From a virus: a DNA stretch of 64,000 nt. The stretch lies in IMG/VR virus record IMGVR_UViG_3300047566_000267, positions 1 to 64,000 of that record; one strand, given 5' to 3'. Each line of letters begins with the position of its first letter. Position 1 is the stretch's first letter. Made by a program: the position numbers and the translations under genes. Below, piece by piece: positions 1 to 64,000 of the stretch. The notes under the pieces are model-generated. The model saw only the letters and a program-made list of their open reading frames with translations, was not told where the DNA came from and did not search any database.

Positions 1-35
1 TTGTTATACCTGGAAACATAGCAGTAGCTTTTCAT
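1..35 (-). CDS. possible N-terminal fragment of a gene leaving the window
   Basis: On the minus strand an ATG at 35-33 opens a frame reading MKSYCYVSRYN to the window edge, in the same direction as the genes that precede it. Only 11 codons are visible, so reality of the gene cannot be judged. A competing frame starting about 15 bases upstream stops after 15 codons. It is listed only because the minus-strand gene series probably continues past position 1. Confidence 0.2.
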   Translation of the reverse strand, partial: MKSYCYVSRYN

Positions 36-99
36 GCAACCACCAAGACATCCGTACAAAAAATTAGGAGAAACAGCATCAGAACTTCTTCCATTACCC

Positions 100-564
100 C
101 TAGTCACCAGGGTTTTGGTTTTCTGTCTTATTATCTTCATAAAAAGAATCATATGGGTCATTCAAAGGAATGCCGGCATCTATTTTAGCCTGCTTTACAT
201 TTTTAGTTATTCCTTCTATGACATGATCATCAAGAACTGTTATTTCATTTATGAGCAAGTCAATTTCTTTTATCTGCTCACCGGTAAGAGTATTCATTAC
301 AGCATTCCAGGTATCTGGTTGCATTGTTCTCTTAATCTTCAATATCATTGCATCTAGGCTTCTCTGCTGTTCAGCAGCCAGTACCCGGAGATCAACAAAA
401 TTTTTATTCTTATTCTGTTTTGCTACTGCAGCAAATTCTTTGATGGTGTCAGAGGTTCTTATACACTCCAGGCTTGTTTTAAATAGTTGCCAGTTTATAA
501 GAAGCCTCTTAAAATCATCCTTCAGGGAGTTACCTCTTACTGTATCTTCAAATTCAATACTCAT
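100..564 (-). CDS. hypothetical protein, 154 aa
   Basis: A 154-residue charged protein with no family I recognise. It looks mainly helical and soluble, with no signal peptide or membrane segment; the last 20 residues are Asp/Asn/Glu rich. The start ATG overlaps the TGA stop of the preceding regulator gene by four bases (ATGA at 564-561), which indicates translational coupling and fixes the start. It ends in TAG with TAA two codons further on. It is the last complete gene of this small-gene unit before the window edge. Context suggests an early or accessory role, but no function can be assigned. Confidence 0.75.
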   Translation of the reverse strand: MSIEFEDTVRGNSLKDDFKRLLINWQLFKTSLECIRTSDTIKEFAAVAKQNKNKNFVDLRVLAAEQQRSLDAMILKIKRTMQPDTWNAVMNTLTGEQIKEIDLLINEITVLDDHVIEGITKNVKQAKIDAGIPLNDPYDSFYEDNKTENQNPGD

Positions 565-887
565 ACCTTGTACCTGTCTGTTGCTAACTTAAAGCCTTTT
601 AGAAAATACTCCCATTCATTACTATCTCCAACCATTACACTCTTTGCCCACTCTTCTCTTGCAGCATCTTCTACTGGTACACTATCTTCCATCTTTTTAA
701 TCCGGGCCAGCATCTTAGGCATAGATCTTACATCAAGCTTTTTGTACAGTCCTTTCATGATGGAGTTTATTGCATAGTAGGTAGCACCATGATACTCTGC
801 CATTTCTTTGTAGGAATACCCTTTCTTAGCTAGAGCAATGACATCTTTCTCCCTTTTAGTAAACTTTATTGGTTTGTTGTTTTCCAT
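561..887 (-). CDS. LuxR/GerE-type helix-turn-helix DNA-binding protein
   Basis: Residues about 9-62 follow the LuxR C-terminal helix-turn-helix pattern closely: FTKREKDVIALAKKGYSYKE, then EMA, a turn, the recognition helix around YAINSIMKGLYKKLDVRS, and a final helix. There is no receiver or ligand-binding domain in front, so at 108 residues this is a stand-alone DNA-binding module with an acidic tail. It probably regulates transcription of phage or host genes. It is coupled to the downstream 154-residue gene by an ATGA overlap and lies 7 bases after the small membrane protein gene. The fold is clear by motif; the target is unknown. Confidence 0.7.
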   Translation of the reverse strand: MENNKPIKFTKREKDVIALAKKGYSYKEMAEYHGATYYAINSIMKGLYKKLDVRSMPKMLARIKKMEDSVPVEDAAREEWAKSVMVGDSNEWEYFLKGFKLATDRYKV

Positions 888-894
888 GAGTTGT

Positions 895-1089
895 TTATTT
901 TTTAACCGGATACCACACTGTATCTACCCGGTATGTGAAGTGAGTGTTGAGGCCTTTGTAGTAGGCATTGCTTTCCCTTTGTTTTACATTGAGAAAACCT
1001 ACTATATAACCTATACTAAAACAGCAAAGTACTACAAATGATAAAAGTGCTATTATAATTCTAAGTTGCTTTTTTTGATCTGGTGTCAT
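895..1089 (-). CDS. small single-pass membrane protein, 64 aa
   Basis: A 64-residue protein with a basic N-terminus (MTPDQKKQLR) followed by a hydrophobic helix at about residues 11-31 (IIIALLSFVVLCCFSIGYIV) and a polar 30-residue tail. This predicts one transmembrane segment with a short N-terminus inside and the tail outside, or an uncleaved signal anchor. No family recognised. It lies in the minus-strand small-gene series, just upstream of the LuxR-type gene. Confidence 0.65.
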   Translation of the reverse strand: MTPDQKKQLRIIIALLSFVVLCCFSIGYIVGFLNVKQRESNAYYKGLNTHFTYRVDTVWYPVKK

Positions 1090-1107
1090 TGTTGTTTGTT
1101 TTTAGTG

Positions 1108-1311
1108 TTATGCAAATGCTTTGTCCCATTCTTCACTTGTTATACCGGATATAAGAAATTCTCTTTCACCGGCAGGTAAGTGTGGTACTATATCCTGGAT
1201 CTTAATCCCAAGCTCTTTTCTGTTTTGTACCTGCTCCCATTGTTCCTCAGTAATATCAATTACCAAGGTATGCTCTTTACCAGTGAGCTCTGATCTTTTC
1301 GTAATAATCAT
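1108..1311 (-). CDS. small conserved phage protein, 67 aa
   Basis: This 67-residue protein resembles a small family seen in many unrelated phages, with the pattern MIITKRSxLTGKEHT near the start, a helix around ITEEQWEQ, then IQD-PHL and the ending EREFLISGITSEEWDKAF. I recognise the pattern but know no established function. No signal peptide or membrane helix. ATG start at 1311 and no overlap with neighbours. The resemblance is from memory of the sequence pattern, not a search. Confidence 0.7.
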   Translation of the reverse strand: MIITKRSELTGKEHTLVIDITEEQWEQVQNRKELGIKIQDIVPHLPAGEREFLISGITSEEWDKAFA

Positions 1312-1354
1312 TTCCTACTTTTTTGATTTACCTGCTTAACGTATTCTTGCGTTG

Positions 1355-1543
1355 TCATAATTTGTTCTGTTTTTTGAGGTTATTGTATGCAGATTCCCAT
1401 GCGTCTTTTTCAATAAATCCACCACCCAAAGTAGAATAAGTTTCACTATTGGGTAGTATTAAATACCAATCGTTTCTAAACCAATAAACCGCATCTGGGT
1501 AAACTTTCCGTACCTCGGCTTCGTAGTCTATGTTAGTTTCCAT
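1355..1543 (-). CDS. hypothetical protein, 62 aa
   Basis: A 62-residue acidic/aromatic protein (many Tyr and Trp: VYWFRNDWYLILP, then WESAYNNLKK at the end). No recognised family. Its start lies inside the 3' end of the preceding 127-residue gene (11-base overlap, different frame), so the two are probably cotranslated. Length and composition suggest a small alpha/beta domain. No function is assigned. Confidence 0.6.
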   Translation of the reverse strand: METNIDYEAEVRKVYPDAVYWFRNDWYLILPNSETYSTLGGGFIEKDAWESAYNNLKKQNKL

Positions 1544-1916
1544 TCTGTTCTTTAAGGTTATTCAAATAAGTTATTCCGTTGTAGGTCGCTTGTAAAAGGT
1601 CGGTGTACTCACCTTGTGCGTTGGGTTTCTGACGACAGCCAAAATAAATACCCGTTCTGTAATTAGTTGTTTTCGGATTGTCTATGTATGCTTCCAACTC
1701 ATCCAGCACCCGCATAGCAACTTTGTGGAGGTAGTTAAGGTCGGTTAGGTATGGCATACTGTCAAGTTTATGTTCCATTAAAGACAGCCTACCCCCTAAT
1801 CCTTTCAATGTTGGGTGAAACCAACGTTTTGTTTTTGGTGAACCTGCAGTAGATATTGGTTTTAACCTCCACCCATCGTACTCCGCAATTACTCGTATTT
1901 GTTCGCTTGTGTTCAT
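1533..1916 (-). CDS. hypothetical protein, 127 aa (ABA-sandwich-like pattern)
   Basis: The layout resembles small Bacteroidetes phage proteins that begin with IAEYDGW, have a Trp-His-Pro stretch (RWFHP here at about 32-36), then Y-T-D-L-NYLHKVAMRVLDELE. That pattern (IAEFMGW... YHxDWNWLMPVVEKIE in relatives) belongs to a common uncharacterised phage family thought to be a small alpha/beta sandwich. The assignment is by pattern memory only. It overlaps the following gene by 11 bases and starts 8 bases after the preceding 254-residue gene, so it sits in one transcription unit. Confidence 0.65.
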   Translation of the reverse strand: MNTSEQIRVIAEYDGWRLKPISTAGSPKTKRWFHPTLKGLGGRLSLMEHKLDSMPYLTDLNYLHKVAMRVLDELEAYIDNPKTTNYRTGIYFGCRQKPNAQGEYTDLLQATYNGITYLNNLKEQNGN

Positions 1917-1924
1917 GGCTTGGT

Positions 1925-2689
1925 TTATTTTATGTGTCCTAAATCTTTTAATGCTTGTCGGTAACCATCAACATACCCATTTTCTAAACACATTGCCGAA
2001 TCACCATCACCCCATAACACACTATTACTTCTGTAAATTACTGATTTTAACTCTATCTCTTCTTGAGTAGGAATGGATGGTTTACCAATAGTAGCAAATT
2101 CAGGTGTAACAAAAGCACTGCCTGTAGCAGATGTGGCTATTTTGATAAAAGCTTCAGTCATTGTTGATTCTAGCTTCTCACCTGGGAACTCTAATTTTAG
2201 ATTCCCCTTAGGGTCAATATGTAGCATATCTGTTTCTAACCCATAAATTCTGTAAAACCCTTCTTCATGTGTACCGGAGTCAATCCAATTTTGAACAGTT
2301 TCTTTAGATATAGGTAATGTACCTTCTATGTGAGGGTATGCTGCAATTATCTTACTTAATTTGTCAACATAAATCGTAGCTAAACCTGTACTGCCTATGT
2401 AAACTTTACCATTAGGACTATCTTTATTTTCCTTTATTGATATTGTTTTACAAAGTATAGGTAATGATGTACTATTGGATAGTCTATTATCGGCTTCTGT
2501 TGAATATAATACATAATCATTTTCCTGTATCTCATCATCGCTTAATACAAGGAGTTGTTGTGCTTTCCAATTAGGTAAACTTTGTTTGTATGGTATTATG
2601 CAAAATCCTCTTGGACCTTTTACTAAATCATCTTTACTCCAACCTTCTTTATCCAAAGGTATTGTTACTATCTGTACTGTCTTTTTCAT
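1925..2689 (-). CDS. hypothetical protein, 254 aa
   Basis: A 254-residue soluble protein, MKKTVQIVTIPLDKEGW at the start. The central part (about residues 110-150: KIIAAYPHIEGTLPISKET, then WIDSG) resembles a domain found in uncharacterised Bacteroidetes and phage proteins, where 'KIIATT.PKIEGLPQIS' is followed by a helix. The last 30 residues contain LENGYVDGYRQALKDLG, a helical tail. No catalytic motif is evident. Part of the minus-strand accessory series; function unknown. Confidence 0.65.
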   Translation of the reverse strand: MKKTVQIVTIPLDKEGWSKDDLVKGPRGFCIIPYKQSLPNWKAQQLLVLSDDEIQENDYVLYSTEADNRLSNSTSLPILCKTISIKENKDSPNGKVYIGSTGLATIYVDKLSKIIAAYPHIEGTLPISKETVQNWIDSGTHEEGFYRIYGLETDMLHIDPKGNLKLEFPGEKLESTMTEAFIKIATSATGSAFVTPEFATIGKPSIPTQEEIELKSVIYRSNSVLWGDGDSAMCLENGYVDGYRQALKDLGHIK

Positions 2690-2703
2690 TGTTGGTTTGT
2701 TTT

Positions 2704-3075
2704 TTAGTACCGTCTATACACTTCGCAGCCGGATGTTTTTTCTTTAAAGTTACCATAGCCATCTTGCTCTTCAGGCCAAACAATAAAGCATGTTCTGATG
2801 TCTGTTTCTTTATCTGAGTAGAATTTCTTAGTTTCTTCTAAGATAAAATCCTTAGTAGCAATTTTTGGGTTTATAACATGCATTGTTGTTCTGCTCAGAT
2901 TCAGATTCAATCCTGAAATTAGATCCTCATTATGTCTTCTCTCTTCTTCAAGTATCTTTAAAATACGAGGTATAACATCTTTCTGAGTAGACAGATACTG
3001 CACCATATAAGTTTTTGCAGTATTCTCATCCATACCAGGTATAGCTAGTACTTCTTTTAATTGTTCAAATGTCAT
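2704..3075 (-). CDS. hypothetical protein, 123 aa
   Basis: A 123-residue protein without recognised domains. The first 60 residues are predicted helical (MTFEQLKEVL; then RILKILEEERRHNEDLISGL), followed by a mixed region. No signal or membrane segment. It begins 9 bases downstream of the lipoprotein gene and ends 14 bases before the 254-residue gene, consistent with one operon. Function cannot be inferred. Confidence 0.6.
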   Translation of the reverse strand: MTFEQLKEVLAIPGMDENTAKTYMVQYLSTQKDVIPRILKILEEERRHNEDLISGLNLNLSRTTMHVINPKIATKDFILEETKKFYSDKETDIRTCFIVWPEEQDGYGNFKEKTSGCEVYRRY

Positions 3076-3084
3076 AAATTGCTT

Positions 3085-3324
3085 TTAAGGTACTACAATA
3101 GTTGTGGTTGTTGTCTTCCCCTCTTGGTAGGTTGCATTAGCAGGTATAACTGATACACTGCTGTCTGCCGGTATAAGTGTTTTTATTTGGGAGCCATCTA
3201 AAGTTATGTAGACCATCTTGTAGGGTTTGTTTCCTATCATAACAAGGCCTTTTACCCGTTCTGCACCATCACTACAGCTGATCATTGTAAGGCTTATCAG
3301 TAAAGCCATTGCTTGTTTTTTCAT
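3085..3324 (-). CDS. small predicted lipoprotein, 79 aa
   Basis: The N-terminus is a lipoprotein signal: MKKQ, a hydrophobic stretch (AMALLISLTMIS) and Cys17 in a lipobox-like context (TMIS-C), giving a mature 63-residue lipid-anchored peptide starting CSDGAE. Bacteroidetes lipoproteins often carry S-D-G/acidic residues after the Cys, which is seen here. The mature part is rich in Thr and Val with a TTTTT tract near the end. It may act at the cell surface during infection, for example in exclusion of other phages, but that is inference. It follows the terminator that ends the RNA cluster. Confidence 0.65.
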   Translation of the reverse strand: MKKQAMALLISLTMISCSDGAERVKGLVMIGNKPYKMVYITLDGSQIKTLIPADSSVSVIPANATYQEGKTTTTTIVVP

Positions 3325-3348
3325 TATTGCTTGTTTTTAAAAGTTTAC

Positions 3349-3403
3349 AAAATAAAAAAACCTGCAGGTGATAAAGTGAATCACTCCCTATCTTACCTGC
3401 AGG
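3349..3403 (-). terminator. Rho-independent terminator of the RNA cluster
   Basis: A 9-bp stem (CCTGCAGGT at 3361-3369 with ACCTGCAGG at 3395-3403), continued inside by GTGAT/ATCAC, is followed on the minus strand by a T-rich tract (seven T, then ATTTT). It would end the transcript carrying the RNAs at 3404-4293 just before the lipoprotein gene. Confidence 0.75.
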
Positions 3404-3640
3404 TGTGGCTGAATACTCAGTACCATGGGTGCTGAATGTCTTTCTTCTGTCCAGACAGCTCTGAAATGTGAGGCCCTTAGATTTTATAGACGAGACTCGC
3501 ACGTCATTCTACATCTCTCCATCAAATAACGCACCCTGTAAGTGCTATCCTATTCTATGACTATATTCATAGAGTCTTTCATCCTCAGACCTTCAGGGTG
3601 TCAATTCACCAAGTAGGACTATTTGATTTCAAGCAGAAGA
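3404..3640 (-). ncRNA. candidate structured non-coding RNA, ~240 nt
   Basis: No credible reading frame occupies this stretch. It is rich in complementary segments forming nested helices: 3521-3527 (ATCAAAT) with 3621-3627; inside that 3532-3538 (CACCCTG) with 3594-3600; inside that the hairpin 3555-3560/3567-3572 and a small GTCT/AGAC hairpin at 3574-3590. A 7-bp hairpin is at 3418-3434. It lies between tRNA-Gln and the terminator at 3349-3403, so it is probably cotranscribed with the tRNA/tmRNA cluster. I do not recognise it as a known RNA family; a group I core was looked for and not found. Confidence 0.5.
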
Positions 3641-3645
3641 AATTG

Positions 3646-3716
3646 TAGTTACCAGTGGGCTCGAACCACTACAAACAGAACCAAAATCTGTTGTGCTACC
3701 ATTACACCAGGTAACC
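3646..3716 (-). tRNA. tRNA-Gln (anticodon TTG)
   Basis: Full cloverleaf: acceptor GGTTACC pairs with GGTAACT (first pair G-U), D-arm with the GTAATGGTA loop, anticodon stem ACAGA/TCTGT with loop TTTTGGT (anticodon TTG, reads CAA), variable loop TTGT, T-arm AGTGG-TTCGAGC-CCACT, discriminator A. CCA is not encoded. CAA is common in the late genes of this phage, so the tRNA probably supplements the host pool. Confidence 0.9.
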
Positions 3717-3717
3717 A

Positions 3718-3819
3718 TTAAAAACAAAGACTTCAGGAGCTTCACCTGCCTTCTAAATAAACATGGAACCTCTCAGTTAAGAGTCAGAACCGAGCTTTCT
3801 TACTTTGTCTTTGTTTTTG
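3718..3819 (-). ncRNA. tRNA-like three-helix element
   Basis: A 12-bp closing helix (AAAAACAAAGAC at 3720-3731 with GTCTTTGTTTTT at 3807-3818) encloses two hairpins: on the minus strand CTCGGTT/AACTGAG (7 bp, 9-nt loop) and CAGG/CCTG with a 7-nt loop. Part of the sequence resembles a tRNA-Lys(CTT) anticodon region (TCTGACTCTTAA), but there is no D-arm and no TTCRA T-loop. It directly abuts the next tRNA-like element. Options are a decayed tRNA, a processing spacer, or a tRNA mimic. Confidence 0.45.
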
Positions 3820-3894
3820 CAGTCAGGACAGGACTTGCACCTGTGATTGGAATTACTTAAGTTTTCTAAAAGTCCACCATTCCACTACCTGACT
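3820..3894 (-). tRNA. tRNA-like element with abnormal anticodon arm (possibly Leu TAA)
   Basis: Acceptor AGTCAGG/CCTGACT (7 bp, extendable to 8) and T-arm ACAGG-TGCAAGT-CCTGT are convincing, and GTGGAATGGT resembles a Leu-type D-loop. Between them the anticodon stem does not form properly: the best reading gives loop CTTAAGT (anticodon TAA, Leu) on a stem with two A-A mismatches and about four extra bases before it, and there is no long Leu variable arm. It may be a decayed or strongly divergent tRNA. The decoding assignment is weak. Confidence 0.4.
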
Positions 3895-3922
3895 GTTTAC
3901 TTGTCTATTCCAAGTTGTCTAG

Positions 3923-4293
3923 TGGAGCTGCCGGGAGTTGAACCCGGGTCCAAACATATTTAAAAATCATAAGTTACAAGCTTGCACTAGCTTTTTCTTC
4001 CCTGGCTTGGAATATCACGGTTGTAAACCGGCAACTATTTTGATCTGTCACTTTTAGCAGCCTGATCAGTACACCTTCCCATTTAATTTAAAGACTTAGG
4101 TATGTCTTTTGGCTAGAGATTAAGCAGCCATAGCTACTTCACCGAAGATTTCTGCAAGCAGAGAATCAACATTGCCACCGAAAGATACGTTAGACGTTTC
4201 TACATTTATTGTTAGTGTGTTTACTTTAAACTCAACACCATTGTTCTGCTTGCCTATTTTCCTTAACTTATGCTGTCGAAACCAGTCAGCCCC
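3923..4293 (-). ncRNA. ssrA: tmRNA (ssrA) with a long proteolysis tag
   Basis: The 5' end GGGGCTGACTGGTTTCGACA and the 3' end with T-arm CCGGG-TTCAACT-CCCGG and acceptor CAGCTCC are diagnostic for tmRNA. The acceptor pairs over 7 bp and contains G3-U70, the alanine identity pair; discriminator A follows at 3923 and CCA is not encoded (CTA instead). The tag frame runs from about 4200 to the TAA at 4122-4120. It encodes 25-26 residues (resume codon GAA or ACG) starting ETSNVSFGG and ending EIFGEVAMAA. Tags of Bacteroidetes hosts are about 9 residues, so this tag is unusually long. The RNA would rescue stalled ribosomes and mark products for ClpXP-type proteases through the AMAA end. Confidence 0.92.
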
Positions 4294-4304
4294 AAAAACT
4301 AATA

Positions 4305-4340
4305 ACTTTAGTTAGGAACTGTTACATCCCTAACTAAAGT
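4305..4340 (-). terminator. hairpin between the 72-aa gene and tmRNA
   Basis: A 12-bp perfect stem (ACTTTAGTTAGG at 4305-4316 with CCTAACTAAAGT at 4329-4340), followed on the minus strand by TATTAGTTTTT. It could terminate the 4350-4568 gene. Because the tmRNA 5' end is only 12 bases further on, it may instead be a processing element. Confidence 0.6.
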
Positions 4341-4349
4341 GTAAAGGTA

Positions 4350-4568
4350 TTACTTTTTGAGAAATTCTATTTCATCAGGTGCACCTGTGAGCTTTTTGTA
4401 AATTAATTGAGCTTTAGCTGCAGATATAGCAGCACTATAAGCTTTGATAGAAAGATCACATACTTTGAGGTCCTTAGAATCTTCCCACTGTTTGTTAAGT
4501 GTATCCCCAACATTTGCCATTGTTTTGATGACATCACTTATTACTGTTTCCTTTTTCTTTTTTTCCAT
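4350..4568 (-). CDS. small helical phage protein, 72 aa
   Basis: A 72-residue protein, basic start (MEKKKKETV) then helices including IKAYSAAISAAKAQLIYKKLTG and the ending PDEIEFLKK. The pattern (A..I..A.K.QL.YKK..G.P..I.FL) matches a widespread family of small uncharacterised phage proteins that I recognise without a known function. Its first 35 bases overlap the 3' end of the HNH-like gene in another frame, and its end lies 9 bases before the hairpin upstream of tmRNA. Confidence 0.7.
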   Translation of the reverse strand: MEKKKKETVISDVIKTMANVGDTLNKQWEDSKDLKVCDLSIKAYSAAISAAKAQLIYKKLTGAPDEIEFLKK

Positions 4569-5139
4569 CTCTTTTGAGTTTTAGTTGTTTACGTTTAAGT
4601 TCTACAAGTTCTTGAGAAATATCTGCATGTTTAATAGTATCATTGGTACCAACTATACATTGTTTTATATAACAAGTAGAAAGATTGGCAGTAATTTTTC
4701 TTTTATTCTCTTTTATTCTTTCTTGATTATTCTTTCTATAATTACGTGCATAACTTATACTTTTTGAAAGATAAGATTTTGATTTTTCAGGAAATCTTAT
4801 TCTATAATCTTTAGAATATTTTATTTTTTTATCTCTATTATTATTATAAGTTTTTTTCCTTTGTATTTTTGTTCTCACAGGATCAGCTTCTCTAAATCGT
4901 TTAGCTGTATCTGCTTTTCTTCTTTTTCTTACTGGGTCTTCTTTATATTTCAAATAAGACTTTTTAGCTACTTCTTTCCGTATTTCAGGGTTTTTATTAT
5001 TATATTGTTTTATTCGATTTTGATCACACTTTTTACAAACATGTTCCTTACCAAATCTACATGACCTATTTGATTTAAAGTCATTTAAACTTTTTTCTTT
5101 ACCACATTTTTTACAAATTCTTGTTATAGGTGCTTGCAT
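4534..5139 (-). CDS. zinc-finger/HNH-type homing endonuclease-like protein
   Basis: The N-terminus holds a zinc finger (CKKCGKEKSLNDF, then CKKC about 20 residues later) typical of phage HNH/free-standing homing endonuclease proteins. It is followed by Lys/Arg/Tyr-rich repeats of the form YxxxNPEIRKE... Y... READPVRTK. The C-terminus HADISQELVELKRKQLKLKR matches the tail seen in this family (IPxELIExKRxxLxIKR). I start at the Met at 5139 (201 aa); the frame is open to an earlier Met at 5175, which falls inside the RNA inverted repeat. It begins 34 bases after the folded RNA that contains the permuted tRNA and overlaps the 72-aa gene. Catalytic HNH histidines are not obvious, so activity is uncertain. 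Confidence 0.65.
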   Translation of the reverse strand: MQAPITRICKKCGKEKSLNDFKSNRSCRFGKEHVCKKCDQNRIKQYNNKNPEIRKEVAKKSYLKYKEDPVRKRRKADTAKRFREADPVRTKIQRKKTYNNNRDKKIKYSKDYRIRFPEKSKSYLSKSISYARNYRKNNQERIKENKRKITANLSTCYIKQCIVGTNDTIKHADISQELVELKRKQLKLKRDGKKEKGNSNK

Positions 5140-5172
5140 AAAAATATTTTTACGTGTTATAAAACAAAATGT

Positions 5173-5431
5173 CACCTACTGTGTAGGAAAATAGATAAGA
5201 TCAAAATCAAAAGCAAAAACAAAGACCTTCTCTGCTACAAAGGCAAAGTCAAAAACCAAGATTTATTCTATGGTTTTTAGTTTTGCAGAGAAGCGGTGTG
5301 TTTATCTATTTCTTTTGCTCTACCACTGAGCCACCTTTACTAAGTAAAGGATGGGAGTCGAACCCATGACCCAAAGAACCGTTTAGATGTTATCTTATTA
5401 TTTTTTTATAAAAAATCCTACACAGCAGGTG
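5173..5431 (-). ncRNA. folded RNA enclosing a permuted tRNA
   Basis: The ends of this 259-nt stretch pair as a 16-bp helix (5173-5188 with 5416-5431, one G-U). The adjacent 5189-5198 (AAATAGATAA) pairs over 10 bp with 5302-5311, immediately after the 5' half of the tRNA. Inside, 5227-5235 pairs with 5285-5293 (CTTCTCTGC/GCAGAGAAG) and encloses the 8-bp hairpin 5251-5258/5271-5278. One continuous strand (5173-5198) therefore holds both flanks of the split anticodon loop close together, like a splint. No coding frame is plausible here. It sits between the hairpin ending the 312-aa gene and the HNH-like gene. A circularly permuted intron is one explanation, but I found no clear group I P3/P7 core. 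Confidence 0.65.
5311..5377 (-). tRNA. circularly permuted tRNA (3' half before 5' half)
   Basis: On the minus strand the order is: anticodon 3' strand TCTTT, variable GGGTC, T-arm ATGGG-TTCGACT-CCCAT, acceptor 3' strand CCTTTAC (5350-5344), three-base linker TTA, acceptor 5' strand GTAAAGG (5340-5334), TG, D-arm GCTC-AGTGGTA-GAGC, A, anticodon 5' strand AAAGA (5315-5311). All stems pair (acceptor 7 bp, anticodon 5 bp, D 4 bp, T 5 bp), so this is one tRNA broken in the anticodon loop and joined through the acceptor end. The discriminator would be T. The anticodon depends on how the halves are joined and cannot be read; a normal U33 is not obvious. Confidence 0.8.
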
Positions 5432-5435
5432 TGAA

Positions 5436-5471
5436 GGTATAAGGGGATCAGCTTGTGCTTACCCTTATACC
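5436..5471 (-). terminator. hairpin after the 312-aa gene
   Basis: A 10-bp stem (GGTATAAGGG at 5436-5445 with CCCTTATACC at 5462-5471) 13 bases past the stop of the 5484-6422 gene. Only a weak T tract follows, so termination may be partial; it separates that gene from the permuted-tRNA RNA. Confidence 0.5.
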
Positions 5472-5483
5472 ACCATTTCATTA

Positions 5484-6422
5484 TTACTTAGTACCTTCTT
5501 CTTCTTTTTCCTTCGGCATCAACTCATCAACCACACTCTGGAATCTCTTATCCACCTGGATACGTAACTCAGAGATTCCTTTGATTGTGGTTAACTTAGC
5601 AGCTTCAAAAACATCAATCTCTATCTTGACAGCATCCCTGTACTTTTGAAGTTCTTTAGAATGCTCATCCATGATCTTATGGTTCTCTGTATACACCTTT
5701 CCAGACTCAACAGAGTTGTCTCTGTTGATTTCTGCATTCTTTGCAGTTACCAGGTTCTTTACTTTGGCCTTGTAATAATTGACCTTCTGCTCATGTACCC
5801 GGTGGATATTAGCCAAATCCTGATGAATATTCCACAAATCCATTTCTGTATGGTGAGCAGATATTGTTACAGGATATGCTTTACCTTCATGGCCCGGAGC
5901 TACAAACCATTCTACCGGCTCTAAAAGAGGCAATTCTTTCCTCAGCTTATCTAAGGTACCACCTTTATGGATAAACTGGCCTATTACAGCTGCCATGGCC
6001 TCAGCTTCCCAGTATTCAGCCATTTCAGCTGCTGTAAGCTGATCCCAACCCCATTGGTCATTTACCAGAGGAATTTCTTTGTACTGAATAAGAGCTGCTC
6101 TTTCAGGTTCTTTGGCTACAAATTCTGTAAGCCTTAGAGTTTTGGCACCTGTGAGCAATGCATCCTTAGCTTTTATCTGCTCCATAAGGAATGCCTGGCA
6201 TGCCCGGTACTCACCAATAAGTTTGAGCTGATCTTCCAAAGTAGTAGGAATTTTTACTCCCACCTGCTTGGTAATTTCATTACCACCAAAGTCTAAAGTC
6301 TTTGAGCAGTTATTGATTTTTGACAAAGCAACCATCATTTCATTGGCTGCTTGGTTGCACAAATTACTAATTGTTTGTGCCTGGGTCATTGATAGACCGT
6401 TCTTTGCGAGTGAATGTTTCAT
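5484..6422 (-). CDS. hypothetical helical protein, 312 aa
   Basis: A 312-residue soluble protein, mostly helical, with likely coiled-coil stretches at about 210-300 (HRVHEQKVNYYKAKVKNLV, and later KELQKYRDAVKIEIDVFEAA) and an acidic end KEKEEEGTK. A central segment (WGWDQLTAAEMAEYWEAEAMAAVIG, about 125-150) is Trp/Glu rich. No family recognised. Start chosen at 6422 after an AT-rich leader. Its first 56 bases overlap the end of the small membrane protein gene, and a later start (Met about 29) would remove the overlap. Context gives no function. Confidence 0.7.
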   Translation of the reverse strand: MKHSLAKNGLSMTQAQTISNLCNQAANEMMVALSKINNCSKTLDFGGNEITKQVGVKIPTTLEDQLKLIGEYRACQAFLMEQIKAKDALLTGAKTLRLTEFVAKEPERAALIQYKEIPLVNDQWGWDQLTAAEMAEYWEAEAMAAVIGQFIHKGGTLDKLRKELPLLEPVEWFVAPGHEGKAYPVTISAHHTEMDLWNIHQDLANIHRVHEQKVNYYKAKVKNLVTAKNAEINRDNSVESGKVYTENHKIMDEHSKELQKYRDAVKIEIDVFEAAKLTTIKGISELRIQVDKRFQSVVDELMPKEKEEEGTK

Positions 6423-6543
6423 AAATTACGTACTTGAGTGTTTTTATTTTAAAAAATTGGTATACGAGTACAAATAACATCATCAAGAATACCATTGGCT
6501 CAATGATGACAAAGATCCAGATATTGATTTCTTCGTAAGACAT
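6367..6543 (-). CDS. small membrane protein, 58 aa
   Basis: Starting at the Met at 6543, this 58-residue protein has one strong hydrophobic helix (residues about 8-32, IWIFVIIEPMVFLMMLFVLV) followed by a basic region and a polar tail. A longer frame upstream exists but crosses an 8-bp hairpin and lacks character. The 3' end overlaps the next gene by 56 bases. First of a run with the two membrane protein genes just upstream, suggesting a shared role at the cell envelope. Confidence 0.5.
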   Translation of the reverse strand: MSYEEINIWIFVIIEPMVFLMMLFVLVYQFFKIKTLKYVIYETFTRKERSINDPGTNN

Positions 6544-6552
6544 GTGTACTAA

Positions 6553-6574
6553 CTTGCTCCAGTGTTGGAGCAAG
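6553..6574 (-). terminator. 8-bp hairpin between membrane protein genes
   Basis: CTTGCTCC at 6553-6560 pairs with GGAGCAAG at 6567-6574 around a six-base loop. There is no T tract, so it may attenuate, stabilise mRNA ends or cover the start of the 58-aa gene rather than terminate. Confidence 0.4.
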
Positions 6575-6611
6575 TGTACACAATAATGGAATGAACTATT
6601 GTAAGTCATTC

Positions 6612-6824
6612 TTATTTTTTTGTAAGTTCCTCTTCTTGTGGTTTCATCCCGATGTACAGACAAACAAGAAGTTGAATTGTCCATACTATCCAGCATATTG
6701 TAAGGATGCTATCCTGTGTTTCTGTAAGTTTTACCGGCAAAAATCCACTGAAGTCTACCAATAAAATGAAACTGATGGTTGATAATACAAACCACCAGTT
6801 CCAATTGTATTGACTTACTCGCAT
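6612..6824 (-). CDS. small two-pass membrane protein, 70 aa
   Basis: A 70-residue protein with two hydrophobic helices, residues about 10-30 (WWFVLSTISFILLVDFSGFL) and 40-60 (SILTICWIVWTIQLLVCLYI), joined by a short polar loop and ending in KPQEEELTKK. Both termini are predicted cytoplasmic. It overlaps the end of the upstream 116-aa membrane protein gene by 10 bases, so the two are probably coupled. Holin-like in size and topology, but no family match is known to me and the distant virion lysis genes make that only a possibility. Confidence 0.6.
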   Translation of the reverse strand: MRVSQYNWNWWFVLSTISFILLVDFSGFLPVKLTETQDSILTICWIVWTIQLLVCLYIGMKPQEEELTKK

Positions 6825-7165
6825 GGGTGAAAACTCTTTAAAAAGAAGTAATGCGAAGCATTACATGCATACAGAAAAGACACAATTGGATTACCTGTGT
6901 CTTTCAATGCTTCTTTAGTAAAGTAAGAGGCAAAACACCTTGCTGCATATTTGATTCTTTTGTAACTGATCCTGAGACTAATCACATCAAAATACATAAA
7001 GTTTATTAGTGCAATGCCGGTAGTGAATAATCCACAGAAGTAAAACAAAAAATGTTTATCTATTATTATAGTAGGATTATGCACTAGGTAATAAGCATCC
7101 CAGTCAAGTATTATGACAAGTACTAAGCATAGTAGTACTATTGCATCTGTAGTTTTCTTTTTCAT
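6815..7165 (-). CDS. membrane protein, 116 aa
   Basis: A 116-residue protein: basic start MKKKTTD, hydrophobic helix about 8-28 (AIVLLCLVLVIILDWDAYYL), second helix about 38-60 (HFLFYFCGLFTTGIALINFM), then a basic amphipathic region (RISYKRIKYAARCFASYF). Predicted two-pass inner membrane protein. Start overlaps the stop of the small upstream gene by ATGA (7165-7162) and its end overlaps the 70-aa membrane gene. Three consecutive membrane proteins imply an envelope-directed module, perhaps exclusion of competing phages. That role is inference. Confidence 0.6.
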   Translation of the reverse strand: MKKKTTDAIVLLCLVLVIILDWDAYYLVHNPTIIIDKHFLFYFCGLFTTGIALINFMYFDVISLRISYKRIKYAARCFASYFTKEALKDTGNPIVSFLYACNASHYFFLKSFHPCE

Positions 7166-7317
7166 GCTGGCTCCAGTTCATCTACAAAAGTAGTGTTAAC
7201 AATAATAGCATTTGGAAAATACATTTCCATATCTGCCCATGTACCGGTAAATTCTTTGATGATGGCATTCTTAGCTCTTTTCATCTTGAATACGAATTTG
7301 AGTATTTCTTTTTCCAC
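7162..7317 (-). CDS. short protein, 51 aa (GTG start) or 40 aa
   Basis: A short frame ends in a TGA that overlaps the ATG of the membrane protein gene (ATGA). With the GTG at 7317, after an A-rich leader, it gives 51 residues starting VEKEILKFVFKMKRAKNAII; with the ATG at 7284 it gives 40 residues (MKRAKNAIIKEFTGTWADME). It ends NTTFVDELEPA. The overlap and filled gap argue it is real. No family recognised. Confidence 0.5.
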   Translation of the reverse strand: MEKEILKFVFKMKRAKNAIIKEFTGTWADMEMYFPNAIIVNTTFVDELEPA

Positions 7318-7347
7318 GTTTTTTTAGTTTTTGATTGTTAATAATAA

Positions 7348-7614
7348 TTATTTTTTTACTACACCATCATTCCAAAATCCTAAGTATACCTGCCCACCTC
7401 TTCTGTCTTCATTATAGGCAAGCATTACATCATAGTACTGATTGTCACATGAATAACTAATAAGCTCTATATATTTAAAATCTGATGGTTTTGCACATTC
7501 TTTTAAACACAATTCACCTTTTACATCTCCATTTATAAAATATACAAATTTAATGGACTTTCCTCTGTTTTTTGTTTTAGTTTTTATACTTATCTCTATG
7601 CAATGAGTAGTCAT
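7348..7614 (-). CDS. hypothetical protein, 88 aa
   Basis: An 88-residue protein predicted to be mostly beta strand (CIEISIKTKTKN, KFVYFINGDVKGEL, YYDVMLAYNE, GQVYLGFWNDG). No signal peptide, no recognised domain. It lies between the short 51-aa gene and the coiled-coil gene in the same direction, with gaps of about 20-30 bases. Function unknown. Confidence 0.6.
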   Translation of the reverse strand: MTTHCIEISIKTKTKNRGKSIKFVYFINGDVKGELCLKECAKPSDFKYIELISYSCDNQYYDVMLAYNEDRRGGQVYLGFWNDGVVKK

Positions 7615-7631
7615 AAAATTGCTTTTAATGG

Positions 7632-7778
7632 TTAAAAAGGAAGTTTCATATCTTCACCATCCATCATATCCCATTCAGGTATACCTGCAGATAAAGATAG
7701 TATTTCTTGTTTGAGTTGCTCAAGTTCTTGTTGTTGTTTGAGCAGTTCTTGGACTTCTTGATTCATTTCCATCCACAT
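7632..7778 (-). CDS. short coiled-coil protein, 48 aa
   Basis: Starting at the Met at 7778, just after the stop of the DUF551-like gene, the protein has 48 residues with a strong heptad/Gln-Leu pattern (EVQELLKQQQELEQLKQEIL) and an acidic end (DMMDGEDMKLPF). A start 36 bases upstream is open but would overlap the previous gene. It probably oligomerises through the coiled coil. No family recognised. Confidence 0.5.
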   Translation of the reverse strand: MWMEMNQEVQELLKQQQELEQLKQEILSLSAGIPEWDMMDGEDMKLPF

Positions 7779-7779
7779 A

Positions 7780-8121
7780 TTATTTGTTTGTAAGTTTAAG
7801 AAGAGGTATTTCACCTATGTATTTAGGATACTTGTTCAGGTGAGCTTTTATGCCTTCTTGGTTAAGAGGCTCTGCATCTATCCACCAAGTACATAAAATG
7901 TCTGTTGTTATACTATAAGGGAGTTTACTTTTTTCTTTTTCGGTTAATGAAGAGCAGTTTGGGCTTTCTACTATCCAATACAACTCATCTGGTTCATTAT
8001 CTTCATCACTTTCATCTACTTGTTGTTTAGCAAATCCAACCATCATTTGACCAAAACCATTAAAGGCTATTACTAATTGTCCTTCTTTTGGTGGATTAGT
8101 TTCCGCATCATTCCAGTTCAT
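7780..8121 (-). CDS. DUF551-like protein, 113 aa
   Basis: The start MNWNDAETNPPKEGQLVIAF and the middle Trp-containing strands (ELYWIVES; TTDILCTWWIDAEPLN) fit the DUF551 family of small phage proteins (W.s...lP..g..Vlv.... ..vthW.plP). The family is common in phage accessory regions and has no established biochemical function. The C-terminus extends about 30 residues beyond the usual domain (HLNKYPKYIGEIPLLK). It follows the terminator after the 95-aa gene. Confidence 0.65.
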   Translation of the reverse strand: MNWNDAETNPPKEGQLVIAFNGFGQMMVGFAKQQVDESDEDNEPDELYWIVESPNCSSLTEKEKSKLPYSITTDILCTWWIDAEPLNQEGIKAHLNKYPKYIGEIPLLKLTNK

Positions 8122-8144
8122 ATATCAGTTTTTAGTTGTTAGAT

Positions 8145-8195
8145 AATAAAAAGAAGAGAGAGAAGGGAAAGATATTATCTTCCCCCTCCCCTTCT
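8145..8195 (-). terminator. terminator after the 95-aa gene
   Basis: A bulged stem (GAAGGG at 8162-8167 with CCCTTC at 8189-8194, continued by AAGAT/ATCTT) is followed on the minus strand by a CT-rich tract and TTCTTTTTATT. Confidence 0.55.
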
Positions 8196-8220
8196 TTATT
8201 GCTCACCTCAAAAACAGAGC

Positions 8221-8508
8221 TTAATTATTTTGTACCTGTCTTGCTGTTAAAGCTGCCATTGCTTTATCATAAGAAGCCATTAGCTCATTTACCATAAAGC
8301 CGGCAGCAAACATTTCTTTCAGGGTTATACCTGGGGTTTCTTCCATCTTTTTGAGTAGTTCTTCTATGAAGTCACCACCATTTACATAGTCATGCCCATT
8401 TACTACTTTACTAGCAGGTGCAGAGACCATTGCTTGTATTATTGTTGCCACCATTTGGGTATACCTGGTTTTATCCATGCCAAATAATGTTTCTAAATCA
8501 TGTTTCAT
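8221..8508 (-). CDS. hypothetical helical protein, 95 aa
   Basis: A 95-residue soluble protein, largely helical and Ala/Met rich (IIQAMVSAPASK; FIEELLKKMEET; MFAAGFMVNELMASYDKAMAA), with a central HDYVNGGDF turn. No family recognised. It is transcribed from the side of the structured RNA at 8540-8840 and bounded by terminators on both sides, so it may have its own promoter or rely on read-through. Confidence 0.6.
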   Translation of the reverse strand: MKHDLETLFGMDKTRYTQMVATIIQAMVSAPASKVVNGHDYVNGGDFIEELLKKMEETPGITLKEMFAAGFMVNELMASYDKAMAALTARQVQNN

Positions 8509-8539
8509 TTTAAATATTGTTTTTTTGAGAATGAGTGAG

Positions 8540-8576
8540 AATAAAAAACAACCACCTAGCTTTTTTATCAGTGGTT
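8540..8576 (-). terminator. terminator of the 8.5-8.84 kb RNA
   Basis: AACCAC (8550-8555) pairs with GTGGTT (8571-8576) and is followed on the minus strand by GTTTTTTATTC, a good intrinsic terminator. Confidence 0.7.
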
Positions 8577-8840
8577 AATGAAGCAGGCTACAAACTGCTC
8601 TTCGATCATCCTTAGCTTCCTATCTATGATCCTATATCTCCTGTGCCGGCATATTATCCGGTGCAGGTGAAGACTTATTTTGCTCCACTTTCTTCCCGAC
8701 TTTACGGGTGTACTAATACCTCTGGAGCTCCGTAAGGTAAAAGTACAGCATGTTGTCTACCTTAAACCACATTGGATTATAACTCCGGCCCCTGCTATAA
8801 AGAGAGGCAGTCTAAAGTAAACAATATATTTAACCCAACA
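8540..8840 (-). ncRNA. candidate structured RNA, ~300 nt
   Basis: No credible frame exists in this stretch. On the minus strand there are many local helices: TAAGGTA/TACCTTA, CCCG/CGGG, GCTCCA/TGGAGC, CCTG-CCGG/CCGG-CAGG with matched two-base internal loops, GATCAT/ATGATC and a bulged GAAG..CAG/CTG..CTTC, then the terminator. This density, together with the terminator, argues for an independent RNA between the 93-aa and 95-aa genes. I could not match it to RNase P, 6S, a riboswitch or tRNA. The 5' end is not defined. Confidence 0.55.
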
Positions 8841-8845
8841 AGCTT

Positions 8846-9127
8846 TTACCTGTTGTGCACTCTTTTAGTTTTGTATTGTTTATGCCAGTTATGTAGATTA
8901 TCTTTTTCTTCTTCCACCTCAAGAACTCTCCGAAGAACTTGTTTAACACAAAAGGCATGATATGTCTTCATAACCTCTGCACCTGATTCATTATAAACCC
9001 TAAACACTCCCCGAACATTATCATCCACCTCATCCCAGTTAACAGAAAAGATAGACTGCCCCACTCCTTCTACTATTTCTCCCCCTACACCTAAACAATC
9101 AAAAGATACAGTAATAACCATAACCAA
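8846..9127 (-). CDS. hypothetical protein, 93 aa
   Basis: A 93-residue protein: a hydrophobic/Val-rich N-terminus (MVMVITVSFDCLGVGGEIVE, not long enough for a clear membrane span), then FRVYNESGAEVMKTYHAFCV and a basic helical C-terminus (VLRRVLEVEEEKDNLHNW, then KTKR). No family recognised. It is the only gene between two structured RNAs (8540-8840 and 9172-9560), and its reality rests on frame length and codon content. Start Met 1 or Met 3. Confidence 0.5.
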   Translation of the reverse strand: MVMVITVSFDCLGVGGEIVEGVGQSIFSVNWDEVDDNVRGVFRVYNESGAEVMKTYHAFCVKQVLRRVLEVEEEKDNLHNWHKQYKTKRVHNR

Positions 9128-9171
9128 TCACAGCCACTCATAGTAGGCACACCCTGTTAAGAAAGAAGAGT

Positions 9172-9213
9172 AATAATAAAAATGAGGAGAGACTTTTCTT
9201 CGGTGCTCTCCTC
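9172..9213 (-). terminator. terminator of the 9.2-9.56 kb RNA
   Basis: GAGGAGAG (9184-9191) pairs with CTCTCCTC (9206-9213) and is followed on the minus strand by ATTTTTATTATT. Confidence 0.75.
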
Positions 9214-9560
9214 TATTCAACCTGCTGGTTAGGCTTTACTTTTGGCTCTTATATCCCAAAACCTATAAGGGAACGGCACATATCTGTGTTTGCATAAGAA
9301 GGTTGTTATCTACAGTCAACTACCTACAAAACTCTGGCACAGGTGATATTGGAAAATGATGCTGCTCTGGCACCAACTCCTCAGGTTTGTCCTTCACCAT
9401 AATAATTCACTCACCTGGACTACAGAGAGAATAGTAACTTTATAAAGAATAATACCAAAAGGCACATCCTTACACCGACTACAACGGCTATCTTTCTTTA
9501 AAGTTACTAAGAAAGAAAGAATAGTGTAAGCTATAGACTTTATTTGGTCCTCATATGATG
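9172..9560 (-). ncRNA. candidate structured RNA with a pseudoknot, ~390 nt
   Basis: No credible frame is present. An 11-bp helix (9432-9442 with 9499-9509, TAGTAACTTTA type) interleaves with a 7-bp helix (9469-9475 with 9524-9530, CTTACAC/GTGTAAG), which is a pseudoknot layout. The strand 9499-9509 can also form a local hairpin with neighbouring CTTTCTT/AAGAAAG, an alternative fold. Further hairpins include CTTATA/TATAAG near 9255 and CAGGT/ACCTG. The transcript ends at the terminator 9172-9213. I do not recognise the family. The 5' boundary near 9560 is a guess. Confidence 0.55.
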
Positions 9561-9649
9561 GAAAAAAGAGCATTTTTGAGTGTAGGAAAATGGTGTTTAA
9601 GCAGTCTAATCGGGTAGAGTGCCCTATATTTCACCTGTTTCACACACAA

Positions 9650-9665
9650 TGTTCCACGTGGAACC
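9650..9665. promoter_or_regulatory. parS-like palindrome
   Basis: TGTTCCACGTGGAACC contains a perfect 14-bp palindrome and differs only at the last base from TGTTCCACGTGGAACA, a bacterial chromosomal parS form bound by ParB/Spo0J. A single copy was seen in the window. It may recruit host ParB or serve a phage partition system; no parA/parB is visible here. Confidence 0.7.
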
Positions 9666-9687
9666 TATAAAATGCTATTCAAAAACA

Positions 9688-9787
9688 GTTATACATAACA
9701 ACAATCTGTATAAGAGCAAAATCCTTGATAAAACCCCGGGAATTTTTTGTCTTTATTATACAGATAAACTATATGACAATGTATAAC
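9688..9787. repeat. nested inverted repeats
   Basis: GTTATACAT (9688-9696) pairs with ATGTATAAC (9779-9787), and inside it ATCTGTATAA (9704-9713) pairs with TTATACAGAT (9756-9765), around a centre containing CCCCGGG and an A/T-rich flank. The concentric arrangement suggests an iteron-like or cruciform element, or a foldable transcript. Confidence 0.7.
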
Positions 9788-9806
9788 TGAGTATGAATGT
9801 TGATCC

Positions 9807-9879
9807 ATAATTAATTCTATTAGTATACACACGGCTAGAGATTAATACATTACATGTTAATAATTAATTCTATTGGTAT
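9807..9879. repeat. two direct repeats of 20 bp
   Basis: ATAATTAATTCTATTAGTAT at 9807-9826 recurs at 9860-9879 with a single A/G difference; the start-to-start distance is 53 bases, about five helical turns. Possible protein-binding iterons. Confidence 0.65.
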
Positions 9880-9921
9880 GTATTACCTAAAGAAACATTA
9901 AGGGAAAGGCAATACACAATA

Positions 9922-9953
9922 CAGAGCACATGTATTGGATAACATGTGCTCTG
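9922..9953 (-). terminator. 12-bp hairpin after the 230-aa gene
   Basis: CAGAGCACATGT (9922-9933) pairs with ACATGTGCTCTG (9942-9953) around an eight-base loop, 15 bases past the stop of the 9969-10661 gene. No T tract follows on either strand, so it may be an mRNA 3'-end stabiliser or an imperfect terminator. Confidence 0.5.
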
Positions 9954-9968
9954 CTGTGTAAGTGTTTA

Positions 9969-10661
9969 CTACTTTTTGGTAGTAGCTGTTCTGTTTGCTG
10001 CACTTTTGAGTGCTGTACTCTGAGTTTTTGGGCTGTTGAGTTCCAACCATGCGGCAGATGCAAACTTGCTGATCTCTGCTGTATTGGTGTGTTGAATACG
10101 GACATTCACAGCACCTGGCTCAGCAATACGTATCCTGCGGAATATTGGTGCAGGTGTATCATATACCACACCATTGTACTCACCTGTGAATGTACAAGGG
10201 ATGTTGCTGTTACCTGAGAACTTTTGCTGATACCCACCCTTAAGATTACCACCAAGTGTTGTACCTGGGTGCTCTACAGTTTCCTCAATAATGAGTACCA
10301 TATCAGGTAATGCAGAGCCAATGGTCATGTCATGTGCTTCAAGTAACAACTCAAGCTTGGTGTCGGCATTAAACACATTGGTCTTCAGTACCTTGATTTC
10401 AGGTGTACCATTACTGCTGATTGCAGTATACGGCATGCCAAAACGTACATACATGAGATTGTCTTTCTTGGTTGGCCTTATGCCATTACTCTCAATGGGC
10501 ACCCACTGTCCATTGGTATCTTCTTCAAATTGTGGCAATAATATTACTGGTTTAGCCTTAAGGCCACCATTGAGTTTTGCCTGTTTGAGGGCATACATGT
10601 CAATTGCAAAATTGAGTGCTGTCCTCTGTTCTTCTGTTAAAGCATTTGTGTTTGTGCTCAT
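9969..10661 (-). CDS. hypothetical protein, 230 aa
   Basis: A 230-residue soluble protein. The N-terminus is helical (ALTEEQRTALNFAIDMYALK), the middle mixed alpha/beta with Gly-rich turns (HPGTTLGGNLKGGYQQKFSG), and the C-terminus is Ala/Thr/Lys rich, ending SANRTATTKK. No domain recognised; a single-stranded DNA-binding or similar accessory role would fit the size and the location beside the putative origin, but nothing in the sequence proves it. It stands alone, with about 100 bases of AT-rich leader and a hairpin after it, so it probably has its own promoter. Confidence 0.7.
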   Translation of the reverse strand: MSTNTNALTEEQRTALNFAIDMYALKQAKLNGGLKAKPVILLPQFEEDTNGQWVPIESNGIRPTKKDNLMYVRFGMPYTAISSNGTPEIKVLKTNVFNADTKLELLLEAHDMTIGSALPDMVLIIEETVEHPGTTLGGNLKGGYQQKFSGNSNIPCTFTGEYNGVVYDTPAPIFRRIRIAEPGAVNVRIQHTNTAEISKFASAAWLELNSPKTQSTALKSAANRTATTKK

Positions 10662-10763
10662 ACCTGTTTGTTTTTAATTGAATTGTTATATAATTGGATT
10701 TAGAAAATACTTGTTAAGGATAATAATATTAATACTATTTATGGGCAAACAACTTACTACCCT

Positions 10764-10973
10764 TTACAGGGCAGCAAGCTGCTGGTTTATTTTGAAAATA
10801 CGTTCAGCTCTCCATGGCTCAGGTTCTGTGTTGACAGGCATCCCTAAGTAGAGGCTACGAAGCTCACTCTGTAAGTAAACCTCATTTACTTGTTTACGGA
10901 AAGTTACAAACTCATCTTGTGGCAGGAATTTCTCGGCATTTGCAACAAGTGTTTTTAAAACAATAATGTTCAT
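10764..10973 (-). CDS. hypothetical protein, 69 aa
   Basis: I choose the ATG at 10973, preceded by an AT-rich Bacteroidetes-style leader, giving MNIIVLKTLVANAEKFLPQD and 69 residues. The frame is open to a GTG at 11015, but that codon lies in a GC-rich hairpin (CGGGG/CCCCG, 11015-11029). The protein is helical, ends RIFKINQQLAAL, and has no recognised domain. It precedes the 230-aa gene on the same strand. Confidence 0.55.
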   Translation of the reverse strand: MNIIVLKTLVANAEKFLPQDEFVTFRKQVNEVYLQSELRSLYLGMPVNTEPEPWRAERIFKINQQLAAL

Positions 10974-11014
10974 AAAATTTGATTTATTATTTGAGTAAAT
11001 GGTTTTGAGTGCCA

Positions 11015-11283
11015 CGGGGGGTATCCCCGCAGCTCACGATAGGCCCCTGTGCTGATGAGGGTAGACCATATCATACTCTCATAAACCACTTACTATTAGG
11101 TATAGACCACCATTTACTCTAATATAGGCCACACCACCTCCTAACATATAACATGCCAATTTTAGCTACAAAATTTTTTGCTGAAAATTTTTTTGGAAAA
11201 AAATTTTTTATACCTTTGGGGTATTCTTTCCTCTTTTTTTCTTTTCTACTGTAATTGCTTTTTCTTTTTAAGAAGCCCGGTGT
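11015..11283. other. non-coding leader with repeats and AT-rich tract
   Basis: About 270 bases without a gene. It has a GC hairpin at 11015-11029; an imperfect repeat TAGACCA-N5-TACTCT at 11062-11079 and 11103-11120; a long A/T tract (11170-11210) with repeated TTTTTTG; and a TACCTTTG element on the plus strand at 11211-11218 leading into a plus-strand terminator. The repeats may be operators for the minus-strand genes. Confidence 0.45.
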
Positions 11284-11298
11284 TTACCGGGTTTTTTT
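11211..11298 (+). ncRNA. candidate small RNA ending in a strong terminator
   Basis: On the plus strand TACCTTTG (11211-11218) matches the Bacteroidetes -7 element, although the nearest TTTG upstream is at 15 rather than 19-21 bases. A pyrimidine-rich stretch follows, then CCCGG/CCGGG (11276-11291) with seven T, a clear plus-strand intrinsic terminator. No plus-strand gene precedes it, so a short (about 75 nt) RNA is a possible explanation. The loop contains the stop codon of the convergent minus-strand gene. Confidence 0.4.
11276..11298 (+). terminator. plus-strand intrinsic terminator
   Basis: CCCGG-TGTTTA-CCGGG followed by TTTTTTT on the plus strand, overlapping the TAA of the minus-strand nuclease gene. 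On the minus strand the T tract is missing. Confidence 0.7.
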
Positions 11299-12006
11299 AT
11301 TAATGTTATAGGAAGCCAGCAGGTGGGAGATTTCTTTGGGTAGGTGGTAGTAATGCTTTCTATTATACCTGGTTAGGGGGATGTTGTGCTGTTGGCAGAA
11401 TTCATTTTTGAGGGTGTCCCTTCTTCTTTGCTCATCTGTACTATGGGAGGCCCGACCATCATACTCAATCAGATGAATGCCTTTGGGAGTTATTAGTAGG
11501 AAGTCATACCTGGCATATCCCTTACCATCTATACGTAACCCCTCAAATGCAACCTCCCTGTACCAGTCTACTCTATACCTGTCTAGTTCAACAGCTATAA
11601 TTTTTTCAGCCTCACTGATCTGCTCCTGAGCCTTTTTTACAACAAACCAGTCTATGGGATTTTTTGGTTTGGCAGGTCTTCTGGCTTTGGCTGGCTTATT
11701 ACCCCCGGCAGCCGGCTTTAAGGAAGTGGCCCTGGTAATTTCCCTGGCTACCCTCTCCGGCATAAATGGATTATTTTTCTTACCCCTGGTATTCAATACA
11801 CCTGCCGGTACAGAACCTTGTGGCTTTGTAATAAGAGCAGTAGAAGCTGGGGAAGAAGGGAAAGGTGGGATAGAAGGAGGTGAAGATGGTACAGAACCTG
11901 ATCTGTAAGCACTGGCCTTTGACACATACTTGCTGTTGTCATCACAGGTGCCCAGCTTGTAAAGAATAAATAAACAGATCAGTAATGCTATTATGTATAA
12001 AGCCAT
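11284..12006 (-). CDS. membrane-anchored restriction-endonuclease-like protein
   Basis: A 240-residue protein in three parts: an N-terminal membrane helix (about residues 2-18, ALYIIALLICLFILYKL); a Ser/Pro-rich and then basic linker (about 35-115, with SSPPSIPPFPSSP and KPAKARRPAKPKNP); and a C-terminal nuclease-like domain (about 125-235). The domain shows SEAEKIIAVELDRY, a YDFLL strand and IEYDG followed by a conserved RRRDTLKNEFCQQHNIPLTRYN helix, as in VSR/DUF559/DUF2726-like PD-(D/E)XK proteins. It is unusual for such a nuclease to be tethered to the membrane; it could act on DNA entering the cell. The gene is divergent from the late operon and its stop lies in a terminator loop. Confidence 0.65.
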   Translation of the reverse strand: MALYIIALLICLFILYKLGTCDDNSKYVSKASAYRSGSVPSSPPSIPPFPSSPASTALITKPQGSVPAGVLNTRGKKNNPFMPERVAREITRATSLKPAAGGNKPAKARRPAKPKNPIDWFVVKKAQEQISEAEKIIAVELDRYRVDWYREVAFEGLRIDGKGYARYDFLLITPKGIHLIEYDGRASHSTDEQRRRDTLKNEFCQQHNIPLTRYNRKHYYHLPKEISHLLASYNINKKTR

Positions 12007-12028
12007 AAAAATATTTTTTACAAAAGTA

Positions 12029-12057
12029 TTGCTTTTTCAAAAATAGTTATACCTTTA
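12029..12057 (+). promoter_or_regulatory. promoter of the plus-strand operon
   Basis: TTG at 12029-12031, 18 bases, then TACCTTTA (12050-12057) fits the Bacteroidetes housekeeping promoter (TTG, 19-21, TAnnTTTG) with one mismatch. It lies 51 bases before the first plus-strand ATG, in the divergent gap. Confidence 0.6.
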
Positions 12058-12108
12058 CACAAGAGATGTTTTTTACACATTAAAAGTTCATACACAAAAT
12101 AAGTTTAT

Positions 12109-12528
12109 ATGGAAGGCAAAAAATTAAAAAAACCAGAATCAGTTAAGGAACAGTTTAACCAGGGACCTACTGGACAGGAGCAGCAGAAACAACCTATGAC
12201 AAAAGAGGAGACTATACAGTACTATAATGAGAATCTCCCTTTTATGAAGTTGCAGAATGAGTATGAGCAGTTAGCTTTTGCTTTTCAGGAACGTAAGGTA
12301 GCTGCACTGGAGCTGCAGGTAAGGGAGTTGGAAGCTATCAGTTATTTGAGTGAGTGGAAAGCCGGCCAGGATGCTGCTAATGAAAGAAAAAAGCAAGAAG
12401 AAAAAATGAAAGCTGAGTGGGATGCTATGACACCTGAGCAACAGGATGAATTTAGGAAGCAGGCCCAGGCTAACCTGGAAGAAATGGAGAAGATGGCTTC
12501 ACAGGAGTATAAACAAAACAAAGATTAA
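12109..12528 (+). CDS. hypothetical charged coiled-coil protein, 139 aa
   Basis: A 139-residue Gln/Glu/Lys-rich protein, first gene of the plus-strand operon. The N-terminus is disordered-looking (PESVKEQFNQGPTGQEQQKQ). Residues 45-135 are helical with coiled-coil character (ERKVAALELQVRELEAISYL, then RKKQEEKMKAEWDAMTPEQQ). No signal or membrane segment, no family recognised. Two bases separate it from the next gene. Confidence 0.65.
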   Translation: MEGKKLKKPESVKEQFNQGPTGQEQQKQPMTKEETIQYYNENLPFMKLQNEYEQLAFAFQERKVAALELQVRELEAISYLSEWKAGQDAANERKKQEEKMKAEWDAMTPEQQDEFRKQAQANLEEMEKMASQEYKQNKD

Positions 12529-12530
12529 TT

Positions 12531-12773
12531 ATGATAATGGAATTACTTGGGTATGAGTACAAGGCTATTGAGGAAAAAGGCTATACCATATATGATGAGA
12601 TAGGCCGTATGCAAAATGGTGATGGTACATGGTCTAAGGTGCAAAAGCAGGAGGAAGGATTTGTAGTTACCGGCACCAGGTATGAGGAAGGAAGCACCGA
12701 GAAGAAAGAGTACAGAGAAGTTTACAGCAATATTGAAAACTTCAAAACTGGCAGTGCAGCAAGTAAAAGTTAA
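12531..12773 (+). CDS. hypothetical protein, 80 aa
   Basis: An 80-residue small protein, MIMELLGYEYKAIEEKG at the start, predicted mostly beta strand, ending NFKTGSAASKS. No domain recognised. It lies in the tight leader of the plus operon, between the coiled-coil gene (2-base gap) and the winged-helix-like gene. The second Met (12537) is an equally good start. Confidence 0.6.
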   Translation: MIMELLGYEYKAIEEKGYTIYDEIGRMQNGDGTWSKVQKQEEGFVVTGTRYEEGSTEKKEYREVYSNIENFKTGSAASKS

Positions 12774-12791
12774 CAAACACAGGAACCAACA

Positions 12792-13187
12792 ATGGCTGAA
12801 GTAGAAGTAGTAAAATGGAATAAAGTCATGACTATGACAAAACCTGACATTATTAGGTTTCAGCTCATAGTGCATTGTCATTTCCAGAAATTACATATAA
12901 GCTCTGCTGATCTTGATTGCCTCACTTTATTGGGACAGAAGGGGTCAGCAGATCTTACAGCCTTCTGTGAATTGCTTACAGAAGAGGATGTTTTTAAGAG
13001 TGTGCAGAGTAGCAGGAATGCTATTACAAGACTGCAAGATAAAAGACTTGTACTGAAAGAAGGGAGGAATAAAAAGAAGATTCTGCTTCACCCGGATATT
13101 AAAGTGCAGAGAGCAGGGAATATACTTGTTGACATTAAATGTTTTAGTCCTCAGAAAGAACTAAGCAAACAATTAGTAACAGCCTGA
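12792..13187 (+). CDS. winged-helix-like DNA-binding protein, 131 aa
   Basis: Residues about 35-105 read as a winged helix: helices SADLDCLTLLGQKG and LTAFCELLTEEDVF, a recognition-like helix VQSSRNAITRLQDKRLV, then a basic wing (KEGRNKKKILLHP). The Ser-Arg-Asn-Ala-Ile-Thr-Arg-Leu segment resembles MarR/replication-type helices. It probably binds DNA and may regulate this operon. Located one base before the IHF-like gene. The fold call is by pattern and moderately secure. Confidence 0.5.
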   Translation: MAEVEVVKWNKVMTMTKPDIIRFQLIVHCHFQKLHISSADLDCLTLLGQKGSADLTAFCELLTEEDVFKSVQSSRNAITRLQDKRLVLKEGRNKKKILLHPDIKVQRAGNILVDIKCFSPQKELSKQLVTA

Positions 13188-13188
13188 T

Positions 13189-13581
13189 ATGATACCAGCA
13201 AAGGCAAAAGATCTTATACCTGAGGTAGCCCAGCAGATAGGCATACCTGAAGAACATCTTCAGAGTATGGTGTCTTTTTACTTTAAAGAGGTAAAGCAGG
13301 TACTGGTAAATCTGGATCACCTGCATGTAAGAATTAAAGGCTTTGGTACAATGAACATGAGGGGGTGGGATTTAGAAGATAATATTAAAAATGCAGATAG
13401 GCAACTTACTGTATTTACTAGCCCTATAGCAAGGGGAAATATTACGGCTCACAAAGAGGTTATGGAGAGAGCTAAAGTAAAATGGGATGATGAGATGAGG
13501 AGAAAGAAAGAGGCAGGTATTCTTAAAAAACAATTTTACGACAATAAAACAAAGGAGCAACAAAATGACACTCAAGGATAA
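13189..13581 (+). CDS. IHF/HU-like DNA-bending protein, 130 aa
   Basis: The protein begins MIPAKAKDLIPEVAQQIGIP and contains the HU/IHF core LVNLDHLHVRIKGFGTMNMR at about residues 38-58, corresponding to the L.NGe.V.I.GFGtF..R of the family. A basic region follows the arm, and the C-terminus is Lys/Gln/Asn rich. IHF-subunit-like genes just ahead of the packaging block are a known feature of crAss-like phages. It probably bends DNA during packaging, replication or transcription. It overlaps the next gene by 17 bases. Confidence 0.75.
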   Translation: MIPAKAKDLIPEVAQQIGIPEEHLQSMVSFYFKEVKQVLVNLDHLHVRIKGFGTMNMRGWDLEDNIKNADRQLTVFTSPIARGNITAHKEVMERAKVKWDDEMRRKKEAGILKKQFYDNKTKEQQNDTQG

Positions 13582-13942
13582 AATAAAAGCAGCTTGGGAG
13601 AACCGGGGAACTATTGCAGAGGGCTTTTATAATGCTTATGTATCTGCAGGTAAAGAAGTAAAAGAGGAGGCTATAAAAAGATTGGAGATATGCCGGTCTA
13701 ACCAGTGTGGATTACATAATCCAAAGGGGGTTAACAATGATGATTTTAAAGCAGTGTTTCCAGGTAAGGAAAGTTGTGGGGGTTGTGGCTGTGATCTGTA
13801 TGCTAAGTGTCATGCTATGAGTGCACATTGTTACCTTAAAGACATTGGTAAACCAGCCCTTTGGGAGGCTGTAATGACACAGGAACAAGAGATAGAAATA
13901 AACAAGGTAGCTTACCAAAAACAATTTGAGAACAGAAAATAA
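13565..13942 (+). CDS. Cys-rich metal-binding protein, 125 aa
   Basis: Eight cysteines lie in CRSNQC (about 42-47) and CGGCGCDLYAKCHAMSAHC (about 73-91), matching the pattern of small Cys-rich proteins (DUF6171-like: CrxC..C, CGxCGCxLxxKxxxxxxxC) found in crAss-like and other phages. The array probably binds zinc. The rest is helical (TLKDKIKAAWENRGTIAEGF; ALWEAVMTQEQEIEINK). It overlaps the IHF-like gene by 17 bases, so a partnership is possible. No enzymatic function known. Confidence 0.65.
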   Translation: MTLKDKIKAAWENRGTIAEGFYNAYVSAGKEVKEEAIKRLEICRSNQCGLHNPKGVNNDDFKAVFPGKESCGGCGCDLYAKCHAMSAHCYLKDIGKPALWEAVMTQEQEIEINKVAYQKQFENRK

Positions 13943-13948
13943 ACAGTT

Positions 13949-14347
13949 ATGAATAACATAGTAATACCAATGAATTTTGACACTGAGAAGAAGAAGCCTA
14001 CTTATGATGAGATGGCAAAAATTGAGTGTCCTTATGTGGCCTTGGGCAACCGGGTAATAGTTGTGCATATAGACAAAGAAGATAGTAAGAAGAAAAAGTC
14101 AGGGCTGTTTATTCCAGAACATGTACAGAAGAGTATGGATGCTGCTGAGAACTTTATTGTGCCAGGTATAGTAATGGCTATTGGTAAAGACTCCGGTGCT
14201 TCTTCCTCCGACTTTGACATCTCACCTGATTTAGAAGTAAATGACATTGTGTATACTTATCCGGGAGGGTTTGAAGCAAAACAAACAGTAGGTGAAGTAA
14301 CGTATCTTATTTTTGCAAAGAGGGATATCCTCATGAAATTAAAATAA
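13949..14347 (+). CDS. GroES-like co-chaperonin, 132 aa
   Basis: After an extension of about 30 residues, the sequence ALGNRVIVVHIDKEDSKKKK, with SGLFIPE following, is the GroES signature (vkPLgDRVlVk...e..tksGiilP). The later VPGIVMAIG and DIVYTYPGGFEAK segments match the remaining GroES strands, including the loop that takes the role of DYlimrEsDilA (here VTYLIFAKRDILMKL). At 132 residues it is longer than the typical 95-residue GroES, as in phage gp31-type cochaperonins. It would cap host GroEL to fold large virion proteins. Stop and next start overlap by one base. Confidence 0.7.
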   Translation: MNNIVIPMNFDTEKKKPTYDEMAKIECPYVALGNRVIVVHIDKEDSKKKKSGLFIPEHVQKSMDAAENFIVPGIVMAIGKDSGASSSDFDISPDLEVNDIVYTYPGGFEAKQTVGEVTYLIFAKRDILMKLK

Positions 14348-14559
14348 TGGAAGACAAACTATATTGGTGGATATCTTATACATACCTAGAGAAAAAAGGT
14401 ACTGAACCAGATGCTATCCGGCATTGGGGGGAAACAGTAGTAGATATCCATCCTTTTACAGCTTCCAAAATGATGGATAAACAACTTGTAAATTACAAGA
14501 TAATATCTGAAAGAGAATATAAGCTTTTTAACCAATTAAATAAGCATAAAAATGAATGA
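14347..14559 (+). CDS. hypothetical protein, 70 aa
   Basis: A 70-residue protein beginning MEDKLYWWISYTYLEKKG, with a beta-strand start and a helical end (SEREYKLFNQLNKHKNE). No recognised family. ATG overlaps the previous TAA by one base and the stop overlaps the following start by eight bases, so it belongs to a coupled series. Function unknown. Confidence 0.65.
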   Translation: MEDKLYWWISYTYLEKKGTEPDAIRHWGETVVDIHPFTASKMMDKQLVNYKIISEREYKLFNQLNKHKNE

Positions 14560-14740
14560 ACAGGAACTAAAACTAAAATGCCTTGAGCTTGCTACCTTAG
14601 CAAACAAAACAATAACTATTGGAGCAGACAGTGTTACAGGAATGCAACTTAAAGGAACACTTGCTCTTGCACAAGAATACTACCAGTGGGTAACAAGTAA
14701 AGAACCAGTAGCACCAGTAGAACCAGTAAGCAATGATTAA
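14552..14740 (+). CDS. hypothetical protein, 62 aa
   Basis: A 62-residue protein with helices MNEQELKLKCLELATLANK and LKGTLALAQEYYQWV and a Pro/Val-rich tail (PVAPVEPVSND). No domain recognised. It overlaps both neighbours (8 bases each side), which points to translational coupling with the nuclease gene that follows. Confidence 0.6.
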   Translation: MNEQELKLKCLELATLANKTITIGADSVTGMQLKGTLALAQEYYQWVTSKEPVAPVEPVSND

Positions 14741-15554
14741 GTTCATAGAACAAGGCCACATTTACACATCAGTCACACCTGACAACATTAAGTGGTTGGG
14801 TGTGACTACTCTTGTAGGGCACCTGCATGAAAAGTTTAATGCACAGGAACAAGCTGTAAAATCTTCCTTGAAAAAACCTACAGCAAAGTACCCTAACAAA
14901 TGGTATGGAGTACCTGAGAAAGAGATACTGGAAGCCTGGAAAGCAGAGGGTAAAAGATCTGTAGAGCTAGGTAGCTGGTACCACAAACAAAGAGAGGATA
15001 ACTTGTATAATAACTCTCATGGCAATGTGGTAAAACCAGATGTAAGAGATGGTATTAAGTATGCAGGTGATCAGGTACTTTATGAAGGTATATACCCAGA
15101 ACATTTGGTATTTCTTAGATCAGATGGTATATGTGGTCAGGCAGACTATGTAGAAGTTACCAGTGATGCCAAGATAAACATCCGGGACTATAAGACTTCC
15201 AAAGAGATAAAAAAGGAAGGGTTTAAAAACTGGGAAGGCATTGTAAAAAAGATGCTTAAGCCAGTAGCTCATCTTGATGATTGTCATTTTTATCACTATG
15301 CTATTCAGCTATCTGTGTACATGTACATAATCAACCGGCATAATCCTAACCTTACTCCTGGTACACTAACTATTGAACACATAAAGTTTGAGGTAGAATC
15401 AGAAGATAAATGGGGGTATCCTATTTACAAAAAGGATGAAAATGGTGATTTTATAGTGAAAGAAATAGAAGAGATTGCATTGCCTTATCTGAAGAAAGAA
15501 GTCTACACTATTTTAACCTGGCTTAAAGATAACAAACAGAATTTTGTAAAATGA
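14733..15554 (+). CDS. PD-(D/E)XK exonuclease-like protein, 273 aa
   Basis: The motif GQADYVEV (Asp138) followed by INIRDYKTSK (Asp152, Lys154) is the D...(D/E)xK core of RecB/Cas4/phage exonuclease-type nucleases. Upstream, GSWYHKQRE (about 88-96) is the GxxxH helix that commonly precedes the core, and the Gln/Tyr helix HYAIQLSVYMYIINRH (about 190-205) is the QL.lY motif of the same superfamily. It probably degrades or processes DNA, in recombination or host genome breakdown. It overlaps the following glycosyltransferase by ATGA. Confidence 0.75.
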   Translation: MIKFIEQGHIYTSVTPDNIKWLGVTTLVGHLHEKFNAQEQAVKSSLKKPTAKYPNKWYGVPEKEILEAWKAEGKRSVELGSWYHKQREDNLYNNSHGNVVKPDVRDGIKYAGDQVLYEGIYPEHLVFLRSDGICGQADYVEVTSDAKINIRDYKTSKEIKKEGFKNWEGIVKKMLKPVAHLDDCHFYHYAIQLSVYMYIINRHNPNLTPGTLTIEHIKFEVESEDKWGYPIYKKDENGDFIVKEIEEIALPYLKKEVYTILTWLKDNKQNFVK

Positions 15555-16648
15555 AAGTACAATTTGTAGTACAGGCCCATAGTGGTATCAGTTACCATCG
15601 TCTTATAAATCCTATGGAGTTTATGACTTGGGATGAAGGTGATTATGCAGAGATGATGTGGCAGGCAAATGATGAGCACCTTGTGGATTGTGATATTTTG
15701 TATTACAATAAGTTTATGGCAACAGATGTATCTGTACTTAAGGAAATGAAGAAGATTAATAAGAACATGAAAATTGTAGTAGATGTGGATGATAGCTGGG
15801 ACATGCCGGTAAACCATCCTGTTTACGAAATATGGAAAGCCAATAACATTTCTCAGAAGGTAATAGACAACATCAAGTTTGCTGATTTGGTTATCTGTAC
15901 CACATTAAAGCTCCAGGATAAAATAAGGGAGTACAATAAGAATACAGTAGTAATACCTAATGCTTTTCCTTTTGGGCATGATGTATACCGGCCATTACCG
16001 GCAGGTAAGCCTGATGATGGTAAGACTCGGTTTATTTATGTAGCAGGCTCTACTCATGCACCTGATGTAGATTTATTGGAAGGTAAGTTCAAAAGACTGG
16101 GTGGAGATCCTTTTATAAAGAGCAAAGGAGAATTTATATTAGCTGGATATGAGAAGTCAGAGACTATGAGATACCACTCAAGGGCTGATATGGAAAAAAT
16201 GAATAACAATTATACCATGAAGCAGGTGTATGGCCCATGGGATAGGATGAAGTATGTGTTCTCCCAGACTAATGCCTACAAAATATTTCCATCTACTAAT
16301 CTGGATGAGTACATAAACTTTTATGACCAGGCAGATGTAGCTCTTGTTCCTTTGTGTAAAAATGACTGGAATAGTTATAAAAGTGAGCTTAAGATTGTTG
16401 AAGCTGGGTGTAAACAAGTGCCTGTAATATGCTCTAATGTAGAGCCCTATAGTTTGTTGAAAGGTAGGCCCGGTATTATGTGGGTAGATACTCCCGATGA
16501 CTGGGTAAAACATATCCGGTATTGTATTAAGAATCCGGAGTTTGTAAAAGATCAGGGAGCAGCTTTGGCCGAGTGGGTAAAGGAAAGCTATGACCTTTTG
16601 AAATGGAATGAATTAAGAAAACAAGTACTAAAAAGCCTGGTAAAATGA
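15551..16648 (+). CDS. GT-B glycosyltransferase-like protein, 365 aa
   Basis: The N-terminal half (MKVQFVVQAHSGISYHRLIN; DVDDSWDM) and a C-terminal Rossmann half with DQADVALVPL and KSELKIVEAGCKQVPVI place this in the GT-B fold, close to GT4-type enzymes. The E-x-x-x-x-E helix has Glu279 and Glu284, which contact the nucleotide sugar in GT4. No signal or membrane segment. It is the first of three glycosyltransferase-like genes between the nuclease and TerL, coupled by ATGA at both ends. The substrate is unknown; DNA, virion proteins or host glycans are possible. Confidence 0.75.
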   Translation: MKVQFVVQAHSGISYHRLINPMEFMTWDEGDYAEMMWQANDEHLVDCDILYYNKFMATDVSVLKEMKKINKNMKIVVDVDDSWDMPVNHPVYEIWKANNISQKVIDNIKFADLVICTTLKLQDKIREYNKNTVVIPNAFPFGHDVYRPLPAGKPDDGKTRFIYVAGSTHAPDVDLLEGKFKRLGGDPFIKSKGEFILAGYEKSETMRYHSRADMEKMNNNYTMKQVYGPWDRMKYVFSQTNAYKIFPSTNLDEYINFYDQADVALVPLCKNDWNSYKSELKIVEAGCKQVPVICSNVEPYSLLKGRPGIMWVDTPDDWVKHIRYCIKNPEFVKDQGAALAEWVKESYDLLKWNELRKQVLKSLVK

Positions 16649-16824
16649 TAGAAGAAGTGCTGCAGAGTTTTACTCCATATATTCTTAAAGGAAAAAAGTT
16701 ATATGATGAGGAGGATGTAAAGAAGATGGCCACTAAAATAATTCAAAAATGTATATCTAAAAATGATAATTTTGATGTAGACTCCGGACAAACTGTTGTT
16801 CAATACCCGGAGGCTGGCTGTTAA
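16645..16824 (+). CDS. short protein, 59 aa
   Basis: A 59-residue frame starting MIEEVLQSFTPYILKGKKLY with an ATGA overlap (16645-16648) to the preceding stop, ending VVQYPEAGC. It contains DEEDVKKMATKIIQKCI, a helix. The overlap with the previous gene and the one-base gap to the next show that it is real despite its length. No family recognised. Confidence 0.6.
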   Translation: MIEEVLQSFTPYILKGKKLYDEEDVKKMATKIIQKCISKNDNFDVDSGQTVVQYPEAGC

Positions 16825-16825
16825 A

Positions 16826-17053
16826 ATGAAAGAACGGATAGCATTCTGGTTATTAAAGTCTGCAACAAAATCACATTTAAGAGTTGCAAAGCACTTATAC
16901 TGGTTAAAGGGTACTGTGGATGAGAGTTGGGGAGACCCGGAAAAAGTGAAACATGAAAAAAAGATTCTGCATCAGAAAGCAGTGCAACGTGAAAATGCTG
17001 CCCGATGTCTGCAGAGAATAATAAATATCTACAATGCTAGTAAATCTGTTTGA
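16826..17053 (+). CDS. hypothetical basic protein, 75 aa
   Basis: Starting at the Met at 16826, one base after the stop of the 59-aa gene (a longer in-frame start at 16796 would overlap it), the protein has 75 residues: MKERIAFWLLKSATKSHLRV, then helices with HEKKILHQKAVQRENAARCL. It is basic and helical, without recognised domain. Its end overlaps the next gene by 20 bases. Confidence 0.6.
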   Translation: MKERIAFWLLKSATKSHLRVAKHLYWLKGTVDESWGDPEKVKHEKKILHQKAVQRENAARCLQRIINIYNASKSV

Positions 17054-17582
17054 AGTAGAAGACCAAAGACTTGTTCCGGGTTATGCATGCTATGGTATAC
17101 CATGGCTCAAGAGAATAATAGATCTGTACCCGGATAACTATATACAAATATACAAGTACATCTTTTACACTACTTGCCCAGATGGGACAATCAACCCTTA
17201 TGTCAATTTACCTGAGGATGAGAGAGAAGCTGTTGTCATGTCAGACCTGGCACCTATTAAATTTTCTCTTGATGATGATGTTATAGTAAATACTGTAGAC
17301 AGATGCAAAAAGCTGTATGAAACACCTGTATTAAGAACTTTTCTTGGTGCCAAGAAAATGCTGGACAAAGTAGGCCGGTTCCTAGACTCTGAAGAAATAA
17401 CTACAGGTAAAGATGGTAATGCTAGTGAGATAAGAGCTATGCTTAAGGAGCTTTCTACTTACTGGGAAAACTATAACAAGCTGGAGAATGTTCTTAAAGA
17501 AGAGCATGCTAAAGTAAAAGGAGATAGGATTATTCCTTTTCATCAGCAAGCCGGGTACAAAGAAACAAAAACTTATGACTAA
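17034..17582 (+). CDS. hypothetical protein, 182 aa
   Basis: A 182-residue soluble protein, MLVNLFEVEDQRLVPGYACY at the start. Central segments (PYVNLPEDEREAVVMSDLAP; KKMLDKVGRFLDSEEI) and a helical C-terminus (LKELSTYWENYNKLENVLKE) show no catalytic motif. It resembles conserved uncharacterised proteins encoded near TerL in crAss-like phages, but that is context rather than a match. It overlaps the preceding gene by 20 bases and the following glycosyltransferase by eight. Confidence 0.65.
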   Translation: MLVNLFEVEDQRLVPGYACYGIPWLKRIIDLYPDNYIQIYKYIFYTTCPDGTINPYVNLPEDEREAVVMSDLAPIKFSLDDDVIVNTVDRCKKLYETPVLRTFLGAKKMLDKVGRFLDSEEITTGKDGNASEIRAMLKELSTYWENYNKLENVLKEEHAKVKGDRIIPFHQQAGYKETKTYD

Positions 17583-18150
17583 CAAACCAATAGTAACCTT
17601 TGTGGTTATCTCTTACAAAGAAGAGTGGGACCCCTATATGTTTATAGGGATGTTAAAGTGCTTGAAAAATCCTAGGTGGAAAGCAATTATTTGGCATGAT
17701 GGTCCTAATGAGCAGTTGGAAAAAATAGTGAACCAGTTTGCTGATGAAAGAATAACCTACATACAGAATGAGGAAAACCAGGGCTCATGGGGTGCCCATA
17801 ACCGAGCTAAGGCTTTGGAAATGGTAGACACTGATTTTGTTATACAGACTACCATACAGGAGTATTACCTGCCTACTATTATAGATGAGATAGAGGCTAA
17901 TAGCTTGAATGATCTTATTTACTGGCCATGTATTCATCACTCTTTTAATTACGGAGTAGTAAATGCAGAGCCGGTAAGAGGACAAATGGATTGGAGCAAC
18001 TTTGCTTTAAAAACTCATATTGCAAGAAAGGTAGGAATTAACTATCCTACTTCATACATAGCAGACGGGTTGTTTATAGAAGATGTAATGAAATCTGGAT
18101 TGGTCAAAAAGAAAGTAAAGTTGAACAAAATACTAAACATAAAGAACTGA
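17575..18150 (+). CDS. GT2-like glycosyltransferase lacking a visible DxD, 191 aa
   Basis: The start IVTFVVISYKEEWDPYMFIG and the middle WHDGPNEQLEKI, ITYIQNEENQGSWGAHNRAKA follow the GT2/GT-A pattern (IVI..yn......l..l......ii.DdgS....N.G...arN.g). At the expected DxD position the sequence reads DFVIQTTIQEYYLP, so the metal-binding Asp pair is missing. At 191 residues it is short for GT2. It may be inactive, metal-independent, or work with its neighbour, a GT92-like gene starting one base later. Confidence 0.6.
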   Translation: MTNKPIVTFVVISYKEEWDPYMFIGMLKCLKNPRWKAIIWHDGPNEQLEKIVNQFADERITYIQNEENQGSWGAHNRAKALEMVDTDFVIQTTIQEYYLPTIIDEIEANSLNDLIYWPCIHHSFNYGVVNAEPVRGQMDWSNFALKTHIARKVGINYPTSYIADGLFIEDVMKSGLVKKKVKLNKILNIKN

Positions 18151-18896
18151 TGCCTGCACAAAAAAACAAGATTGCTATTTGTCTTATAGTAAAAAATGAA
18201 CCTCAAATGATCCCGGAATATGTAGACTACTACTTAAAACTGGGAGCAGACACTATCATCATATACGACAATGACTCTGATACACCTGTGGTATCTGATA
18301 ACTCAAATGTAATAGTAAACAAATGGGCAACTGTTTGGCCGGCAAATCAAATGAGGGCTTATCATGATTGTGCTCTCAGGTACAGTCAAGAATATAAGTG
18401 GATTGGTTTTTTTGATTCAGATGAATATGTGATATTGAAGAAACACAATAACCTGGTAGAGTTTTTAAATGACTATGACAGGTTCTGTGGTGTAGGTATT
18501 AACTGGGTATGCTTTGGTTCTTCAGGTATAGAGAAGCATGTGTCTCATAAAGACTATAATAGGCATTGCCGGTTTGATGATCCTATAAATACCCACATAA
18601 AATCTTTTATTAAACCAGAATACATGTACCGGTTACCAGGTGATCCTCATTTCTTGGTCCCCAATACTGCAGATACAGATGGCAATATTTTGAGAGGACC
18701 ATTTAGCCCTTTTAAAAATGATGTAGCTTATTTGAAGCATTGTATAATGAGAACACAGGAAGACTACTTGAAAAAAGTAAATAGAGGAAGAGCAGATGTA
18801 CCTGAGAAAGAAAGAAACTTTAGATCCTTGGAGAAATGGGAAGAGCACTCTAAAGTATTCAATGAGTGTAGTGATGAAACAAAAATCTGGTCATGA
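18150..18896 (+). CDS. GT92-like glycosyltransferase, 248 aa
   Basis: IAICLIVKNEPQMIPEYVDY and a later FFDSDEYVIL (DxD at Asp89/Asp91) match the GT92/DUF23-type layout (icl.vKNE..yi.EWv.yh...G.....iyDn.S... W..f.D.DEf). His and Cys residues of the later part (PFSPFKNDVAYLKHCIMRTQ) also fit this family. It should transfer a sugar from a nucleotide donor with a divalent metal. Third member of the cluster; its stop overlaps the TerL start by ATGA. Confidence 0.7.
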   Translation: MPAQKNKIAICLIVKNEPQMIPEYVDYYLKLGADTIIIYDNDSDTPVVSDNSNVIVNKWATVWPANQMRAYHDCALRYSQEYKWIGFFDSDEYVILKKHNNLVEFLNDYDRFCGVGINWVCFGSSGIEKHVSHKDYNRHCRFDDPINTHIKSFIKPEYMYRLPGDPHFLVPNTADTDGNILRGPFSPFKNDVAYLKHCIMRTQEDYLKKVNRGRADVPEKERNFRSLEKWEEHSKVFNECSDETKIWS

Positions 18897-21208
18897 GTAT
18901 TTCGTATAAAAACATACCTACAAGAGAAGCAGATGGCACTTGGACTTATACACAATTTGAGTCCAAGGAAAAATTTAAAGACTTTGTTAAACAACTGTTT
19001 AAAAAGCCGGGTAAGTATTCTTTTGATGAAACAAGTTATGAGTTTAATAGGCAGGCAAAAACTTTCTTGGCCAAAGGTATGTTCTGCGAGGCTCCAAGAA
19101 TGTCCAGGGACTACATAGAGTATTGGGATACTGAAAGGGAGAAGTGTAGGAAAGGGGTTATTATAAAAGGTAAGAAAGGACAGATATGGTATCTACCTAG
19201 ATTTTATTACCACTGGCTTAATTTCCTGCAGATATATAATACAGTACACACAAAATTTGAGTTCCCTGGAATAAGAGATGTACAGTATCATATGGCTTTG
19301 TATGAGATACTTGCAGAGCTACATGGAAAGAATATTGCAATAGTTAAAAAGAGGCAAATGGCCTCTTCTTATTTTCATATAGCCAAGTTATACAACAAGT
19401 ATATTTTTGAGGAAGGGTATGTGTCTAAGCTTGGGGCTTCTGACAAGAAGTACATAGATGCTACCAATGGTTGTTGGAAGTTTCTTACCCAGTACCACAA
19501 CTTTACAAATAAGAATACTGCTTGGGCCTGTGGTAATTTTCCTGATAAAGTATTTTCTTGGCAGCAGAAAGTGGAGACCAAAACACCAGATGGTAGAAAA
19601 GTAGAGATAGGTACTATGGCTACTATTACCGGTATATCTTTTGACAAAGACCCTGTATCTGGTGTAGGGGGTGCCTGTAATGAAATGTTTTATGAGGAAG
19701 GAGGTGTGGCACCCACGGCTGATATAACCTATGGGTACATGAAGGCAGCTATGATGCAAGGTACAACAGTTACCGGTATATTTACTATTGCTGGTTCTGT
19801 AGGTGATCTTTCTCAGTGTGAACCACTTCGGGAGTTTGTAATGAATCCTGAGGCAAATGATTTTTATGCTGTTGATACTGACTTGATAGACGAGAATGGT
19901 ACTCCCGGCCGGACAGCCTTGTTTATACCTGAGCAGTGGAGTCTTACCGGTGAGGGGGAATTAAATTTTACTGATCAGTTTGGTAACTCTGATGTAGAAG
20001 GGGCTCTTAAGTATCTTGATGAGGAATTTGAAAGACTCCGGACAAAGCTTTCACCTGAGAAGTATCAACTGCAAATATCACAAAAGCCCAGGAACTTAAA
20101 AGAAGCATTTGCTATAAGGAGTGTTTCTATTTTCCCGGTACAGCATACTGCCAGTCAGGTTAGGCGTATTGAAGATAATGAGTATGCCATAGAGCATGTA
20201 GATCTTATTAGAAATACCCGTAATGAAATAGAAGTTGTTACTTCTGACCGGCAGCCAATTAAGGAATTTCCCCTCCCTATGACTACACCTGATAAAAGAG
20301 GTGTTATCTGTATACATGAGAGACCAATTAAAGGAGCAGGTGCTGGAAGTTATCTTGCAACTATTGACCCGGTGGAAGTAGGTAAAAGTACTACATCTCC
20401 TTCTCTGGCATCCATAGTTGTCTATAAGATGGATATAGAAGTAGTCAATGAAGAAGTATTCAGAAGAGAAGTACCAAAAGGAAAAGAGGGAGTAGAAGTA
20501 GAATGGGGACCTATCAAGTCAAAAAAGCCGGAAGTAAAAACAGATGTAAAAGTTACTTCACATATAGAGGGTGGAAAGATAGTAGCATTCTGGTGTGGCA
20601 GGTATGATGATCCTAATGAAACTAATGAGCAGCTGTCAAGATTGGTGGAATACTACAATGCCCGAACTCTTTGTGAAAATAACAAACCCGGTTTTATAAA
20701 CTACATGATTTCCAAGAAACGGCAGAAGTATCTGGTCTTTAAAGACGAGATGTTGTTTGACAAGGAACTTGGAGTAATGCAAAATGCCCACCAGAAATAT
20801 GGTGTAACTATGACTCCCAGGTTACAAAAAATTATTTTGGAGTATGCAGTCAACTCTTTATCTGAAGTACTGTATGAGGAGAAAGATCAAGATGGAAATG
20901 TTACAAAAATACATTATGGAGTAGAACGTATTACAGATATTATGCTTCTTAAAGAAATGCAGCTGTATCAACCTAACCTAAACGTGGATAGGATTATATC
21001 ATATGCTTTGCTGATGGCTTTTGTAAAAATACAGCAGGCTGCCGGCAGAATAAAGAAAGAGGTAAAGAGGACAAATGAGTTACCTATAAATCCAGAAAAA
21101 AGAGTTATATTTAAAGGGGGAGATCGTCAGCTTTTCAAGAATATTGGAAGGCAAAGTAGTGGTGCTATGGTTAAAAATCATAGAAACCCTTTTAGAAATA
21201 TAAAGTAA
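18893..21208 (+). CDS. terL: terminase large subunit
   Basis: A 771-residue protein with TerL hallmarks: an ATPase domain with a Walker A-like VKKRQMASS at about 151-159 (the deviant loop typical of crAss-like TerL) and a hydrophobic Walker B ending in acids, FYEE at about 266-269; then an RNase H-like nuclease domain starting LATIDPVEVG (Asp492) and ending with DRIISYALLM (Asp about 698). It pumps and cuts DNA at the portal. Length is somewhat above the usual 650-700 residues. Portal, scaffold-like and capsid genes follow in the expected order. Confidence 0.88.
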   Translation: MSISYKNIPTREADGTWTYTQFESKEKFKDFVKQLFKKPGKYSFDETSYEFNRQAKTFLAKGMFCEAPRMSRDYIEYWDTEREKCRKGVIIKGKKGQIWYLPRFYYHWLNFLQIYNTVHTKFEFPGIRDVQYHMALYEILAELHGKNIAIVKKRQMASSYFHIAKLYNKYIFEEGYVSKLGASDKKYIDATNGCWKFLTQYHNFTNKNTAWACGNFPDKVFSWQQKVETKTPDGRKVEIGTMATITGISFDKDPVSGVGGACNEMFYEEGGVAPTADITYGYMKAAMMQGTTVTGIFTIAGSVGDLSQCEPLREFVMNPEANDFYAVDTDLIDENGTPGRTALFIPEQWSLTGEGELNFTDQFGNSDVEGALKYLDEEFERLRTKLSPEKYQLQISQKPRNLKEAFAIRSVSIFPVQHTASQVRRIEDNEYAIEHVDLIRNTRNEIEVVTSDRQPIKEFPLPMTTPDKRGVICIHERPIKGAGAGSYLATIDPVEVGKSTTSPSLASIVVYKMDIEVVNEEVFRREVPKGKEGVEVEWGPIKSKKPEVKTDVKVTSHIEGGKIVAFWCGRYDDPNETNEQLSRLVEYYNARTLCENNKPGFINYMISKKRQKYLVFKDEMLFDKELGVMQNAHQKYGVTMTPRLQKIILEYAVNSLSEVLYEEKDQDGNVTKIHYGVERITDIMLLKEMQLYQPNLNVDRIISYALLMAFVKIQQAAGRIKKEVKRTNELPINPEKRVIFKGGDRQLFKNIGRQSSGAMVKNHRNPFRNIK

Positions 21209-21221
21209 TAAAGATATTATT

Positions 21222-23969
21222 ATGGCTATATTAAATGCTATACAGTTAAAAAACGGGGCCAAAGCGGAGCCTTTATATGGTAAGACTCTAGGGGGTATCT
21301 ACCAGCCATACCAAATGCTTCCTATGAAGGAGAAAGACCCCCAGTGGTGTGCACAGGTAATAGATTATATTGAGTGGACTGGTATGAGGCAGTTAAAAAG
21401 AACTGCTAACCGGATGCTCAAGAACTATAAGCTGGCCAATGCCCAAATAGAAAAGAGTGACTATATAGTAGCAGAAAGTGATTATGCAGAAGTAATTGAG
21501 CCACTTATAAAGGAGGATGTATCTGCTTTGGAATTAAAATTTTACCCTATCATTCCAACTATTGTAGATGTTCTTACCAATGAATTCTCAAAGAGGTACT
21601 CTAGGATTACCTTTGAAATGAGGGATGAGAAGAGTGCCAATGAAATGCTGGATGAAAAATACAAGGATGTAGAAGAAGTGCTTTTACAAAAAGCAACTCT
21701 TTTGCAGCAGGCCAAGTTACAGGAAATGGGAGTGCCTCCTGATTCTGACCAGTCCAAACAAATGATGGACCCGGCTACTATCAAAACACTTCCTCAGATA
21801 CAAGATTTCTATTCTAAGGATTACAGATCTATTTATACACAATGGGCTGAGCATCAGATGGCTGTGGATAATGACAGGTTTTCTATGCCGGAGTTGGAGA
21901 GGCAAAATTTCAGAAACTCCCTTATAACTGATCGGGAGTACTGGCACTTTATGATGGGGGATGATGACTACCTGGTAGAGACTTGGAACCCGGCACAGGT
22001 GTTTTACAGAAAATCTCCTAATGTCAGGTATATGTCTGATGCTGCCTGGGTAGGTATGATTACTCTTATGACTGTACCTGAGGTAGTAGATAAGTATGGC
22101 TGGATGATGAGTCAGGAGCAGATGGAAACTTTGAACTCTCTGTATCCGGTAAGAGGAGCTATGTATACCCAAACCGGTATAGGAAATGAAAGTGGTGCCT
22201 TCTATGACCCATCTATGTCCTATGAGTGGAATACTCAAGGGCCAGGTGTAGGGATGAGGCAGTTTATGAGTGCCTACAATGCTCACAAGACCAATGGAGA
22301 TATTGTAAGATGGATACTTGATGAGAGTGAAGATCTCCAAGACACAGACTCAGCTTACCTGGTTAGGGTATCTACTATCTATTGGAAGACTCAAAGGTTA
22401 ATGGGGCACCTGACTAAAATAGATGAAACTGGTAATGTTATTCAGGAAATAGTAGATGAGACATACAAAATAACAGATAAACCTTTATATAACACTCTGG
22501 TATTCAAAGAAAAAACAAAAGTCAATCTTATTTTTGGTGAGCACATAGATTGGTTTTGGATGAATGAAACTTGGGGTGGGTATAAAATAGGTCCAAATAT
22601 TCCTGGCTTTATTGGAATGAATAACCCATCTGGTTTTGCACCTATGTATGTAGGTATGACCGGTGGTGTGCCAGGTAGAATAAAATATCAGTTTAAAGGT
22701 GGTAAAACAGCTTGGGGTTGTAAAATACCGGTAGAAGGCCGGGTGTACAATGACTACAATACCCAGAGCAAAGCACTGGTAGACAGGCTGAAGCCATATC
22801 AGGTAGGTTACAATATGGTGCTTAATCAGATACAGGATATTCAGATTGATGAGCTGGGTACAATTATAGTATTTGACCAAAGGACTCTTCCTAAGAATTC
22901 AATGGGAGAAGACTGGGGGGAAAACAATATTCAGAAAGCTTACCTGGCAGCCAAGAACTTCTCTATGATTCCTATTGATACTTCTATCATCAATACGGAA
23001 ACAGCTATTCAGCATATGCCTTTTACAAAAATAGACATGAGCCAGCATGAAAGGATTATGTCAAAAATTAAACAGGCACAGTGGATTAAAGAGGAAGCTT
23101 TATCATCTATTGGGCTTAACCCACAAAGAATGGGTACTCCTATAGACAAGTCAGAAACTGCTACTGGTATAGAACAGGCTATTGCTGCTTCATATGCTCA
23201 GACAGAGCAGTACTTTATACAACACTCTGATGAGTTGATGCCTAGGGTGCACCAAATGAGAACAGATCTGGCACAATTTTACCAGTCTACCAATCCATCT
23301 ATAAGGCTACAGTACATTACGAAAGATGATGAGAAAGTTCTATTCATGCTTAATGGAGAAGAACTGATGGGCCGAGATATTAATGTTACCTGCCACACAA
23401 GAGTAGGTATGAGAAATATTCTTGAGAATATTAAGCAGATGATGCTTAAGGATAATACAACTGGTACTACCCTCTGGGACAGAATCCGGACTATCAAAGC
23501 TGATGACATGGTAGACTTGGAAAATGGTCTGAAAGCTATGGAGCTTCGTTATGAAAGGGAGCAGGAACAAAAAGCTCAGCAGGAACAAGAAACACAGCAG
23601 GCAGCACAACAGCATGAGATGGAACTTCTCAGAATGGAGCAACAGTTTAAAGCAGAAGAGGCTCAAAAGGACAGGGAAGCACATATTGAAGAAGCTGAGA
23701 TAAGGGGAGCCGGCTACTCTGGGGCAGTTGACATTAATAAAAACCAACAAGATGACTACATAGATAATTTGAAAATAATACAGGGCCAAAAGGAACATAC
23801 TGATAAAATGAATCTGGAACGGGATAAGCATTTAGTGTCTACTCGGTTAAAAGAGACTGATCAGCAGATACAAAGACAAAAAATAGCAGAAGAAGCAAAA
23901 AGAACAAATGCACAGGTGCAAGTAGCTAAAATCTCTCATAAGATTAAAGAGAAAAGCAAAAAAAGCTAA
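21222..23969 (+). CDS. portal protein, 915 aa
   Basis: Placed directly after TerL, with the size (915 residues) and organisation of a crAss-like portal: an N-terminal mixed domain, a central clip/stem region (with VGYNMVLNQIQDIQIDELGT) and a long helical/coiled-coil C-terminus rich in Gln and Glu (about 770-915) that resembles a barrel/crown extension. Twelve copies would form the DNA channel at the capsid vertex and dock TerL. Identification rests on position, length and general pattern. No competing candidate is nearby. Confidence 0.8.
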   Translation: MAILNAIQLKNGAKAEPLYGKTLGGIYQPYQMLPMKEKDPQWCAQVIDYIEWTGMRQLKRTANRMLKNYKLANAQIEKSDYIVAESDYAEVIEPLIKEDVSALELKFYPIIPTIVDVLTNEFSKRYSRITFEMRDEKSANEMLDEKYKDVEEVLLQKATLLQQAKLQEMGVPPDSDQSKQMMDPATIKTLPQIQDFYSKDYRSIYTQWAEHQMAVDNDRFSMPELERQNFRNSLITDREYWHFMMGDDDYLVETWNPAQVFYRKSPNVRYMSDAAWVGMITLMTVPEVVDKYGWMMSQEQMETLNSLYPVRGAMYTQTGIGNESGAFYDPSMSYEWNTQGPGVGMRQFMSAYNAHKTNGDIVRWILDESEDLQDTDSAYLVRVSTIYWKTQRLMGHLTKIDETGNVIQEIVDETYKITDKPLYNTLVFKEKTKVNLIFGEHIDWFWMNETWGGYKIGPNIPGFIGMNNPSGFAPMYVGMTGGVPGRIKYQFKGGKTAWGCKIPVEGRVYNDYNTQSKALVDRLKPYQVGYNMVLNQIQDIQIDELGTIIVFDQRTLPKNSMGEDWGENNIQKAYLAAKNFSMIPIDTSIINTETAIQHMPFTKIDMSQHERIMSKIKQAQWIKEEALSSIGLNPQRMGTPIDKSETATGIEQAIAASYAQTEQYFIQHSDELMPRVHQMRTDLAQFYQSTNPSIRLQYITKDDEKVLFMLNGEELMGRDINVTCHTRVGMRNILENIKQMMLKDNTTGTTLWDRIRTIKADDMVDLENGLKAMELRYEREQEQKAQQEQETQQAAQQHEMELLRMEQQFKAEEAQKDREAHIEEAEIRGAGYSGAVDINKNQQDDYIDNLKIIQGQKEHTDKMNLERDKHLVSTRLKETDQQIQRQKIAEEAKRTNAQVQVAKISHKIKEKSKKS

Positions 23970-24049
23970 GAGTGCATTTTTCTAAACATAGAATGTTTTT
24001 CTTTTGAAAATATTGTGTAGTTTATTATTGAACCAACAAATAAATATAA

Positions 24050-25339
24050 ATGGAGACAACAGTAACCACTGAGGTTGTAGACCTTGACAAACTGTTTCCA
24101 GGAATAGATGCTGAAGATGTACTTACATCAAAAGTACCTAACATATTAAGTAATGATAATGATATATCATTCCTTGATAAAAAACCTGGGGCAGAAAAAA
24201 TAGAAGACCCAAAGCCGGGAGGTAAGGAGAATCAAACAGACCCATTGGAAGACCCTGCAAAACCAGGAGGACCAGTGGTAGATCAGAAAGAAGCAGATAA
24301 AATCTTGAACTCTATAGGGAAAGATGAATCTGAAGAAGAGGGTGAATACAGTGCCGGGGATGAAGGAAAAGGAAGACCAAAATCAGATAAGAGTGCATTA
24401 GCTTCTTATTTGAAAGAAAAAATAGAAGCAGGTGAGTTTGCTGCTTTTGAAGATTGGGATGAAAAGAAACAGTCTCTTGATGACTACCTTTTAAAACAAT
24501 CTGAAAAAAGTTTACATCAGATGCTTGATGCAAACTGGGAATCCAAGGAGAGGGATCTTCTTGAACGTACCCCACAGGAGTTCTTTGAATCATTACCAGA
24601 AGAGTTGCAGTATGCAGCCAGGTATGTAATGGAAGGTGGACAAGATATGAAAAGCTTATTTGCAGCTCTTGCAAGAGTAGAGCAGGTAAGAGAACTTGAT
24701 CCTGAAAGTGAAGATGGACAAGTTATTATAGCTAGAAACTATCTTCAGGCCACTAACTTTGGTACACCTGATGAAATTGAAGATGAGATAGCTAACTGGA
24801 AAGAAAGTAATAGGCTGGAGAAAAAAGCCAAAGACTTTAAACCAAAGCTGGATCAGATGCAGAAACAACAGGTTGAATACCAGCTTGCACAACAAGCAGA
24901 TTTTAGCCGGCAGCAAAGGGAAGCAGCACAAATGTATGTTGCTAATGTTGGCCAGGCTCTGCAGAAAGGTGAGCTTAATGGTATTAAACTTGACCGGAAA
25001 ACACAGGCTATGTTGTATGAGGGTTTGACCAATGTGGCATATCCTAGTGCATCAGGTAAAGCAACCAATCTTCTTGGGCATCTGCTGGATAAAATCCAGT
25101 ATGTAGAACCAGACTTTGAACTGTTGGCAGAGGTCACTTACTTACTTGCAGATCCGGAAGGATTTAAAAATAATGTAAGGCAACAAGGTAAAAATACTGC
25201 CACTACAGAAATAGTGAAAAAGTTAAAAACAGAACAACAGCTGGCAACAGGTTCTTCTTTTACTCCTGGAGATGATGATGAACCTAGTAAACCAGCAAAA
25301 AGAAAATTGACAAAACCAAGGAATCTTTTTGAACGATAA
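24050..25339 (+). CDS. capsid scaffolding-like protein, 429 aa
   Basis: Located between portal and capsid, the usual place for scaffold or a scaffold/protease. The N-terminal 120 residues are acidic and Gly/Pro rich (DPKPGGKENQTDPLEDPAKP); the rest is helical with Gln-rich coiled-coil stretches (DQMQKQQVEYQLAQQADFSR). The C-terminus is basic (KPAKRKLTKPRN), a typical scaffold feature that contacts the capsid protein. No protease motif is seen. Assigned by context and composition. Confidence 0.65.
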   Translation: METTVTTEVVDLDKLFPGIDAEDVLTSKVPNILSNDNDISFLDKKPGAEKIEDPKPGGKENQTDPLEDPAKPGGPVVDQKEADKILNSIGKDESEEEGEYSAGDEGKGRPKSDKSALASYLKEKIEAGEFAAFEDWDEKKQSLDDYLLKQSEKSLHQMLDANWESKERDLLERTPQEFFESLPEELQYAARYVMEGGQDMKSLFAALARVEQVRELDPESEDGQVIIARNYLQATNFGTPDEIEDEIANWKESNRLEKKAKDFKPKLDQMQKQQVEYQLAQQADFSRQQREAAQMYVANVGQALQKGELNGIKLDRKTQAMLYEGLTNVAYPSASGKATNLLGHLLDKIQYVEPDFELLAEVTYLLADPEGFKNNVRQQGKNTATTEIVKKLKTEQQLATGSSFTPGDDDEPSKPAKRKLTKPRNLFER

Positions 25340-25374
25340 TAAAATTTGTAAACAATAAAAATTAAATAAATAAA

Positions 25375-26997
25375 ATGGCTACTCCAATTTTAAACAACGG
25401 TATTGCACTTCGTGATAACGTGTATGAGGTAGGGTCAAATTACGACTCTTATCACCTGTACAATATGATGAAAGATGCAAAACCTACAGACTTAGGTCCT
25501 ATTGAGTTTTGGGCAAATACTCAAATTGCACAAATGCCCCTGTATGCATTTTCTAATTTTGGTAAAGGTAATACCATAGATGTGGATGACCCAAGGGGCC
25601 GTTACACATGGCAGACACCGGTTGCTAATGATCTTCCTCAAATCACAAGGGACATTGACCCTACAGATACCAAAAAAGGTCTGGCAGAAAGGTCTTTCCG
25701 TATTGTGCTTAACCGTAGGGAGTATGGTCATACAGCAGTTCTTACTTTTGATAAATACCGTGGTCTGGAGTTCCGTGTAACTGAAGATCCTATTGTGTCA
25801 ATGGGTAACAACGAATTTGTTTACACATGTAAACTGATCAACAACAACTCTTCTGCTTACCTGGACAATAAATATCTTACACCTGGTACCAAGGTATTCC
25901 GTGTTACTTCAGGCCGTGGTGAATATGGTGAAAGGTGGGATGATGTAGTAAGCCGGGCTGGTTACAGGGAGTTCTATAACATCCTTGGTAATGCAGAGGC
26001 CAATGCTTCTTATCACATCAGCCGTAAGGCAGATTGTATGATGAGGAATGGTCAGAATACAGGTGGTATTCCTGTAACTGAGATCTGGAAGATCAATGAT
26101 CCTTCTCTTCGTGCTGATCCTTCACTCCGTAGTCTGGAAGACATTTCTACTCGTCTGGGACAGGTAGGTATGCTGAAAGCAATGAAAGAAGGACAAATTA
26201 GCAAGGCATTTATCACAGAGATTGAACGTCAGGCAATTAAGAAAGTAACCGGTGACCTGGAAACTTACCTGATGTGGGGTAAAGGTGGTCGTGTTCAGCA
26301 GGATGGTCCAGATGATCTGAGGTTTTCTACAGGTCTGTGGGTACAGTCTGACAACGGTTATAAGAAAGTGTACAACATTGGTACTTTTACTACCGACATG
26401 TTCAACTCAGAAATTTACAACTACTATGTAGGTAAAGTAAACTTTGAGGGCCCTGATCCTAAACGTAAATTGATTGTTCAGACTGGTCTGGCAGGTATGC
26501 AGCAGATGAACAATGCCATCAAACAGCTGGCTATTAACTCCGGCCTGGTTACCAATGCACATGAACTGGGTGCTATTAAGGGCGAAGCTCTTGACCTGGA
26601 CTTTGGTTATGCTTACACAAGCTACACTATTCCATTCTTGGCTAACCTGAAATTTGTCATCAACCCGGCATTTGACAATGTTGAAGCTAATGAAATTGAA
26701 AACCCAATTATCAATGGTTTCCGTCTGTCATCTTACTCTTACATCATATTTGATGTAACTGACCGTGGTACAGACAACATCAAAATGCTCCGTGATAAGT
26801 ATGATCATGAGTTCCATTGGTTGTACCAGAATGGTACTGCTGACTACATGGGTCGTGATAAAGGCTTCCAGTCTTCTGCTGATTTTAACGGGTATAAGGT
26901 GAAAATGTTCCAGAAACAAGGTGCACTTGTGGTAATGGACCCCACCAGGTTGCTCAAAATTGTGGCTAAAAACCCAATCACAGGATACAGCCTTTGA
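25375..26997 (+). CDS. major capsid protein, 540 aa
   Basis: 540 residues in the position after portal and scaffold. The sequence has mixed alpha/beta HK97-like character (PQITRDIDPTDTKKGLAERS; later LMWGKGGRVQQDG). Codon use differs from the neighbours: CGT for Arg and GGT for Gly are preferred, as expected for the most abundant virion protein. It starts with ATG after an AT-rich leader (AATAAATAAAATGG). A homing endonuclease gene is inserted immediately after it. Confidence 0.8.
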   Translation: MATPILNNGIALRDNVYEVGSNYDSYHLYNMMKDAKPTDLGPIEFWANTQIAQMPLYAFSNFGKGNTIDVDDPRGRYTWQTPVANDLPQITRDIDPTDTKKGLAERSFRIVLNRREYGHTAVLTFDKYRGLEFRVTEDPIVSMGNNEFVYTCKLINNNSSAYLDNKYLTPGTKVFRVTSGRGEYGERWDDVVSRAGYREFYNILGNAEANASYHISRKADCMMRNGQNTGGIPVTEIWKINDPSLRADPSLRSLEDISTRLGQVGMLKAMKEGQISKAFITEIERQAIKKVTGDLETYLMWGKGGRVQQDGPDDLRFSTGLWVQSDNGYKKVYNIGTFTTDMFNSEIYNYYVGKVNFEGPDPKRKLIVQTGLAGMQQMNNAIKQLAINSGLVTNAHELGAIKGEALDLDFGYAYTSYTIPFLANLKFVINPAFDNVEANEIENPIINGFRLSSYSYIIFDVTDRGTDNIKMLRDKYDHEFHWLYQNGTADYMGRDKGFQSSADFNGYKVKMFQKQGALVVMDPTRLLKIVAKNPITGYSL

Positions 26998-27007
26998 TTT
27001 AATTATT

Positions 27008-27039
27008 TTTGGATTTTTCGATACAATTTTATATCTTTG
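27008..27039 (+). promoter_or_regulatory. promoter of the LAGLIDADG gene
   Basis: TTTG (27008-27011), 20 bases, TATCTTTG (27032-27039): an exact Bacteroidetes consensus promoter 36 bases before the endonuclease ATG, in the gap after the capsid gene. Confidence 0.75.
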
Positions 27040-27075
27040 TGGTGTACTTTTAAAAGAGTACACCACATTGTTTTT

Positions 27076-28071
27076 ATGGGATTATATAAAAAATCACAAG
27101 AAAGGTTTGAGGCAATTCTTCGATTTTATAAGGAAGGTAAAACTATGACTGAGATTGAACAACTTACTCAGACTCATAGAACTACTATTAGGAGACAACT
27201 TATTGTTTCAGGTATAGATGTAGATAAAGAATCTGAGGAAAAATATAAAGAGAAGTTAGAACAGGTAGTAAAGTTATATGAAGAAGGCAAATCACAAACC
27301 CATATAGAACAAACTTTACATCTTACAAGAAAAACTATTAGAGAGCTGCTTAAAAGTAAAGGTATAAAATACAAGACTAAATCAGAGCAATGTCTTATTA
27401 GATGGGGCAATAGTGATCTTAGAGAAGATGCATTTGAAACTATTACACCTGAATCTGCTTATTGGTTAGGTATGCTTTATACAGATGGTAGTGTATCTGG
27501 AGATGATAGAAATGGTTATACTACCGAACTCCTTTTACAGAGAGGAGATAGAAAGCATATAGAGAAGTTTAGGGATTTTATGAGAACTACAGCCAAGATT
27601 GAGGATATAAAACCAGCAGGTAGGTTAGCTTCCAGGATTAGAATAGGTTCTCAAAAAGTGCACCAATCTTTAAAGAATTTGGGATTTACAAATCAAAAAA
27701 GTTATGATGCTGCACCACATGAAAGTGTGCAAAACAATAGAGACTTTTGGAGAGGGTGTGTTGATGGAGATGGTGGTGTCTACTTACCATATATTACTAA
27801 GAAAAATGAAAAGACACCTATACAACTTTCTTTATGTGGTACATTAGATACTATATGTAGTTTTATTTGGTTTTGTAAGAGTAATTTAACTTTAAAAAAC
27901 AAAAAGTATCCTACCGAAAGAAAAAAACTTGGTTATGATAATATTTTATATTCAATATCCTATTATGGGCAGGAGGCTATTCAAATAGCAGATTTCCTCT
28001 ACAAAGACTCTACTACTTACCTGGACAGAAAATATAATGCCTACCTAGAGATATTAAAGTCAGAAGAGTAA
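27076..28071 (+). CDS. LAGLIDADG homing endonuclease, free-standing
   Basis: 331 residues starting at the Met at 27076, downstream of the consensus promoter; an earlier in-frame Met at 27037 overlaps the promoter. Two helix-turn-helix repeats come first (FYKEGKTMTEIEQL..., LYEEGKSQTHIEQTL...), followed by two LAGLIDADG-type motifs, AYWLGMLYTDGSV (about 128-140) and FWRGCVDGDGGV (about 223-235), with acidic Asp residues in place. It should cut a long specific DNA site, probably in an allele lacking this insertion at the capsid/next-gene junction. It is free-standing, not within an intron or intein, and has its own promoters on both sides. Confidence 0.8.
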   Translation: MGLYKKSQERFEAILRFYKEGKTMTEIEQLTQTHRTTIRRQLIVSGIDVDKESEEKYKEKLEQVVKLYEEGKSQTHIEQTLHLTRKTIRELLKSKGIKYKTKSEQCLIRWGNSDLREDAFETITPESAYWLGMLYTDGSVSGDDRNGYTTELLLQRGDRKHIEKFRDFMRTTAKIEDIKPAGRLASRIRIGSQKVHQSLKNLGFTNQKSYDAAPHESVQNNRDFWRGCVDGDGGVYLPYITKKNEKTPIQLSLCGTLDTICSFIWFCKSNLTLKNKKYPTERKKLGYDNILYSISYYGQEAIQIADFLYKDSTTYLDRKYNAYLEILKSEE

Positions 28072-28089
28072 AAAACTACACCTTTTTTG

Positions 28090-28119
28090 TTTGTAATATT
28101 TTGTAATTACATAACTTTG
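28090..28119 (+). promoter_or_regulatory. promoter of the 355-aa gene
   Basis: TTTG (28090-28093), 18 bases, TAACTTTG (28112-28119), 36 bases before the ATG at 28155. It may restore expression of the head genes separated from upstream by the endonuclease insertion. Confidence 0.65.
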
Positions 28120-28154
28120 TCGTAGATTTAAATTGAACCAACAATAATTATAAA

Positions 28155-29222
28155 ATGAGTGTTAAAACAGAAACAAGGGTTAGTATAAAACCTTTTATTA
28201 ATGGTGACCCCAACGGTGGGTATGAAAAGTATGACATGGTGCTTGCAGATGGTGCACAGCACAAGGAATTACTTGGCTTGATAGAACGTAATGGTATTAA
28301 GTGTTACCTTACCGGGCTTAATGAATTGGCACCTGAAGTGCAAAACATTAAGGATATTGAAAAGAAAGAAGCTGTTATCCGGGATATCAGAAAAACTGTA
28401 GTATTCCTTGAGAACTCTTTGGCAGGTAACTATGCCCTTACAGAGAAGGACATTGATGAATATGATGAGAAAGGCAAACCTACTGGCAAGTTGTCTCCTC
28501 TTTTTTGGGGCAAAGTGACAATGTTTATTTCTCAGGGCCCGGATAAATTTGATGACAGCAAAAACAGGATACCTACTTACTGGGATAGTGTAGAGGTAAA
28601 ATGTTCTAATAATCCAGTATACCTGGATCATAAGAACCCTCATGATCTTATTTTGATAAGAGCAATACAGGCAGGTGGGTTTGAAATTGTGGCTCCTTCT
28701 CTGGAAGCAGCTAAAACAGCTATCCACCCACCTAAGTTTTACCTGGACAAAGAAGAAGAAACAGCAGTCATCAAAACTGAGTTAAAGAAACTCCGTAACC
28801 AGGCTGGTGCAGAACTTCAGAAGATGTATGAAAAAGATTCTGTGAAGTTGTTCTATGTAACAAAACTGTGTGCTGCAAATTCACTCAGCTACAGGAAATC
28901 AACTTCCGGGGATATCATGTATGATGACTGTGATAAGTACATCAATGGTGAAACAGTGGACAAGAACAAAAAACTTACAGCAGAGAAGTTTATTGATCTG
29001 TGTAAACAGCCACTGGCAGAACTCCGAGTACAGGCAATTGTGAAAGATGCTACTGAAATGCATCTGTTGACATATAAAGCAGACGGGAATTTGTATTACA
29101 TGAAGACTGGCACCCCAATGGGCAAAGGAATCAATGATGTAATTGTGTTCCTGAAAAACCCTCTGAACAATGACATCTTAACTGCTGTTAGTGATGAGGT
29201 AGAAGAAGAATGGATAAAGTAA
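28155..29222 (+). CDS. conserved virion structural protein, 355 aa
   Basis: A 355-residue soluble protein, predicted alpha/beta, starting SVKTETRVSIKPFINGDPNG and ending SDEVEEEWIK. It lies second after the capsid gene, where crAss-like phages keep conserved head proteins, but I cannot match it to a known fold from the sequence alone. The codon bias is intermediate between the capsid gene and surrounding genes. Virion role inferred from position. Confidence 0.55.
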   Translation: MSVKTETRVSIKPFINGDPNGGYEKYDMVLADGAQHKELLGLIERNGIKCYLTGLNELAPEVQNIKDIEKKEAVIRDIRKTVVFLENSLAGNYALTEKDIDEYDEKGKPTGKLSPLFWGKVTMFISQGPDKFDDSKNRIPTYWDSVEVKCSNNPVYLDHKNPHDLILIRAIQAGGFEIVAPSLEAAKTAIHPPKFYLDKEEETAVIKTELKKLRNQAGAELQKMYEKDSVKLFYVTKLCAANSLSYRKSTSGDIMYDDCDKYINGETVDKNKKLTAEKFIDLCKQPLAELRVQAIVKDATEMHLLTYKADGNLYYMKTGTPMGKGINDVIVFLKNPLNNDILTAVSDEVEEEWIK

Positions 29223-29241
29223 CCAATTAAATCTACATAAA

Positions 29242-29295
29242 ATGGCCAAGTCAAAAAAACCAAGTAAGCCAAAGATGCCGAAAGGAAAATGCTAA
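29242..29295 (+). CDS. tiny basic peptide, 17 aa
   Basis: ATG to TAA encodes MAKSKKPSKPKMPKGKC, a Lys/Pro repeat peptide with a C-terminal Cys, in a gap after the 355-aa gene and just before a terminator. The AT-rich leader (CATAAAATGG) resembles that of the capsid gene (AAATAAAATGG). It could bind nucleic acid or a virion surface; function unknown. Shortness limits confidence. Confidence 0.45.
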   Translation: MAKSKKPSKPKMPKGKC

Positions 29296-29299
29296 ATGT

Positions 29300-29344
29300 A
29301 ATAGGGTAGGGGTTTCTTTCTAGGAGACCTCTACCTATTTTACA
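29300..29344 (+). terminator. terminator after the tiny peptide
   Basis: AATAGGGTAGGGGT pairs with ACCTCTACCTATT (with G-U pairs and one bulge), followed by TTTTAC on the plus strand. Confidence 0.6.
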
Positions 29345-29364
29345 AAAATAAAAAAAATTTACAA

Positions 29365-30066
29365 GTGACAAATCAGCTACTACAAGTTAAGTTTCAACAA
29401 AGGTTAAACAAACTTTCCAGCAATGACTATGGAAACATAGAGTGCTGGATGATAGCTGAGGCTTTTAATAAAGCCATGGATGCCTGGGTATCTAGGCAGT
29501 TGCAAGGCATAAACCAAACAAAGAGTACTGCAGAAGGATCAATAAGAAGTATTGATAAACTGCAGGTAATTCTCAAACAAGCTCCTCTTACAGTCACAAA
29601 TAAAGGGCTCTACTATGAGGCAACTTTGCCTTCTGATTACGTAGAGTGGTCAAGGATAAGTGCAGATGCACAAAGAGATGACTGTTGCCCACCCAGAAAA
29701 TTAAAGATATTTCTTGGAGAAGAAGCAGATGTAGATCTGGCTCTTCTTGATAAAAATAGACAACCATCTTATGAGTGGGGGGAAACCTTTGCCACCATAA
29801 TGAGTGGTACTTTCCGGCTATATACAAACAATTGTTTTGAAATAGCAAACCCTGCAATTACTTATTACCGTAGGCCGGCCCATATAAAAATAGCTGGATG
29901 TACAGACCCGGATACAGGATTACCTGTTTTGGTAGACGTAGAGTGTGAGTTCTCTAATACTGTTACAGAGACAATTATAGATGAAGGTGCAGCTATCCTG
30001 GCAGATGATATGGACAATTACAACAAAATGCAGGTACTTAATCAAAATGCTGAACATAGTAACTAA
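29365..30066 (+). CDS. virion head-completion/ring-like protein, 233 aa (GTG start)
   Basis: 233 residues starting with GTG at 29365. The N-terminus is helical (TNQLLQVKFQQRLNKLSSND), the middle beta-rich (LTVTNKGLYYEATLPSDYVE) and the end acidic (ADDMDNYNKMQ). The fold pattern (helical N-term, then PSDYVEW strands) recalls small head-tail connector proteins in tailed phages. Position between capsid and ring genes fits that role. A precise ring assignment is not possible. Confidence 0.5.
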   Translation: MTNQLLQVKFQQRLNKLSSNDYGNIECWMIAEAFNKAMDAWVSRQLQGINQTKSTAEGSIRSIDKLQVILKQAPLTVTNKGLYYEATLPSDYVEWSRISADAQRDDCCPPRKLKIFLGEEADVDLALLDKNRQPSYEWGETFATIMSGTFRLYTNNCFEIANPAITYYRRPAHIKIAGCTDPDTGLPVLVDVECEFSNTVTETIIDEGAAILADDMDNYNKMQVLNQNAEHSN

Positions 30067-30083
30067 TTAAAATAACTCACAAA

Positions 30084-30395
30084 ATGGCTGCTGAAAAAAA
30101 CTCATTTGATTACCCTAAGATTTCTGCTGGTTTATTTTCCATATTAATAGCTATTACAGGATGGTTTTCTGTTACTATGTATGAGAAAATTACCAAGATA
30201 GAAGAGAACATCCAGCAGCTATTAGTAGCAAGTGGCATAGAAAAAACAGAAATTACTAACCTTAAACAGAGGGTAGACAATCTGGAAAGTGACAGCAAGA
30301 AAAACAAAACCAGTCATGTCTTTTTAAATAAAGATGCTATACTACCAGATGTCATTACCGGTAAAAAGAGTAAAGAGTATTTTGCCTCTAAATAA
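30084..30395 (+). CDS. single-pass membrane protein with coiled coil, 103 aa
   Basis: 103 residues: short polar start (MAAEKNSFDYPKISA), a membrane helix at about 16-34 (GLFS-ILIAITGWFSVTM), then a coiled coil (YEKITKIEENIQQLLVASG; then LKQRVDNLESD) and a polar end. The layout (one TM, then heptads) is common in phage holin-associated proteins such as XhlA-type. Together with the following membrane-anchored gene it may form a lysis or envelope unit. Confidence 0.55.
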   Translation: MAAEKNSFDYPKISAGLFSILIAITGWFSVTMYEKITKIEENIQQLLVASGIEKTEITNLKQRVDNLESDSKKNKTSHVFLNKDAILPDVITGKKSKEYFASK

Positions 30396-30401
30396 TTGCA
30401 A

Positions 30402-31082
30402 ATGCTTTTTAAACTATTCATGAAAAATATAAAAAATATTTTAGTGCTGGCTGCTTTATTAGCAGCTGTAGTATTGTTTTTAAGAAATTGCCATATTGGT
30501 ATCCCTGAAAGAACCAATGTCAAAGTACCAGACTTTAAGCCAACTGTTCAAAGGACGGATAAAGCAGGTAATGTATACACAGAGGTACAGGGAACCCTAT
30601 TTACAAAGGATCAGATGAAACACATCACTGATTCTATGTCCAAGGTGTTGGGTAAAGGAAAGATTACCCATGTGATTGAGACCATTACTGTAATAGACAC
30701 AGTAATCCAGGTAAAAGAGCATGACATTTACCTGGACACAGTAGCCGGCAGTATAACTGCAAAAGACAGTACCAAAAACTCTTATCTGGCATTTGCCGGC
30801 AACTATAAAACAAAACAAGCAACCCTTACACTACGGTTGACTCCTGATACAGCTACTTTTATTACCACAGTTAAAAAACATTTACTCCGTCCGAGTGAAA
30901 TGAATGTCAATATTTACCACACAAATGAGCTCTTCACACCTGCTCAAGGAAAAGCATATACAGCTACAGTACCCAAAACAATAGCATGCATAGGCCCTAT
31001 GGTGGGTGTAGGAATCAATGGTAAACCATTTCTTGGGGTAGGAATTACATTTAATGTACTGGGAATTAAGCTAAAACATTAA
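30402..31082 (+). CDS. membrane-anchored protein, possible lysis accessory, 226 aa
   Basis: I start at the ATG at 30402 (226 aa); TTG at 30396 or ATG at 30420 are also possible. The N-terminus has a strong membrane helix (NILVLAALLAAVVLFLRN, about 11-28) followed by a Cys and a periplasmic-looking region of beta strands and Thr/Val repeats (TITVIDTVIQVKEHDIYLDT). Similar anchored proteins with LFLRN-C at the membrane end occur beside lysis genes in Bacteroidetes phages. Hence a spanin-like or lysis role is possible. Confidence 0.5.
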   Translation: MLFKLFMKNIKNILVLAALLAAVVLFLRNCHIGIPERTNVKVPDFKPTVQRTDKAGNVYTEVQGTLFTKDQMKHITDSMSKVLGKGKITHVIETITVIDTVIQVKEHDIYLDTVAGSITAKDSTKNSYLAFAGNYKTKQATLTLRLTPDTATFITTVKKHLLRPSEMNVNIYHTNELFTPAQGKAYTATVPKTIACIGPMVGVGINGKPFLGVGITFNVLGIKLKH

Positions 31083-31104
31083 AGTAATAAATATCTTAAA
31101 ATAC

Positions 31105-31201
31105 TTTGGTAAAAAACAAAAAAGGTGTATATTAATAATGAGAGGGGATCATACACTCTCCATTCAGGTTACCTGGGTGTCACAAAAAAATTTTTTAAAC
31201 A
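31105..31201 (+). promoter_or_regulatory. promoter and leader of the 441-aa gene
   Basis: TTTG (31105-31108), 19 bases, TATATTAA (31128-31135) resembles the Bacteroidetes promoter with a weaker -7 box. The leader before the ATG at 31202 can form a hairpin (GAGAG/CTCTC near 31140-31165). Separate transcription fits the CGT-biased codons of the gene. Confidence 0.55.
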
Positions 31202-32527
31202 ATGATTTTTCCTTATTCCTTTAGAAAAGCCTACCTTGCAAATCCGGTAGGTGGTGCATTGGTAGTGCAAACTTCAGGTACAACTGATATTGTACAAAAA
31301 GGCCAGTTTGGTTTGTGTACAGCTCCAAATGGTATTGAAGGTTCTTTTATCTCAGGTGCAACTACAAGTACAGTAAAAATGGTTACTGGTAGCTGGCATA
31401 CTGTTGATAAGATAGCTCCTTTTTATGGTGGCCTTCAGGCACCGGAATACAGTAAACTGATTGACTTCCGTAAAGTCACAAGGTTCATTAAATCAACTGC
31501 AGCTGCTGCTCAACAGCAGATTGTAAGCTTTGGTTGGGACCAGACTTCAGGTTCTTCTGTAGGCCCGGTTTTCTACTGTGGTGAGCCTTACTTCCTTCGT
31601 CTTGATCTTCTTGGTTCTCCGGCACTTCGTCTGTTGAACCACCAATTATATGTTACTCTTCCTGCATATGGTGGATGTTGCAACACAGATTGTTCTTCTG
31701 GTTGTACAGCTACTGCCGTAGATGCTGCATGCATTATGCTTCAGTGGAGTGACTTTATGAACTATGGTACATACAATCCTGGTATTGGTGCACCTTCAAT
31801 GAACTCACAGGCAGGTCAGATTCCTTACCTGAATCAGTTCTTCCAGCCAGCTGTTTACATTCAGTCAGGTGCAACTAAAGTACGTGTATACAGCCAGGCA
31901 GATGTTGATGCTGGTGTACCAGGTGCTACTACTGCATATGTATGTAACACAGCTAACCCTACTTCAGTGGTTGCTTCTTTCCAGCTGACAGGTGCTTATT
32001 ACCAGACAAACTATGGTAACTGTACTTTTACACCATCAGATTACTTTGAGATAGAACCTATTTTCTGTAAAGCTTCTCTGATGACCGGTGATTTCAGCAA
32101 TGATGCAAACTGGGGTACTTGTGCAGTACACACAACTATTAATACATCAGTGCCTAACCTGTACACTCAGTTGCAAGCTCCGGTTTATCCTAAAGGTCTT
32201 GGTGAGCAGGTTGTCCGTGAACTTATCCTTTCACATAGGTATAAGCAAGATCACTTTGCTGATAGCATTTTTGTGGACAGTTTCCGTATGAGGGAAATTG
32301 AAAACCAGAGTTGGATATTGGACAATGTAAACCGTCAGGGTTACTATGATTCAATTGCTTTGGTGTACAACATCTTCCGTCCTCAGAACAGCCAAGCTGT
32401 ACATGACAATGACGAGTATGTAGAAATTATCTATGTACCAACAGGTACCACTACTACTACTTGGACTACTTTAATTCAGTCATGTCTGACTGCAGTAGGT
32501 AGCCCGGTAGTTTTGGAAAACATCTAG
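31202..32527 (+). CDS. abundant virion structural protein, 441 aa (possible auxiliary capsid protein)
   Basis: A 441-residue Ser/Thr/Gly-rich protein with mostly beta character, starting MIFPYSFRKAYLANPVGGAL and ending VPTGTTTTTWTTLIQSCLTA and a short tail. The codon usage (CGT, GGT, TCT) parallels that of the major capsid protein, implying high expression, and it has its own promoter and terminator. In crAss-like phages an auxiliary capsid or head-surface protein occurs in this region; the match is by position and apparent abundance. It contains a Cys cluster (GGCCNTDCSSGC, about 157-168). Ends TAG TAA. Confidence 0.6.
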   Translation: MIFPYSFRKAYLANPVGGALVVQTSGTTDIVQKGQFGLCTAPNGIEGSFISGATTSTVKMVTGSWHTVDKIAPFYGGLQAPEYSKLIDFRKVTRFIKSTAAAAQQQIVSFGWDQTSGSSVGPVFYCGEPYFLRLDLLGSPALRLLNHQLYVTLPAYGGCCNTDCSSGCTATAVDAACIMLQWSDFMNYGTYNPGIGAPSMNSQAGQIPYLNQFFQPAVYIQSGATKVRVYSQADVDAGVPGATTAYVCNTANPTSVVASFQLTGAYYQTNYGNCTFTPSDYFEIEPIFCKASLMTGDFSNDANWGTCAVHTTINTSVPNLYTQLQAPVYPKGLGEQVVRELILSHRYKQDHFADSIFVDSFRMREIENQSWILDNVNRQGYYDSIALVYNIFRPQNSQAVHDNDEYVEIIYVPTGTTTTTWTTLIQSCLTAVGSPVVLENI

Positions 32528-32549
32528 TAAGTACAATTCATAAACCAAG

Positions 32550-32593
32550 AAGGGGTAAGGGTAGAGTAATCCCCTTACCCCTTTTAATTTTTC
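32550..32593 (+). terminator. strong terminator after the 441-aa gene
   Basis: GGGGTAAGGG pairs with CCCTTACCCC (10 bp, 10-base loop) and is followed by TTTTAATTTTT. Confidence 0.85.
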
Positions 32594-32596
32594 AAC

Positions 32597-33151
32597 ATGG
32601 GTAGACATATTTTATCTCTCAATATCCCGGATGTTACTAACGAAGGGATCTTTCTTATAGATGATACATCTATATACGACAGCTCTTTGCCGGTTAGTTG
32701 TCCTAACCTACAGATACTTCCACCTGGGGCAAGTCATCCTTCTGTGGTGGAACCAGCTTCCTCTGGCTTTAGGTTAGTACTGAATGCATGCACTATGGGG
32801 CTGATGTCTCCTTCCAGTTGCTCAGATGCTTGTCCTGGTTTACCTGATGGTATTTACAACATCAGATACTCTGTTTCTCCCAATGATAAAGTGTGGGTAG
32901 AGTATAAGGTATTTCGGATTACTCATGCTGTCAACAGGTGGCATGATCTTCTTTGCCGGGTAAACTTGGCCCCTTGTCTTCCTGACAACAGGGTAGAGTA
33001 TCAGTTAAAAGAGTTGGATATCATTTATGACTATCTTATTTCGGCAAAAGTAACTTGTGAGGATAAGCACATTTTTGATGATGCTGTGAATCAATATAGG
33101 TATGCTATATCTTTAATGGATAAATTTGCATACAAAAAACCAACTTGCTAA
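32597..33151 (+). CDS. virion/fibre-region protein, 184 aa
   Basis: A 184-residue protein: beta-rich N-terminal two thirds with several Cys (CPNLQ; ACTMGLMSPSSCSDACPG) and a helical end (DYLISAKVTCEDKHIFDDAV). The PGLPDGIYNIRYSVSPNDKV stretch recalls proteins conserved in crAss-like fibre/tail clusters. It follows directly after the terminator, its TAA overlaps the next ATG by one base. Role: probable tail or fibre component. Confidence 0.55.
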   Translation: MGRHILSLNIPDVTNEGIFLIDDTSIYDSSLPVSCPNLQILPPGASHPSVVEPASSGFRLVLNACTMGLMSPSSCSDACPGLPDGIYNIRYSVSPNDKVWVEYKVFRITHAVNRWHDLLCRVNLAPCLPDNRVEYQLKELDIIYDYLISAKVTCEDKHIFDDAVNQYRYAISLMDKFAYKKPTC

Positions 33152-33315
33152 TGCATAATCAATCAAATAATTGCCCGGTATGTGGCAGATGTTTCTGTGG
33201 TGTTACAAAAGTGTTTGCTATTAATGGGCAAGCAGTATGTGTAATTTGTAAACCTAATTATGAAAAAAGTCTGTCCAATTCAACACAAACAGTCATTACT
33301 CCTATTAAAAGATGA
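33151..33315 (+). CDS. small zinc-ribbon protein, 54 aa
   Basis: A 54-residue protein with two CxxC pairs: NCPVCGRC (Cys8/Cys11, plus Cys14/16) and CVICKP (Cys30/Cys33), a classical zinc ribbon. ATG overlaps the previous stop by one base and its TGA overlaps the next ATG (ATGA). It fills a gap otherwise without a gene. It may stabilise or help fold neighbouring Cys-rich virion proteins. Confidence 0.65.
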   Translation: MHNQSNNCPVCGRCFCGVTKVFAINGQAVCVICKPNYEKSLSNSTQTVITPIKR

Positions 33316-33923
33316 TAAACTTAAAAGACCATATTAAGAGTATCAACTGTGACTACACAGAGACTCTTTATTCTCTGTATATGAAAGGAGAATGGGGTAT
33401 AACAACAGGGTATATCCCAAAGCCATTGCCAATAGTAAGGATGCAAAAAAGACTGGCTGACTGGCAATTGTCTATGGATTGTAATGGCAGCCTTTGTGTT
33501 AAATCACGGGCTACTTTTAAACCATGTGCTGTATGTGTTCCGGAGCCCTACTCAAAGGTTGTTACATATCCTACCTGGGGGAATTCTCCTTTTCCTCAGA
33601 TTGATGAAGTGTATGATTGTACCCGGCCATGGTCTAGTTCTATTCCTGCTGTAATGCAGAACATAAACATAACAGTTCCTCCTTTATTTACTTTGCAGTA
33701 TACTGTAGGATCTGTGGAAGGACCAGTGATTGGTTCTAATACTTTTGCTCCTACAGATAGTTTTGGTAATCATGTACTTATAGGAAAGACAATAGATCTA
33801 TTTCAGCTGACTGTTCTTCAGGCAGGTGTAGATTATTCTTTTGACACTGCTTCAGGTATAATAACTCTTCTGTCAGGAAGGATTTTTAATGGAGGTGAAG
33901 TTTACACTATAATATCGTTTTAA
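33312..33923 (+). CDS. virion/fibre-region protein, 203 aa
   Basis: A 203-residue protein beginning MINLKDHIKSINCDYTETLY, with a beta-rich middle (SIPAVMQNINITVPPLFTLQ) and a C-terminal domain of strands (LFQLTVLQAGVDYSFDTASG). It has Cys residues at the N-terminal half (CVKSRATFKPCAVCVPEP). It lies between the zinc-ribbon gene and the collagen-like fibre, so a fibre attachment role is plausible. No named family. Confidence 0.55.
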   Translation: MINLKDHIKSINCDYTETLYSLYMKGEWGITTGYIPKPLPIVRMQKRLADWQLSMDCNGSLCVKSRATFKPCAVCVPEPYSKVVTYPTWGNSPFPQIDEVYDCTRPWSSSIPAVMQNINITVPPLFTLQYTVGSVEGPVIGSNTFAPTDSFGNHVLIGKTIDLFQLTVLQAGVDYSFDTASGIITLLSGRIFNGGEVYTIISF

Positions 33924-33925
33924 GA

Positions 33926-35608
33926 ATGTCACAGTTATATATAAAAGCTTTTAACTATGGTAATCTATGGCAGAGGGGAGATTTCCCCGTAGCTTTGGCT
34001 ATACCTGCTTATGCAGTATTACCAGCTGCCAGTGCTATGACCACATCTCTCAGAGATGGGCTTTTGGCTGTGGAAACTTCTACCAATACTTTGAAGTGGT
34101 ACTCTAGTGGGGCCTGGCATAATGCTATAGGCACCGGTACTGTAACTTCTATAACAGCATCTGCCCCGCTGACAGGTGGAGTGATTACTACTTCTGGGGC
34201 TATAGGTATTGATCAGGCATCTTCTTCTGTAGATGGTTATTTGGCAGCTACTGATTGGACAACTTTTAATAATAAAGTAAGTCAGGTTAATACAGGTACG
34301 GGTCTTACAGGTGGGCCTATTACAAGTACTGGTACAATATCATTAGCTAATACCTCAGTAATACCTGGTAGTTATATAAGTGCAGATATTACAATAGATG
34401 CACAAGGCAGAATAATTGCTGCTACTAATGGTACTTCTGCAACTTCAGGTTTATCTGGTACCAGTGGTATTAATGGGACATCTGGTATTAATGGTACAAG
34501 TGGGTCATCAGGTAGTTTTGGAACAAGTGGTACCTCAGGAAGTAATGGTTTAGTAGGTTCTAATGGGACATCTGGAAGTTCAGGAACTTCTGGGGTAAAC
34601 GGAACTTCCGGATCTACTGGTGCAGCTGGTACTAGTGGAACAAGAGGTACTTCTGGTACATCAGGCAATAATGGTACAAATGGTGTTTCAGGCTCTTCAG
34701 GAACTTCTGGTGTATCAGGAAGTTCTGGTACTAGTGGTGGAACTGGTTCTAGTGGGGTGGCTGGTACGTCAGGTACTTCTGGCACTAATGGTACTTCTGG
34801 TGTTAATGGTTCAAACGGTACTTCTGGAACATCAGGTTCGAATGGTGCTAATGGATTTTCTGGAACTTCAGGCACAAATGGCTCTAATGGTACTTCAGGA
34901 GTGAGTGGTACTTCTGGTTCATCAGGTGGTACAGGTAGCAATGGTACAAGTGGTACAAATGGAGTTGGTACAAATGGTACTTCTGGTACATCTGGAGCAA
35001 ATGGTATTTTAGGAACAAATGGAACTTCTGGAATTAATGGGGCAAATGGAACAAGTGGTGTAAATGGTACATCAGGATCTTCTGGTAATACTGGAAGTTC
35101 TGGTACATCTGGTGTTAATGGTAGTAATGGTACATCTGGTAATACTGGATCATCTGGTACTTCAGGTAATAATGGTACTAGTGGTAATAATGGTACTAGT
35201 GGAACTAGTGGAGCTAATGGCACAAGTGGGGGTAATGGCACAAGTGGTACATCAGGGTCATCAGCTTCACTTACACCTGCTACTGGACTTATAGAATCTA
35301 TTTCTTTTCAAGATGGTAACTCAGGTATAGCTGCTCAAACCTATACTCTTGATTTATATGCAGAATATGGGTACACTATTAATGAGTTAAGAATTATAGC
35401 AAATGGTGGTACTTGTACAGCTGCTGTACAAATAAATGGAGTAAGTGTTACAGGTATAACAGCTGTATCTGTTTCTACTGTAATGGCAGTAGGTCTTGCA
35501 ACTGGTGTAGGAAATACTGTTGTAGCTACTAATAAAGTAACACTTGTTATTTCAAGTACATCCAGTTTAAATGTACTTCAAGCTACATTAAAAACAACAA
35601 GAACTTAA
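33926..35608 (+). CDS. collagen-like fibre protein, 560 aa
   Basis: Three parts. An N-terminal anchor (about 1-170) with strands and repeats of GTGLTGGPITSTGTISLA type. A collagen-like region (about 175-446) with Gly every third residue and X/Y dominated by Ser, Thr and Asn (GTSGINGTSGSSG...), no Pro. A C-terminal beta domain (about 450-560). The Gly-X-Y part should form a triple helix, as in phage tail or head fibres. The dense Ser/Thr content offers many O-glycosylation sites, and two sugar-transfer genes lie just downstream. The DNA repeats (GGTAC[AT]TCTGG) may drive length variation. Confidence 0.85.
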   Translation: MSQLYIKAFNYGNLWQRGDFPVALAIPAYAVLPAASAMTTSLRDGLLAVETSTNTLKWYSSGAWHNAIGTGTVTSITASAPLTGGVITTSGAIGIDQASSSVDGYLAATDWTTFNNKVSQVNTGTGLTGGPITSTGTISLANTSVIPGSYISADITIDAQGRIIAATNGTSATSGLSGTSGINGTSGINGTSGSSGSFGTSGTSGSNGLVGSNGTSGSSGTSGVNGTSGSTGAAGTSGTRGTSGTSGNNGTNGVSGSSGTSGVSGSSGTSGGTGSSGVAGTSGTSGTNGTSGVNGSNGTSGTSGSNGANGFSGTSGTNGSNGTSGVSGTSGSSGGTGSNGTSGTNGVGTNGTSGTSGANGILGTNGTSGINGANGTSGVNGTSGSSGNTGSSGTSGVNGSNGTSGNTGSSGTSGNNGTSGNNGTSGTSGANGTSGGNGTSGTSGSSASLTPATGLIESISFQDGNSGIAAQTYTLDLYAEYGYTINELRIIANGGTCTAAVQINGVSVTGITAVSVSTVMAVGLATGVGNTVVATNKVTLVISSTSSLNVLQATLKTTRT

Positions 35609-36453
35609 TGGCTAGAAGAATAATTATAATACCGGCTGCAACATCTGGATACCTTGCCGTAACTAATGCATATCTAAACTCTGATGCTGCACTATCTAGT
35701 CTTACTACAACAAAAAAAGATGCTATAGACAGATGGTTTAGAGACCTTAATGGTTACTCAAATCCTAGTTATACTACTTATGATGTGTGGAGTAGGGTTG
35801 TAGTTCTTTATCCTTTTATAGGGGGTACTTCAACTTCTCTTGGAAAAAATGCAGCATCTCCAGGAACTTATGATATGACTCATAATGGTTCTCCAACATT
35901 TAATGCTAATAGTATATCATATGCTGGCACTGCTGGTGCAGCACAGTATTCTAATACTAACTTTGTATGTAATGGGCTTACAACTTTAGCAACATCGGAT
36001 TTTTCAGGATATGCTATACACAGAATGGATACTAATGCAGATACTAATGCAACAGTTGGTGCTTTGGGAGGAGGTAATTCTTATGCTTATTTTAATTATG
36101 CTAGTATTGGTGCATTATTATTTTTAACAAACGGAGTACAAACCCATCCTGGTTATCCAGGTAATATTTATACACCATCTAATTCTTTTTATGCTGGTTA
36201 TTTTAGTGGTGCTGCTACAGCCCGTTTAAATACAAATGGATCTTTATTTTCAACAGTGTCTTCTGTTTTTGCAGCTGGTCCTAGTAGAGCAATGCTTATA
36301 GGAGCTTTTAACTCAGGTACAATAGGATATGGGGGCCCTACTACACCAGATTTCTATATGAGTGTAAAGGGGGCATGGACTAGTGCAGAAATGATAGCTG
36401 TGTATACTGCAACAAAAACTTTAAAAGCTGTATTAGGAGTAACCTGGAACTAA
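35608..36453 (+). CDS. fibre protein with LamG-like domain, 281 aa
   Basis: A 281-residue protein starting MARRIIIIPAATSGYLAVTN. A helix-rich segment at about 30-60 (KKDAIDRWFRDLNGY) is followed by a sandwich-like domain (about 60-275) with YPFIGGTSTSLGKNAASPGT, DFSGYAIHRM and the ending SAEMIAVYTATKTLKAVLG. The domain resembles concanavalin/LamG-like sugar-binding folds in phage receptor-binding proteins. Directly coupled to the collagen-like gene (one-base overlap). Probably the receptor-binding or tip partner of the fibre. Confidence 0.6.
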   Translation: MARRIIIIPAATSGYLAVTNAYLNSDAALSSLTTTKKDAIDRWFRDLNGYSNPSYTTYDVWSRVVVLYPFIGGTSTSLGKNAASPGTYDMTHNGSPTFNANSISYAGTAGAAQYSNTNFVCNGLTTLATSDFSGYAIHRMDTNADTNATVGALGGGNSYAYFNYASIGALLFLTNGVQTHPGYPGNIYTPSNSFYAGYFSGAATARLNTNGSLFSTVSSVFAAGPSRAMLIGAFNSGTIGYGGPTTPDFYMSVKGAWTSAEMIAVYTATKTLKAVLGVTWN

Positions 36454-36469
36454 TAATAAAATATTTATT

Positions 36470-36700
36470 ATGGAAACTTATATAATTATTAATCAGTACA
36501 TAGTAGACCAATATTCAGGCAAAGAATCAACAGTAAATCCAACTTCTTTTTTTGGATACGGACAAACTTTAAATGGGGATTTTGTAACTCATATTAATAC
36601 TTTGGTTGATTTTCCGGAATTAAAAGAATTAAAAGATTTACCAGTAATAAATCTTAGACAAGATGAGTTTCCTTCTACTCCACTTATTTTAGAAAGTTAA
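36470..36700 (+). CDS. hypothetical protein, 76 aa
   Basis: A 76-residue protein, METYIIINQYIVDQYSGKES at the start, ending PSTPLILES. No recognised motif. It sits between the LamG-like fibre and the two-domain glycosyltransferase, 16 bases after the former and 19 before the latter. It may be a small chaperone or fibre cap, but nothing supports a specific role. Confidence 0.55.
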   Translation: METYIIINQYIVDQYSGKESTVNPTSFFGYGQTLNGDFVTHINTLVDFPELKELKDLPVINLRQDEFPSTPLILES

Positions 36701-36719
36701 AATGTAGTACATTTGTACT

Positions 36720-38615
36720 ATGCAAAAACTTCTTTTTGTAACTCCTCATTTATCTACTGGTGGCCTTCCTCAATACTTAGCCAAACAAGTTGAACTCCTT
36801 TGTACTGAATATAATATTTATGTAGTAGAGTATAATGATGTTACAGGTGGAGTGTTTGTTGTACAAAAAAATAAGATTAAAAGTCTTATAGGAGACAGAT
36901 TAATTACACTTCTTTTTCCTCAGCAGCTACACAGAATATTGGATTCTATTCAACCAGATGTTATACATATTGCAGAGTTTTCAGAATCCTTTATAGTACC
37001 TGATTTGTTAAAAATAATTTATAGTCCGGATAGAAAATACAAAATATTTGAAACCTCTCATGGTTCTCACTATCAACAAAAAAGTTATTTACCAGATGCT
37101 TTTGTATTTGTTAGTCCATCTCAGATAAACCAATACAAAGATTTAAACATACCTATGTATTTGGTAGAGTATCCCATTGAGCAATACACAAGAGGAAACA
37201 GATCAGAAGGACTTAAATTACTAGGATTAAATCCAGCAAAAAAACATGTTTTAAATGTTGGTTTATTTACACCTAGTAAAAATCAAGCTGAGATATTTGA
37301 GTATGCCCGGTTACTTCCTGATATTGAGTTTCATTTTGTAGGAAACCAAGCTGTTAATTTTAGTGAATATTGGATGCCTTTAATGAATGGCAAACCAAAA
37401 AATTGTACTGTATGGGGGGAAAGAAATGATGTAGACAGTTTTTACAATTGTATGGATTTGCTTTTGTTTACATCACAATTGGAACTTAACCCATTAGTTA
37501 TTAGAGAAGGTATAAGTTGGAGTATTCCTATATTGATGTACAACCTTCCTGTTTATAATAACAACTATGACTCTTATAAGAATATTGAGTTTCTTTTTGG
37601 TGATAAAAAAAGAAATTTAAAGTTGATAAAGGGGGAAACAATTTCTAAGAGTACAGAAATAGTAGTTATAACTGCATACCCAGATACAGAACAAAAAATG
37701 AGTTATCTAAATGAGCTCATAGACAATATTACTTCTTTTGGCTATGATATAATGATTAGTACTCACTACCCTATACCTGATATAGTTAAGGACAAAGTAA
37801 CTTATAATGTAGTAGATTGTACTGACAATCTTCTTTATAAAGAAGAATATGAAAAATATGGTGTAGTCAATACTGTGTACAATGTTAATGATGACAGAAA
37901 ACTTATAAAGTCAACTGACTATACACATGGGTATGCTGTATGGACATTGTGGGAAAATGCTGTTTTGTATTTAAAAGAAGTAGACTGGTATGACAAGATT
38001 CATTTTATAGACTATGATTGCATAGTACAGGACAGAAGATATTTAGAAAACCACTCAGCTTTACTTGATCAAAATGATTTTGTTTTTTACAAGTCAACTG
38101 ATTATTACAATACTGAAAACAGAGTAACTACTAATTTGTTTTCTGCCCAAGCAAATGCTGCTTATCAACTTTTTACAACTATTGGAAGTAAAAAAGACTT
38201 TTTTGTAAATGGGTACAATACTTCAGTGATAGAAGATTTTTTACACAAACTACTTGGCAAGTACAGATATAAGTATGCAAACTTGCCAGCTGCTGATTTA
38301 CACAGGTTTGGTACTAAGTACAATATGGTAAATATTACCAATTTAGAGCTAACAGATTTTCAATTTGATAGTTTTAAGTTTAATGTTTATAGCTACTCAG
38401 ATACACATGATTTGCTTTACCTGAATAATCTTAATGATGGTTTGTTGGTGGATTCTACTTATTACTCAGAGTTACCAGGGGAATCTATTTACCTGATACC
38501 AAAGATGGAAACACATAAAATAGACTATCAAAACAGAGAAATTATTATTGACATGCCGGTACATTCAAAATACAACAGTATAGAGATATACAATAAAAAT
38601 ATTGTAAAAAAATGA
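36720..38615 (+). CDS. two-domain glycosyltransferase (GT-B plus GT-A), 631 aa
   Basis: Residues 1-300 are GT4-like: LLFVTPHLSTGGLPQYLAKQ at the start, TSHGSHYQQ, and a second half with LNVGLFTPSKNQAEIFEYAR and the EGISW acceptor-loop region (about 262-266). Residues 310-631 form a second enzyme-like unit, ITAYPDTEQKMSYLNELIDN with HFIDYDCIVQ (Asp-Tyr-Asp, a DxD) and a later region of strands. The arrangement suggests sequential transfer by one polypeptide. Its low-GC codon use and location beside the collagen-like fibre and heptosyltransferase-like gene suggest a virion glycosylation role. It overlaps the next gene by ATGA. Confidence 0.75.
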   Translation: MQKLLFVTPHLSTGGLPQYLAKQVELLCTEYNIYVVEYNDVTGGVFVVQKNKIKSLIGDRLITLLFPQQLHRILDSIQPDVIHIAEFSESFIVPDLLKIIYSPDRKYKIFETSHGSHYQQKSYLPDAFVFVSPSQINQYKDLNIPMYLVEYPIEQYTRGNRSEGLKLLGLNPAKKHVLNVGLFTPSKNQAEIFEYARLLPDIEFHFVGNQAVNFSEYWMPLMNGKPKNCTVWGERNDVDSFYNCMDLLLFTSQLELNPLVIREGISWSIPILMYNLPVYNNNYDSYKNIEFLFGDKKRNLKLIKGETISKSTEIVVITAYPDTEQKMSYLNELIDNITSFGYDIMISTHYPIPDIVKDKVTYNVVDCTDNLLYKEEYEKYGVVNTVYNVNDDRKLIKSTDYTHGYAVWTLWENAVLYLKEVDWYDKIHFIDYDCIVQDRRYLENHSALLDQNDFVFYKSTDYYNTENRVTTNLFSAQANAAYQLFTTIGSKKDFFVNGYNTSVIEDFLHKLLGKYRYKYANLPAADLHRFGTKYNMVNITNLELTDFQFDSFKFNVYSYSDTHDLLYLNNLNDGLLVDSTYYSELPGESIYLIPKMETHKIDYQNREIIIDMPVHSKYNSIEIYNKNIVKK

Positions 38616-39802
38616 AAGATCTCCTTTTAAGTATTTACAATAAGACTACAATAGATAACCGGCCTATCCTTGTTTGGAAAAATGATATAAGTATTTCATT
38701 TATTTTAGGAGCCAATGTACGTATCTCAGGAAATGTACCTGCTTCTTATAAAGTAGAGTTTATTGATCAAGATACCGGTATAATAGATTATGTAACTACT
38801 ATAGGTAATAACCAGTGGTGCAAAACAAACAAAGAATACTGTATTAACTGGCTTATTAATGTCTATGAAAATAATCAACTAATAGATAGTCATTCTTTTA
38901 ATCCTGCAGGTAAAAGAGTACTGATTTATTTTGATTCAAAAGCTCTTGGAGATACAGTAGCCTGGTTTGCTAAAGTAGATCAGTTTCAAAAGAAACATAG
39001 TTGCAATGTAATAGTATCTACTTATCATAATTACCTGTTTGAAAAAGAATATCCTTATATAGAATTTGTGGAGCCTGGAACAGAAGTACCTAATTTGTAT
39101 GCTCAATATACTGTGGGATTCTTTCATGCAGGAAAAAAAGCTGACTATAATAGGTCTCCTATAAATTGCAGAACAAAGTCTCTTCAGGATAGTGCAAGTG
39201 CTGTACTTAATCTTTTTTCTGCAGAATCCCGGCCAAAGATAACACTACCACAAACATCTACAGATATTGAAGGAAAGTATGTAGTTATAGCTCCACATGC
39301 TTCTAGCCATGCTAAATATTGGAATAATCCAGGGGGATGGCAAATAGTAATTGATTACTTAAATTCTATTGGGTACAAAGTAGTAATGATTACTCAAGAA
39401 AAACTAGGAGACCCATTACATGATAATAAGTTATATGGAAAATTACAGAATGTAATAGATAAAACAGGAGATATCCCTATACAAGAAAGGTTAATAGATA
39501 TAAAAGGAGCAGCTTTGTTTATAGGACTTGGCTCTGGATTATCATGGTTATCTTGGGCCTTAGGAACAAAAACTATTTTAATATCTGGATTTAGTCTTCC
39601 TCATACAGAGTTTCAGGATTGTATTAGAATTAGCCCTACCAACCCATTTACCTGCTCAGGATGTTTTAACAGAGAGTGGTTAGACCCAGGAGATTGGGAC
39701 TGGTGCCCAGAACATAAGGACTCTGAAAGAGCATTTGAGTGTACAAAAAAAATATTACCAGAAACTGTCATACAAGCTATTAATAGTATAATTAAAAAAT
39801 AG
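38612..39802 (+). CDS. autotransporter-type O-heptosyltransferase-like protein, 396 aa
   Basis: The sequence follows the Aah/TibC-type family of autotransporter O-heptosyltransferases: an N-terminal strand domain, VLIYFDSKALGDTVAWFAKV (about 106-125), KYWNNPGGWQIVIDYLNSIG, FIGLGSGLSWLSWALGTKTI and LISGFSLPHTEF. Four cysteines, Cys348, Cys351, Cys365 and Cys377 (C-x2-C ... C ... C), reproduce the iron/metal-finger of TibC-like enzymes. Such enzymes transfer heptose to Ser in repeat proteins as oligomers. In a phage next to a Ser/Thr-rich collagen-like fibre, the fibre is the obvious candidate acceptor. The donor would come from the host. Ends in TAG. Confidence 0.78.
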   Translation: MKDLLLSIYNKTTIDNRPILVWKNDISISFILGANVRISGNVPASYKVEFIDQDTGIIDYVTTIGNNQWCKTNKEYCINWLINVYENNQLIDSHSFNPAGKRVLIYFDSKALGDTVAWFAKVDQFQKKHSCNVIVSTYHNYLFEKEYPYIEFVEPGTEVPNLYAQYTVGFFHAGKKADYNRSPINCRTKSLQDSASAVLNLFSAESRPKITLPQTSTDIEGKYVVIAPHASSHAKYWNNPGGWQIVIDYLNSIGYKVVMITQEKLGDPLHDNKLYGKLQNVIDKTGDIPIQERLIDIKGAALFIGLGSGLSWLSWALGTKTILISGFSLPHTEFQDCIRISPTNPFTCSGCFNREWLDPGDWDWCPEHKDSERAFECTKKILPETVIQAINSIIKK

Positions 39803-39891
39803 TTTATGTTTACAGTGTTCTTCCTTTTTTAAAAAATTAAAAGGTCTATTATTTGTATTTCATAAACTTTTTAGTATCTTAATAGTGTAAT
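39803..39891 (+). promoter_or_regulatory. intergenic promoter before the Cys-rich fibre genes
   Basis: TTTG at 39852-39855, 19 bases, TATCTTAA at 39875-39882 resembles the Bacteroidetes promoter. The ATG at 39892 follows only nine bases after the -7 box, so any transcript would be nearly leaderless. Confidence 0.45.
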
Positions 39892-40500
39892 ATGGAACCG
39901 GTAAGTAGTAATAATCAATCAAAGACCTGTGGACAGGTAATTGGATCTGGGTGTGTATCCTGGGAAGGACCTTCATTGCCCGGTTGTATAGATGTATGCA
40001 AAGGTGCTACAGTAACTGATGTTGTGTATAAAGAAGCACAGCTTTTGTGTAATTTAATTACTGACCTGAATACTCTGGAGAATACTCCGGCCCCAACAGT
40101 TGACTTTACACAGTTAAACCTTGGTTGTCTTTGGACTCCTACTGTTACAGTTTGGATATGTCCTGTAGGACAGACTTTTGTACCAGATACTTCTGCTTCT
40201 AATGGAGCCGGGTATTGTCAGATATGTAATCCATCATGTACACTGACAACTGCTACACCAATAGCTACAACAGTACCAAATCCAGTAGCTAAGCCCAATA
40301 CATTATTGGGTGTGCTTCAATTGATTATAAACAAAACTCCATGTTGTGACCCTTGTGGTGTAAAATATTGCTGTGATGGTGCCTATACGTGGATAAGTCC
40401 TTCTGCTACAGGTAACCCAGTACTTTACCCAATAGGTGCATGCTCACAGGATGGAACACCATCTACTATTGTACCTGGTGTAGTACCTTATAAATGTTAA
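39892..40500 (+). CDS. Cys-rich fibre-region protein, 202 aa
   Basis: 202 residues with about 20 Cys, in pairs and clusters (CIDVCKGATVTDVVYKEA; QICNPSC; TPCCDPCGVKYCC). The segment C-x3-C-x-G-A-T-V-T-D-V-x10-LC recurs in the 153-aa protein encoded at 41703, so the two are likely paralogues. In crAss-like phages such proteins occur in the tail-fibre cluster. Cys in a cytoplasmic virus could form disulfides after release or bind metal. Starts with ATG directly after the promoter. Confidence 0.6.
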   Translation: MEPVSSNNQSKTCGQVIGSGCVSWEGPSLPGCIDVCKGATVTDVVYKEAQLLCNLITDLNTLENTPAPTVDFTQLNLGCLWTPTVTVWICPVGQTFVPDTSASNGAGYCQICNPSCTLTTATPIATTVPNPVAKPNTLLGVLQLIINKTPCCDPCGVKYCCDGAYTWISPSATGNPVLYPIGACSQDGTPSTIVPGVVPYKC

Positions 40501-40506
40501 CAAAAA

Positions 40507-41700
40507 ATGGCACAACTACAACCATATGTAAGTAATGTACCTCTTCAGGTAGCCAAGAATCTAAGGTTTCTTGACAGTAATGGTATTCCTGTTACTGAAC
40601 TTTTACCTATTGGTATGAATGGTACTATAGTGGCAGATAGCCCTACTACCGGTTACATATCATGTATTGGTGCTGCAGTTAGTTCCCAGATTGATCTTTA
40701 TAACAATGTTAGTAATACTCTGATTCAGTATGGCCAGGATATTTCTACTTTACAATCAGAGGTAGCAGCTTTACAAGCATCAGGTACTACTATACCAGTA
40801 GTAAATGGGTATTGTTTTAGCAATAATGTTCTTACCCCTATTACTACAATAACAGAACTAATAGCTCAAAATTCTTGTGATTATAATACTGTACTAGGTA
40901 CAACATCTGCACTGGCTTCTTCTGTTTTAGTTGAAGCCCCTGGCACATTGAATAGTTTACCTGCCTTTAGCCAAAACAGTGCTATGGCTGGTTTATCAGG
41001 ATGGGTAAGTAATCCACTTACAATAGCAGATGCTGTAAATAATTTATGGTTATCTTACCTGGATTCCAGGGCAGGTGTTAGTAAAGCTATTAATGCTGTA
41101 ATACCTACTTGCTCTCAGGTTATAGTAGACTTCCAGCCGGTGTATAGTTCTAGCCTGGGTGGTTTTAATATTTACTTCAGTGGGTATAGTTTCATACCAT
41201 CCGGGTATGGAGATAATGGAAGTACTATTACTATAACAGATGGTAAAGGTGGAATTTTGGAAGTAGGGTTTAGTATTGTTGAACAAGCAGCCAGCACTAA
41301 TCCTTTATTCATTGCTTCTTCCGGCTCTGCTCTTTCTCCTATTGCTGCATCCTACCAGGTAGAAGTAATGGCTTCTGTGTCTAATGCAGGTATTGGATCT
41401 AACTGTGTAAAAACAGTTATCAGGAGTACTCAGAGTGCTCAGGTAAGTAATTCCATAGGAGCATATATTGCAACCATATCAGGAACTGTTGCAACTATAC
41501 CAATAGTGGCTGGGTTGTCCTATAATCCATCTATGGTGTATCCGACAGCTGGTAATGCTTATACCGGTACTCTACTCCAGGCAAATGCTTATTACATAAG
41601 TTATGTGTCAGGAGGAGCTAACTTGAACTTTGTAACACCTCCGGATACAGGCAATGGAGGGGTAATTGAAATTAATTGGGCTGCTTATAAATCAGGATAA
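40507..41700 (+). CDS. tail-fibre-like protein, 397 aa
   Basis: 397 residues: an N-terminal region (MAQLQPYVSNVPLQVAKNLR), a short coiled coil at about 60-90 (NNVSNTLIQYGQDISTLQSE), and a beta-rich C-terminus (FIPSGYGDNGSTITITDGKG; FVTPPDTGNGGVIEINW). The profile matches fibre proteins with trimeric coiled coil and C-terminal strands. It is six bases after the Cys-rich gene and precedes its shorter paralogue. Confidence 0.6.
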   Translation: MAQLQPYVSNVPLQVAKNLRFLDSNGIPVTELLPIGMNGTIVADSPTTGYISCIGAAVSSQIDLYNNVSNTLIQYGQDISTLQSEVAALQASGTTIPVVNGYCFSNNVLTPITTITELIAQNSCDYNTVLGTTSALASSVLVEAPGTLNSLPAFSQNSAMAGLSGWVSNPLTIADAVNNLWLSYLDSRAGVSKAINAVIPTCSQVIVDFQPVYSSSLGGFNIYFSGYSFIPSGYGDNGSTITITDGKGGILEVGFSIVEQAASTNPLFIASSGSALSPIAASYQVEVMASVSNAGIGSNCVKTVIRSTQSAQVSNSIGAYIATISGTVATIPIVAGLSYNPSMVYPTAGNAYTGTLLQANAYYISYVSGGANLNFVTPPDTGNGGVIEINWAAYKSG

Positions 41701-41702
41701 TA

Positions 41703-42164
41703 ATGTGTAACTGTTCATCAACACCGGCTAGTATATGTAATCAGTGTGCTGAGGGGAAAACCTGTGGGTGTCCTCCTGACTATACTGTGTTGCCACAACC
41801 TATAGAATGTACTTGCTGTCCGGCAGGTTATACTTATTATGGTCCAACACCAAACTATCCAAATGGATATTGCCAAGGGTTATCTGCAACTGCTATTATA
41901 CTACCTACTTGTAATCAGTGTGTGGATAGTATGTCTTCAGATTGTGTTCAACTTCCAGCCATAGCTTGTCTGGGCCTTAAAGAAGGCTCAACTGTGACTG
42001 ATCTTGCCAGACTTTTGTGTACAGAAGGATTTGTATTGCAGCTTTTACAGACAATTGGTTTATCTACTACTCTTAAGCAAGCTTTCTGTGAAATAGTTTC
42101 AGTGTGCCCGGTAGTGGGAACTACTACACCTATTATAGGCCCAATAACTGTAACATTACCGTAA
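41703..42164 (+). CDS. Cys-rich fibre-region protein, 153 aa
   Basis: 153 residues, Cys-rich N-terminus (MCNCSSTPASICNQCAEGKT, then CGCPPDY and CTCCPAGY) and the segment CLGLKEGSTVTDLARLLC (about 88-105), which matches the corresponding part of the 202-aa protein at 39892. The N-terminus may form a Cys-knot or metal cluster. It probably belongs to the same fibre tip or adhesin structure. Ends in VTLP. Confidence 0.6.
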   Translation: MCNCSSTPASICNQCAEGKTCGCPPDYTVLPQPIECTCCPAGYTYYGPTPNYPNGYCQGLSATAIILPTCNQCVDSMSSDCVQLPAIACLGLKEGSTVTDLARLLCTEGFVLQLLQTIGLSTTLKQAFCEIVSVCPVVGTTTPIIGPITVTLP

Positions 42165-42174
42165 AAAAATAACA

Positions 42175-42729
42175 ATGGCTACTTTTCATATACCAATAAC
42201 TTGTGCTAATACAACCGGTGCCACCAACTTTAAGGTATCTTATAGGCATGCAGGTACTTCTGTATGGACATCTTACCTTATACCGGCAGCCTCAGGTACT
42301 ACTACATCTTTTACCGGTGTTAATAACTGGATCTATGATATCCAGGTACAAAACCTAAATGGTACTGATAATGCTGTATCTGCTATTTCTCAGTCAATTG
42401 GTATTACTGCACCGGGCCTTACTATAAGTCCAACAGATACAACTGTTGCATATTCTTTTGATAATCTCAGTGAGGACATGGATACTTATACGGTAACCAT
42501 AGCCCCGGCAGCTACTCCTGGTACTATACTGGCTACTCACATTTTACCTGCTGGTGCTTACCCAGGTACTTTGACAGATACATTTACCGGGTTGAGTGCT
42601 TACACATCCTATGTAATTTCTGTTACTCCGGATGCTAACCAATTTACAAGTACTTTTACATATACGTTTAACACAACTGAAGGTGTGCTTTGTGCTCCAC
42701 CTTTAGCTGCAACTGCTTCATTCTCATGA
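42175..42729 (+). CDS. fibronectin-type-III-like fibre protein, 184 aa
   Basis: 184 residues containing two beta-sandwich repeats that read like fibronectin type III domains: TNFKVSYRHAGTSVWTSYLI (about 17-36) and DTYTVTIAPAATPGTILATH (about 103-122), each followed by a turn and strands ending S/T-rich. Such domains occur in phage fibres that contact host surfaces. The ATGA overlap with the next gene suggests coupling. Confidence 0.55.
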   Translation: MATFHIPITCANTTGATNFKVSYRHAGTSVWTSYLIPAASGTTTSFTGVNNWIYDIQVQNLNGTDNAVSAISQSIGITAPGLTISPTDTTVAYSFDNLSEDMDTYTVTIAPAATPGTILATHILPAGAYPGTLTDTFTGLSAYTSYVISVTPDANQFTSTFTYTFNTTEGVLCAPPLAATASFS

Positions 42730-43649
42730 ACTTAGATATATCTTGGGTAGCTCCGGCAATACCACCTACATGTGGCTATAAACTTCAGTACAGAAAAAAC
42801 CTGGATACTTTTTATACTCCTATAACTGGTTCTTCCGGGGATACTAGCACTACAGTCCTTATCAGTGCACCTGCCTGTTACGAAGGATCTGTAACTTCTG
42901 ATTGTTGTACAGACCTTGTTTCCGGTGCTGTGCCTTTTGGTGTAAATGCTTATTCTGCATTTAGCATAACAGCTGTTAACTCAGACACAGGGCATTTTAA
43001 TTTGACTGTAAGTTCCACATATAGTAATACATATGCCACTTTAATAAGTGGTGTTATTAATTATACTATACTATCTGTACCTCATACACAAGCTTTTTCT
43101 ATAACTTACCCAAGCAATGTAACCTCAGATACTTTTAGCATAGGTTCAAATGTACCTGGCAATGCTATAGTAACAAGTGTGGGAAGCCTTGTTTACTCTC
43201 CTGTATTTAATCATGGTGGTCAACTTCAACAGTTTGATGCTTTAAATACACCTCCTTATTTTAAATTTTTTGTATCAGGTACTACTATACCTGCTTATAA
43301 CGGATCACCGGCTTCTTTACCTTCTTTTATACTGACACAGTTCAATGTTACAGAAGTAGATACATCTGGTAACACACTGGCCGGCACTTTGCTGGTATCT
43401 TGGATTCAGCATGAGACTTTTGCAAGTGGTACAACTGCCCCTTACAATACAGTTACATTTAATATCTATGATGAAACAGATGCTTTTGTTGGGGCTGCAG
43501 TAGTTCCTTCTACTCCTTTGGGGTATAGGACTGCTTTTATACCACTTACAAAAGCAGTCAATGAACTGTCAGTAACCACAGCTTTTTCTATGAAAGCTTA
43601 TTGGTCTGATGGTACATTGATAGACACACATACTTTCTACCTTCCTTAA
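42726..43649 (+). CDS. beta-rich fibre protein, 307 aa
   Basis: Starting at the ATG that overlaps the preceding TGA (42726), 307 residues: an N-terminal fibronectin-like segment (LDISWVAPAIPPTCGYKLQY) and then beta strands throughout, ending HTFYLP. Cys residues are clustered at about 50-61 (CYEGSVTSDCCT). It is the last of the fibre series before the ring genes. Probable adhesin or fibre module. Confidence 0.55.
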   Translation: MNLDISWVAPAIPPTCGYKLQYRKNLDTFYTPITGSSGDTSTTVLISAPACYEGSVTSDCCTDLVSGAVPFGVNAYSAFSITAVNSDTGHFNLTVSSTYSNTYATLISGVINYTILSVPHTQAFSITYPSNVTSDTFSIGSNVPGNAIVTSVGSLVYSPVFNHGGQLQQFDALNTPPYFKFFVSGTTIPAYNGSPASLPSFILTQFNVTEVDTSGNTLAGTLLVSWIQHETFASGTTAPYNTVTFNIYDETDAFVGAAVVPSTPLGYRTAFIPLTKAVNELSVTTAFSMKAYWSDGTLIDTHTFYLP

Positions 43650-43805
43650 ATAGCTGGTGTTGTTGGTTCCATCACTGCCAGGGTCTTCTTAAAGAGAAAT
43701 TAAGTATCTTTAAAGATCCTGTTTTAAGTATGGATTATAAACATAAAATGTTTATCCTACTTATAACTTTGCACTATGGTAGTTTATAAGTATATTTATA
43801 CTGTA
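43650..43805 (+). promoter_or_regulatory. intergenic region with promoter and palindrome
   Basis: A 12-bp palindrome ATCTTTAAAGAT lies at 43706-43717 and a consensus -7 box TAACTTTG at 43764-43771, which decides that the following gene starts at 43806 rather than at an earlier in-frame Met. A clear TTTG is not seen at the right spacing. Confidence 0.5.
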
Positions 43806-44420
43806 ATGGCAACCACAAGACAGATATTCAAATCAGATCCAAAGGCTCCAAAATTTGCCAAGGGGCTATATAACATTCTTCACGAAAAAAGCTTTTTCAA
43901 AAAAATGAAAGAGCAATACCCGGAGTTGAAAGGTTATTCCTCTGCAGATATAAGTAGAATTATTTGCAACTATAACAAGAGGTTGGCCAAGGAGGTTTTA
44001 ACTAACAGAAATGGCTTAAAGCTTCCTGATGGGCTGGGTATTGTGGTAGCCGGGGCCTGTAGTATTTCTAATGAAACTGCAGCAAAAAACATCAATTGGC
44101 AGGAATTTCAAAAGACAGGTGTACCTGTAGTATACCAGAACACAAATACAGAGAACCTGGTTGTAAAAATAAAGTATACCAATGTGCTGGACAGGCACAT
44201 GTTTGATAACCGGCATCTATGGTGTTTTGAAGCTGAGAGGGGTCTAACAAGGGCTGTATCTGCAGAATTCAAGAAACCAGATGGCTGGGGCAAATATATA
44301 AGGTTTACCACTCGGCAGCACATAGCTCACCTTTTCCGGAAACCAAAAATACAGAGTACCAAAAAGAAAGAGTGGAACCGGGAGCAGAATTTAAAACAGT
44401 ATGATGAGTTTGCTTTTTAA
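43806..44420 (+). CDS. conserved tail/ring-region protein, 204 aa
   Basis: 204 residues, starting MATTRQIFKSDPKAPKFAKG and ending NLKQYDEFAF. Mixed fold, basic; KYIRFTTRQHIAHLFRKPKI near the end. It begins the block of head-tail connector and tail proteins that runs to 51.4 kb. Conserved proteins with this start occur before ring proteins in crAss-like phages, but I assign no structure. The start is chosen from the promoter position. Confidence 0.55.
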   Translation: MATTRQIFKSDPKAPKFAKGLYNILHEKSFFKKMKEQYPELKGYSSADISRIICNYNKRLAKEVLTNRNGLKLPDGLGIVVAGACSISNETAAKNINWQEFQKTGVPVVYQNTNTENLVVKIKYTNVLDRHMFDNRHLWCFEAERGLTRAVSAEFKKPDGWGKYIRFTTRQHIAHLFRKPKIQSTKKKEWNREQNLKQYDEFAF

Positions 44421-44429
44421 CTAAAGTAT

Positions 44430-45113
44430 ATGAGTAAAACTACAATAGGAGATGTGACCTCAAGATTGAGGGGGCTTTTAAAAGCTGTCAGGCAGGATTC
44501 ATTTCTGACTGATAGGATGCTTTACAGTCTCTATAAGAAGCATGCTGCTTTATCTATTAAAAGGCTGGACCAGACTAAAAGACTGACAGCTTTTGCATCT
44601 ATTTTTGAAACTCTTGATTTTGTAAAACTTCAGGAGATGGATAAGGTAGAAGCTGCAGTTTGTGGGGTGGCCCCAAAGAGTTACAGTACTATAAGGAGAA
44701 CATGCTTGCCTATACCGGTTTTTAATGAAGGTATTTACGGCCCTATGATCAGGAGTATCTCTTCATTGGATGGAAGTGAACTAATAAAGCTTACTACACC
44801 TGATGAGTACAATCACTTGGCAAAAAGTAAGAACTTTAGGTATAATAAGCAAAAGTATGCATGGTTCATAAATGATCACCTGTACTTTCCAAATATTGAC
44901 TGGCCGGCCGTAAGAATAGATGCAATGTGTGAAGAGGATATTAGTTCCTTCAAATGCAACTATGACCAGGCTTGTGAACCAAGGCAGTGCCACTCTTTGA
45001 ATGTACCTGATTTTATACTTTCAGAAATTGAAGCTGCAGTATTAAAAGACCTTACTTTCCAGCTTCAGGTGCCTGAAGACAATGCACATGATAATGTTAA
45101 CCAACTAAGATAA
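44430..45113 (+). CDS. ring/connector-like virion protein, 227 aa
   Basis: 227 residues: helical N-terminus (TTIGDVTSRLRGLLKAVRQD), then alternating strands and helices (YAWFINDHLYFPNIDWPAVR; EEDISSFKCNYD) and a helical end (SEIEAAVLKDLTFQLQVPED). The pattern of a helical start and a central FPNI.WPAV segment matches crAss-like ring/connector proteins. Two bases separate it from the next gene. Role: probably part of the tail ring stack. Confidence 0.55.
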   Translation: MSKTTIGDVTSRLRGLLKAVRQDSFLTDRMLYSLYKKHAALSIKRLDQTKRLTAFASIFETLDFVKLQEMDKVEAAVCGVAPKSYSTIRRTCLPIPVFNEGIYGPMIRSISSLDGSELIKLTTPDEYNHLAKSKNFRYNKQKYAWFINDHLYFPNIDWPAVRIDAMCEEDISSFKCNYDQACEPRQCHSLNVPDFILSEIEAAVLKDLTFQLQVPEDNAHDNVNQLR

Positions 45114-45114
45114 T

Positions 45115-46668
45115 ATGGCCAGTCCCACTTTAAAAGAACTGAAATACAGACGGTTTGATGAGTTAATGGATGAAATATACATTGACTTACCTTCTTTTAC
45201 AAGGGAGGGTATGGTAGAGCCGGGCCAGCTTGTTAAAGTTGCCCAAAGGGTTAACTATGAGCTTGGTCTTAAGATACATGGTACAAAAGAAACTATTTTG
45301 GATATTGAGCATGGTAAAGCCAAGCTTCCTGCTGACTTCTACATACTTAACTTTGCTACTCTCTGCAACCATTACACAGTTGTAGAATCAGGATTGTTTA
45401 ATGGAATACACACAGAGACAAAAGTAACTCCGGTACAGAATCCAAATAGTATACCACAATTAACATCTTGTCCTTGTTGGACTGTAATTTCTGCAGGGGC
45501 CCAGTGCCCGGTTACTTATTGTGATGGTACTCAGAGTATGGTGTATTTTCCACCAAATGATGATGGTTCCCCAAAAACTACTAAGCTGTGTGCTACTTTT
45601 GTTGATGTGGCAAATGCTCATGGTGGTAGTAGCCAAGTGCCAGGATGTGGTTGTTATACAGTAACAAACTTACTTTCAGGTGCAGGTACTGGTGCTACTA
45701 TTACTTCATGTATTGATTCTACTACTAGTTCTTTTAGCATAGAGGCAGGAAAATCAGTTAATTGTTGTTCTTCAACAGTTCCTGTTGTAAATGGCCCGGC
45801 TGGTTCTATATCTGTTGCTTACAATCAAGATTGCTATAGTGTAATCCGTAAAGATGGTACTATGGGAGTATCCTGTACACAGGCAACTGCCAATATAACA
45901 GCTACTACTTCTTCTTTTTGCTATAATGACCCAGACTCAGGTACACTTACCTGTGATAAACCAGAGGTATGTGGATGTGTTACAGTAGAGCCAACTGTTG
46001 ACTGTGCTGTAGTAGACACAGATCCTTGGAAGCAGAACAAAGTTTATACCATCTGCAATAATACTCAGCAGGTAAATGTGATAGAGTATCATTCCAATGA
46101 AGTAAGAAAGTATGATACCTTTGAGCATATTTATATGGTGCCTTCTAAAGAAGCATCGTCCTTTTGTGTAAATACCAGATTTGACCGGGCCCCACACAGA
46201 GGCTACATAAGAGATGGTTTCTTGTATGTTCCTACCATGGAGAATTATGGTGAGTATGGAACAGTAGGTTCCGGAGGGCAGTACATGAATGCCCATGAGT
46301 ATGAAAGATGTGGAAAGGTATATATCTGTTACCTGGGAGCAATGGAAGATGATAATGGTGATCTGCTTGTATTAGATCATCCAAAAATAAATGAGTACTA
46401 TGAGTGGGCCATAAAAGAAAGAATATTTCAAAATATTTACCTGAATGGTGAGCCTGACATGGAAAGAAGACTGCAGCTTGTACAGGCAGAACTCAAAAGT
46501 GCAAGAGCACAGGCATTGTCTATTGCAACTATGCCTGATTTTTACGAGCTTAAAAATACTATAGAGATGAACAGAAAGGCAATGTACTACAAGTATTTGC
46601 ATCCTTTTAGTTCTCTCTATGCAAATACTCCAGGCTGGCCGTGGGCTATTAACTCTGAATATATCTAA
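45115..46668 (+). CDS. ring/tail-tube-like virion protein, 517 aa
   Basis: 517 residues: N-terminal helical/mixed domain (YRRFDELMDEIYIDLPSFTR; ELGLKIHGTKETILDIEHGK), a Cys-rich insertion (about 115-300; CPCWTVISAGAQCPVTYC and VPGCGCYTVTNLL), and a C-terminal helical region (ERRLQLVQAELKSARAQALS). It is conserved at this position in crAss-like phages and probably forms the largest ring under the portal. Its stop overlaps the next ATG by one base. The Cys-rich insertion is unusual. Confidence 0.6.
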   Translation: MASPTLKELKYRRFDELMDEIYIDLPSFTREGMVEPGQLVKVAQRVNYELGLKIHGTKETILDIEHGKAKLPADFYILNFATLCNHYTVVESGLFNGIHTETKVTPVQNPNSIPQLTSCPCWTVISAGAQCPVTYCDGTQSMVYFPPNDDGSPKTTKLCATFVDVANAHGGSSQVPGCGCYTVTNLLSGAGTGATITSCIDSTTSSFSIEAGKSVNCCSSTVPVVNGPAGSISVAYNQDCYSVIRKDGTMGVSCTQATANITATTSSFCYNDPDSGTLTCDKPEVCGCVTVEPTVDCAVVDTDPWKQNKVYTICNNTQQVNVIEYHSNEVRKYDTFEHIYMVPSKEASSFCVNTRFDRAPHRGYIRDGFLYVPTMENYGEYGTVGSGGQYMNAHEYERCGKVYICYLGAMEDDNGDLLVLDHPKINEYYEWAIKERIFQNIYLNGEPDMERRLQLVQAELKSARAQALSIATMPDFYELKNTIEMNRKAMYYKYLHPFSSLYANTPGWPWAINSEYI

Positions 46669-49600
46669 TGGCACAAGAACAACAGGGACAACAAAACCAA
46701 CCTCAGCAACCAGGTACAACCAACACTTTTACAGGTGGGATGGTAAAAGATCCTATTGACCTGTTTAAGAAGAATGATACCTATACTCATGCTAGGAACA
46801 TGACAAACATGCTGGCTGATGGGCAGTTGTATGGTAAAAGTGCAGAGCCAGCTAACATTACTTCTGTTTCTGTCCCATATACTCCCATAGGGTTTATATA
46901 TCTGTCTGATGATCAGTGGTTGGTTTTTAGTACGGACAATACTACTTCAGAAATAGGATTGTTTGATGATGCTAATAATACCTACAGCACATTAATGAAT
47001 GATGCTGCTACTCTGGCTGCTGGTAAACCCGGTTTGAACTTTAAAACAAGTAACCTGATTACAGGTGCAGCAAGAAGAGGGTATGATTGTGGGTTTGATG
47101 CTTACTGGTCAGATGGTAATTTAAACCCGGACAGGACTCTTAACACAGCTACTTGTCCTTGGACTATAGGTTCAATAACTACACCCAAGACTTTTCCTAA
47201 CCCATGGGTACAAAGTTGTATAGTATCTGCAGGCTGCTACATCTGCCACAATACTGATGTAATAGATATTGAACAACTTCGGCTGGCCCCTATAATAAGT
47301 ACTCCTTGCCTTAAGGTTACTAAACATGCTGGTTTAGGACAATTGCTTAATGGCACCTATCAGGTTTGTATGGCATATGCTATAAACAGTATCAAGTGTA
47401 CTGATTATGTAGCATTTTCTGATGTAATCTCATTGTGGAGACATCTTTCCACAGGTAATGCTTTTGACCTGCACATCAATGGTATAGATAGTGACACCAA
47501 GGTTCGTTTTACAGAAATGGAGATTGTTGTTATCTCTATGGTTAACCAGCAGGTGCAAGCTAAGAGACTGGGGATCTATTCCACTAACTTGGAAAAGATT
47601 ACAATAGATAACATTGATGCTACTCTGCCAAACATCCCTCTGGAGAAATTACCTATCTCTTCACCTGCTATAGTAAGTAGTGATGCTATTTATAGTATTT
47701 CCAATTACCTTACCAGAGTAGGTCCAAAAGAGAGACCTGATTTTAACTACCAGATCCTAGCAAACAATATCCAGACATGGTGGGTAGCTGTAGAGTATGA
47801 TGAGGACTACTACCATCTAGGTGGTGATGAGAATGGTATGAATGTAAGTTTTCTCAGAGGAGAGGTTTACTCATACTATATTAGGTTTGAGTACAATACA
47901 GGTGATAAGAGTGCTTCTTACCATATACCGGCAAGAAGCACATCAAGTACTGGTAGTCCTACTGTTACTCTTGGTCCTCCCCCTGCTTATCTGGCTCCTG
48001 CTGGACAGTTAGGTGGACGGGCTATTGCCTATGGCCGGACAGGTGTGTATACTTCTAATGAAAGATATCCTGACCGTTCTCCGGCTGTATGGGGGCCACT
48101 TTGTGGAAAGCCTATTATGCACCATCAGTTTCCGGATCAAACAACTCCTGCTTATGGTACTACTATTCTTTCCCATTTTAATCCAAATGGTGCACCTGCT
48201 TTAGGACAGAAAAATACCATTTCTGTAATGGGAGTATTCTTTTCCAACATTGCTTCACCTGTAGACAACAATGGTAACCTTATACCTGACATAGTTGGGT
48301 ATGAGATACTTCGTTCTACAAGAGATGGACATGAGAGTATTGTTGCCAAGGGGATGATCAACAACATGAGGACTTATAGTAGTCAAGATAATGGTGTTAA
48401 AGATGGGCTTTTCCAGAACTACCCCTACAATGAAATTCCAGATAGAACTGCTACTCCTCCAAGACTGGATTGGTTTCTTACCAATAAATATGCTAATGTA
48501 GAAAAAGGTACAACAGGAAATGGAGCAAATAGTCAGTTGGAAGGACATAGGGATGACATACTTTCATTCCACTCACCTGATACAACTTTCAACCATCCGT
48601 ACTTAGGTGCTGGGCAGTTGGAATTGGTAATGGCTATGGGTGGAGTCAGTAAAGGAATCTTTATACCTCCATATAAGCACCCAATGTTTAAAGTGCTTAG
48701 TAACTTTACAAACTGGTTTACTTTATTTGTTGACTCTGTATATTTTAGTATACAAGCTGGACAAATTGCATCTATGTTTGTAGGTGGACAAGCTCCAGAC
48801 TTAAAAGTAAGAGGAACGGAATCTTTACCATTTAATGCTCCATTATTAGTAACAGTACCTACACCAGACCAAATAAGTGGTACCACAATGACTCCTTCTC
48901 CAGGGTCTGTTGCAGCAGGTATTGCAAATTTGCTAATTATGACACTTTTGGATTTTATTACTTTACCAGCTTTTAATGAACAAATTCTTTCTGTTATAAA
49001 AGGACTTATTCCCCCACGGCAGTATGCAATGCAGTATAATTCTTTTGGGAATTACGATATACCCATAAATACGGGTGGTATAGTACCTTTCCCTATAGAA
49101 GACTACCAGTATGTAAAAGGACAGGTGCAATCATTCTCTGGTTATACAATTAATAACTTGTACAGGAATGATTATGTGGTTCTTAAATTAAATCAAAATA
49201 TACCTACTCGTAAGAATGATAGAAGTAGGTACAACTTAGGCCCAAATGGTTCTGCACCAATTAATAAATGGCATACTTCTCACCAGTTGCAAAATGCACC
49301 GGTTACTAATAATACTATTGATTCTTACTATGCTGTATACAGAACTCCACAAAGTTCTCAGTATGGACAGGTAGATAGCACCAAGCAGGTGCCTATAGGG
49401 TGTGTACAAAAAATAACTCCTTCTGCTACTCAGTTTTATACTTCACCTGTACTTTTTGGTGGAGACACATACATCAATCGGTACACAGAGAAGAACCCAT
49501 TTATGTTTTTCAATGACTGGTTGGTAGATGCACCTGAGGACTTTAAATATGACTACAGGGATTACATCAATGTACCTTACCCAATGTTTTGGATAAACAA

Positions 49601-51413
49601 TGATGTTATTAACTACACACTAATAGATTTTGCTTCTGATAATAGAAGGCTAGATGGACCAATAAATGTTCCAACTTTTTCTTTTGGGCCTCCTCCTAAA
49701 ATAAATGGTCTTTTCTATGTAAACACCGGTTACTTCTATTTGTTCTATAACGGATGTAGAAACTTCTTTGTAGAGAGCTCTGTCAATGTTGGGTACAGGG
49801 AATGGGAAGAACCAATAGCAAAAAGGTTCTATGACCCATATGCTTCTTCTGATGATTTTATAAACCAGTACTTCCGGGCAGACATTATAAAGAGTGACAT
49901 CTTCTATAAGTATGACTACTCTCTGTCAGCAAACAAGTTCATCAATCAATTTATATCCTGGGGCAGTTGTCTCAGAAGAGACTATGACCCTAATCTTGCA
50001 TACACCTGCTTCTCTTATTATCCACGTAGGGTAGCATACTCTTTACCACAGGAAGAGGAACAGATGCAGGATAACTGGAAGATATTTTTACCAAACAACT
50101 ACAAGGATTTTAATGACCGGGTTTCTGTCATAAAAGATCTTCATAAAACAGGTGCATTGTTCCTTATGGAGAGTTCTTCACCTATGATGTTTGCCGGTGT
50201 AGAAACAATTGCAACTCATAGTAAAACAGAATACACTATTGGTACAGGTGCATTGTTTAATCAATCTTTACAATCAATCTTAAATGTTGATGATTCTTAT
50301 GAGTATGCTTCCTGCCAAAGTAAACTAGGAGTTATTAATACTCCTCATGGTGCATTCTGGGTTTCTCAAAAAACAGGAAAACTAATAAACTTAGTAGGAG
50401 GGCAAATAGTAGATATTGGGGAGCATGCTGGGTTAAAGTACCATCTGTTGAAGTATCTTCCTTCTCAGTTGTTACAGCAGTTTCCTAACTACCCATTACA
50501 GGATAATCCTGTAGCCGGGGTAGGGGTACAACTTATCTATGATAGTGTGCACCAGATATTGTATATCTGTAAGAAAGATTACAAAGCTGTTAATCCAGCC
50601 CTGACTTCTTATGTAGGTAACAACTTTGTTTACAATGATGCTAGAGTGGGTAGACCTATAAAAGTAAGTTTGGAAGACCCTATTTACTTTGACAGTGCAT
50701 GCTGGACACTTTCTTATGATTGTGTAAAGAAAGAGTTTATAAGCTGGCATGACTGGCACCCATCTCTTGCTGTGCCTTCTAAGAATCATTTTTCAACTAC
50801 TCATAGTACATCTGGGCAATTGTGGAGACACAATAGTACAGTACAATCTTTTGCCAACTTCTATGGACAAAATTATCCAGTAGAGATAGAGTACTTTACC
50901 AATACCCAGGTAAATGAGAGTATTATCCAGAGTGTTGAGTGGTTACTGGAAAGTTACCAGTATGCTCCAAATGGGGTAGATAAGTTCTTGAACTATGACC
51001 AGTCATTTGATTACCTGATGGTTTATAATAAAGAGCAAAACAGCACTTTGCAGAACATGCTTCTTAAACCATGGAATAATCCTTATGCTGCTGTAAACTA
51101 TCCTAACTGGATTGGATCAACAAGACAAATCCTGTACCAGAAAGTAGAGAATAAATACCGGGTAAATGACTTCTATGATTATACTGCAGACCGGGGACAG
51201 TTTACATTGGCCAATACTCCAATGATGACTACTAATCCTGATGGTTATACCTTCAGCACAAATACCGGTTACTTTAACTTATTGAAGCCATGGAACCAAC
51301 AAAAAAGAATAAGATATACAGGAACACGTATCTTTATGAGGAAAACAAATCTTGGTAAGAATAGCTTGACAATCAGGTATGCTTCAACAAAGAATCAATA
51401 CTCTGCAAGATGA
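46668..51413 (+). CDS. tail muzzle-like protein, 1581 aa
   Basis: A 1581-residue protein in the position of the crAss-like muzzle/stabilisation protein that closes the tail end. It starts with a Gln-rich tail (QQGQQNQPQQPGTTNTFTGG) followed by a beta-propeller-like region (FIYLSDDQWLVFSTDNTTSE and repeats), with Asp/Asn/Pro-rich loops and a final RTGTRIF-like strand region. Similar proteins in P22-like phages (gp10 class) close the tail tube. Identity rests on size, location and style of sequence. Confidence 0.65.
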   Translation: MAQEQQGQQNQPQQPGTTNTFTGGMVKDPIDLFKKNDTYTHARNMTNMLADGQLYGKSAEPANITSVSVPYTPIGFIYLSDDQWLVFSTDNTTSEIGLFDDANNTYSTLMNDAATLAAGKPGLNFKTSNLITGAARRGYDCGFDAYWSDGNLNPDRTLNTATCPWTIGSITTPKTFPNPWVQSCIVSAGCYICHNTDVIDIEQLRLAPIISTPCLKVTKHAGLGQLLNGTYQVCMAYAINSIKCTDYVAFSDVISLWRHLSTGNAFDLHINGIDSDTKVRFTEMEIVVISMVNQQVQAKRLGIYSTNLEKITIDNIDATLPNIPLEKLPISSPAIVSSDAIYSISNYLTRVGPKERPDFNYQILANNIQTWWVAVEYDEDYYHLGGDENGMNVSFLRGEVYSYYIRFEYNTGDKSASYHIPARSTSSTGSPTVTLGPPPAYLAPAGQLGGRAIAYGRTGVYTSNERYPDRSPAVWGPLCGKPIMHHQFPDQTTPAYGTTILSHFNPNGAPALGQKNTISVMGVFFSNIASPVDNNGNLIPDIVGYEILRSTRDGHESIVAKGMINNMRTYSSQDNGVKDGLFQNYPYNEIPDRTATPPRLDWFLTNKYANVEKGTTGNGANSQLEGHRDDILSFHSPDTTFNHPYLGAGQLELVMAMGGVSKGIFIPPYKHPMFKVLSNFTNWFTLFVDSVYFSIQAGQIASMFVGGQAPDLKVRGTESLPFNAPLLVTVPTPDQISGTTMTPSPGSVAAGIANLLIMTLLDFITLPAFNEQILSVIKGLIPPRQYAMQYNSFGNYDIPINTGGIVPFPIEDYQYVKGQVQSFSGYTINNLYRNDYVVLKLNQNIPTRKNDRSRYNLGPNGSAPINKWHTSHQLQNAPVTNNTIDSYYAVYRTPQSSQYGQVDSTKQVPIGCVQKITPSATQFYTSPVLFGGDTYINRYTEKNPFMFFNDWLVDAPEDFKYDYRDYINVPYPMFWINNDVINYTLIDFASDNRRLDGPINVPTFSFGPPPKINGLFYVNTGYFYLFYNGCRNFFVESSVNVGYREWEEPIAKRFYDPYASSDDFINQYFRADIIKSDIFYKYDYSLSANKFINQFISWGSCLRRDYDPNLAYTCFSYYPRRVAYSLPQEEEQMQDNWKIFLPNNYKDFNDRVSVIKDLHKTGALFLMESSSPMMFAGVETIATHSKTEYTIGTGALFNQSLQSILNVDDSYEYASCQSKLGVINTPHGAFWVSQKTGKLINLVGGQIVDIGEHAGLKYHLLKYLPSQLLQQFPNYPLQDNPVAGVGVQLIYDSVHQILYICKKDYKAVNPALTSYVGNNFVYNDARVGRPIKVSLEDPIYFDSACWTLSYDCVKKEFISWHDWHPSLAVPSKNHFSTTHSTSGQLWRHNSTVQSFANFYGQNYPVEIEYFTNTQVNESIIQSVEWLLESYQYAPNGVDKFLNYDQSFDYLMVYNKEQNSTLQNMLLKPWNNPYAAVNYPNWIGSTRQILYQKVENKYRVNDFYDYTADRGQFTLANTPMMTTNPDGYTFSTNTGYFNLLKPWNQQKRIRYTGTRIFMRKTNLGKNSLTIRYASTKNQYSAR

Positions 51414-51520
51414 TAGAAATCTCTGTATGTATATATAGGCCGGATATGATTACTCTTGAAGAAGTAGTAATGCTTACAGCCGATTTAATATTAGGTGATA
51501 ATGAATTAATAGAAAATTAA
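51410..51520 (+). CDS. short protein, 36 aa
   Basis: ATG overlaps the TGA of the muzzle-like gene (ATGA) and the frame runs to TAA at 51518-51520: MIEISVCIYRPDMITLEEVV, ending DNELIEN. It is acidic and has no recognised domain. The overlap supports translation. Confidence 0.4.
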   Translation: MIEISVCIYRPDMITLEEVVMLTADLILGDNELIEN

Positions 51521-51531
51521 ACATAAATAAA

Positions 51532-51969
51532 ATGCAACTAAAAAAACCAATGTCTCCAATGTCTACTATGCCAATAAATATGGGTATGGGTGGAGGAATG
51601 ACACCAGACAGTATAGTAAGCAAGCTTTTCAATCTGCACAGCAAAGCACATTACTATCACCTGCAGACAACAAGCTTTGCACAACACAACATGCTAGATG
51701 CTTTGTATAAAGATCTGGTAGAGGCAAAAGATGGTATTGCTGAATATTTGCTTGGTGTGCAAGCCCCTAAAAGGTTTGGCCCACTTACAACTGAAACAAT
51801 TGAACCATTCAGTGAAGAAGCAGTTGCCAAGATGCTAGATGAAGGTTTTGATTTTACAATGAAACTTTGCAACTATGCTGACCAGAAAGGGCTGGAGCAA
51901 TTGTGCAATCTGTCATCTGATTTACAAGGTAGTTTTTCTAAGGCAAGGTACTTTAACACTTTTAAGTAA
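51532..51969 (+). CDS. helical-bundle protein (DUF5856-like), 145 aa
   Basis: 145 residues: a Met/Pro-rich start (MSPMSTMPINMGMGGGMTPD) and a four-helix-like part with LFNLHSKAHYYHLQTTSFAQ, HNMLDALYKDLVEAKDGIAE and a final helix. The LHS.aHyyHlqt.s.a.H.aLdalY..L.e pattern matches a family seen in crAss-like phages (DUF5856-like, ferritin-like helical bundle). Function unknown; a virion or cargo role is possible because the next three genes encode giant virion proteins. Confidence 0.6.
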   Translation: MQLKKPMSPMSTMPINMGMGGGMTPDSIVSKLFNLHSKAHYYHLQTTSFAQHNMLDALYKDLVEAKDGIAEYLLGVQAPKRFGPLTTETIEPFSEEAVAKMLDEGFDFTMKLCNYADQKGLEQLCNLSSDLQGSFSKARYFNTFK

Positions 51970-51976
51970 GTAAACA

Positions 51977-54900
51977 ATGAGCTGGTTAGAGCAGTACAAG
52001 CAAGGTGGTATGATAAAGAGAGCAGATGGTTCCTACTCTCAAAGAGGGTTGTGGGATAATATCCGGGCCAATGCTGGTTCAGGTAAAAAACCCACTAAGG
52101 AAATGCTGAGGCAGGAGAGGAAGATAAAGAAGGAATACCAACCTGGAGGACTTTGGCAATCGGATAAAGTTGCTTGGGGAGATAGTGTGCTTGGAGCTAA
52201 TGTACAAAAACCATGGGTTAAAGATTTATTTAATCCTTTTACAAGTGATGCAAATCTTGGTTACGGAGAGGGGGACTATGGAACATACTGGGTACATCCT
52301 ATAGGAAAAAGAGAGGGTATACAATTTCCTAATAAAGACCAGGCTCAGTGGTTTATGAATTATGCTGGGGAACAGAAAGAACGTATTCCTTACCAACAAG
52401 CTGTAGAAAGGTTTCATCCTAAAGGGTATCAAACAGGTGGAGCAGTGTCTATAGATGGCTACAAAAACACCTCACCTGACCGGTTCAACTCTTTTAACAT
52501 TATCCCATCTGGTAACATAACCATGGATGAGGTTAATCATCCTTTGCTTGGTATTGACAACCTAGGCAACAAAAAGCTCATGGTACCTGGGGCAGATTAT
52601 AAATTCCCAGGACAAGTTGTTATGGAGTTCCCATTACAAAACTTACCAAAGCAGGTAAAGGTAGACTCTACTGTTATGGGTAAAGGTAAGCCTAGTGAGC
52701 ACTCTAATTTTTCTATGCCTTTGTTTGAAGAAGGTGGATACATAGAAGAAATGAAAAATGGTGGTATACCCCAAAGATACAAGAACATGGGCTTTACCCA
52801 TGTGGGACAAAAGAAGTCCGGGGATGGGCAGCACAAATGGAAGGTACTGGCAAAGAAAGGTGACAGCTACAAAGTAGTACAAGGTGGTTACCGGGGAATG
52901 CAGGATTTTAAACAACACCACTCTGAGACAAGAAGGGATAATTTTTGGAGCAGAATGGGTGGTAGAGACTCTTCAAAAGCTAAAGACCCATTTAGTCCTT
53001 TGTACTGGCATAAGAGGTTTGGTACTTGGGAATATGGTGGGTATGTACCTACATACCAACAAGGTGGGCCTAGGCAGGATTTACCTAAATACATGATACC
53101 TGCAGAAGACCCATACCAAAGAAGTCATTATGACCACGTTACAGGTAAAATGTATCTTACTCCTGAGCAATATGATAACCCTGATGTTTATAACCATGAA
53201 GCTTTTCATGAGTTTCAAGATAGGATGGGCAGATTATCTGTACCTGGAAAATGGGAAGGGCCTTTAAAAAGACCATCTATGTTAGCTACACCTGAGTTAC
53301 AAGGTGCATATTTTAACAGACAAGGACTAGATGCAAATATACTAGGTAATAGATTTATACAAAAACATCCTGAATTTCAATTTGTACCAGGTGATGTGCT
53401 TTATGATAAATACATAGATGCAGCTAGATATGGAGAACCTTGGACAGTAGAAGGGGAGGCAAAAGATTTTGAAAACTATATGCATAAAAAAAGAATGCAG
53501 GGTGGTGGACCTGCTCCTATATATGTATCATCGGATAATGATCCTCAGTATAAATCTTTTCAAGATAGTTCTTATTTACATAATTTTGGACAAAGACTTC
53601 TTAGTAATTATAAACGTCTTGCAGGAAATGATGTAGTAGAAGTAAAAAAAGGTTCTTCATATGATAAAATGCTTAGAGAAAAAGTAAGGCCTGAGCAATT
53701 AATGGATAATAGTCAAGCTATTGGTGTTCTCAAAAATGATATGTTAGAATTTCAATCTAAAGGTAACAAATCAATTAAACCTAATGATTTTGTTGCTTTT
53801 ATATCAAATCCTGATAACAGTGCAAAAGATATTTTAACTGGCAGGTCATTTTTAAACCTTTTTGGTAAAGGACAAAGAGTTCCAGGAGCAAGAATACCTC
53901 AGTGGAAAGAACCTGTTCAACAAGTAATATATCAACCCTCTACAATACCTACACAAAAAAATATAATAGTCACAAAACAAAAACCAACTTTACAACACAT
54001 TCCAAAAATAGGAGTATCTGGATTGGAAGAACTTCCAGTTAATATACAACAACAAAATTTACAGTATGTAAACCCAGAAGATGCAAACTTAAATCCAGAG
54101 GTATGGCTTTCACCTGAGGTACAAGGAAACTTTTTTAGACCTGCAGGTTTTTACAAACAAGGAATATTACCTGGACAAAACTGGGTACCAAATAGAAAAT
54201 ACGGAGGCTGGTTAAGTAAGTATCAGGAAGGTGGCTGGAAGCCAAGCACAACAGCTACAATCAATACTCCTTTACCTACAGGTGTATCAGCTGGTACTGT
54301 AAATTACCAAGATTGGGAACATAAACCATCTGTAGCTACACCTGACCCACAAGTATTGGAACAAATAAGAAGGGAACAAGAGTTGTCTAGTAAAAGTCTT
54401 ATAGGCAAAGCAAGGCAAAAACTTGAATCTATTCCTTTTCCTTTAAACATGCCTACTTATCCAATAGAAGCTGCTACAAGAATATTTGATCCTCATTATC
54501 ATTACACACAAGGATACTCTGGTTATAGTGCTTTTCCTGGTGCAGGTCAAGCAATGATGGATGCTGATGCAATAGTTGGTTTAGGAGAAGGTATAGCAGG
54601 AATAGGTAGAAGTGCAAGTAGAGAAATGAGATCAATACCTAAGAGTCTTGAAAGAATAAAAACAGCCACTATACCTGTTGCACCATTGTCTCCTAGTGAA
54701 ACTAACCTTTTAAAAAATACAAGAGTTGTAGGATCTATAGCTCAGAGTGGTAGCTTTGAAGATGCTGCCATGTTACAAAAATTAATGGGTAAAGTAGAAA
54801 ATTTACCTGATGATCATTTAAAAAATCTGACTGGTTTTACAAAGGATGAAATAAAACAAAAAATAGAAAATCTAAAAAGTGCAGAAATAGCAAAGAAGCA

Positions 54901-55798
54901 AAAAGAAGCTAGTGCTGTTTCAGATGACTCTGATTTTGCAAGATTTCAAGAAAGACTGAGAAGGCATCAAGCACAAACTCAACAACAAGCACAAACTATC
55001 AGTAATTTATATAGGGATATATTTTCAGAAGAAAGAGTACCTGAGCCTGTACTAAACCCTAGCACACATTCCTACTCTTCAGAAGGAATAGACCCCCAAA
55101 GAGTAGATGCTATAAGAAGAAGATTTATACAAGGACAGAGGCTTAATTTAGAGGAACAAAGTTTTTTGCAAAGAGCAAATCAAGCTCTTATAGACGATAT
55201 AGATTTACCTAGTCCTTCTAGTTGGGAAACTTATACTGCCCCTTCTTATTATAATTGGGGACCTTTAGTAAAACCAGTAGAAAAACCTACTATAACAAGT
55301 AAATTAACTGACTGGTATTTGCAAAAAAAAGGACTTGCTCCAATTCAAAAAACAGCAATGCCAGTTACAGAAACTCTTTTACCTAGTTTACATTCTGGGG
55401 CAGGAGTAAATCCTGCAGCTAAAATTTTACAGGCATATAATAAAGTAAAAGCAGCTCCAAAAGGTCAAAGTTTTATACCTGCTCATTCAATGTCAACTGA
55501 TAGTTATCCTGCAAGTCTAGGTATGATTAACAAAATAGTTAATGAAGATATTGCCAATATTAACTATCATGGGCATCAAGGTTTAAATAATCTTGGATTT
55601 CCTACACAAGCAGGTATATCAAATGATGTAATGGTAAGAGAGATAAACCAACATCTGCAAAATATAAACAAGAACATGCAAAATAAAATACCATATGCTT
55701 ATCTTGATGAAAGTGGTTCTATACAAGCTCCTATATTAACAGGAACAAGAAAAAAATATGGTGGTACAATAAAAAATAACTGGTTAAAAAATTATTAA
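51977..55798 (+). CDS. giant virion protein with HExxH metalloprotease-like motif, 1273 aa
   Basis: 1273 residues with recurring short motifs YGG/QGG (YKQGGMIK, WEYGGYVPTYQQGG, KYGGWLSKYQEGG, KKYGGTIKNN). A zinc-protease-like motif HEAFH lies at about 407-411 (YNHEAFHEFQDRMG). The middle and C-terminal parts are helical and low complexity (about 680-1100), ending KKYGGTIKNNWLKNY. Proteins of this type are the packaged cargo/ejection proteins of crAss-like phages. The segment 53.3-55.8 kb is AT-rich with no CCGG, unlike its surroundings. Possible roles: ejection, processing of neighbouring cargo, or entry. Confidence 0.6.
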   Translation: MSWLEQYKQGGMIKRADGSYSQRGLWDNIRANAGSGKKPTKEMLRQERKIKKEYQPGGLWQSDKVAWGDSVLGANVQKPWVKDLFNPFTSDANLGYGEGDYGTYWVHPIGKREGIQFPNKDQAQWFMNYAGEQKERIPYQQAVERFHPKGYQTGGAVSIDGYKNTSPDRFNSFNIIPSGNITMDEVNHPLLGIDNLGNKKLMVPGADYKFPGQVVMEFPLQNLPKQVKVDSTVMGKGKPSEHSNFSMPLFEEGGYIEEMKNGGIPQRYKNMGFTHVGQKKSGDGQHKWKVLAKKGDSYKVVQGGYRGMQDFKQHHSETRRDNFWSRMGGRDSSKAKDPFSPLYWHKRFGTWEYGGYVPTYQQGGPRQDLPKYMIPAEDPYQRSHYDHVTGKMYLTPEQYDNPDVYNHEAFHEFQDRMGRLSVPGKWEGPLKRPSMLATPELQGAYFNRQGLDANILGNRFIQKHPEFQFVPGDVLYDKYIDAARYGEPWTVEGEAKDFENYMHKKRMQGGGPAPIYVSSDNDPQYKSFQDSSYLHNFGQRLLSNYKRLAGNDVVEVKKGSSYDKMLREKVRPEQLMDNSQAIGVLKNDMLEFQSKGNKSIKPNDFVAFISNPDNSAKDILTGRSFLNLFGKGQRVPGARIPQWKEPVQQVIYQPSTIPTQKNIIVTKQKPTLQHIPKIGVSGLEELPVNIQQQNLQYVNPEDANLNPEVWLSPEVQGNFFRPAGFYKQGILPGQNWVPNRKYGGWLSKYQEGGWKPSTTATINTPLPTGVSAGTVNYQDWEHKPSVATPDPQVLEQIRREQELSSKSLIGKARQKLESIPFPLNMPTYPIEAATRIFDPHYHYTQGYSGYSAFPGAGQAMMDADAIVGLGEGIAGIGRSASREMRSIPKSLERIKTATIPVAPLSPSETNLLKNTRVVGSIAQSGSFEDAAMLQKLMGKVENLPDDHLKNLTGFTKDEIKQKIENLKSAEIAKKQKEASAVSDDSDFARFQERLRRHQAQTQQQAQTISNLYRDIFSEERVPEPVLNPSTHSYSSEGIDPQRVDAIRRRFIQGQRLNLEEQSFLQRANQALIDDIDLPSPSSWETYTAPSYYNWGPLVKPVEKPTITSKLTDWYLQKKGLAPIQKTAMPVTETLLPSLHSGAGVNPAAKILQAYNKVKAAPKGQSFIPAHSMSTDSYPASLGMINKIVNEDIANINYHGHQGLNNLGFPTQAGISNDVMVREINQHLQNINKNMQNKIPYAYLDESGSIQAPILTGTRKKYGGTIKNNWLKNY

Positions 55799-55816
55799 TA
55801 CATAAAAACAATAACA

Positions 55817-57868
55817 ATGCATCCATTTTTAAAAGCAGCAGGAGTTAAAAACGAACAGGAGTTTTACTCCAAATACCCTTCAGAAGAGCATTTCTTTGCA
55901 GCTCATCCTCATATGAAGAATGGAGGTGCTGCTTCAGGCCATCCTGGTTCTTACTGGAATGGTGAGCAGTGGGTATCTACTGCAGGTGATTCAGGTACAT
56001 TCAGTGGTGGTACATATTTTGCTAATGGTGGTAGCTACTCCAAGATGGGTGGCCCTACTTTTATGCCCGGTGGATCTGCTCCTATTTTTAAGATGGGAGG
56101 AGGGACTGCTTCATTCAATATCAGTAACAACGAATATCCTACTCCTTTTGCTATGGCACCGGGAATAGGTAAAGGCTCTGGTTATCTTCAGGATCTTCCT
56201 ACACACATGGCATTTGGTGGTATAACCCCAGGTGCAGAAATAGTAAATCCTTTTGCTATGAATCCGGGCACTGGTAAAGGTGGTGGTATGCTTCAAGACT
56301 TACCGGTAGAGATGAAAAAAGGTGGTAAGCACCATAAAAGCAAGAAACTTTCACCTGCTCAAATGCAGATGATGATGGCTGCTATGCAACAACAACCTCA
56401 GGGTATGCCACAAGGTATGCCTATGGGTATGGCACCACAAGGAATGAGTCCTCAAGATCAGCAGATGATGGCTATGCAACAAGCTCAAGGCCAAGGACAG
56501 CAACCCATGATGTCTCCACAGGATCAACAGGCTATGATGATGCAACAGCAAGGTGGTGGACAACCTATGCAACCAGGTATGATGAAGAAAGGAGGTATTT
56601 ACATTAAGCCATCAAAGAGAGGAACCTTTACTGCTGCAGCTTCAAAACACGGTAAAAGTGTTCAGGCATTTGCTTCCCAGGTTCTTGCACACAAAGAGAA
56701 CTATTCACCTGCTATGGTGAAGAAGGCTAACTTTGCCAGGAATGCTGCTAAGTGGCACCATGAGTTTGGTGGGCCAGCTATGCCAGACAATCCAGGCTTT
56801 AGGGCTTTACCTGCATCAGTACAGCAGAAAATAATGGACAACATGCAAACAGGTGGCATGGTAACTGCAGATAGAATGGTTTATATGCCGGGTGGTACTT
56901 ACCAACAGGGTGGGCAAACTAATGAGTATGCTAACATGGCTATTGGGCAGATGAACCAGATGCAGCATAAGATAGGTGAACTTGGACAGGTACTAAACCA
57001 AAATACTCATGTTGAACCATGGGTAGCTAGTAAAATGACCCTGGCTAATGACTACCTTAACAGCATTGAGAATTACCTGGAACATAACCCAGAGGCACAA
57101 CAACATATGATGCAGGGAGGACAATTTCCTAGCTTTGAAGCATATGGTGGGTATGTAAATCCATTCCATCCTTTGGCTAAGTTTATGGCCCATGGTGGGT
57201 ACTACCAAAGAGGAGGTGACACCAGTATTAAACGGTCTAGTAGATTTGGAGTTGGTGACTATGAAGATCCTACAGAAATGCCTACTGACCCAGTAAGTGC
57301 TCCTACAGGACAAGATGACCAAACTGCTGCAAGCACCGATGTAGTAACTATGCCTCAGGAACCTACTGCAACTTGGAACAAAGGAATGACAGATTATGGA
57401 CAAGGATCTATAGGTACTTATAATCCTAATACCGGCAACACAATAGATGGTAGTACCAACTGGGGACAAAATATTTCTAAATGGGCACAAACCGGGGAAG
57501 GTCTTTTTAATACTGCTTTAAATCTTGGAAAAGCTTATACCTCAATAAAGGATGCTAAAAAACAAGCTGAGTACAGGCAGAAAAAAGGGCAAACAATAAA
57601 TGCTTTTGCAGCTGTAAACCAACCCGGAGGGCATGGTGATTATACTCCTAACCAAGGTTTGTTCCGTCCAGATAGTTATATTCCTGTAAGAGCCGGCTAC
57701 TTCCCTCCTTCTATGGGTAAGTATGGTGGTACCTTTATGATGGGGGGTATGCCTATGAGGGATACTGCTTATGCTACAGGTGGATATGTACCTGGTAGTG
57801 TGCATGAAGTAGATGATGCTGAGATAGCAAGATTACGGAAGTTAGGATATGAGGTAGAAATGATGTAA
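55817..57868 (+). CDS. giant Gly/Gln-rich virion protein, 683 aa
   Basis: 683 residues. N-terminus HPFLKAAGVKNEQEFYSKYP, then Gly-Gly boxes (FANGGSYSKMGGPTFMPGG; FKMGGG), a Gln/Met-rich tract (about 170-255), a domain IKPSKRGTFTAAASKHGKSV (about 260-280) typical of phage proteins with this sequence, more YGG/QGG boxes, and the ending YEVEMM. It shares the Gly-Gly boxes with both neighbours. Probable cargo/ejection protein; no enzymatic motif. Confidence 0.6.
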   Translation: MHPFLKAAGVKNEQEFYSKYPSEEHFFAAHPHMKNGGAASGHPGSYWNGEQWVSTAGDSGTFSGGTYFANGGSYSKMGGPTFMPGGSAPIFKMGGGTASFNISNNEYPTPFAMAPGIGKGSGYLQDLPTHMAFGGITPGAEIVNPFAMNPGTGKGGGMLQDLPVEMKKGGKHHKSKKLSPAQMQMMMAAMQQQPQGMPQGMPMGMAPQGMSPQDQQMMAMQQAQGQGQQPMMSPQDQQAMMMQQQGGGQPMQPGMMKKGGIYIKPSKRGTFTAAASKHGKSVQAFASQVLAHKENYSPAMVKKANFARNAAKWHHEFGGPAMPDNPGFRALPASVQQKIMDNMQTGGMVTADRMVYMPGGTYQQGGQTNEYANMAIGQMNQMQHKIGELGQVLNQNTHVEPWVASKMTLANDYLNSIENYLEHNPEAQQHMMQGGQFPSFEAYGGYVNPFHPLAKFMAHGGYYQRGGDTSIKRSSRFGVGDYEDPTEMPTDPVSAPTGQDDQTAASTDVVTMPQEPTATWNKGMTDYGQGSIGTYNPNTGNTIDGSTNWGQNISKWAQTGEGLFNTALNLGKAYTSIKDAKKQAEYRQKKGQTINAFAAVNQPGGHGDYTPNQGLFRPDSYIPVRAGYFPPSMGKYGGTFMMGGMPMRDTAYATGGYVPGSVHEVDDAEIARLRKLGYEVEMM

Positions 57869-57891
57869 TTTAATAGTGACAAACCAGTACA

Positions 57892-60800
57892 ATGGCCAAA
57901 ATAAAAATAAAAGCAGTACCAAAAATGCAGGGAGGGGGCTATACCTTCCCTTTTGGTGCTCCAGTTACTGCAGGAGAAAGAGAAAGTTGGAATAGATACC
58001 AAGCTGCTCTTTCAAAAGTACCTGGGCAGGGAGTAATTAATTGGGGAGGTTCAGAGGATCTTCAAAAAAGAATAGCTCAGGAAACTGGATTCCCTTATGA
58101 AAGAGCTGCTGCTATACAAGCTGATATGATGTCTAGGGCATCCACAATGCCAGGCTCTGTTTCTGGTATAACTGGTAAAGATCCATGGGGTGGATTACCG
58201 GGCTGGGTAGGAGGTAGAGAGAAACAAAAAAGCTACCCTGTTTACCAATATGAGCAACAAAAAAAGAACCCGGCTACTGGTGGGTATGAAACATATTACA
58301 CAGAGAAAACCGGTACTGAGGCTATTCCTTCTGCCGGCCTTGCTTCTTTTACAGAACGTGCTCATAAAGCAGTACCAACACAACAACCAATACAAGAAAC
58401 AGGTTCCTCAAAACTTCCTACAAATTTTACCGGATCTTATCAGGGTAAATCTTATATAGGAGGAGTAGAGGATGTGCCTGTTGCAAAATATGGAGGAATG
58501 AAAAAGAAAATACGTATAAAAAGTATGCCTACCAATACACCAGTTGACAATATCCGTATGGGTGCTGGTGAAGGAGAAACACCTATGATGTGGGCAGGTG
58601 GATATGCATCTAAGGGCCCATCACATGGTTATGGTAACCAACAAGTTGGTCAGGGATATGCTTTGGATAGGTTCTGGTCTTCTCCTACCGGGTATCCGGG
58701 GGGTACTGCAAAAGTCAGCCCTTACCATAGTACAGGCAAAACCTTACCTGAAGCAAAAGAAGGTGGTGATATAAATGCTGAAAAACAAGAACAGGTACTT
58801 GGAGACTTTGACCAGGATGGTTCAATGGAACTGATGAATGTTAATGGTAAGCCACACACTCAAGGTGGTAAAGATATTAATGTTCCTTCTAATTCATTTG
58901 TATACTCTGATACCAAAGCTCTTAAAATAAAAGATGCCACAGTACTTGCTATGTTTGGCATGCAGCCAAAAAGAGGAGGCTATACTCCGGCCGAAATAGC
59001 TAAGAAGTATGACCTCAACAAATTCAAAAAAGTATTGAGTGATCCTAATGCTGATGTCAGTGCAAAAACCACAGCCCAACTCATGACTGACAATTATCTG
59101 GCTAAGTTAGACAAACTGGCTAAGGTACAGGAAGGCATGAAGAAACATATGGGTATGGACCACCATGATCCTAATGCTCCTAAAGAAACAAAATATGGAG
59201 GCGTGCCTATGATGCAAAGTGATGGTCGTCCTGATAAAGTTTACACCCATCAATTTGATGAGAGTGGAAAAATGACTCTTGTACCTGAGGAAGATAATGA
59301 TATAGCCAATACCCAAATAGCACAAACAGTATCTCCTGTTTATAAGATGCAAGTCTCAAATAATTATGGGTCAGATTATGCTCCTTGGGACCCTCGTGTA
59401 GGGCAGGCACAAGGATACCCAGCAACTGCTCCTCAGACAACTGCAGATTACCAACGGTGGGCAAATATGAGAGGAGCTGGTTTAAAAGTGGATGATAAAC
59501 TAGGTGTACAAACTCTTGGTTGGGAGAACCCAGATAAATCAATAAGTAGGTTACCGGTAACTAATTCTATGATTTTTGGAAACCAAGATAGCATCCAACC
59601 TCTTGAACTTGCGGGTCTTAAATTGCTGCCTACAGATATCCAACAGCAGCAGATGAGTGGTGTAGATATGCCGGGTTTACCAAAAGAAAAAGTAAGTGGT
59701 AAAGGTAATAAGTGGAAGATGGCAATAGATCCCAATTTATATGGAGACTTTATGACCGGGCTACAAATGGCTCAATTAAGAAAATTCCATCCATATGAAC
59801 CAGTACCACAGGCAGTAATACCTGAAACAGTATTTGCTGATCCTACAAGAGCCATTGCTGCACAACAAGAAATGGCAAGAACAGCTATGGAAATGGCTGG
59901 TCAAGGAGATCAGAGGGCAGCAAGGGCAACTACATTGGGACTACAAGGTGAAGCCGGCAAACAAGCTGCTGATGTAATAGCACAGTATAATACTCAAAAT
60001 GTTGCTATAGCTAATGCTGCTAATGCACAGGCTGCCCAGTTAACCAATGAACTTATGGCTAAACAGGCCAATAGGCTTGCTGAACTAAACAAAGCCGGGT
60101 TCCTGGCAGATAGGGATTACCAAAGAGAAATGGGTAGGTTGCAGGCTGAATATGCTGATAGAAAACAAAAACAGCATGATACAGCAGTTAAAACAGCATG
60201 GCTTAACAAAACCTCACCTTACTTTGATATTGACCCTATTACACAAATGCCTGTATTTAAAAGTGATAGAGCTAAAGATGCATATTTTAAAGATTTACAA
60301 GGAGGTCCTAGTACAGGAATGGGGACAGATTATGCTTCTCTTGTAAAAAAGTTTACTGGTCCGGGTTATAATTTACCTCAGGATAAAGCTGAAGAATTAG
60401 CAATAGGGCAAATAGAACAAGAGCTTAGAATACCAAGGACAAGAACAACAGGTACTGACCCTGCTACTGGTAGAAAGGTAGTGACAAGTGCTCCTGTAAA
60501 TCAAAGTAAATATGGTGGCTCAATGATGAGATATGGTGGTTCCCACATGGCTCTACCAAGCATGGCACCTGCTTACCAACAGAATGCTGAAAGAATACCA
60601 TATTACCAAATAGGAGGAGAGTTTGTCGGACTTCCTTCTATGCCAACATTGTTTCCTTCAGTAGACAATACACGTTACCAACAGCCTGTAGCCCCACAAT
60701 ACTCTCAAGAAGAAATGAGTTTTCCAAAAGGAAAACCATTAGCCGGTGTGCCAACAAAAAGAATGTCTAAAACAGACATAGCTACTGCAACAAATAACCC

Positions 60801-61212
60801 AGGTAACATTATCTACAAACCAATATTTGGAGAATTATTTGGGGCTACCAGCTCTGGTATAAAACAGAAAGATGGTAATGGTATGTTTGCTTCTTTCCCG
60901 GATCTTGAAACAGGTGTAAAAGCATACCAAACCCAACTGTTTGGTGATACAGATGGTGTAATGAAATCAGACTACTACAAGAAAGATACCACTGTAGACC
61001 AGGCTCTAAAAAAGTGGAGTAATGGTGGCTATGATGGTAATATCTACCCTGAAATAAAAGATAAAAAATTGGGAGAACTGTCTCAGGCAGAAAGAAAAGA
61101 ATTGGCCAAAAGGCAGATAAAACATGAGTCAGGTGATATGTACAAGATACTCCAACAAAGAGGAGTATTTAAATACGGTGGTAGTGCTCTACAAAAATTT
61201 ATGAAAAAATAG
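57892..61212 (+). CDS. giant virion protein with transglycosylase-like C-terminus, 1106 aa
   Basis: 1106 residues. Gly-Gly boxes at the start (MQGGGYTFPFGAP), middle (KYGGMKKKIRIKSM; VNGKPHTQGGKD at about 316-327) and end (SKYGGSMMRYGGS; FKYGGSALQKFMKK). A coiled-coil segment lies near 690-750. Residues about 960-1085 (TNNPGNIIYKPIFGE; MFASFPDLETGVKAYQTQLF; IKHESGDMYK) resemble phage lytic-transglycosylase domains that open the cell wall during DNA entry. It ends in TAG. Probable ejection protein with peptidoglycan activity. Confidence 0.6.
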   Translation: MAKIKIKAVPKMQGGGYTFPFGAPVTAGERESWNRYQAALSKVPGQGVINWGGSEDLQKRIAQETGFPYERAAAIQADMMSRASTMPGSVSGITGKDPWGGLPGWVGGREKQKSYPVYQYEQQKKNPATGGYETYYTEKTGTEAIPSAGLASFTERAHKAVPTQQPIQETGSSKLPTNFTGSYQGKSYIGGVEDVPVAKYGGMKKKIRIKSMPTNTPVDNIRMGAGEGETPMMWAGGYASKGPSHGYGNQQVGQGYALDRFWSSPTGYPGGTAKVSPYHSTGKTLPEAKEGGDINAEKQEQVLGDFDQDGSMELMNVNGKPHTQGGKDINVPSNSFVYSDTKALKIKDATVLAMFGMQPKRGGYTPAEIAKKYDLNKFKKVLSDPNADVSAKTTAQLMTDNYLAKLDKLAKVQEGMKKHMGMDHHDPNAPKETKYGGVPMMQSDGRPDKVYTHQFDESGKMTLVPEEDNDIANTQIAQTVSPVYKMQVSNNYGSDYAPWDPRVGQAQGYPATAPQTTADYQRWANMRGAGLKVDDKLGVQTLGWENPDKSISRLPVTNSMIFGNQDSIQPLELAGLKLLPTDIQQQQMSGVDMPGLPKEKVSGKGNKWKMAIDPNLYGDFMTGLQMAQLRKFHPYEPVPQAVIPETVFADPTRAIAAQQEMARTAMEMAGQGDQRAARATTLGLQGEAGKQAADVIAQYNTQNVAIANAANAQAAQLTNELMAKQANRLAELNKAGFLADRDYQREMGRLQAEYADRKQKQHDTAVKTAWLNKTSPYFDIDPITQMPVFKSDRAKDAYFKDLQGGPSTGMGTDYASLVKKFTGPGYNLPQDKAEELAIGQIEQELRIPRTRTTGTDPATGRKVVTSAPVNQSKYGGSMMRYGGSHMALPSMAPAYQQNAERIPYYQIGGEFVGLPSMPTLFPSVDNTRYQQPVAPQYSQEEMSFPKGKPLAGVPTKRMSKTDIATATNNPGNIIYKPIFGELFGATSSGIKQKDGNGMFASFPDLETGVKAYQTQLFGDTDGVMKSDYYKKDTTVDQALKKWSNGGYDGNIYPEIKDKKLGELSQAERKELAKRQIKHESGDMYKILQQRGVFKYGGSALQKFMKK

Positions 61213-61346
61213 AATAAACATAAAAGGTTTGCAAGAGGTGCATATAAAAGGTTTATTTGACCGATTATTTGCACCTTATTTGTTTACTACGTATATTTAT
61301 ATCGTAGTAGCAGTACTTGATTAGTTACTTACAAAATATTATAAAA
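61213..61346 (+). promoter_or_regulatory. intergenic region with hairpins before the last gene
   Basis: 134 bases. AGGTGCA (61236-61242) pairs with TGCACCT (61270-61276) across a 27-base loop and is followed by TATTTGTTT, a possible terminator. TACTACG (61285-61291) pairs with CGTAGTA (61303-61309) in the leader of the next gene. ATAAAAGGTTT occurs twice. A weak TTTG/TATCGTAG arrangement may be a promoter. Confidence 0.45.
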
Positions 61347-64000
61347 ATGGATTATAATTGGCTTGAAAATGTTCCCTCATCCGTAACCCCAATTCCTGTA
61401 TATCAACCTGACTTTAGTTTTCTTGCTTCAATGCAGATGAAAGCTAACCAGCAGTATGAGCAAGGACTTAAGGAAGTAAAGGGAAAATATGATGCTATTT
61501 TCAATCAACCGGTTACTGGGGAGGAAGCCAGAAAAAGGCAGCAGGACTATAAAAACAGTGCACTAGAGCAAATGAAATCTGTTGCTGCTACTGATTTGTC
61601 CGATCCTAAAAATGTGCTGGCAGCTGAGAACATAATGGCTCCTTTTCATGAGGATCAGTTGCTATTGCAGAACCAGGCACTTACTTCTCATTATAATACT
61701 CAGTTTCAAAAACTAGAATCAATGAGAACTAGTAAGGATGAAAAAGAAAGGGAACTCTACAATCCTTGGATAAGTACATATCTCAACCAAGGTTTAGACC
61801 AGCTTGCCGGGGCTCCAATGACTAAAGATGCTTATAGTAAATTAGAAAGAAGGGAAGCAATGCCTGTCTATAACATAGATACAGATGCTGCTAAAGAATG
61901 GTCTGAGATTCAGGGTAAAGGTGGAGGAATAACTACTGTTGATACAAATGGTAATTTGATGACTATTTTTACAAATGGGCCTAAATCTGTAAATGCTTAT
62001 AAAGCTTTTTATAAATCTGTTGCCTCAAGAGAAAAGTATGCCCCCCAACAAAGAGCAATTGCTATTGCTCAAATGGGACAGTCAATAAAGGATATAAAGG
62101 ATAAAAATCCGGGTGTAACAGAAGAGCAGGCAACAAGAATGTTTGGTGAAAATGTAGTAGAAGATGTTACTAAATATTATGCCGGCACAATAGCTGACTA
62201 TAATAAAACTGCTTTAGAGTGGAGAAAAAAAAATAACTCTCTTGTACCACTTGATCCTAATGGTTGGGCAATAGATCCTGCTAATATTAAACTGTCTCCT
62301 GAAAAAGAACAGGAATATGAATATAATCTTAAAAGAGCAAAGGAATATGCTGATCTTGCAAAACAAACACAAGATGGCTTTGAAAAATCTTATGGGGTTA
62401 CTATAGGGGATAATATTAGGTACTCCTCAAACACATCGGATTTTCTAAAACTTATAGATGTTAATTCATCTGACTACAAAAGAAAAGTAGAAGACATAGT
62501 TACTAATCCAAGAGACTATGTAAAAAGTATTTCTACAGACCATGATGCAGATAGGTGGGCAGTAGGTAGAGCATCTATATCAAGTGTGGAGTTTAAAGAG
62601 AACCCTATTGCAAAAGCTTTTAATGAACAATCTAACAAGCTTTTTGACCAGCAGCTTAAAATAGCACAGTTTCAGTTAGGAGCACAACAGAAACAAACAG
62701 GTCTTGATATTAAATTACTTGATGAACTTCGGAAGTCCGGGTATCCTATAACTAAGGAATTACTAGACCAATTTGATCTCACCGGAGAAGGTATTGGAGT
62801 TGGTGGAGGAATGCTTGGGGCTGCTACTGGTTTTGGGGGAGTAGGTACTGGAGGAGGAGGTGGACTAAGAGGCCCCGCTATGCCTTCTATTGGATCAGGT
62901 ACAGTCACTATACCTGGTACGGATGTAGTAAAAACTCCTACATTAGATGTACACAGGGCCACCCAAGCTATGTCTATGTACACCATAAACAAGACAGCTT
63001 TTGGTATGGACGGTATATTACAAATGGCCAGTGACAATGTAGTTGTAGGCGGGCTATCTGCACCTGATTTACAGTTGCTTAGTCAAGATTTACAAAATTC
63101 TCTTGTCACAGGTAAATATGATATGTCCTCTGATGCTATTCAAAGGAGACAAAAAATAGTCAAAATACTGAATGATAATGGCCTGCAACAGTATACTACA
63201 GATGGTACACAAACCGGCCCCAACCAGTTAAGGCAAGGATTGTCTGCTCTTATTCATCAAGATAGTACATCTTCTTTTTTCCAAACAGTTGATACTGCAA
63301 AAACTGCTATGATTATTAAAATAGCACAGCAGAACCAGGAGATGGAGAATGAAATGGCTAATTATGTAAAGAGGGAAACTGAGTACAAAAATAGACTTGT
63401 AGAGTTTATAAATAATGATAAAACAGGTGTATATAAAAAGTTGACCTACAAAAAAACAAATGATTTTTATACTCCTCAAGATGCCGCAGAAGCATTTAAT
63501 CTTCCTACTATATCTATTAGTGCATTAGGAAATCCTCGAAATACAAGAACTATTACAGGAGATGAGTTTGCAAAGCTATGGGCAGATAAGAATCTTAATT
63601 TAGATATAGGAAGAGGTACAATTAATTTGGATGGAAAAGAGTACCAAGTAAATAATATAAATGGTTTTAGGTATACCAGTACACCTGCTACGTTTCCCGT
63701 AACTGAACCTACTACAAGAACTCCATATCATGCAGTAGTAGACTTGGATCATGTACTACATGGTAAAGATCCAGTTTCTTTTACTGGAGCACAAGGAAAA
63801 CCTTTGCCTTATAATAACAATATAAAAGCAAGAATACAAGATGGGCATTCTTTTTATTCTGTATTTGGTACACCAGGTAGTTATAAAGAGAAAATAGCAA
63901 AAGTAGGGCAAAATGTTGTAGGAGAAATGTCAGAATACAAAACAGGTGTTTCTGGTGCAGCACTTACCTATGACATGTCCGGAGAAGGTAAAGACATAAA
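61347..64000 (+). CDS. giant virion protein, partial (>884 aa)
   Basis: An open frame from the ATG at 61347 with no stop to the window end. It begins MDYNWLENVPSSVTPIPVYQ and is helical and charged, with a Gly-rich stretch at about residues 475-510 (GEGIGVGGGMLGAATGFGGV). The early part has helices of the type MQMKANQQYEQGLKEVKGKY, common at the start of crAss-like cargo proteins. No catalytic motif is visible. Its size and position suggest the next large virion or cargo protein, or the beginning of the RNA-polymerase/ejection block of crAss-like phages; the latter cannot be tested here. Confidence 0.65.
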   Translation, partial: MDYNWLENVPSSVTPIPVYQPDFSFLASMQMKANQQYEQGLKEVKGKYDAIFNQPVTGEEARKRQQDYKNSALEQMKSVAATDLSDPKNVLAAENIMAPFHEDQLLLQNQALTSHYNTQFQKLESMRTSKDEKERELYNPWISTYLNQGLDQLAGAPMTKDAYSKLERREAMPVYNIDTDAAKEWSEIQGKGGGITTVDTNGNLMTIFTNGPKSVNAYKAFYKSVASREKYAPQQRAIAIAQMGQSIKDIKDKNPGVTEEQATRMFGENVVEDVTKYYAGTIADYNKTALEWRKKNNSLVPLDPNGWAIDPANIKLSPEKEQEYEYNLKRAKEYADLAKQTQDGFEKSYGVTIGDNIRYSSNTSDFLKLIDVNSSDYKRKVEDIVTNPRDYVKSISTDHDADRWAVGRASISSVEFKENPIAKAFNEQSNKLFDQQLKIAQFQLGAQQKQTGLDIKLLDELRKSGYPITKELLDQFDLTGEGIGVGGGMLGAATGFGGVGTGGGGGLRGPAMPSIGSGTVTIPGTDVVKTPTLDVHRATQAMSMYTINKTAFGMDGILQMASDNVVVGGLSAPDLQLLSQDLQNSLVTGKYDMSSDAIQRRQKIVKILNDNGLQQYTTDGTQTGPNQLRQGLSALIHQDSTSSFFQTVDTAKTAMIIKIAQQNQEMENEMANYVKRETEYKNRLVEFINNDKTGVYKKLTYKKTNDFYTPQDAAEAFNLPTISISALGNPRNTRTITGDEFAKLWADKNLNLDIGRGTINLDGKEYQVNNINGFRYTSTPATFPVTEPTTRTPYHAVVDLDHVLHGKDPVSFTGAQGKPLPYNNNIKARIQDGHSFYSVFGTPGSYKEKIAKVGQNVVGEMSEYKTGVSGAALTYDMSGEGKDI

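What the first reader, a model, noticed from the sequence alone, without database searches (positions are those of the whole stretch)
5311..5377. Circularly permuted tRNA gene in a phage
On the minus strand the 3' half (anticodon 3' strand, T-arm, acceptor 3' strand) precedes the 5' half (acceptor 5' strand, D-arm, anticodon 5' strand), joined by only TTA. The acceptor (GTAAAGG/CCTTTAC), D, T and anticodon (AAAGA/TCTTT) stems all pair. A normal tRNA-Gln nearby has the usual order, so this is not a reading-direction error. Permuted tRNA genes are known from some algae and archaea; I know of no established case of this arrangement in a crAss-like phage. The three-base linker leaves little room for normal 3'-end and RNase P processing, so the mature product could be a circle or a tRNA mimic.
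Basis: partly seen in the sequence, partly recalled or inferred. Interest (0 to 1): 0.93.

Follow-up and report, generated by a model that had tools for sequence, protein, structure and literature searches.

The report
Y-RNA-type tRNA mimic in a phage
The scrambled 'tRNA' in this crAss-like phage is very probably not a gene for a working tRNA but the tRNA-imitating part of a small RNA related to bacterial Y RNAs, a known type of RNA, found here in an unusual setting without the protein (Ro60) that Y RNAs normally bind.

Summary
On the minus strand, window 5377-5311 has all tRNA arms in permuted order, with the 7-bp acceptor stem capped by TTA. A relative found by synteny (L003) keeps every stem with different sequence: 9 two-sided compensatory changes in 19 pairs. 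The interpretation needs changing. The same permutation, with a closed acceptor hairpin, marks the tRNA-like module of bacterial Y RNAs (YrlA, Rfam RF02553; PDB 6CU1). Rfam's YrlA model matches here at 41.8 bits (E 2e-7, below its cut-off of 69). A model built only from nine Ro60-linked phage modules scores the window at 60.8 bits, against 17 for the next window hit. So this is a tRNA mimic with a closed acceptor end, not a permuted tRNA gene or circle precursor. It is still not a textbook YrlA: no Ro60-side motif, no Ro60 (TROVE) gene in the partial genome, and a roughly 260-nt scaffold with a covarying basal stem, a conserved side hairpin and an endonuclease-like gene downstream. The same split holds elsewhere: all 16 sampled TROVE records carry the motif; 12 of 14 without TROVE lack it. 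Best reading: an orphan Y-RNA-type tRNA mimic. Its function (decoy or tether) is inferred.

The parts
5311..5377 (-). tRNA-like module in permuted order: anticodon-stem 3' strand 5377-5373, T arm 5367-5351, acceptor 5350-5344 / 5340-5334 capped by TTA (5343-5341), D arm 5331-5317, anticodon-stem 5' strand 5315-5311
   Evidence: Direct reading; RF02553 YrlA 41.8 bits; model R2 60.8 bits without window or L003 in training; compensatory changes against L003
5416..5431 (-). 5' arm of the 16-bp basal stem (CACCTGCTGTGTAGGA)
   Evidence: Fold with z -5.4; 6 two-sided compensatory changes of 16 pairs against L003, with one bulged A in L003 left out
5173..5188 (-). 3' arm of the basal stem (TCCTACACAGTAGGTG), followed by a U-rich tract (ACATTTTGTTTT)
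   Evidence: As above; the U-rich tract is also present in L003
5225..5297 (-). Conserved side hairpin (ACCGCTTCTCTGCAAA ... GCAGAGAAGGT), apex expanded by about 60 nt in L003
   Evidence: Near-identical in L003; only the L003 contig was found as a true homologue in scans of viral contigs for its two strands
5436..5471 (-). Upstream hairpin with conserved loop TAAGCACAAGCTGA; may belong to the RNA or to the end of the upstream operon
   Evidence: Stem largely exchanged between window and L003 while the 14-nt loop is identical
4534..5139 (-). Downstream gene (ATG at 5139), 201 aa, zinc-ribbon/HNH-type protein; a similar gene is also downstream in L003
   Evidence: Weak PHROG matches to endonuclease VII 1.8e-5 and endonuclease 6.7e-4; synteny
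5484..6422 (-). Upstream gene, 312 aa, unknown function, syntenic in L003 (60% identity)
   Evidence: no Pfam or PHROG family

Best explanation
The element is the tRNA-like module of a Y-RNA-type (YrlA-like) noncoding RNA of about 260 nt. The RNA is closed by a long basal helix and carries the tRNA-like module and a second conserved hairpin. The permutation is structural: the module hangs on its anticodon-equivalent stem and its acceptor arm ends in a triloop, so it can fold into the L-shape of a tRNA but cannot be charged, trimmed by RNase P or used by the ribosome (shown: order, pairing, covariation, homology of the module to Ro60-linked Y-RNA modules; inferred: the L-shape and the lack of processing). 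Most likely it works in trans as a tRNA decoy or tether that engages host proteins recognising the tRNA elbow (modification enzymes, PNPase-type nucleases or tRNA-targeting nucleases). It apparently does so without the usual Ro60-binding stem (inferred; I give the trans decoy/tether function about 0.35).
For: Rfam YrlA match at exactly this place, E 1.9e-9 to 2.3e-7 depending on search size, with the model's own consensus showing the same permuted order and a 3-nt acceptor cap. Model R2, trained only on nine modules from TROVE-positive phages, scores the window 60.8 and L003 60.1 bits, in the range of chromosomal Y RNAs in genomes with TROVE matches (L232 62.6, L223 62.2, L254 61.9), while the next hit in the window scores 17.1. 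Compensatory changes in all variable stems, including the basal stem. Covariation over 18 modules 0.83 against 0.19 in shuffles (modules partly selected for pairing). Capped acceptor loops throughout. No anticodon loop and no encoded CCA. Literature: YrlA has D, T and acceptor arms like tRNA, is modified by DusA and TruB and tethers PNPase to Rsr (PMC8394870); its module has been proposed as a competitor of an anticodon nuclease (PMC7790460).
Against: The YrlA score is below Rfam's cut-off (41.8 against 69), because the Ro60-binding stem does not align. Sub-threshold YrlA hits occur in 13 of 14 control genomes at E <= 1, so that score alone would not suffice. No TROVE gene was found in the 68-kb record or in the L003 record, though both are fragments and TROVE detection is weak for divergent members. 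Only one true homologue of the full scaffold is known. Expression has not been shown.
Confidence: 0.82

Rival explanations
1. A true Y RNA that recruits the host's Ro60 (Rsr): the phage supplies the RNA, the host the protein, and the module steers PNPase or other nucleases.
For: The module is homologous to Y-RNA modules; there is a long basal stem; Ro60-linked Y RNAs are common in phages: 347 phage records match an L001-type Ro60 and 14 of 27 distinct phage records tested here (not a random sample) carry TROVE.
Against: The 5' motif next to the module that accompanies TROVE in 16/16 records is absent from window and L003 (motif defined after looking). No TROVE in either record. The host is unknown.
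Confidence: 0.25
2. A cis-acting leader: the structured RNA controls translation or processing of the downstream endonuclease mRNA, with the tRNA-like arm as a sensor of tRNA-binding factors.
For: It lies directly upstream of the same kind of gene in both relatives, and the conserved block runs into the start of that gene.
Against: The basal stem is followed by a U-rich tract before the gene, consistent with a separate RNA. No ribosome-site pairing was demonstrated.
Confidence: 0.2
3. A functional circularly permuted tRNA gene matured through a circular intermediate, as in red algae and some archaea.
For: All arms present in permuted order.
Against: No anticodon loop with U33; acceptor of 5 bp in L003; acceptors capped by stable tetraloops in relatives; the splicing endonuclease/BHB route is not known from bacteria (own knowledge); the match is to YrlA.
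Confidence: 0.03
4. A permuted group I intron (natural PIE) that circularises a tRNA exon.
For: The break falls at the anticodon stem; homing-type endonuclease nearby.
Against: No group I match in cmscan of the region even at relaxed E-value, although Intron_gpI is found in another phage (L047) of the same set. The flanks form a simple basal helix and hairpin.
Confidence: 0.02
5. Chance or assembly artefact (two broken normal tRNAs).
For: Tandem tRNAs elsewhere can imitate the layout (several pattern hits were tandem arrays).
Against: The two halves pair with each other in all stems with compensatory changes in L003, and no other half-tRNA is adjacent.
Confidence: 0.01

Closest known systems
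YrlA bacterial Y RNA (Rfam RF02553; Salmonella YrlA, PDB 6CU1)
   Same: Permuted T-acceptor-D order, short cap on the acceptor arm, module attached through the anticodon-equivalent stem, elbow nucleotides of D and T loops, a basal helix joining the 5' and 3' ends
   Different: Ro60-side motif not found, no Ro60 gene in the available record, larger scaffold (about 260 nt against 90-150 nt given in PMC8394870), extra conserved hairpin on the 3' side, score below Rfam's cut-off
Phage Y RNAs linked to a phage Ro60 (reported in mycobacteriophages; proposed in Listeria phage CKA15, PMC12282133; L001 and ten others here)
   Same: Same tRNA-like module in a phage genome; a model trained on nine of them finds the window at 60.8 bits
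   Different: Those have TROVE genes and the GTTAYYTC-type motif; the window and L003 have neither
Circularly permuted tRNA genes of Cyanidioschyzon merolae and relatives (own knowledge)
   Same: 3' half precedes 5' half
   Different: Those carry a full anticodon arm after joining and are processed to real tRNAs; here there is no anticodon loop and the acceptor is capped
Viral tRNA-like structures (TYMV, BMV)
   Same: Viral RNA imitating tRNA
   Different: Those imitate tRNA at the RNA's 3' end (own knowledge); their permutations against tRNA are non-circular (PMC11472068)

Membership tests
YrlA-type Y RNA | tRNA-like module in permuted order with T, acceptor and D arms and a closed acceptor loop | tested here: met
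YrlA-type Y RNA | Score above the Rfam gathering threshold for the whole RNA | tested here: not met
   41.8 bits against 69
YrlA-type Y RNA | Basal stem joining 5' and 3' ends | tested here: met
   16-bp stem, 6 two-sided compensatory changes against L003
YrlA-type Y RNA | Conserved Ro60-binding sequence in the stem | tested here: not met
   Motif present in 16/16 TROVE records, absent in window and L003; motif defined here by inspection
YrlA-type Y RNA | Associated Ro60 (TROVE) protein | tested here: inconclusive
   None in the 68-kb record or in L003's 45-kb record, but both are fragments and the host may supply it
YrlA-type Y RNA | Binding to Rsr/PNPase, modification by DusA and TruB | not testable with these tools
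   Needs biochemistry
Circularly permuted tRNA gene | Joined halves give a complete anticodon arm with a readable anticodon | tested here: not met
   Bases after AAAGA are AAT and before TCTTT are CGGT; no U33-anticodon-R37 loop is formed
Circularly permuted tRNA gene | Linker removable to give 5' and 3' ends | tested here: inconclusive
Processing itself was not assayed
Permuted group I intron (PIE) | Group I core flanking the tRNA halves | tested here: not met
   No Rfam group I match; a permuted core could escape a linear model
Permuted tmRNA | tmRNA permuted model match at this place | tested here: not met
   No tmRNA_permuted match at 5311-5377; only an 11-bit T-arm match to tmRNA

The most novel reading that the evidence does not exclude
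tRNA-like modules of the Y-RNA type are used by a second, Ro60-independent class of RNAs in phages (window, L003, L027, L047, L058, L066, L091, L092 and others) and in some bacterial chromosomes (L212, L216, L261, L267), for example as decoys that shield phage translation from tRNA-targeting host nucleases.
Probability: 0.35. Interest if true: 0.68.

Novelty: new variant of a known kind. Interest (0 to 1): 0.42.

Why it matters
It removes a tempting but wrong claim (a permuted tRNA gene in a phage). It also shows that the Y-RNA tRNA mimic occurs in a crAss-like phage in a scaffold without a recognisable Ro60 site. If Ro60-free tRNA mimics are a real class, the tRNA-like module is a portable RNA part with a function of its own, which would make the unsettled question of what that module does testable in phage infection.

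Tried and rejected
(1) Group I intron / PIE: no Rfam support. (2) Tandem normal tRNAs: many pattern hits were such arrays; removed by ARAGORN overlap and by testing which halves pair. (3) The repeated GTTACTTC-type units in L001, L050 and L096 first looked like a ribozyme; they are Y-RNA stems, recognised once YrlA matches and TROVE genes appeared. (4) Scans for more full-scaffold homologues by the side hairpin and the upstream protein: only L003. (5) Near relatives by capsid protein (L130-L140, including records of 95-135 kb) have neither the element nor TROVE, so it is not universal in this lineage. (6) BLAST of the locus against isolated phages: nothing. (7) MAFFT alignment of the whole locus misaligns the module; helices were compared by hand-set strands instead. 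(8) Short possible peptide reading across the conserved 3' block (ILVFDFAFVAEKVF...): changes between the relatives are not biased to third positions; not pursued.

Full report
Observation. All four stems pair completely, the two acceptor strands are joined by TTA, and the T-loop and D-loop carry the nucleotides that form the tRNA elbow. ARAGORN and Rfam's tRNA model see only the ordinary tRNA-Gln and a tmRNA in the neighbourhood. A finder for the permuted layout produced 2 hits in 20 shuffled copies of 2.46 Mb of held sequence, so chance is not a serious option.

Homology. The gene upstream (312 aa) has one relative in the viral collection, 60% identical, on a 45-kb contig (L003). It was found without reference to the RNA. 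Directly downstream it has the same permuted module with almost wholly different stem sequences: anticodon stem ACATC/GATGT instead of TCTTT/AAAGA, acceptor CAAGC-ATA-GCTTG instead of CCTTTAC-TTA-GTAAAGG, T stem ACAGG/CCTGT instead of ATGGG/CCCAT. Nine of 19 pairs changed on both sides and still pair; the four D pairs are invariant. Around the module both relatives have a long basal stem (window 5431-5416 with 5188-5173; 6 of 16 pairs compensated, one bulged A in L003), a nearly identical side hairpin (5297-5225) and an upstream hairpin whose stem is exchanged but whose 14-nt loop is identical. The whole region folds better than 200 shuffles (z -5.4). So this is a larger structured RNA, not an isolated tRNA.

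Identity. In a relaxed Rfam scan the only informative family at the site is YrlA, the bacterial Y RNA (41.8 bits, E 2.3e-7; cut-off 69). The printed alignment shows that the YrlA consensus itself has T arm, acceptor, 3-nt cap, acceptor and D arm in this order. Rfam's control shows that weak YrlA hits occur in ordinary genomes, so I made an independent test. A pattern scan of viral contigs gave further permuted modules. In a subset, the flanks carry a recurrent GTTAYYTC-type motif and the records encode TROVE/Ro60 proteins. A covariance model built only from nine of these (R2) scores the window 60.8 bits and L003 60.1, in the range of chromosomal Y RNAs from genomes with TROVE matches (L232, L223, L254: 61.9-62.6), while the second-best hit in the window scores 17.1. 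The tRNA-like module of the window is therefore homologous to that of Ro60-linked Y RNAs. Published work describes YrlA as a tRNA-like domain with D, T and acceptor arms, modified by DusA and TruB and tethering PNPase (PMC8394870), and its crystal structure as a circular permutation of tRNA (PMC11472068). The primary papers (Chen 2014; Wang 2018) are not in the held library, so these points rest on papers that cite them.

Why not a permuted tRNA gene. There is no anticodon loop to be made at the break (AAAGA followed by AAT; TCTTT preceded by CGGT). The L003 acceptor has only 5 bp. Across relatives the acceptor arm is mostly capped by classical tetraloops (GAAA, GCAA, GTAA, TTCG, TCCG) or triloops (ATA, CTA, CTT, TTA), as expected for a permanent cap. 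Nothing suggests RNase P or CCA processing, but processing was not assayed.

In what it differs from YrlA. The Ro60-side motif next to the module occurs in 16 of 16 TROVE-positive records, phage and bacterial, and is missing in 12 of 14 TROVE-negative ones, including window and L003. The motif was defined by inspection, so the Fisher p of 1e-6 is only indicative; of the two exceptions, L091 looks like a chance match and L173 like a real Y RNA whose protein the Pfam model misses. TROVE was not found in the 68-kb record of the window, in the L003 record or in eleven relatives by capsid protein, nor by a profile built from held Ro60 proteins against window and L003 reading frames. The records are fragments, and the host could supply the protein. 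The whole RNA fails the Rfam cut-off. I therefore do not file it as a YrlA member, but as an RNA with a YrlA-type module (new variant of a known kind).

Mechanism. Shown: order, pairing, covariation, homology of the module, absence of the Ro60-side motif. Inferred: tRNA-like L-fold, no charging, action through proteins that recognise the tRNA elbow. A decoy or tether in trans is my first choice (about 0.35); a true Y RNA using host Ro60 (0.25) and a cis leader of the endonuclease gene (0.2) remain open. The conserved U-rich tract after the basal stem favours a separate RNA, but no transcript data exist.

Lineage. The window's major capsid protein matches the Crassvirales capsid family and is only 26% identical to the best named phage, a Leptolyngbya phage, so the host is uncertain. 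Its closest relatives by capsid lack the element.

Context. Phage-encoded Ro60 is common (347 phage records match an L001-type Ro60), Y RNAs have been reported from mycobacteriophages (cited in PMC12282133), and my searches of the held library found no paper describing a permuted tRNA gene in a phage. The surprise that remains is modest: a Y-RNA-type tRNA mimic in a crAss-like phage without Ro60, and hints that such orphan modules are widespread.

Noticed in passing
window 3922-4293 (-): A complete one-piece tmRNA gene in a crAss-like phage (Rfam 99.6 bits), tag VETSNVSFGGNVDSLLAEIFGEVAMAA as called by ARAGORN.
   Followed up: no
window 3820-3894 (-): A divergent tRNA-like gene just under Rfam's cut-off (28.2 against 29 bits) with acceptor CAGTCAG/CTGACTG, a TAG anticodon-like loop and a T-loop TGCAAGT; missed by ARAGORN.
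   Followed up: partly
window 3716-3822 (-): A stretch closed by a 12-bp A/T-rich stem (AAAAACAAAGAC/GTCTTTGTTTTT) holding a Lys(CTT)-like anticodon loop (ACTCTTAACT) and a T-arm-like hairpin; possibly a degenerate or mimic tRNA.
   Followed up: partly
window 3500-3640 (-): A further intergenic stretch downstream of tRNA-Gln with ATCAAATA/TATTTGAT ends and inner inverted repeats; fold only slightly better than shuffles (z -1.6).
   Followed up: partly
L001 8200-8800 (-): Tandem array of about five Y-RNA units, two with permuted tRNA-like modules, about 0.6 kb from a phage Ro60 gene; the same 165-kb phage has 31 tRNAs and a permuted tmRNA.
   Followed up: partly
L212 2968-3106, L216 about 1767-1835, L261 1704-1772 (Bacteroidota) and L267 997-1066 (Ruminiclostridium): Chromosomal tRNA-like modules in genomes with no TROVE match, in three of them chained with further T-arm/acceptor hairpins; possibly a separate RNA family.
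   Followed up: partly
L003 about 7140-7210: The apex of the conserved side hairpin holds an extra insert of about 60 nt that folds on its own (GTAGT...ACTAC); absent from the window.
   Followed up: no
window 25375-26997 (+): Crassvirales capsid whose best named relative is a cyanobacterial phage (Leptolyngbya phage Lbo-JY46, 26% identity), so the host may not be a gut bacterium.
   Followed up: no
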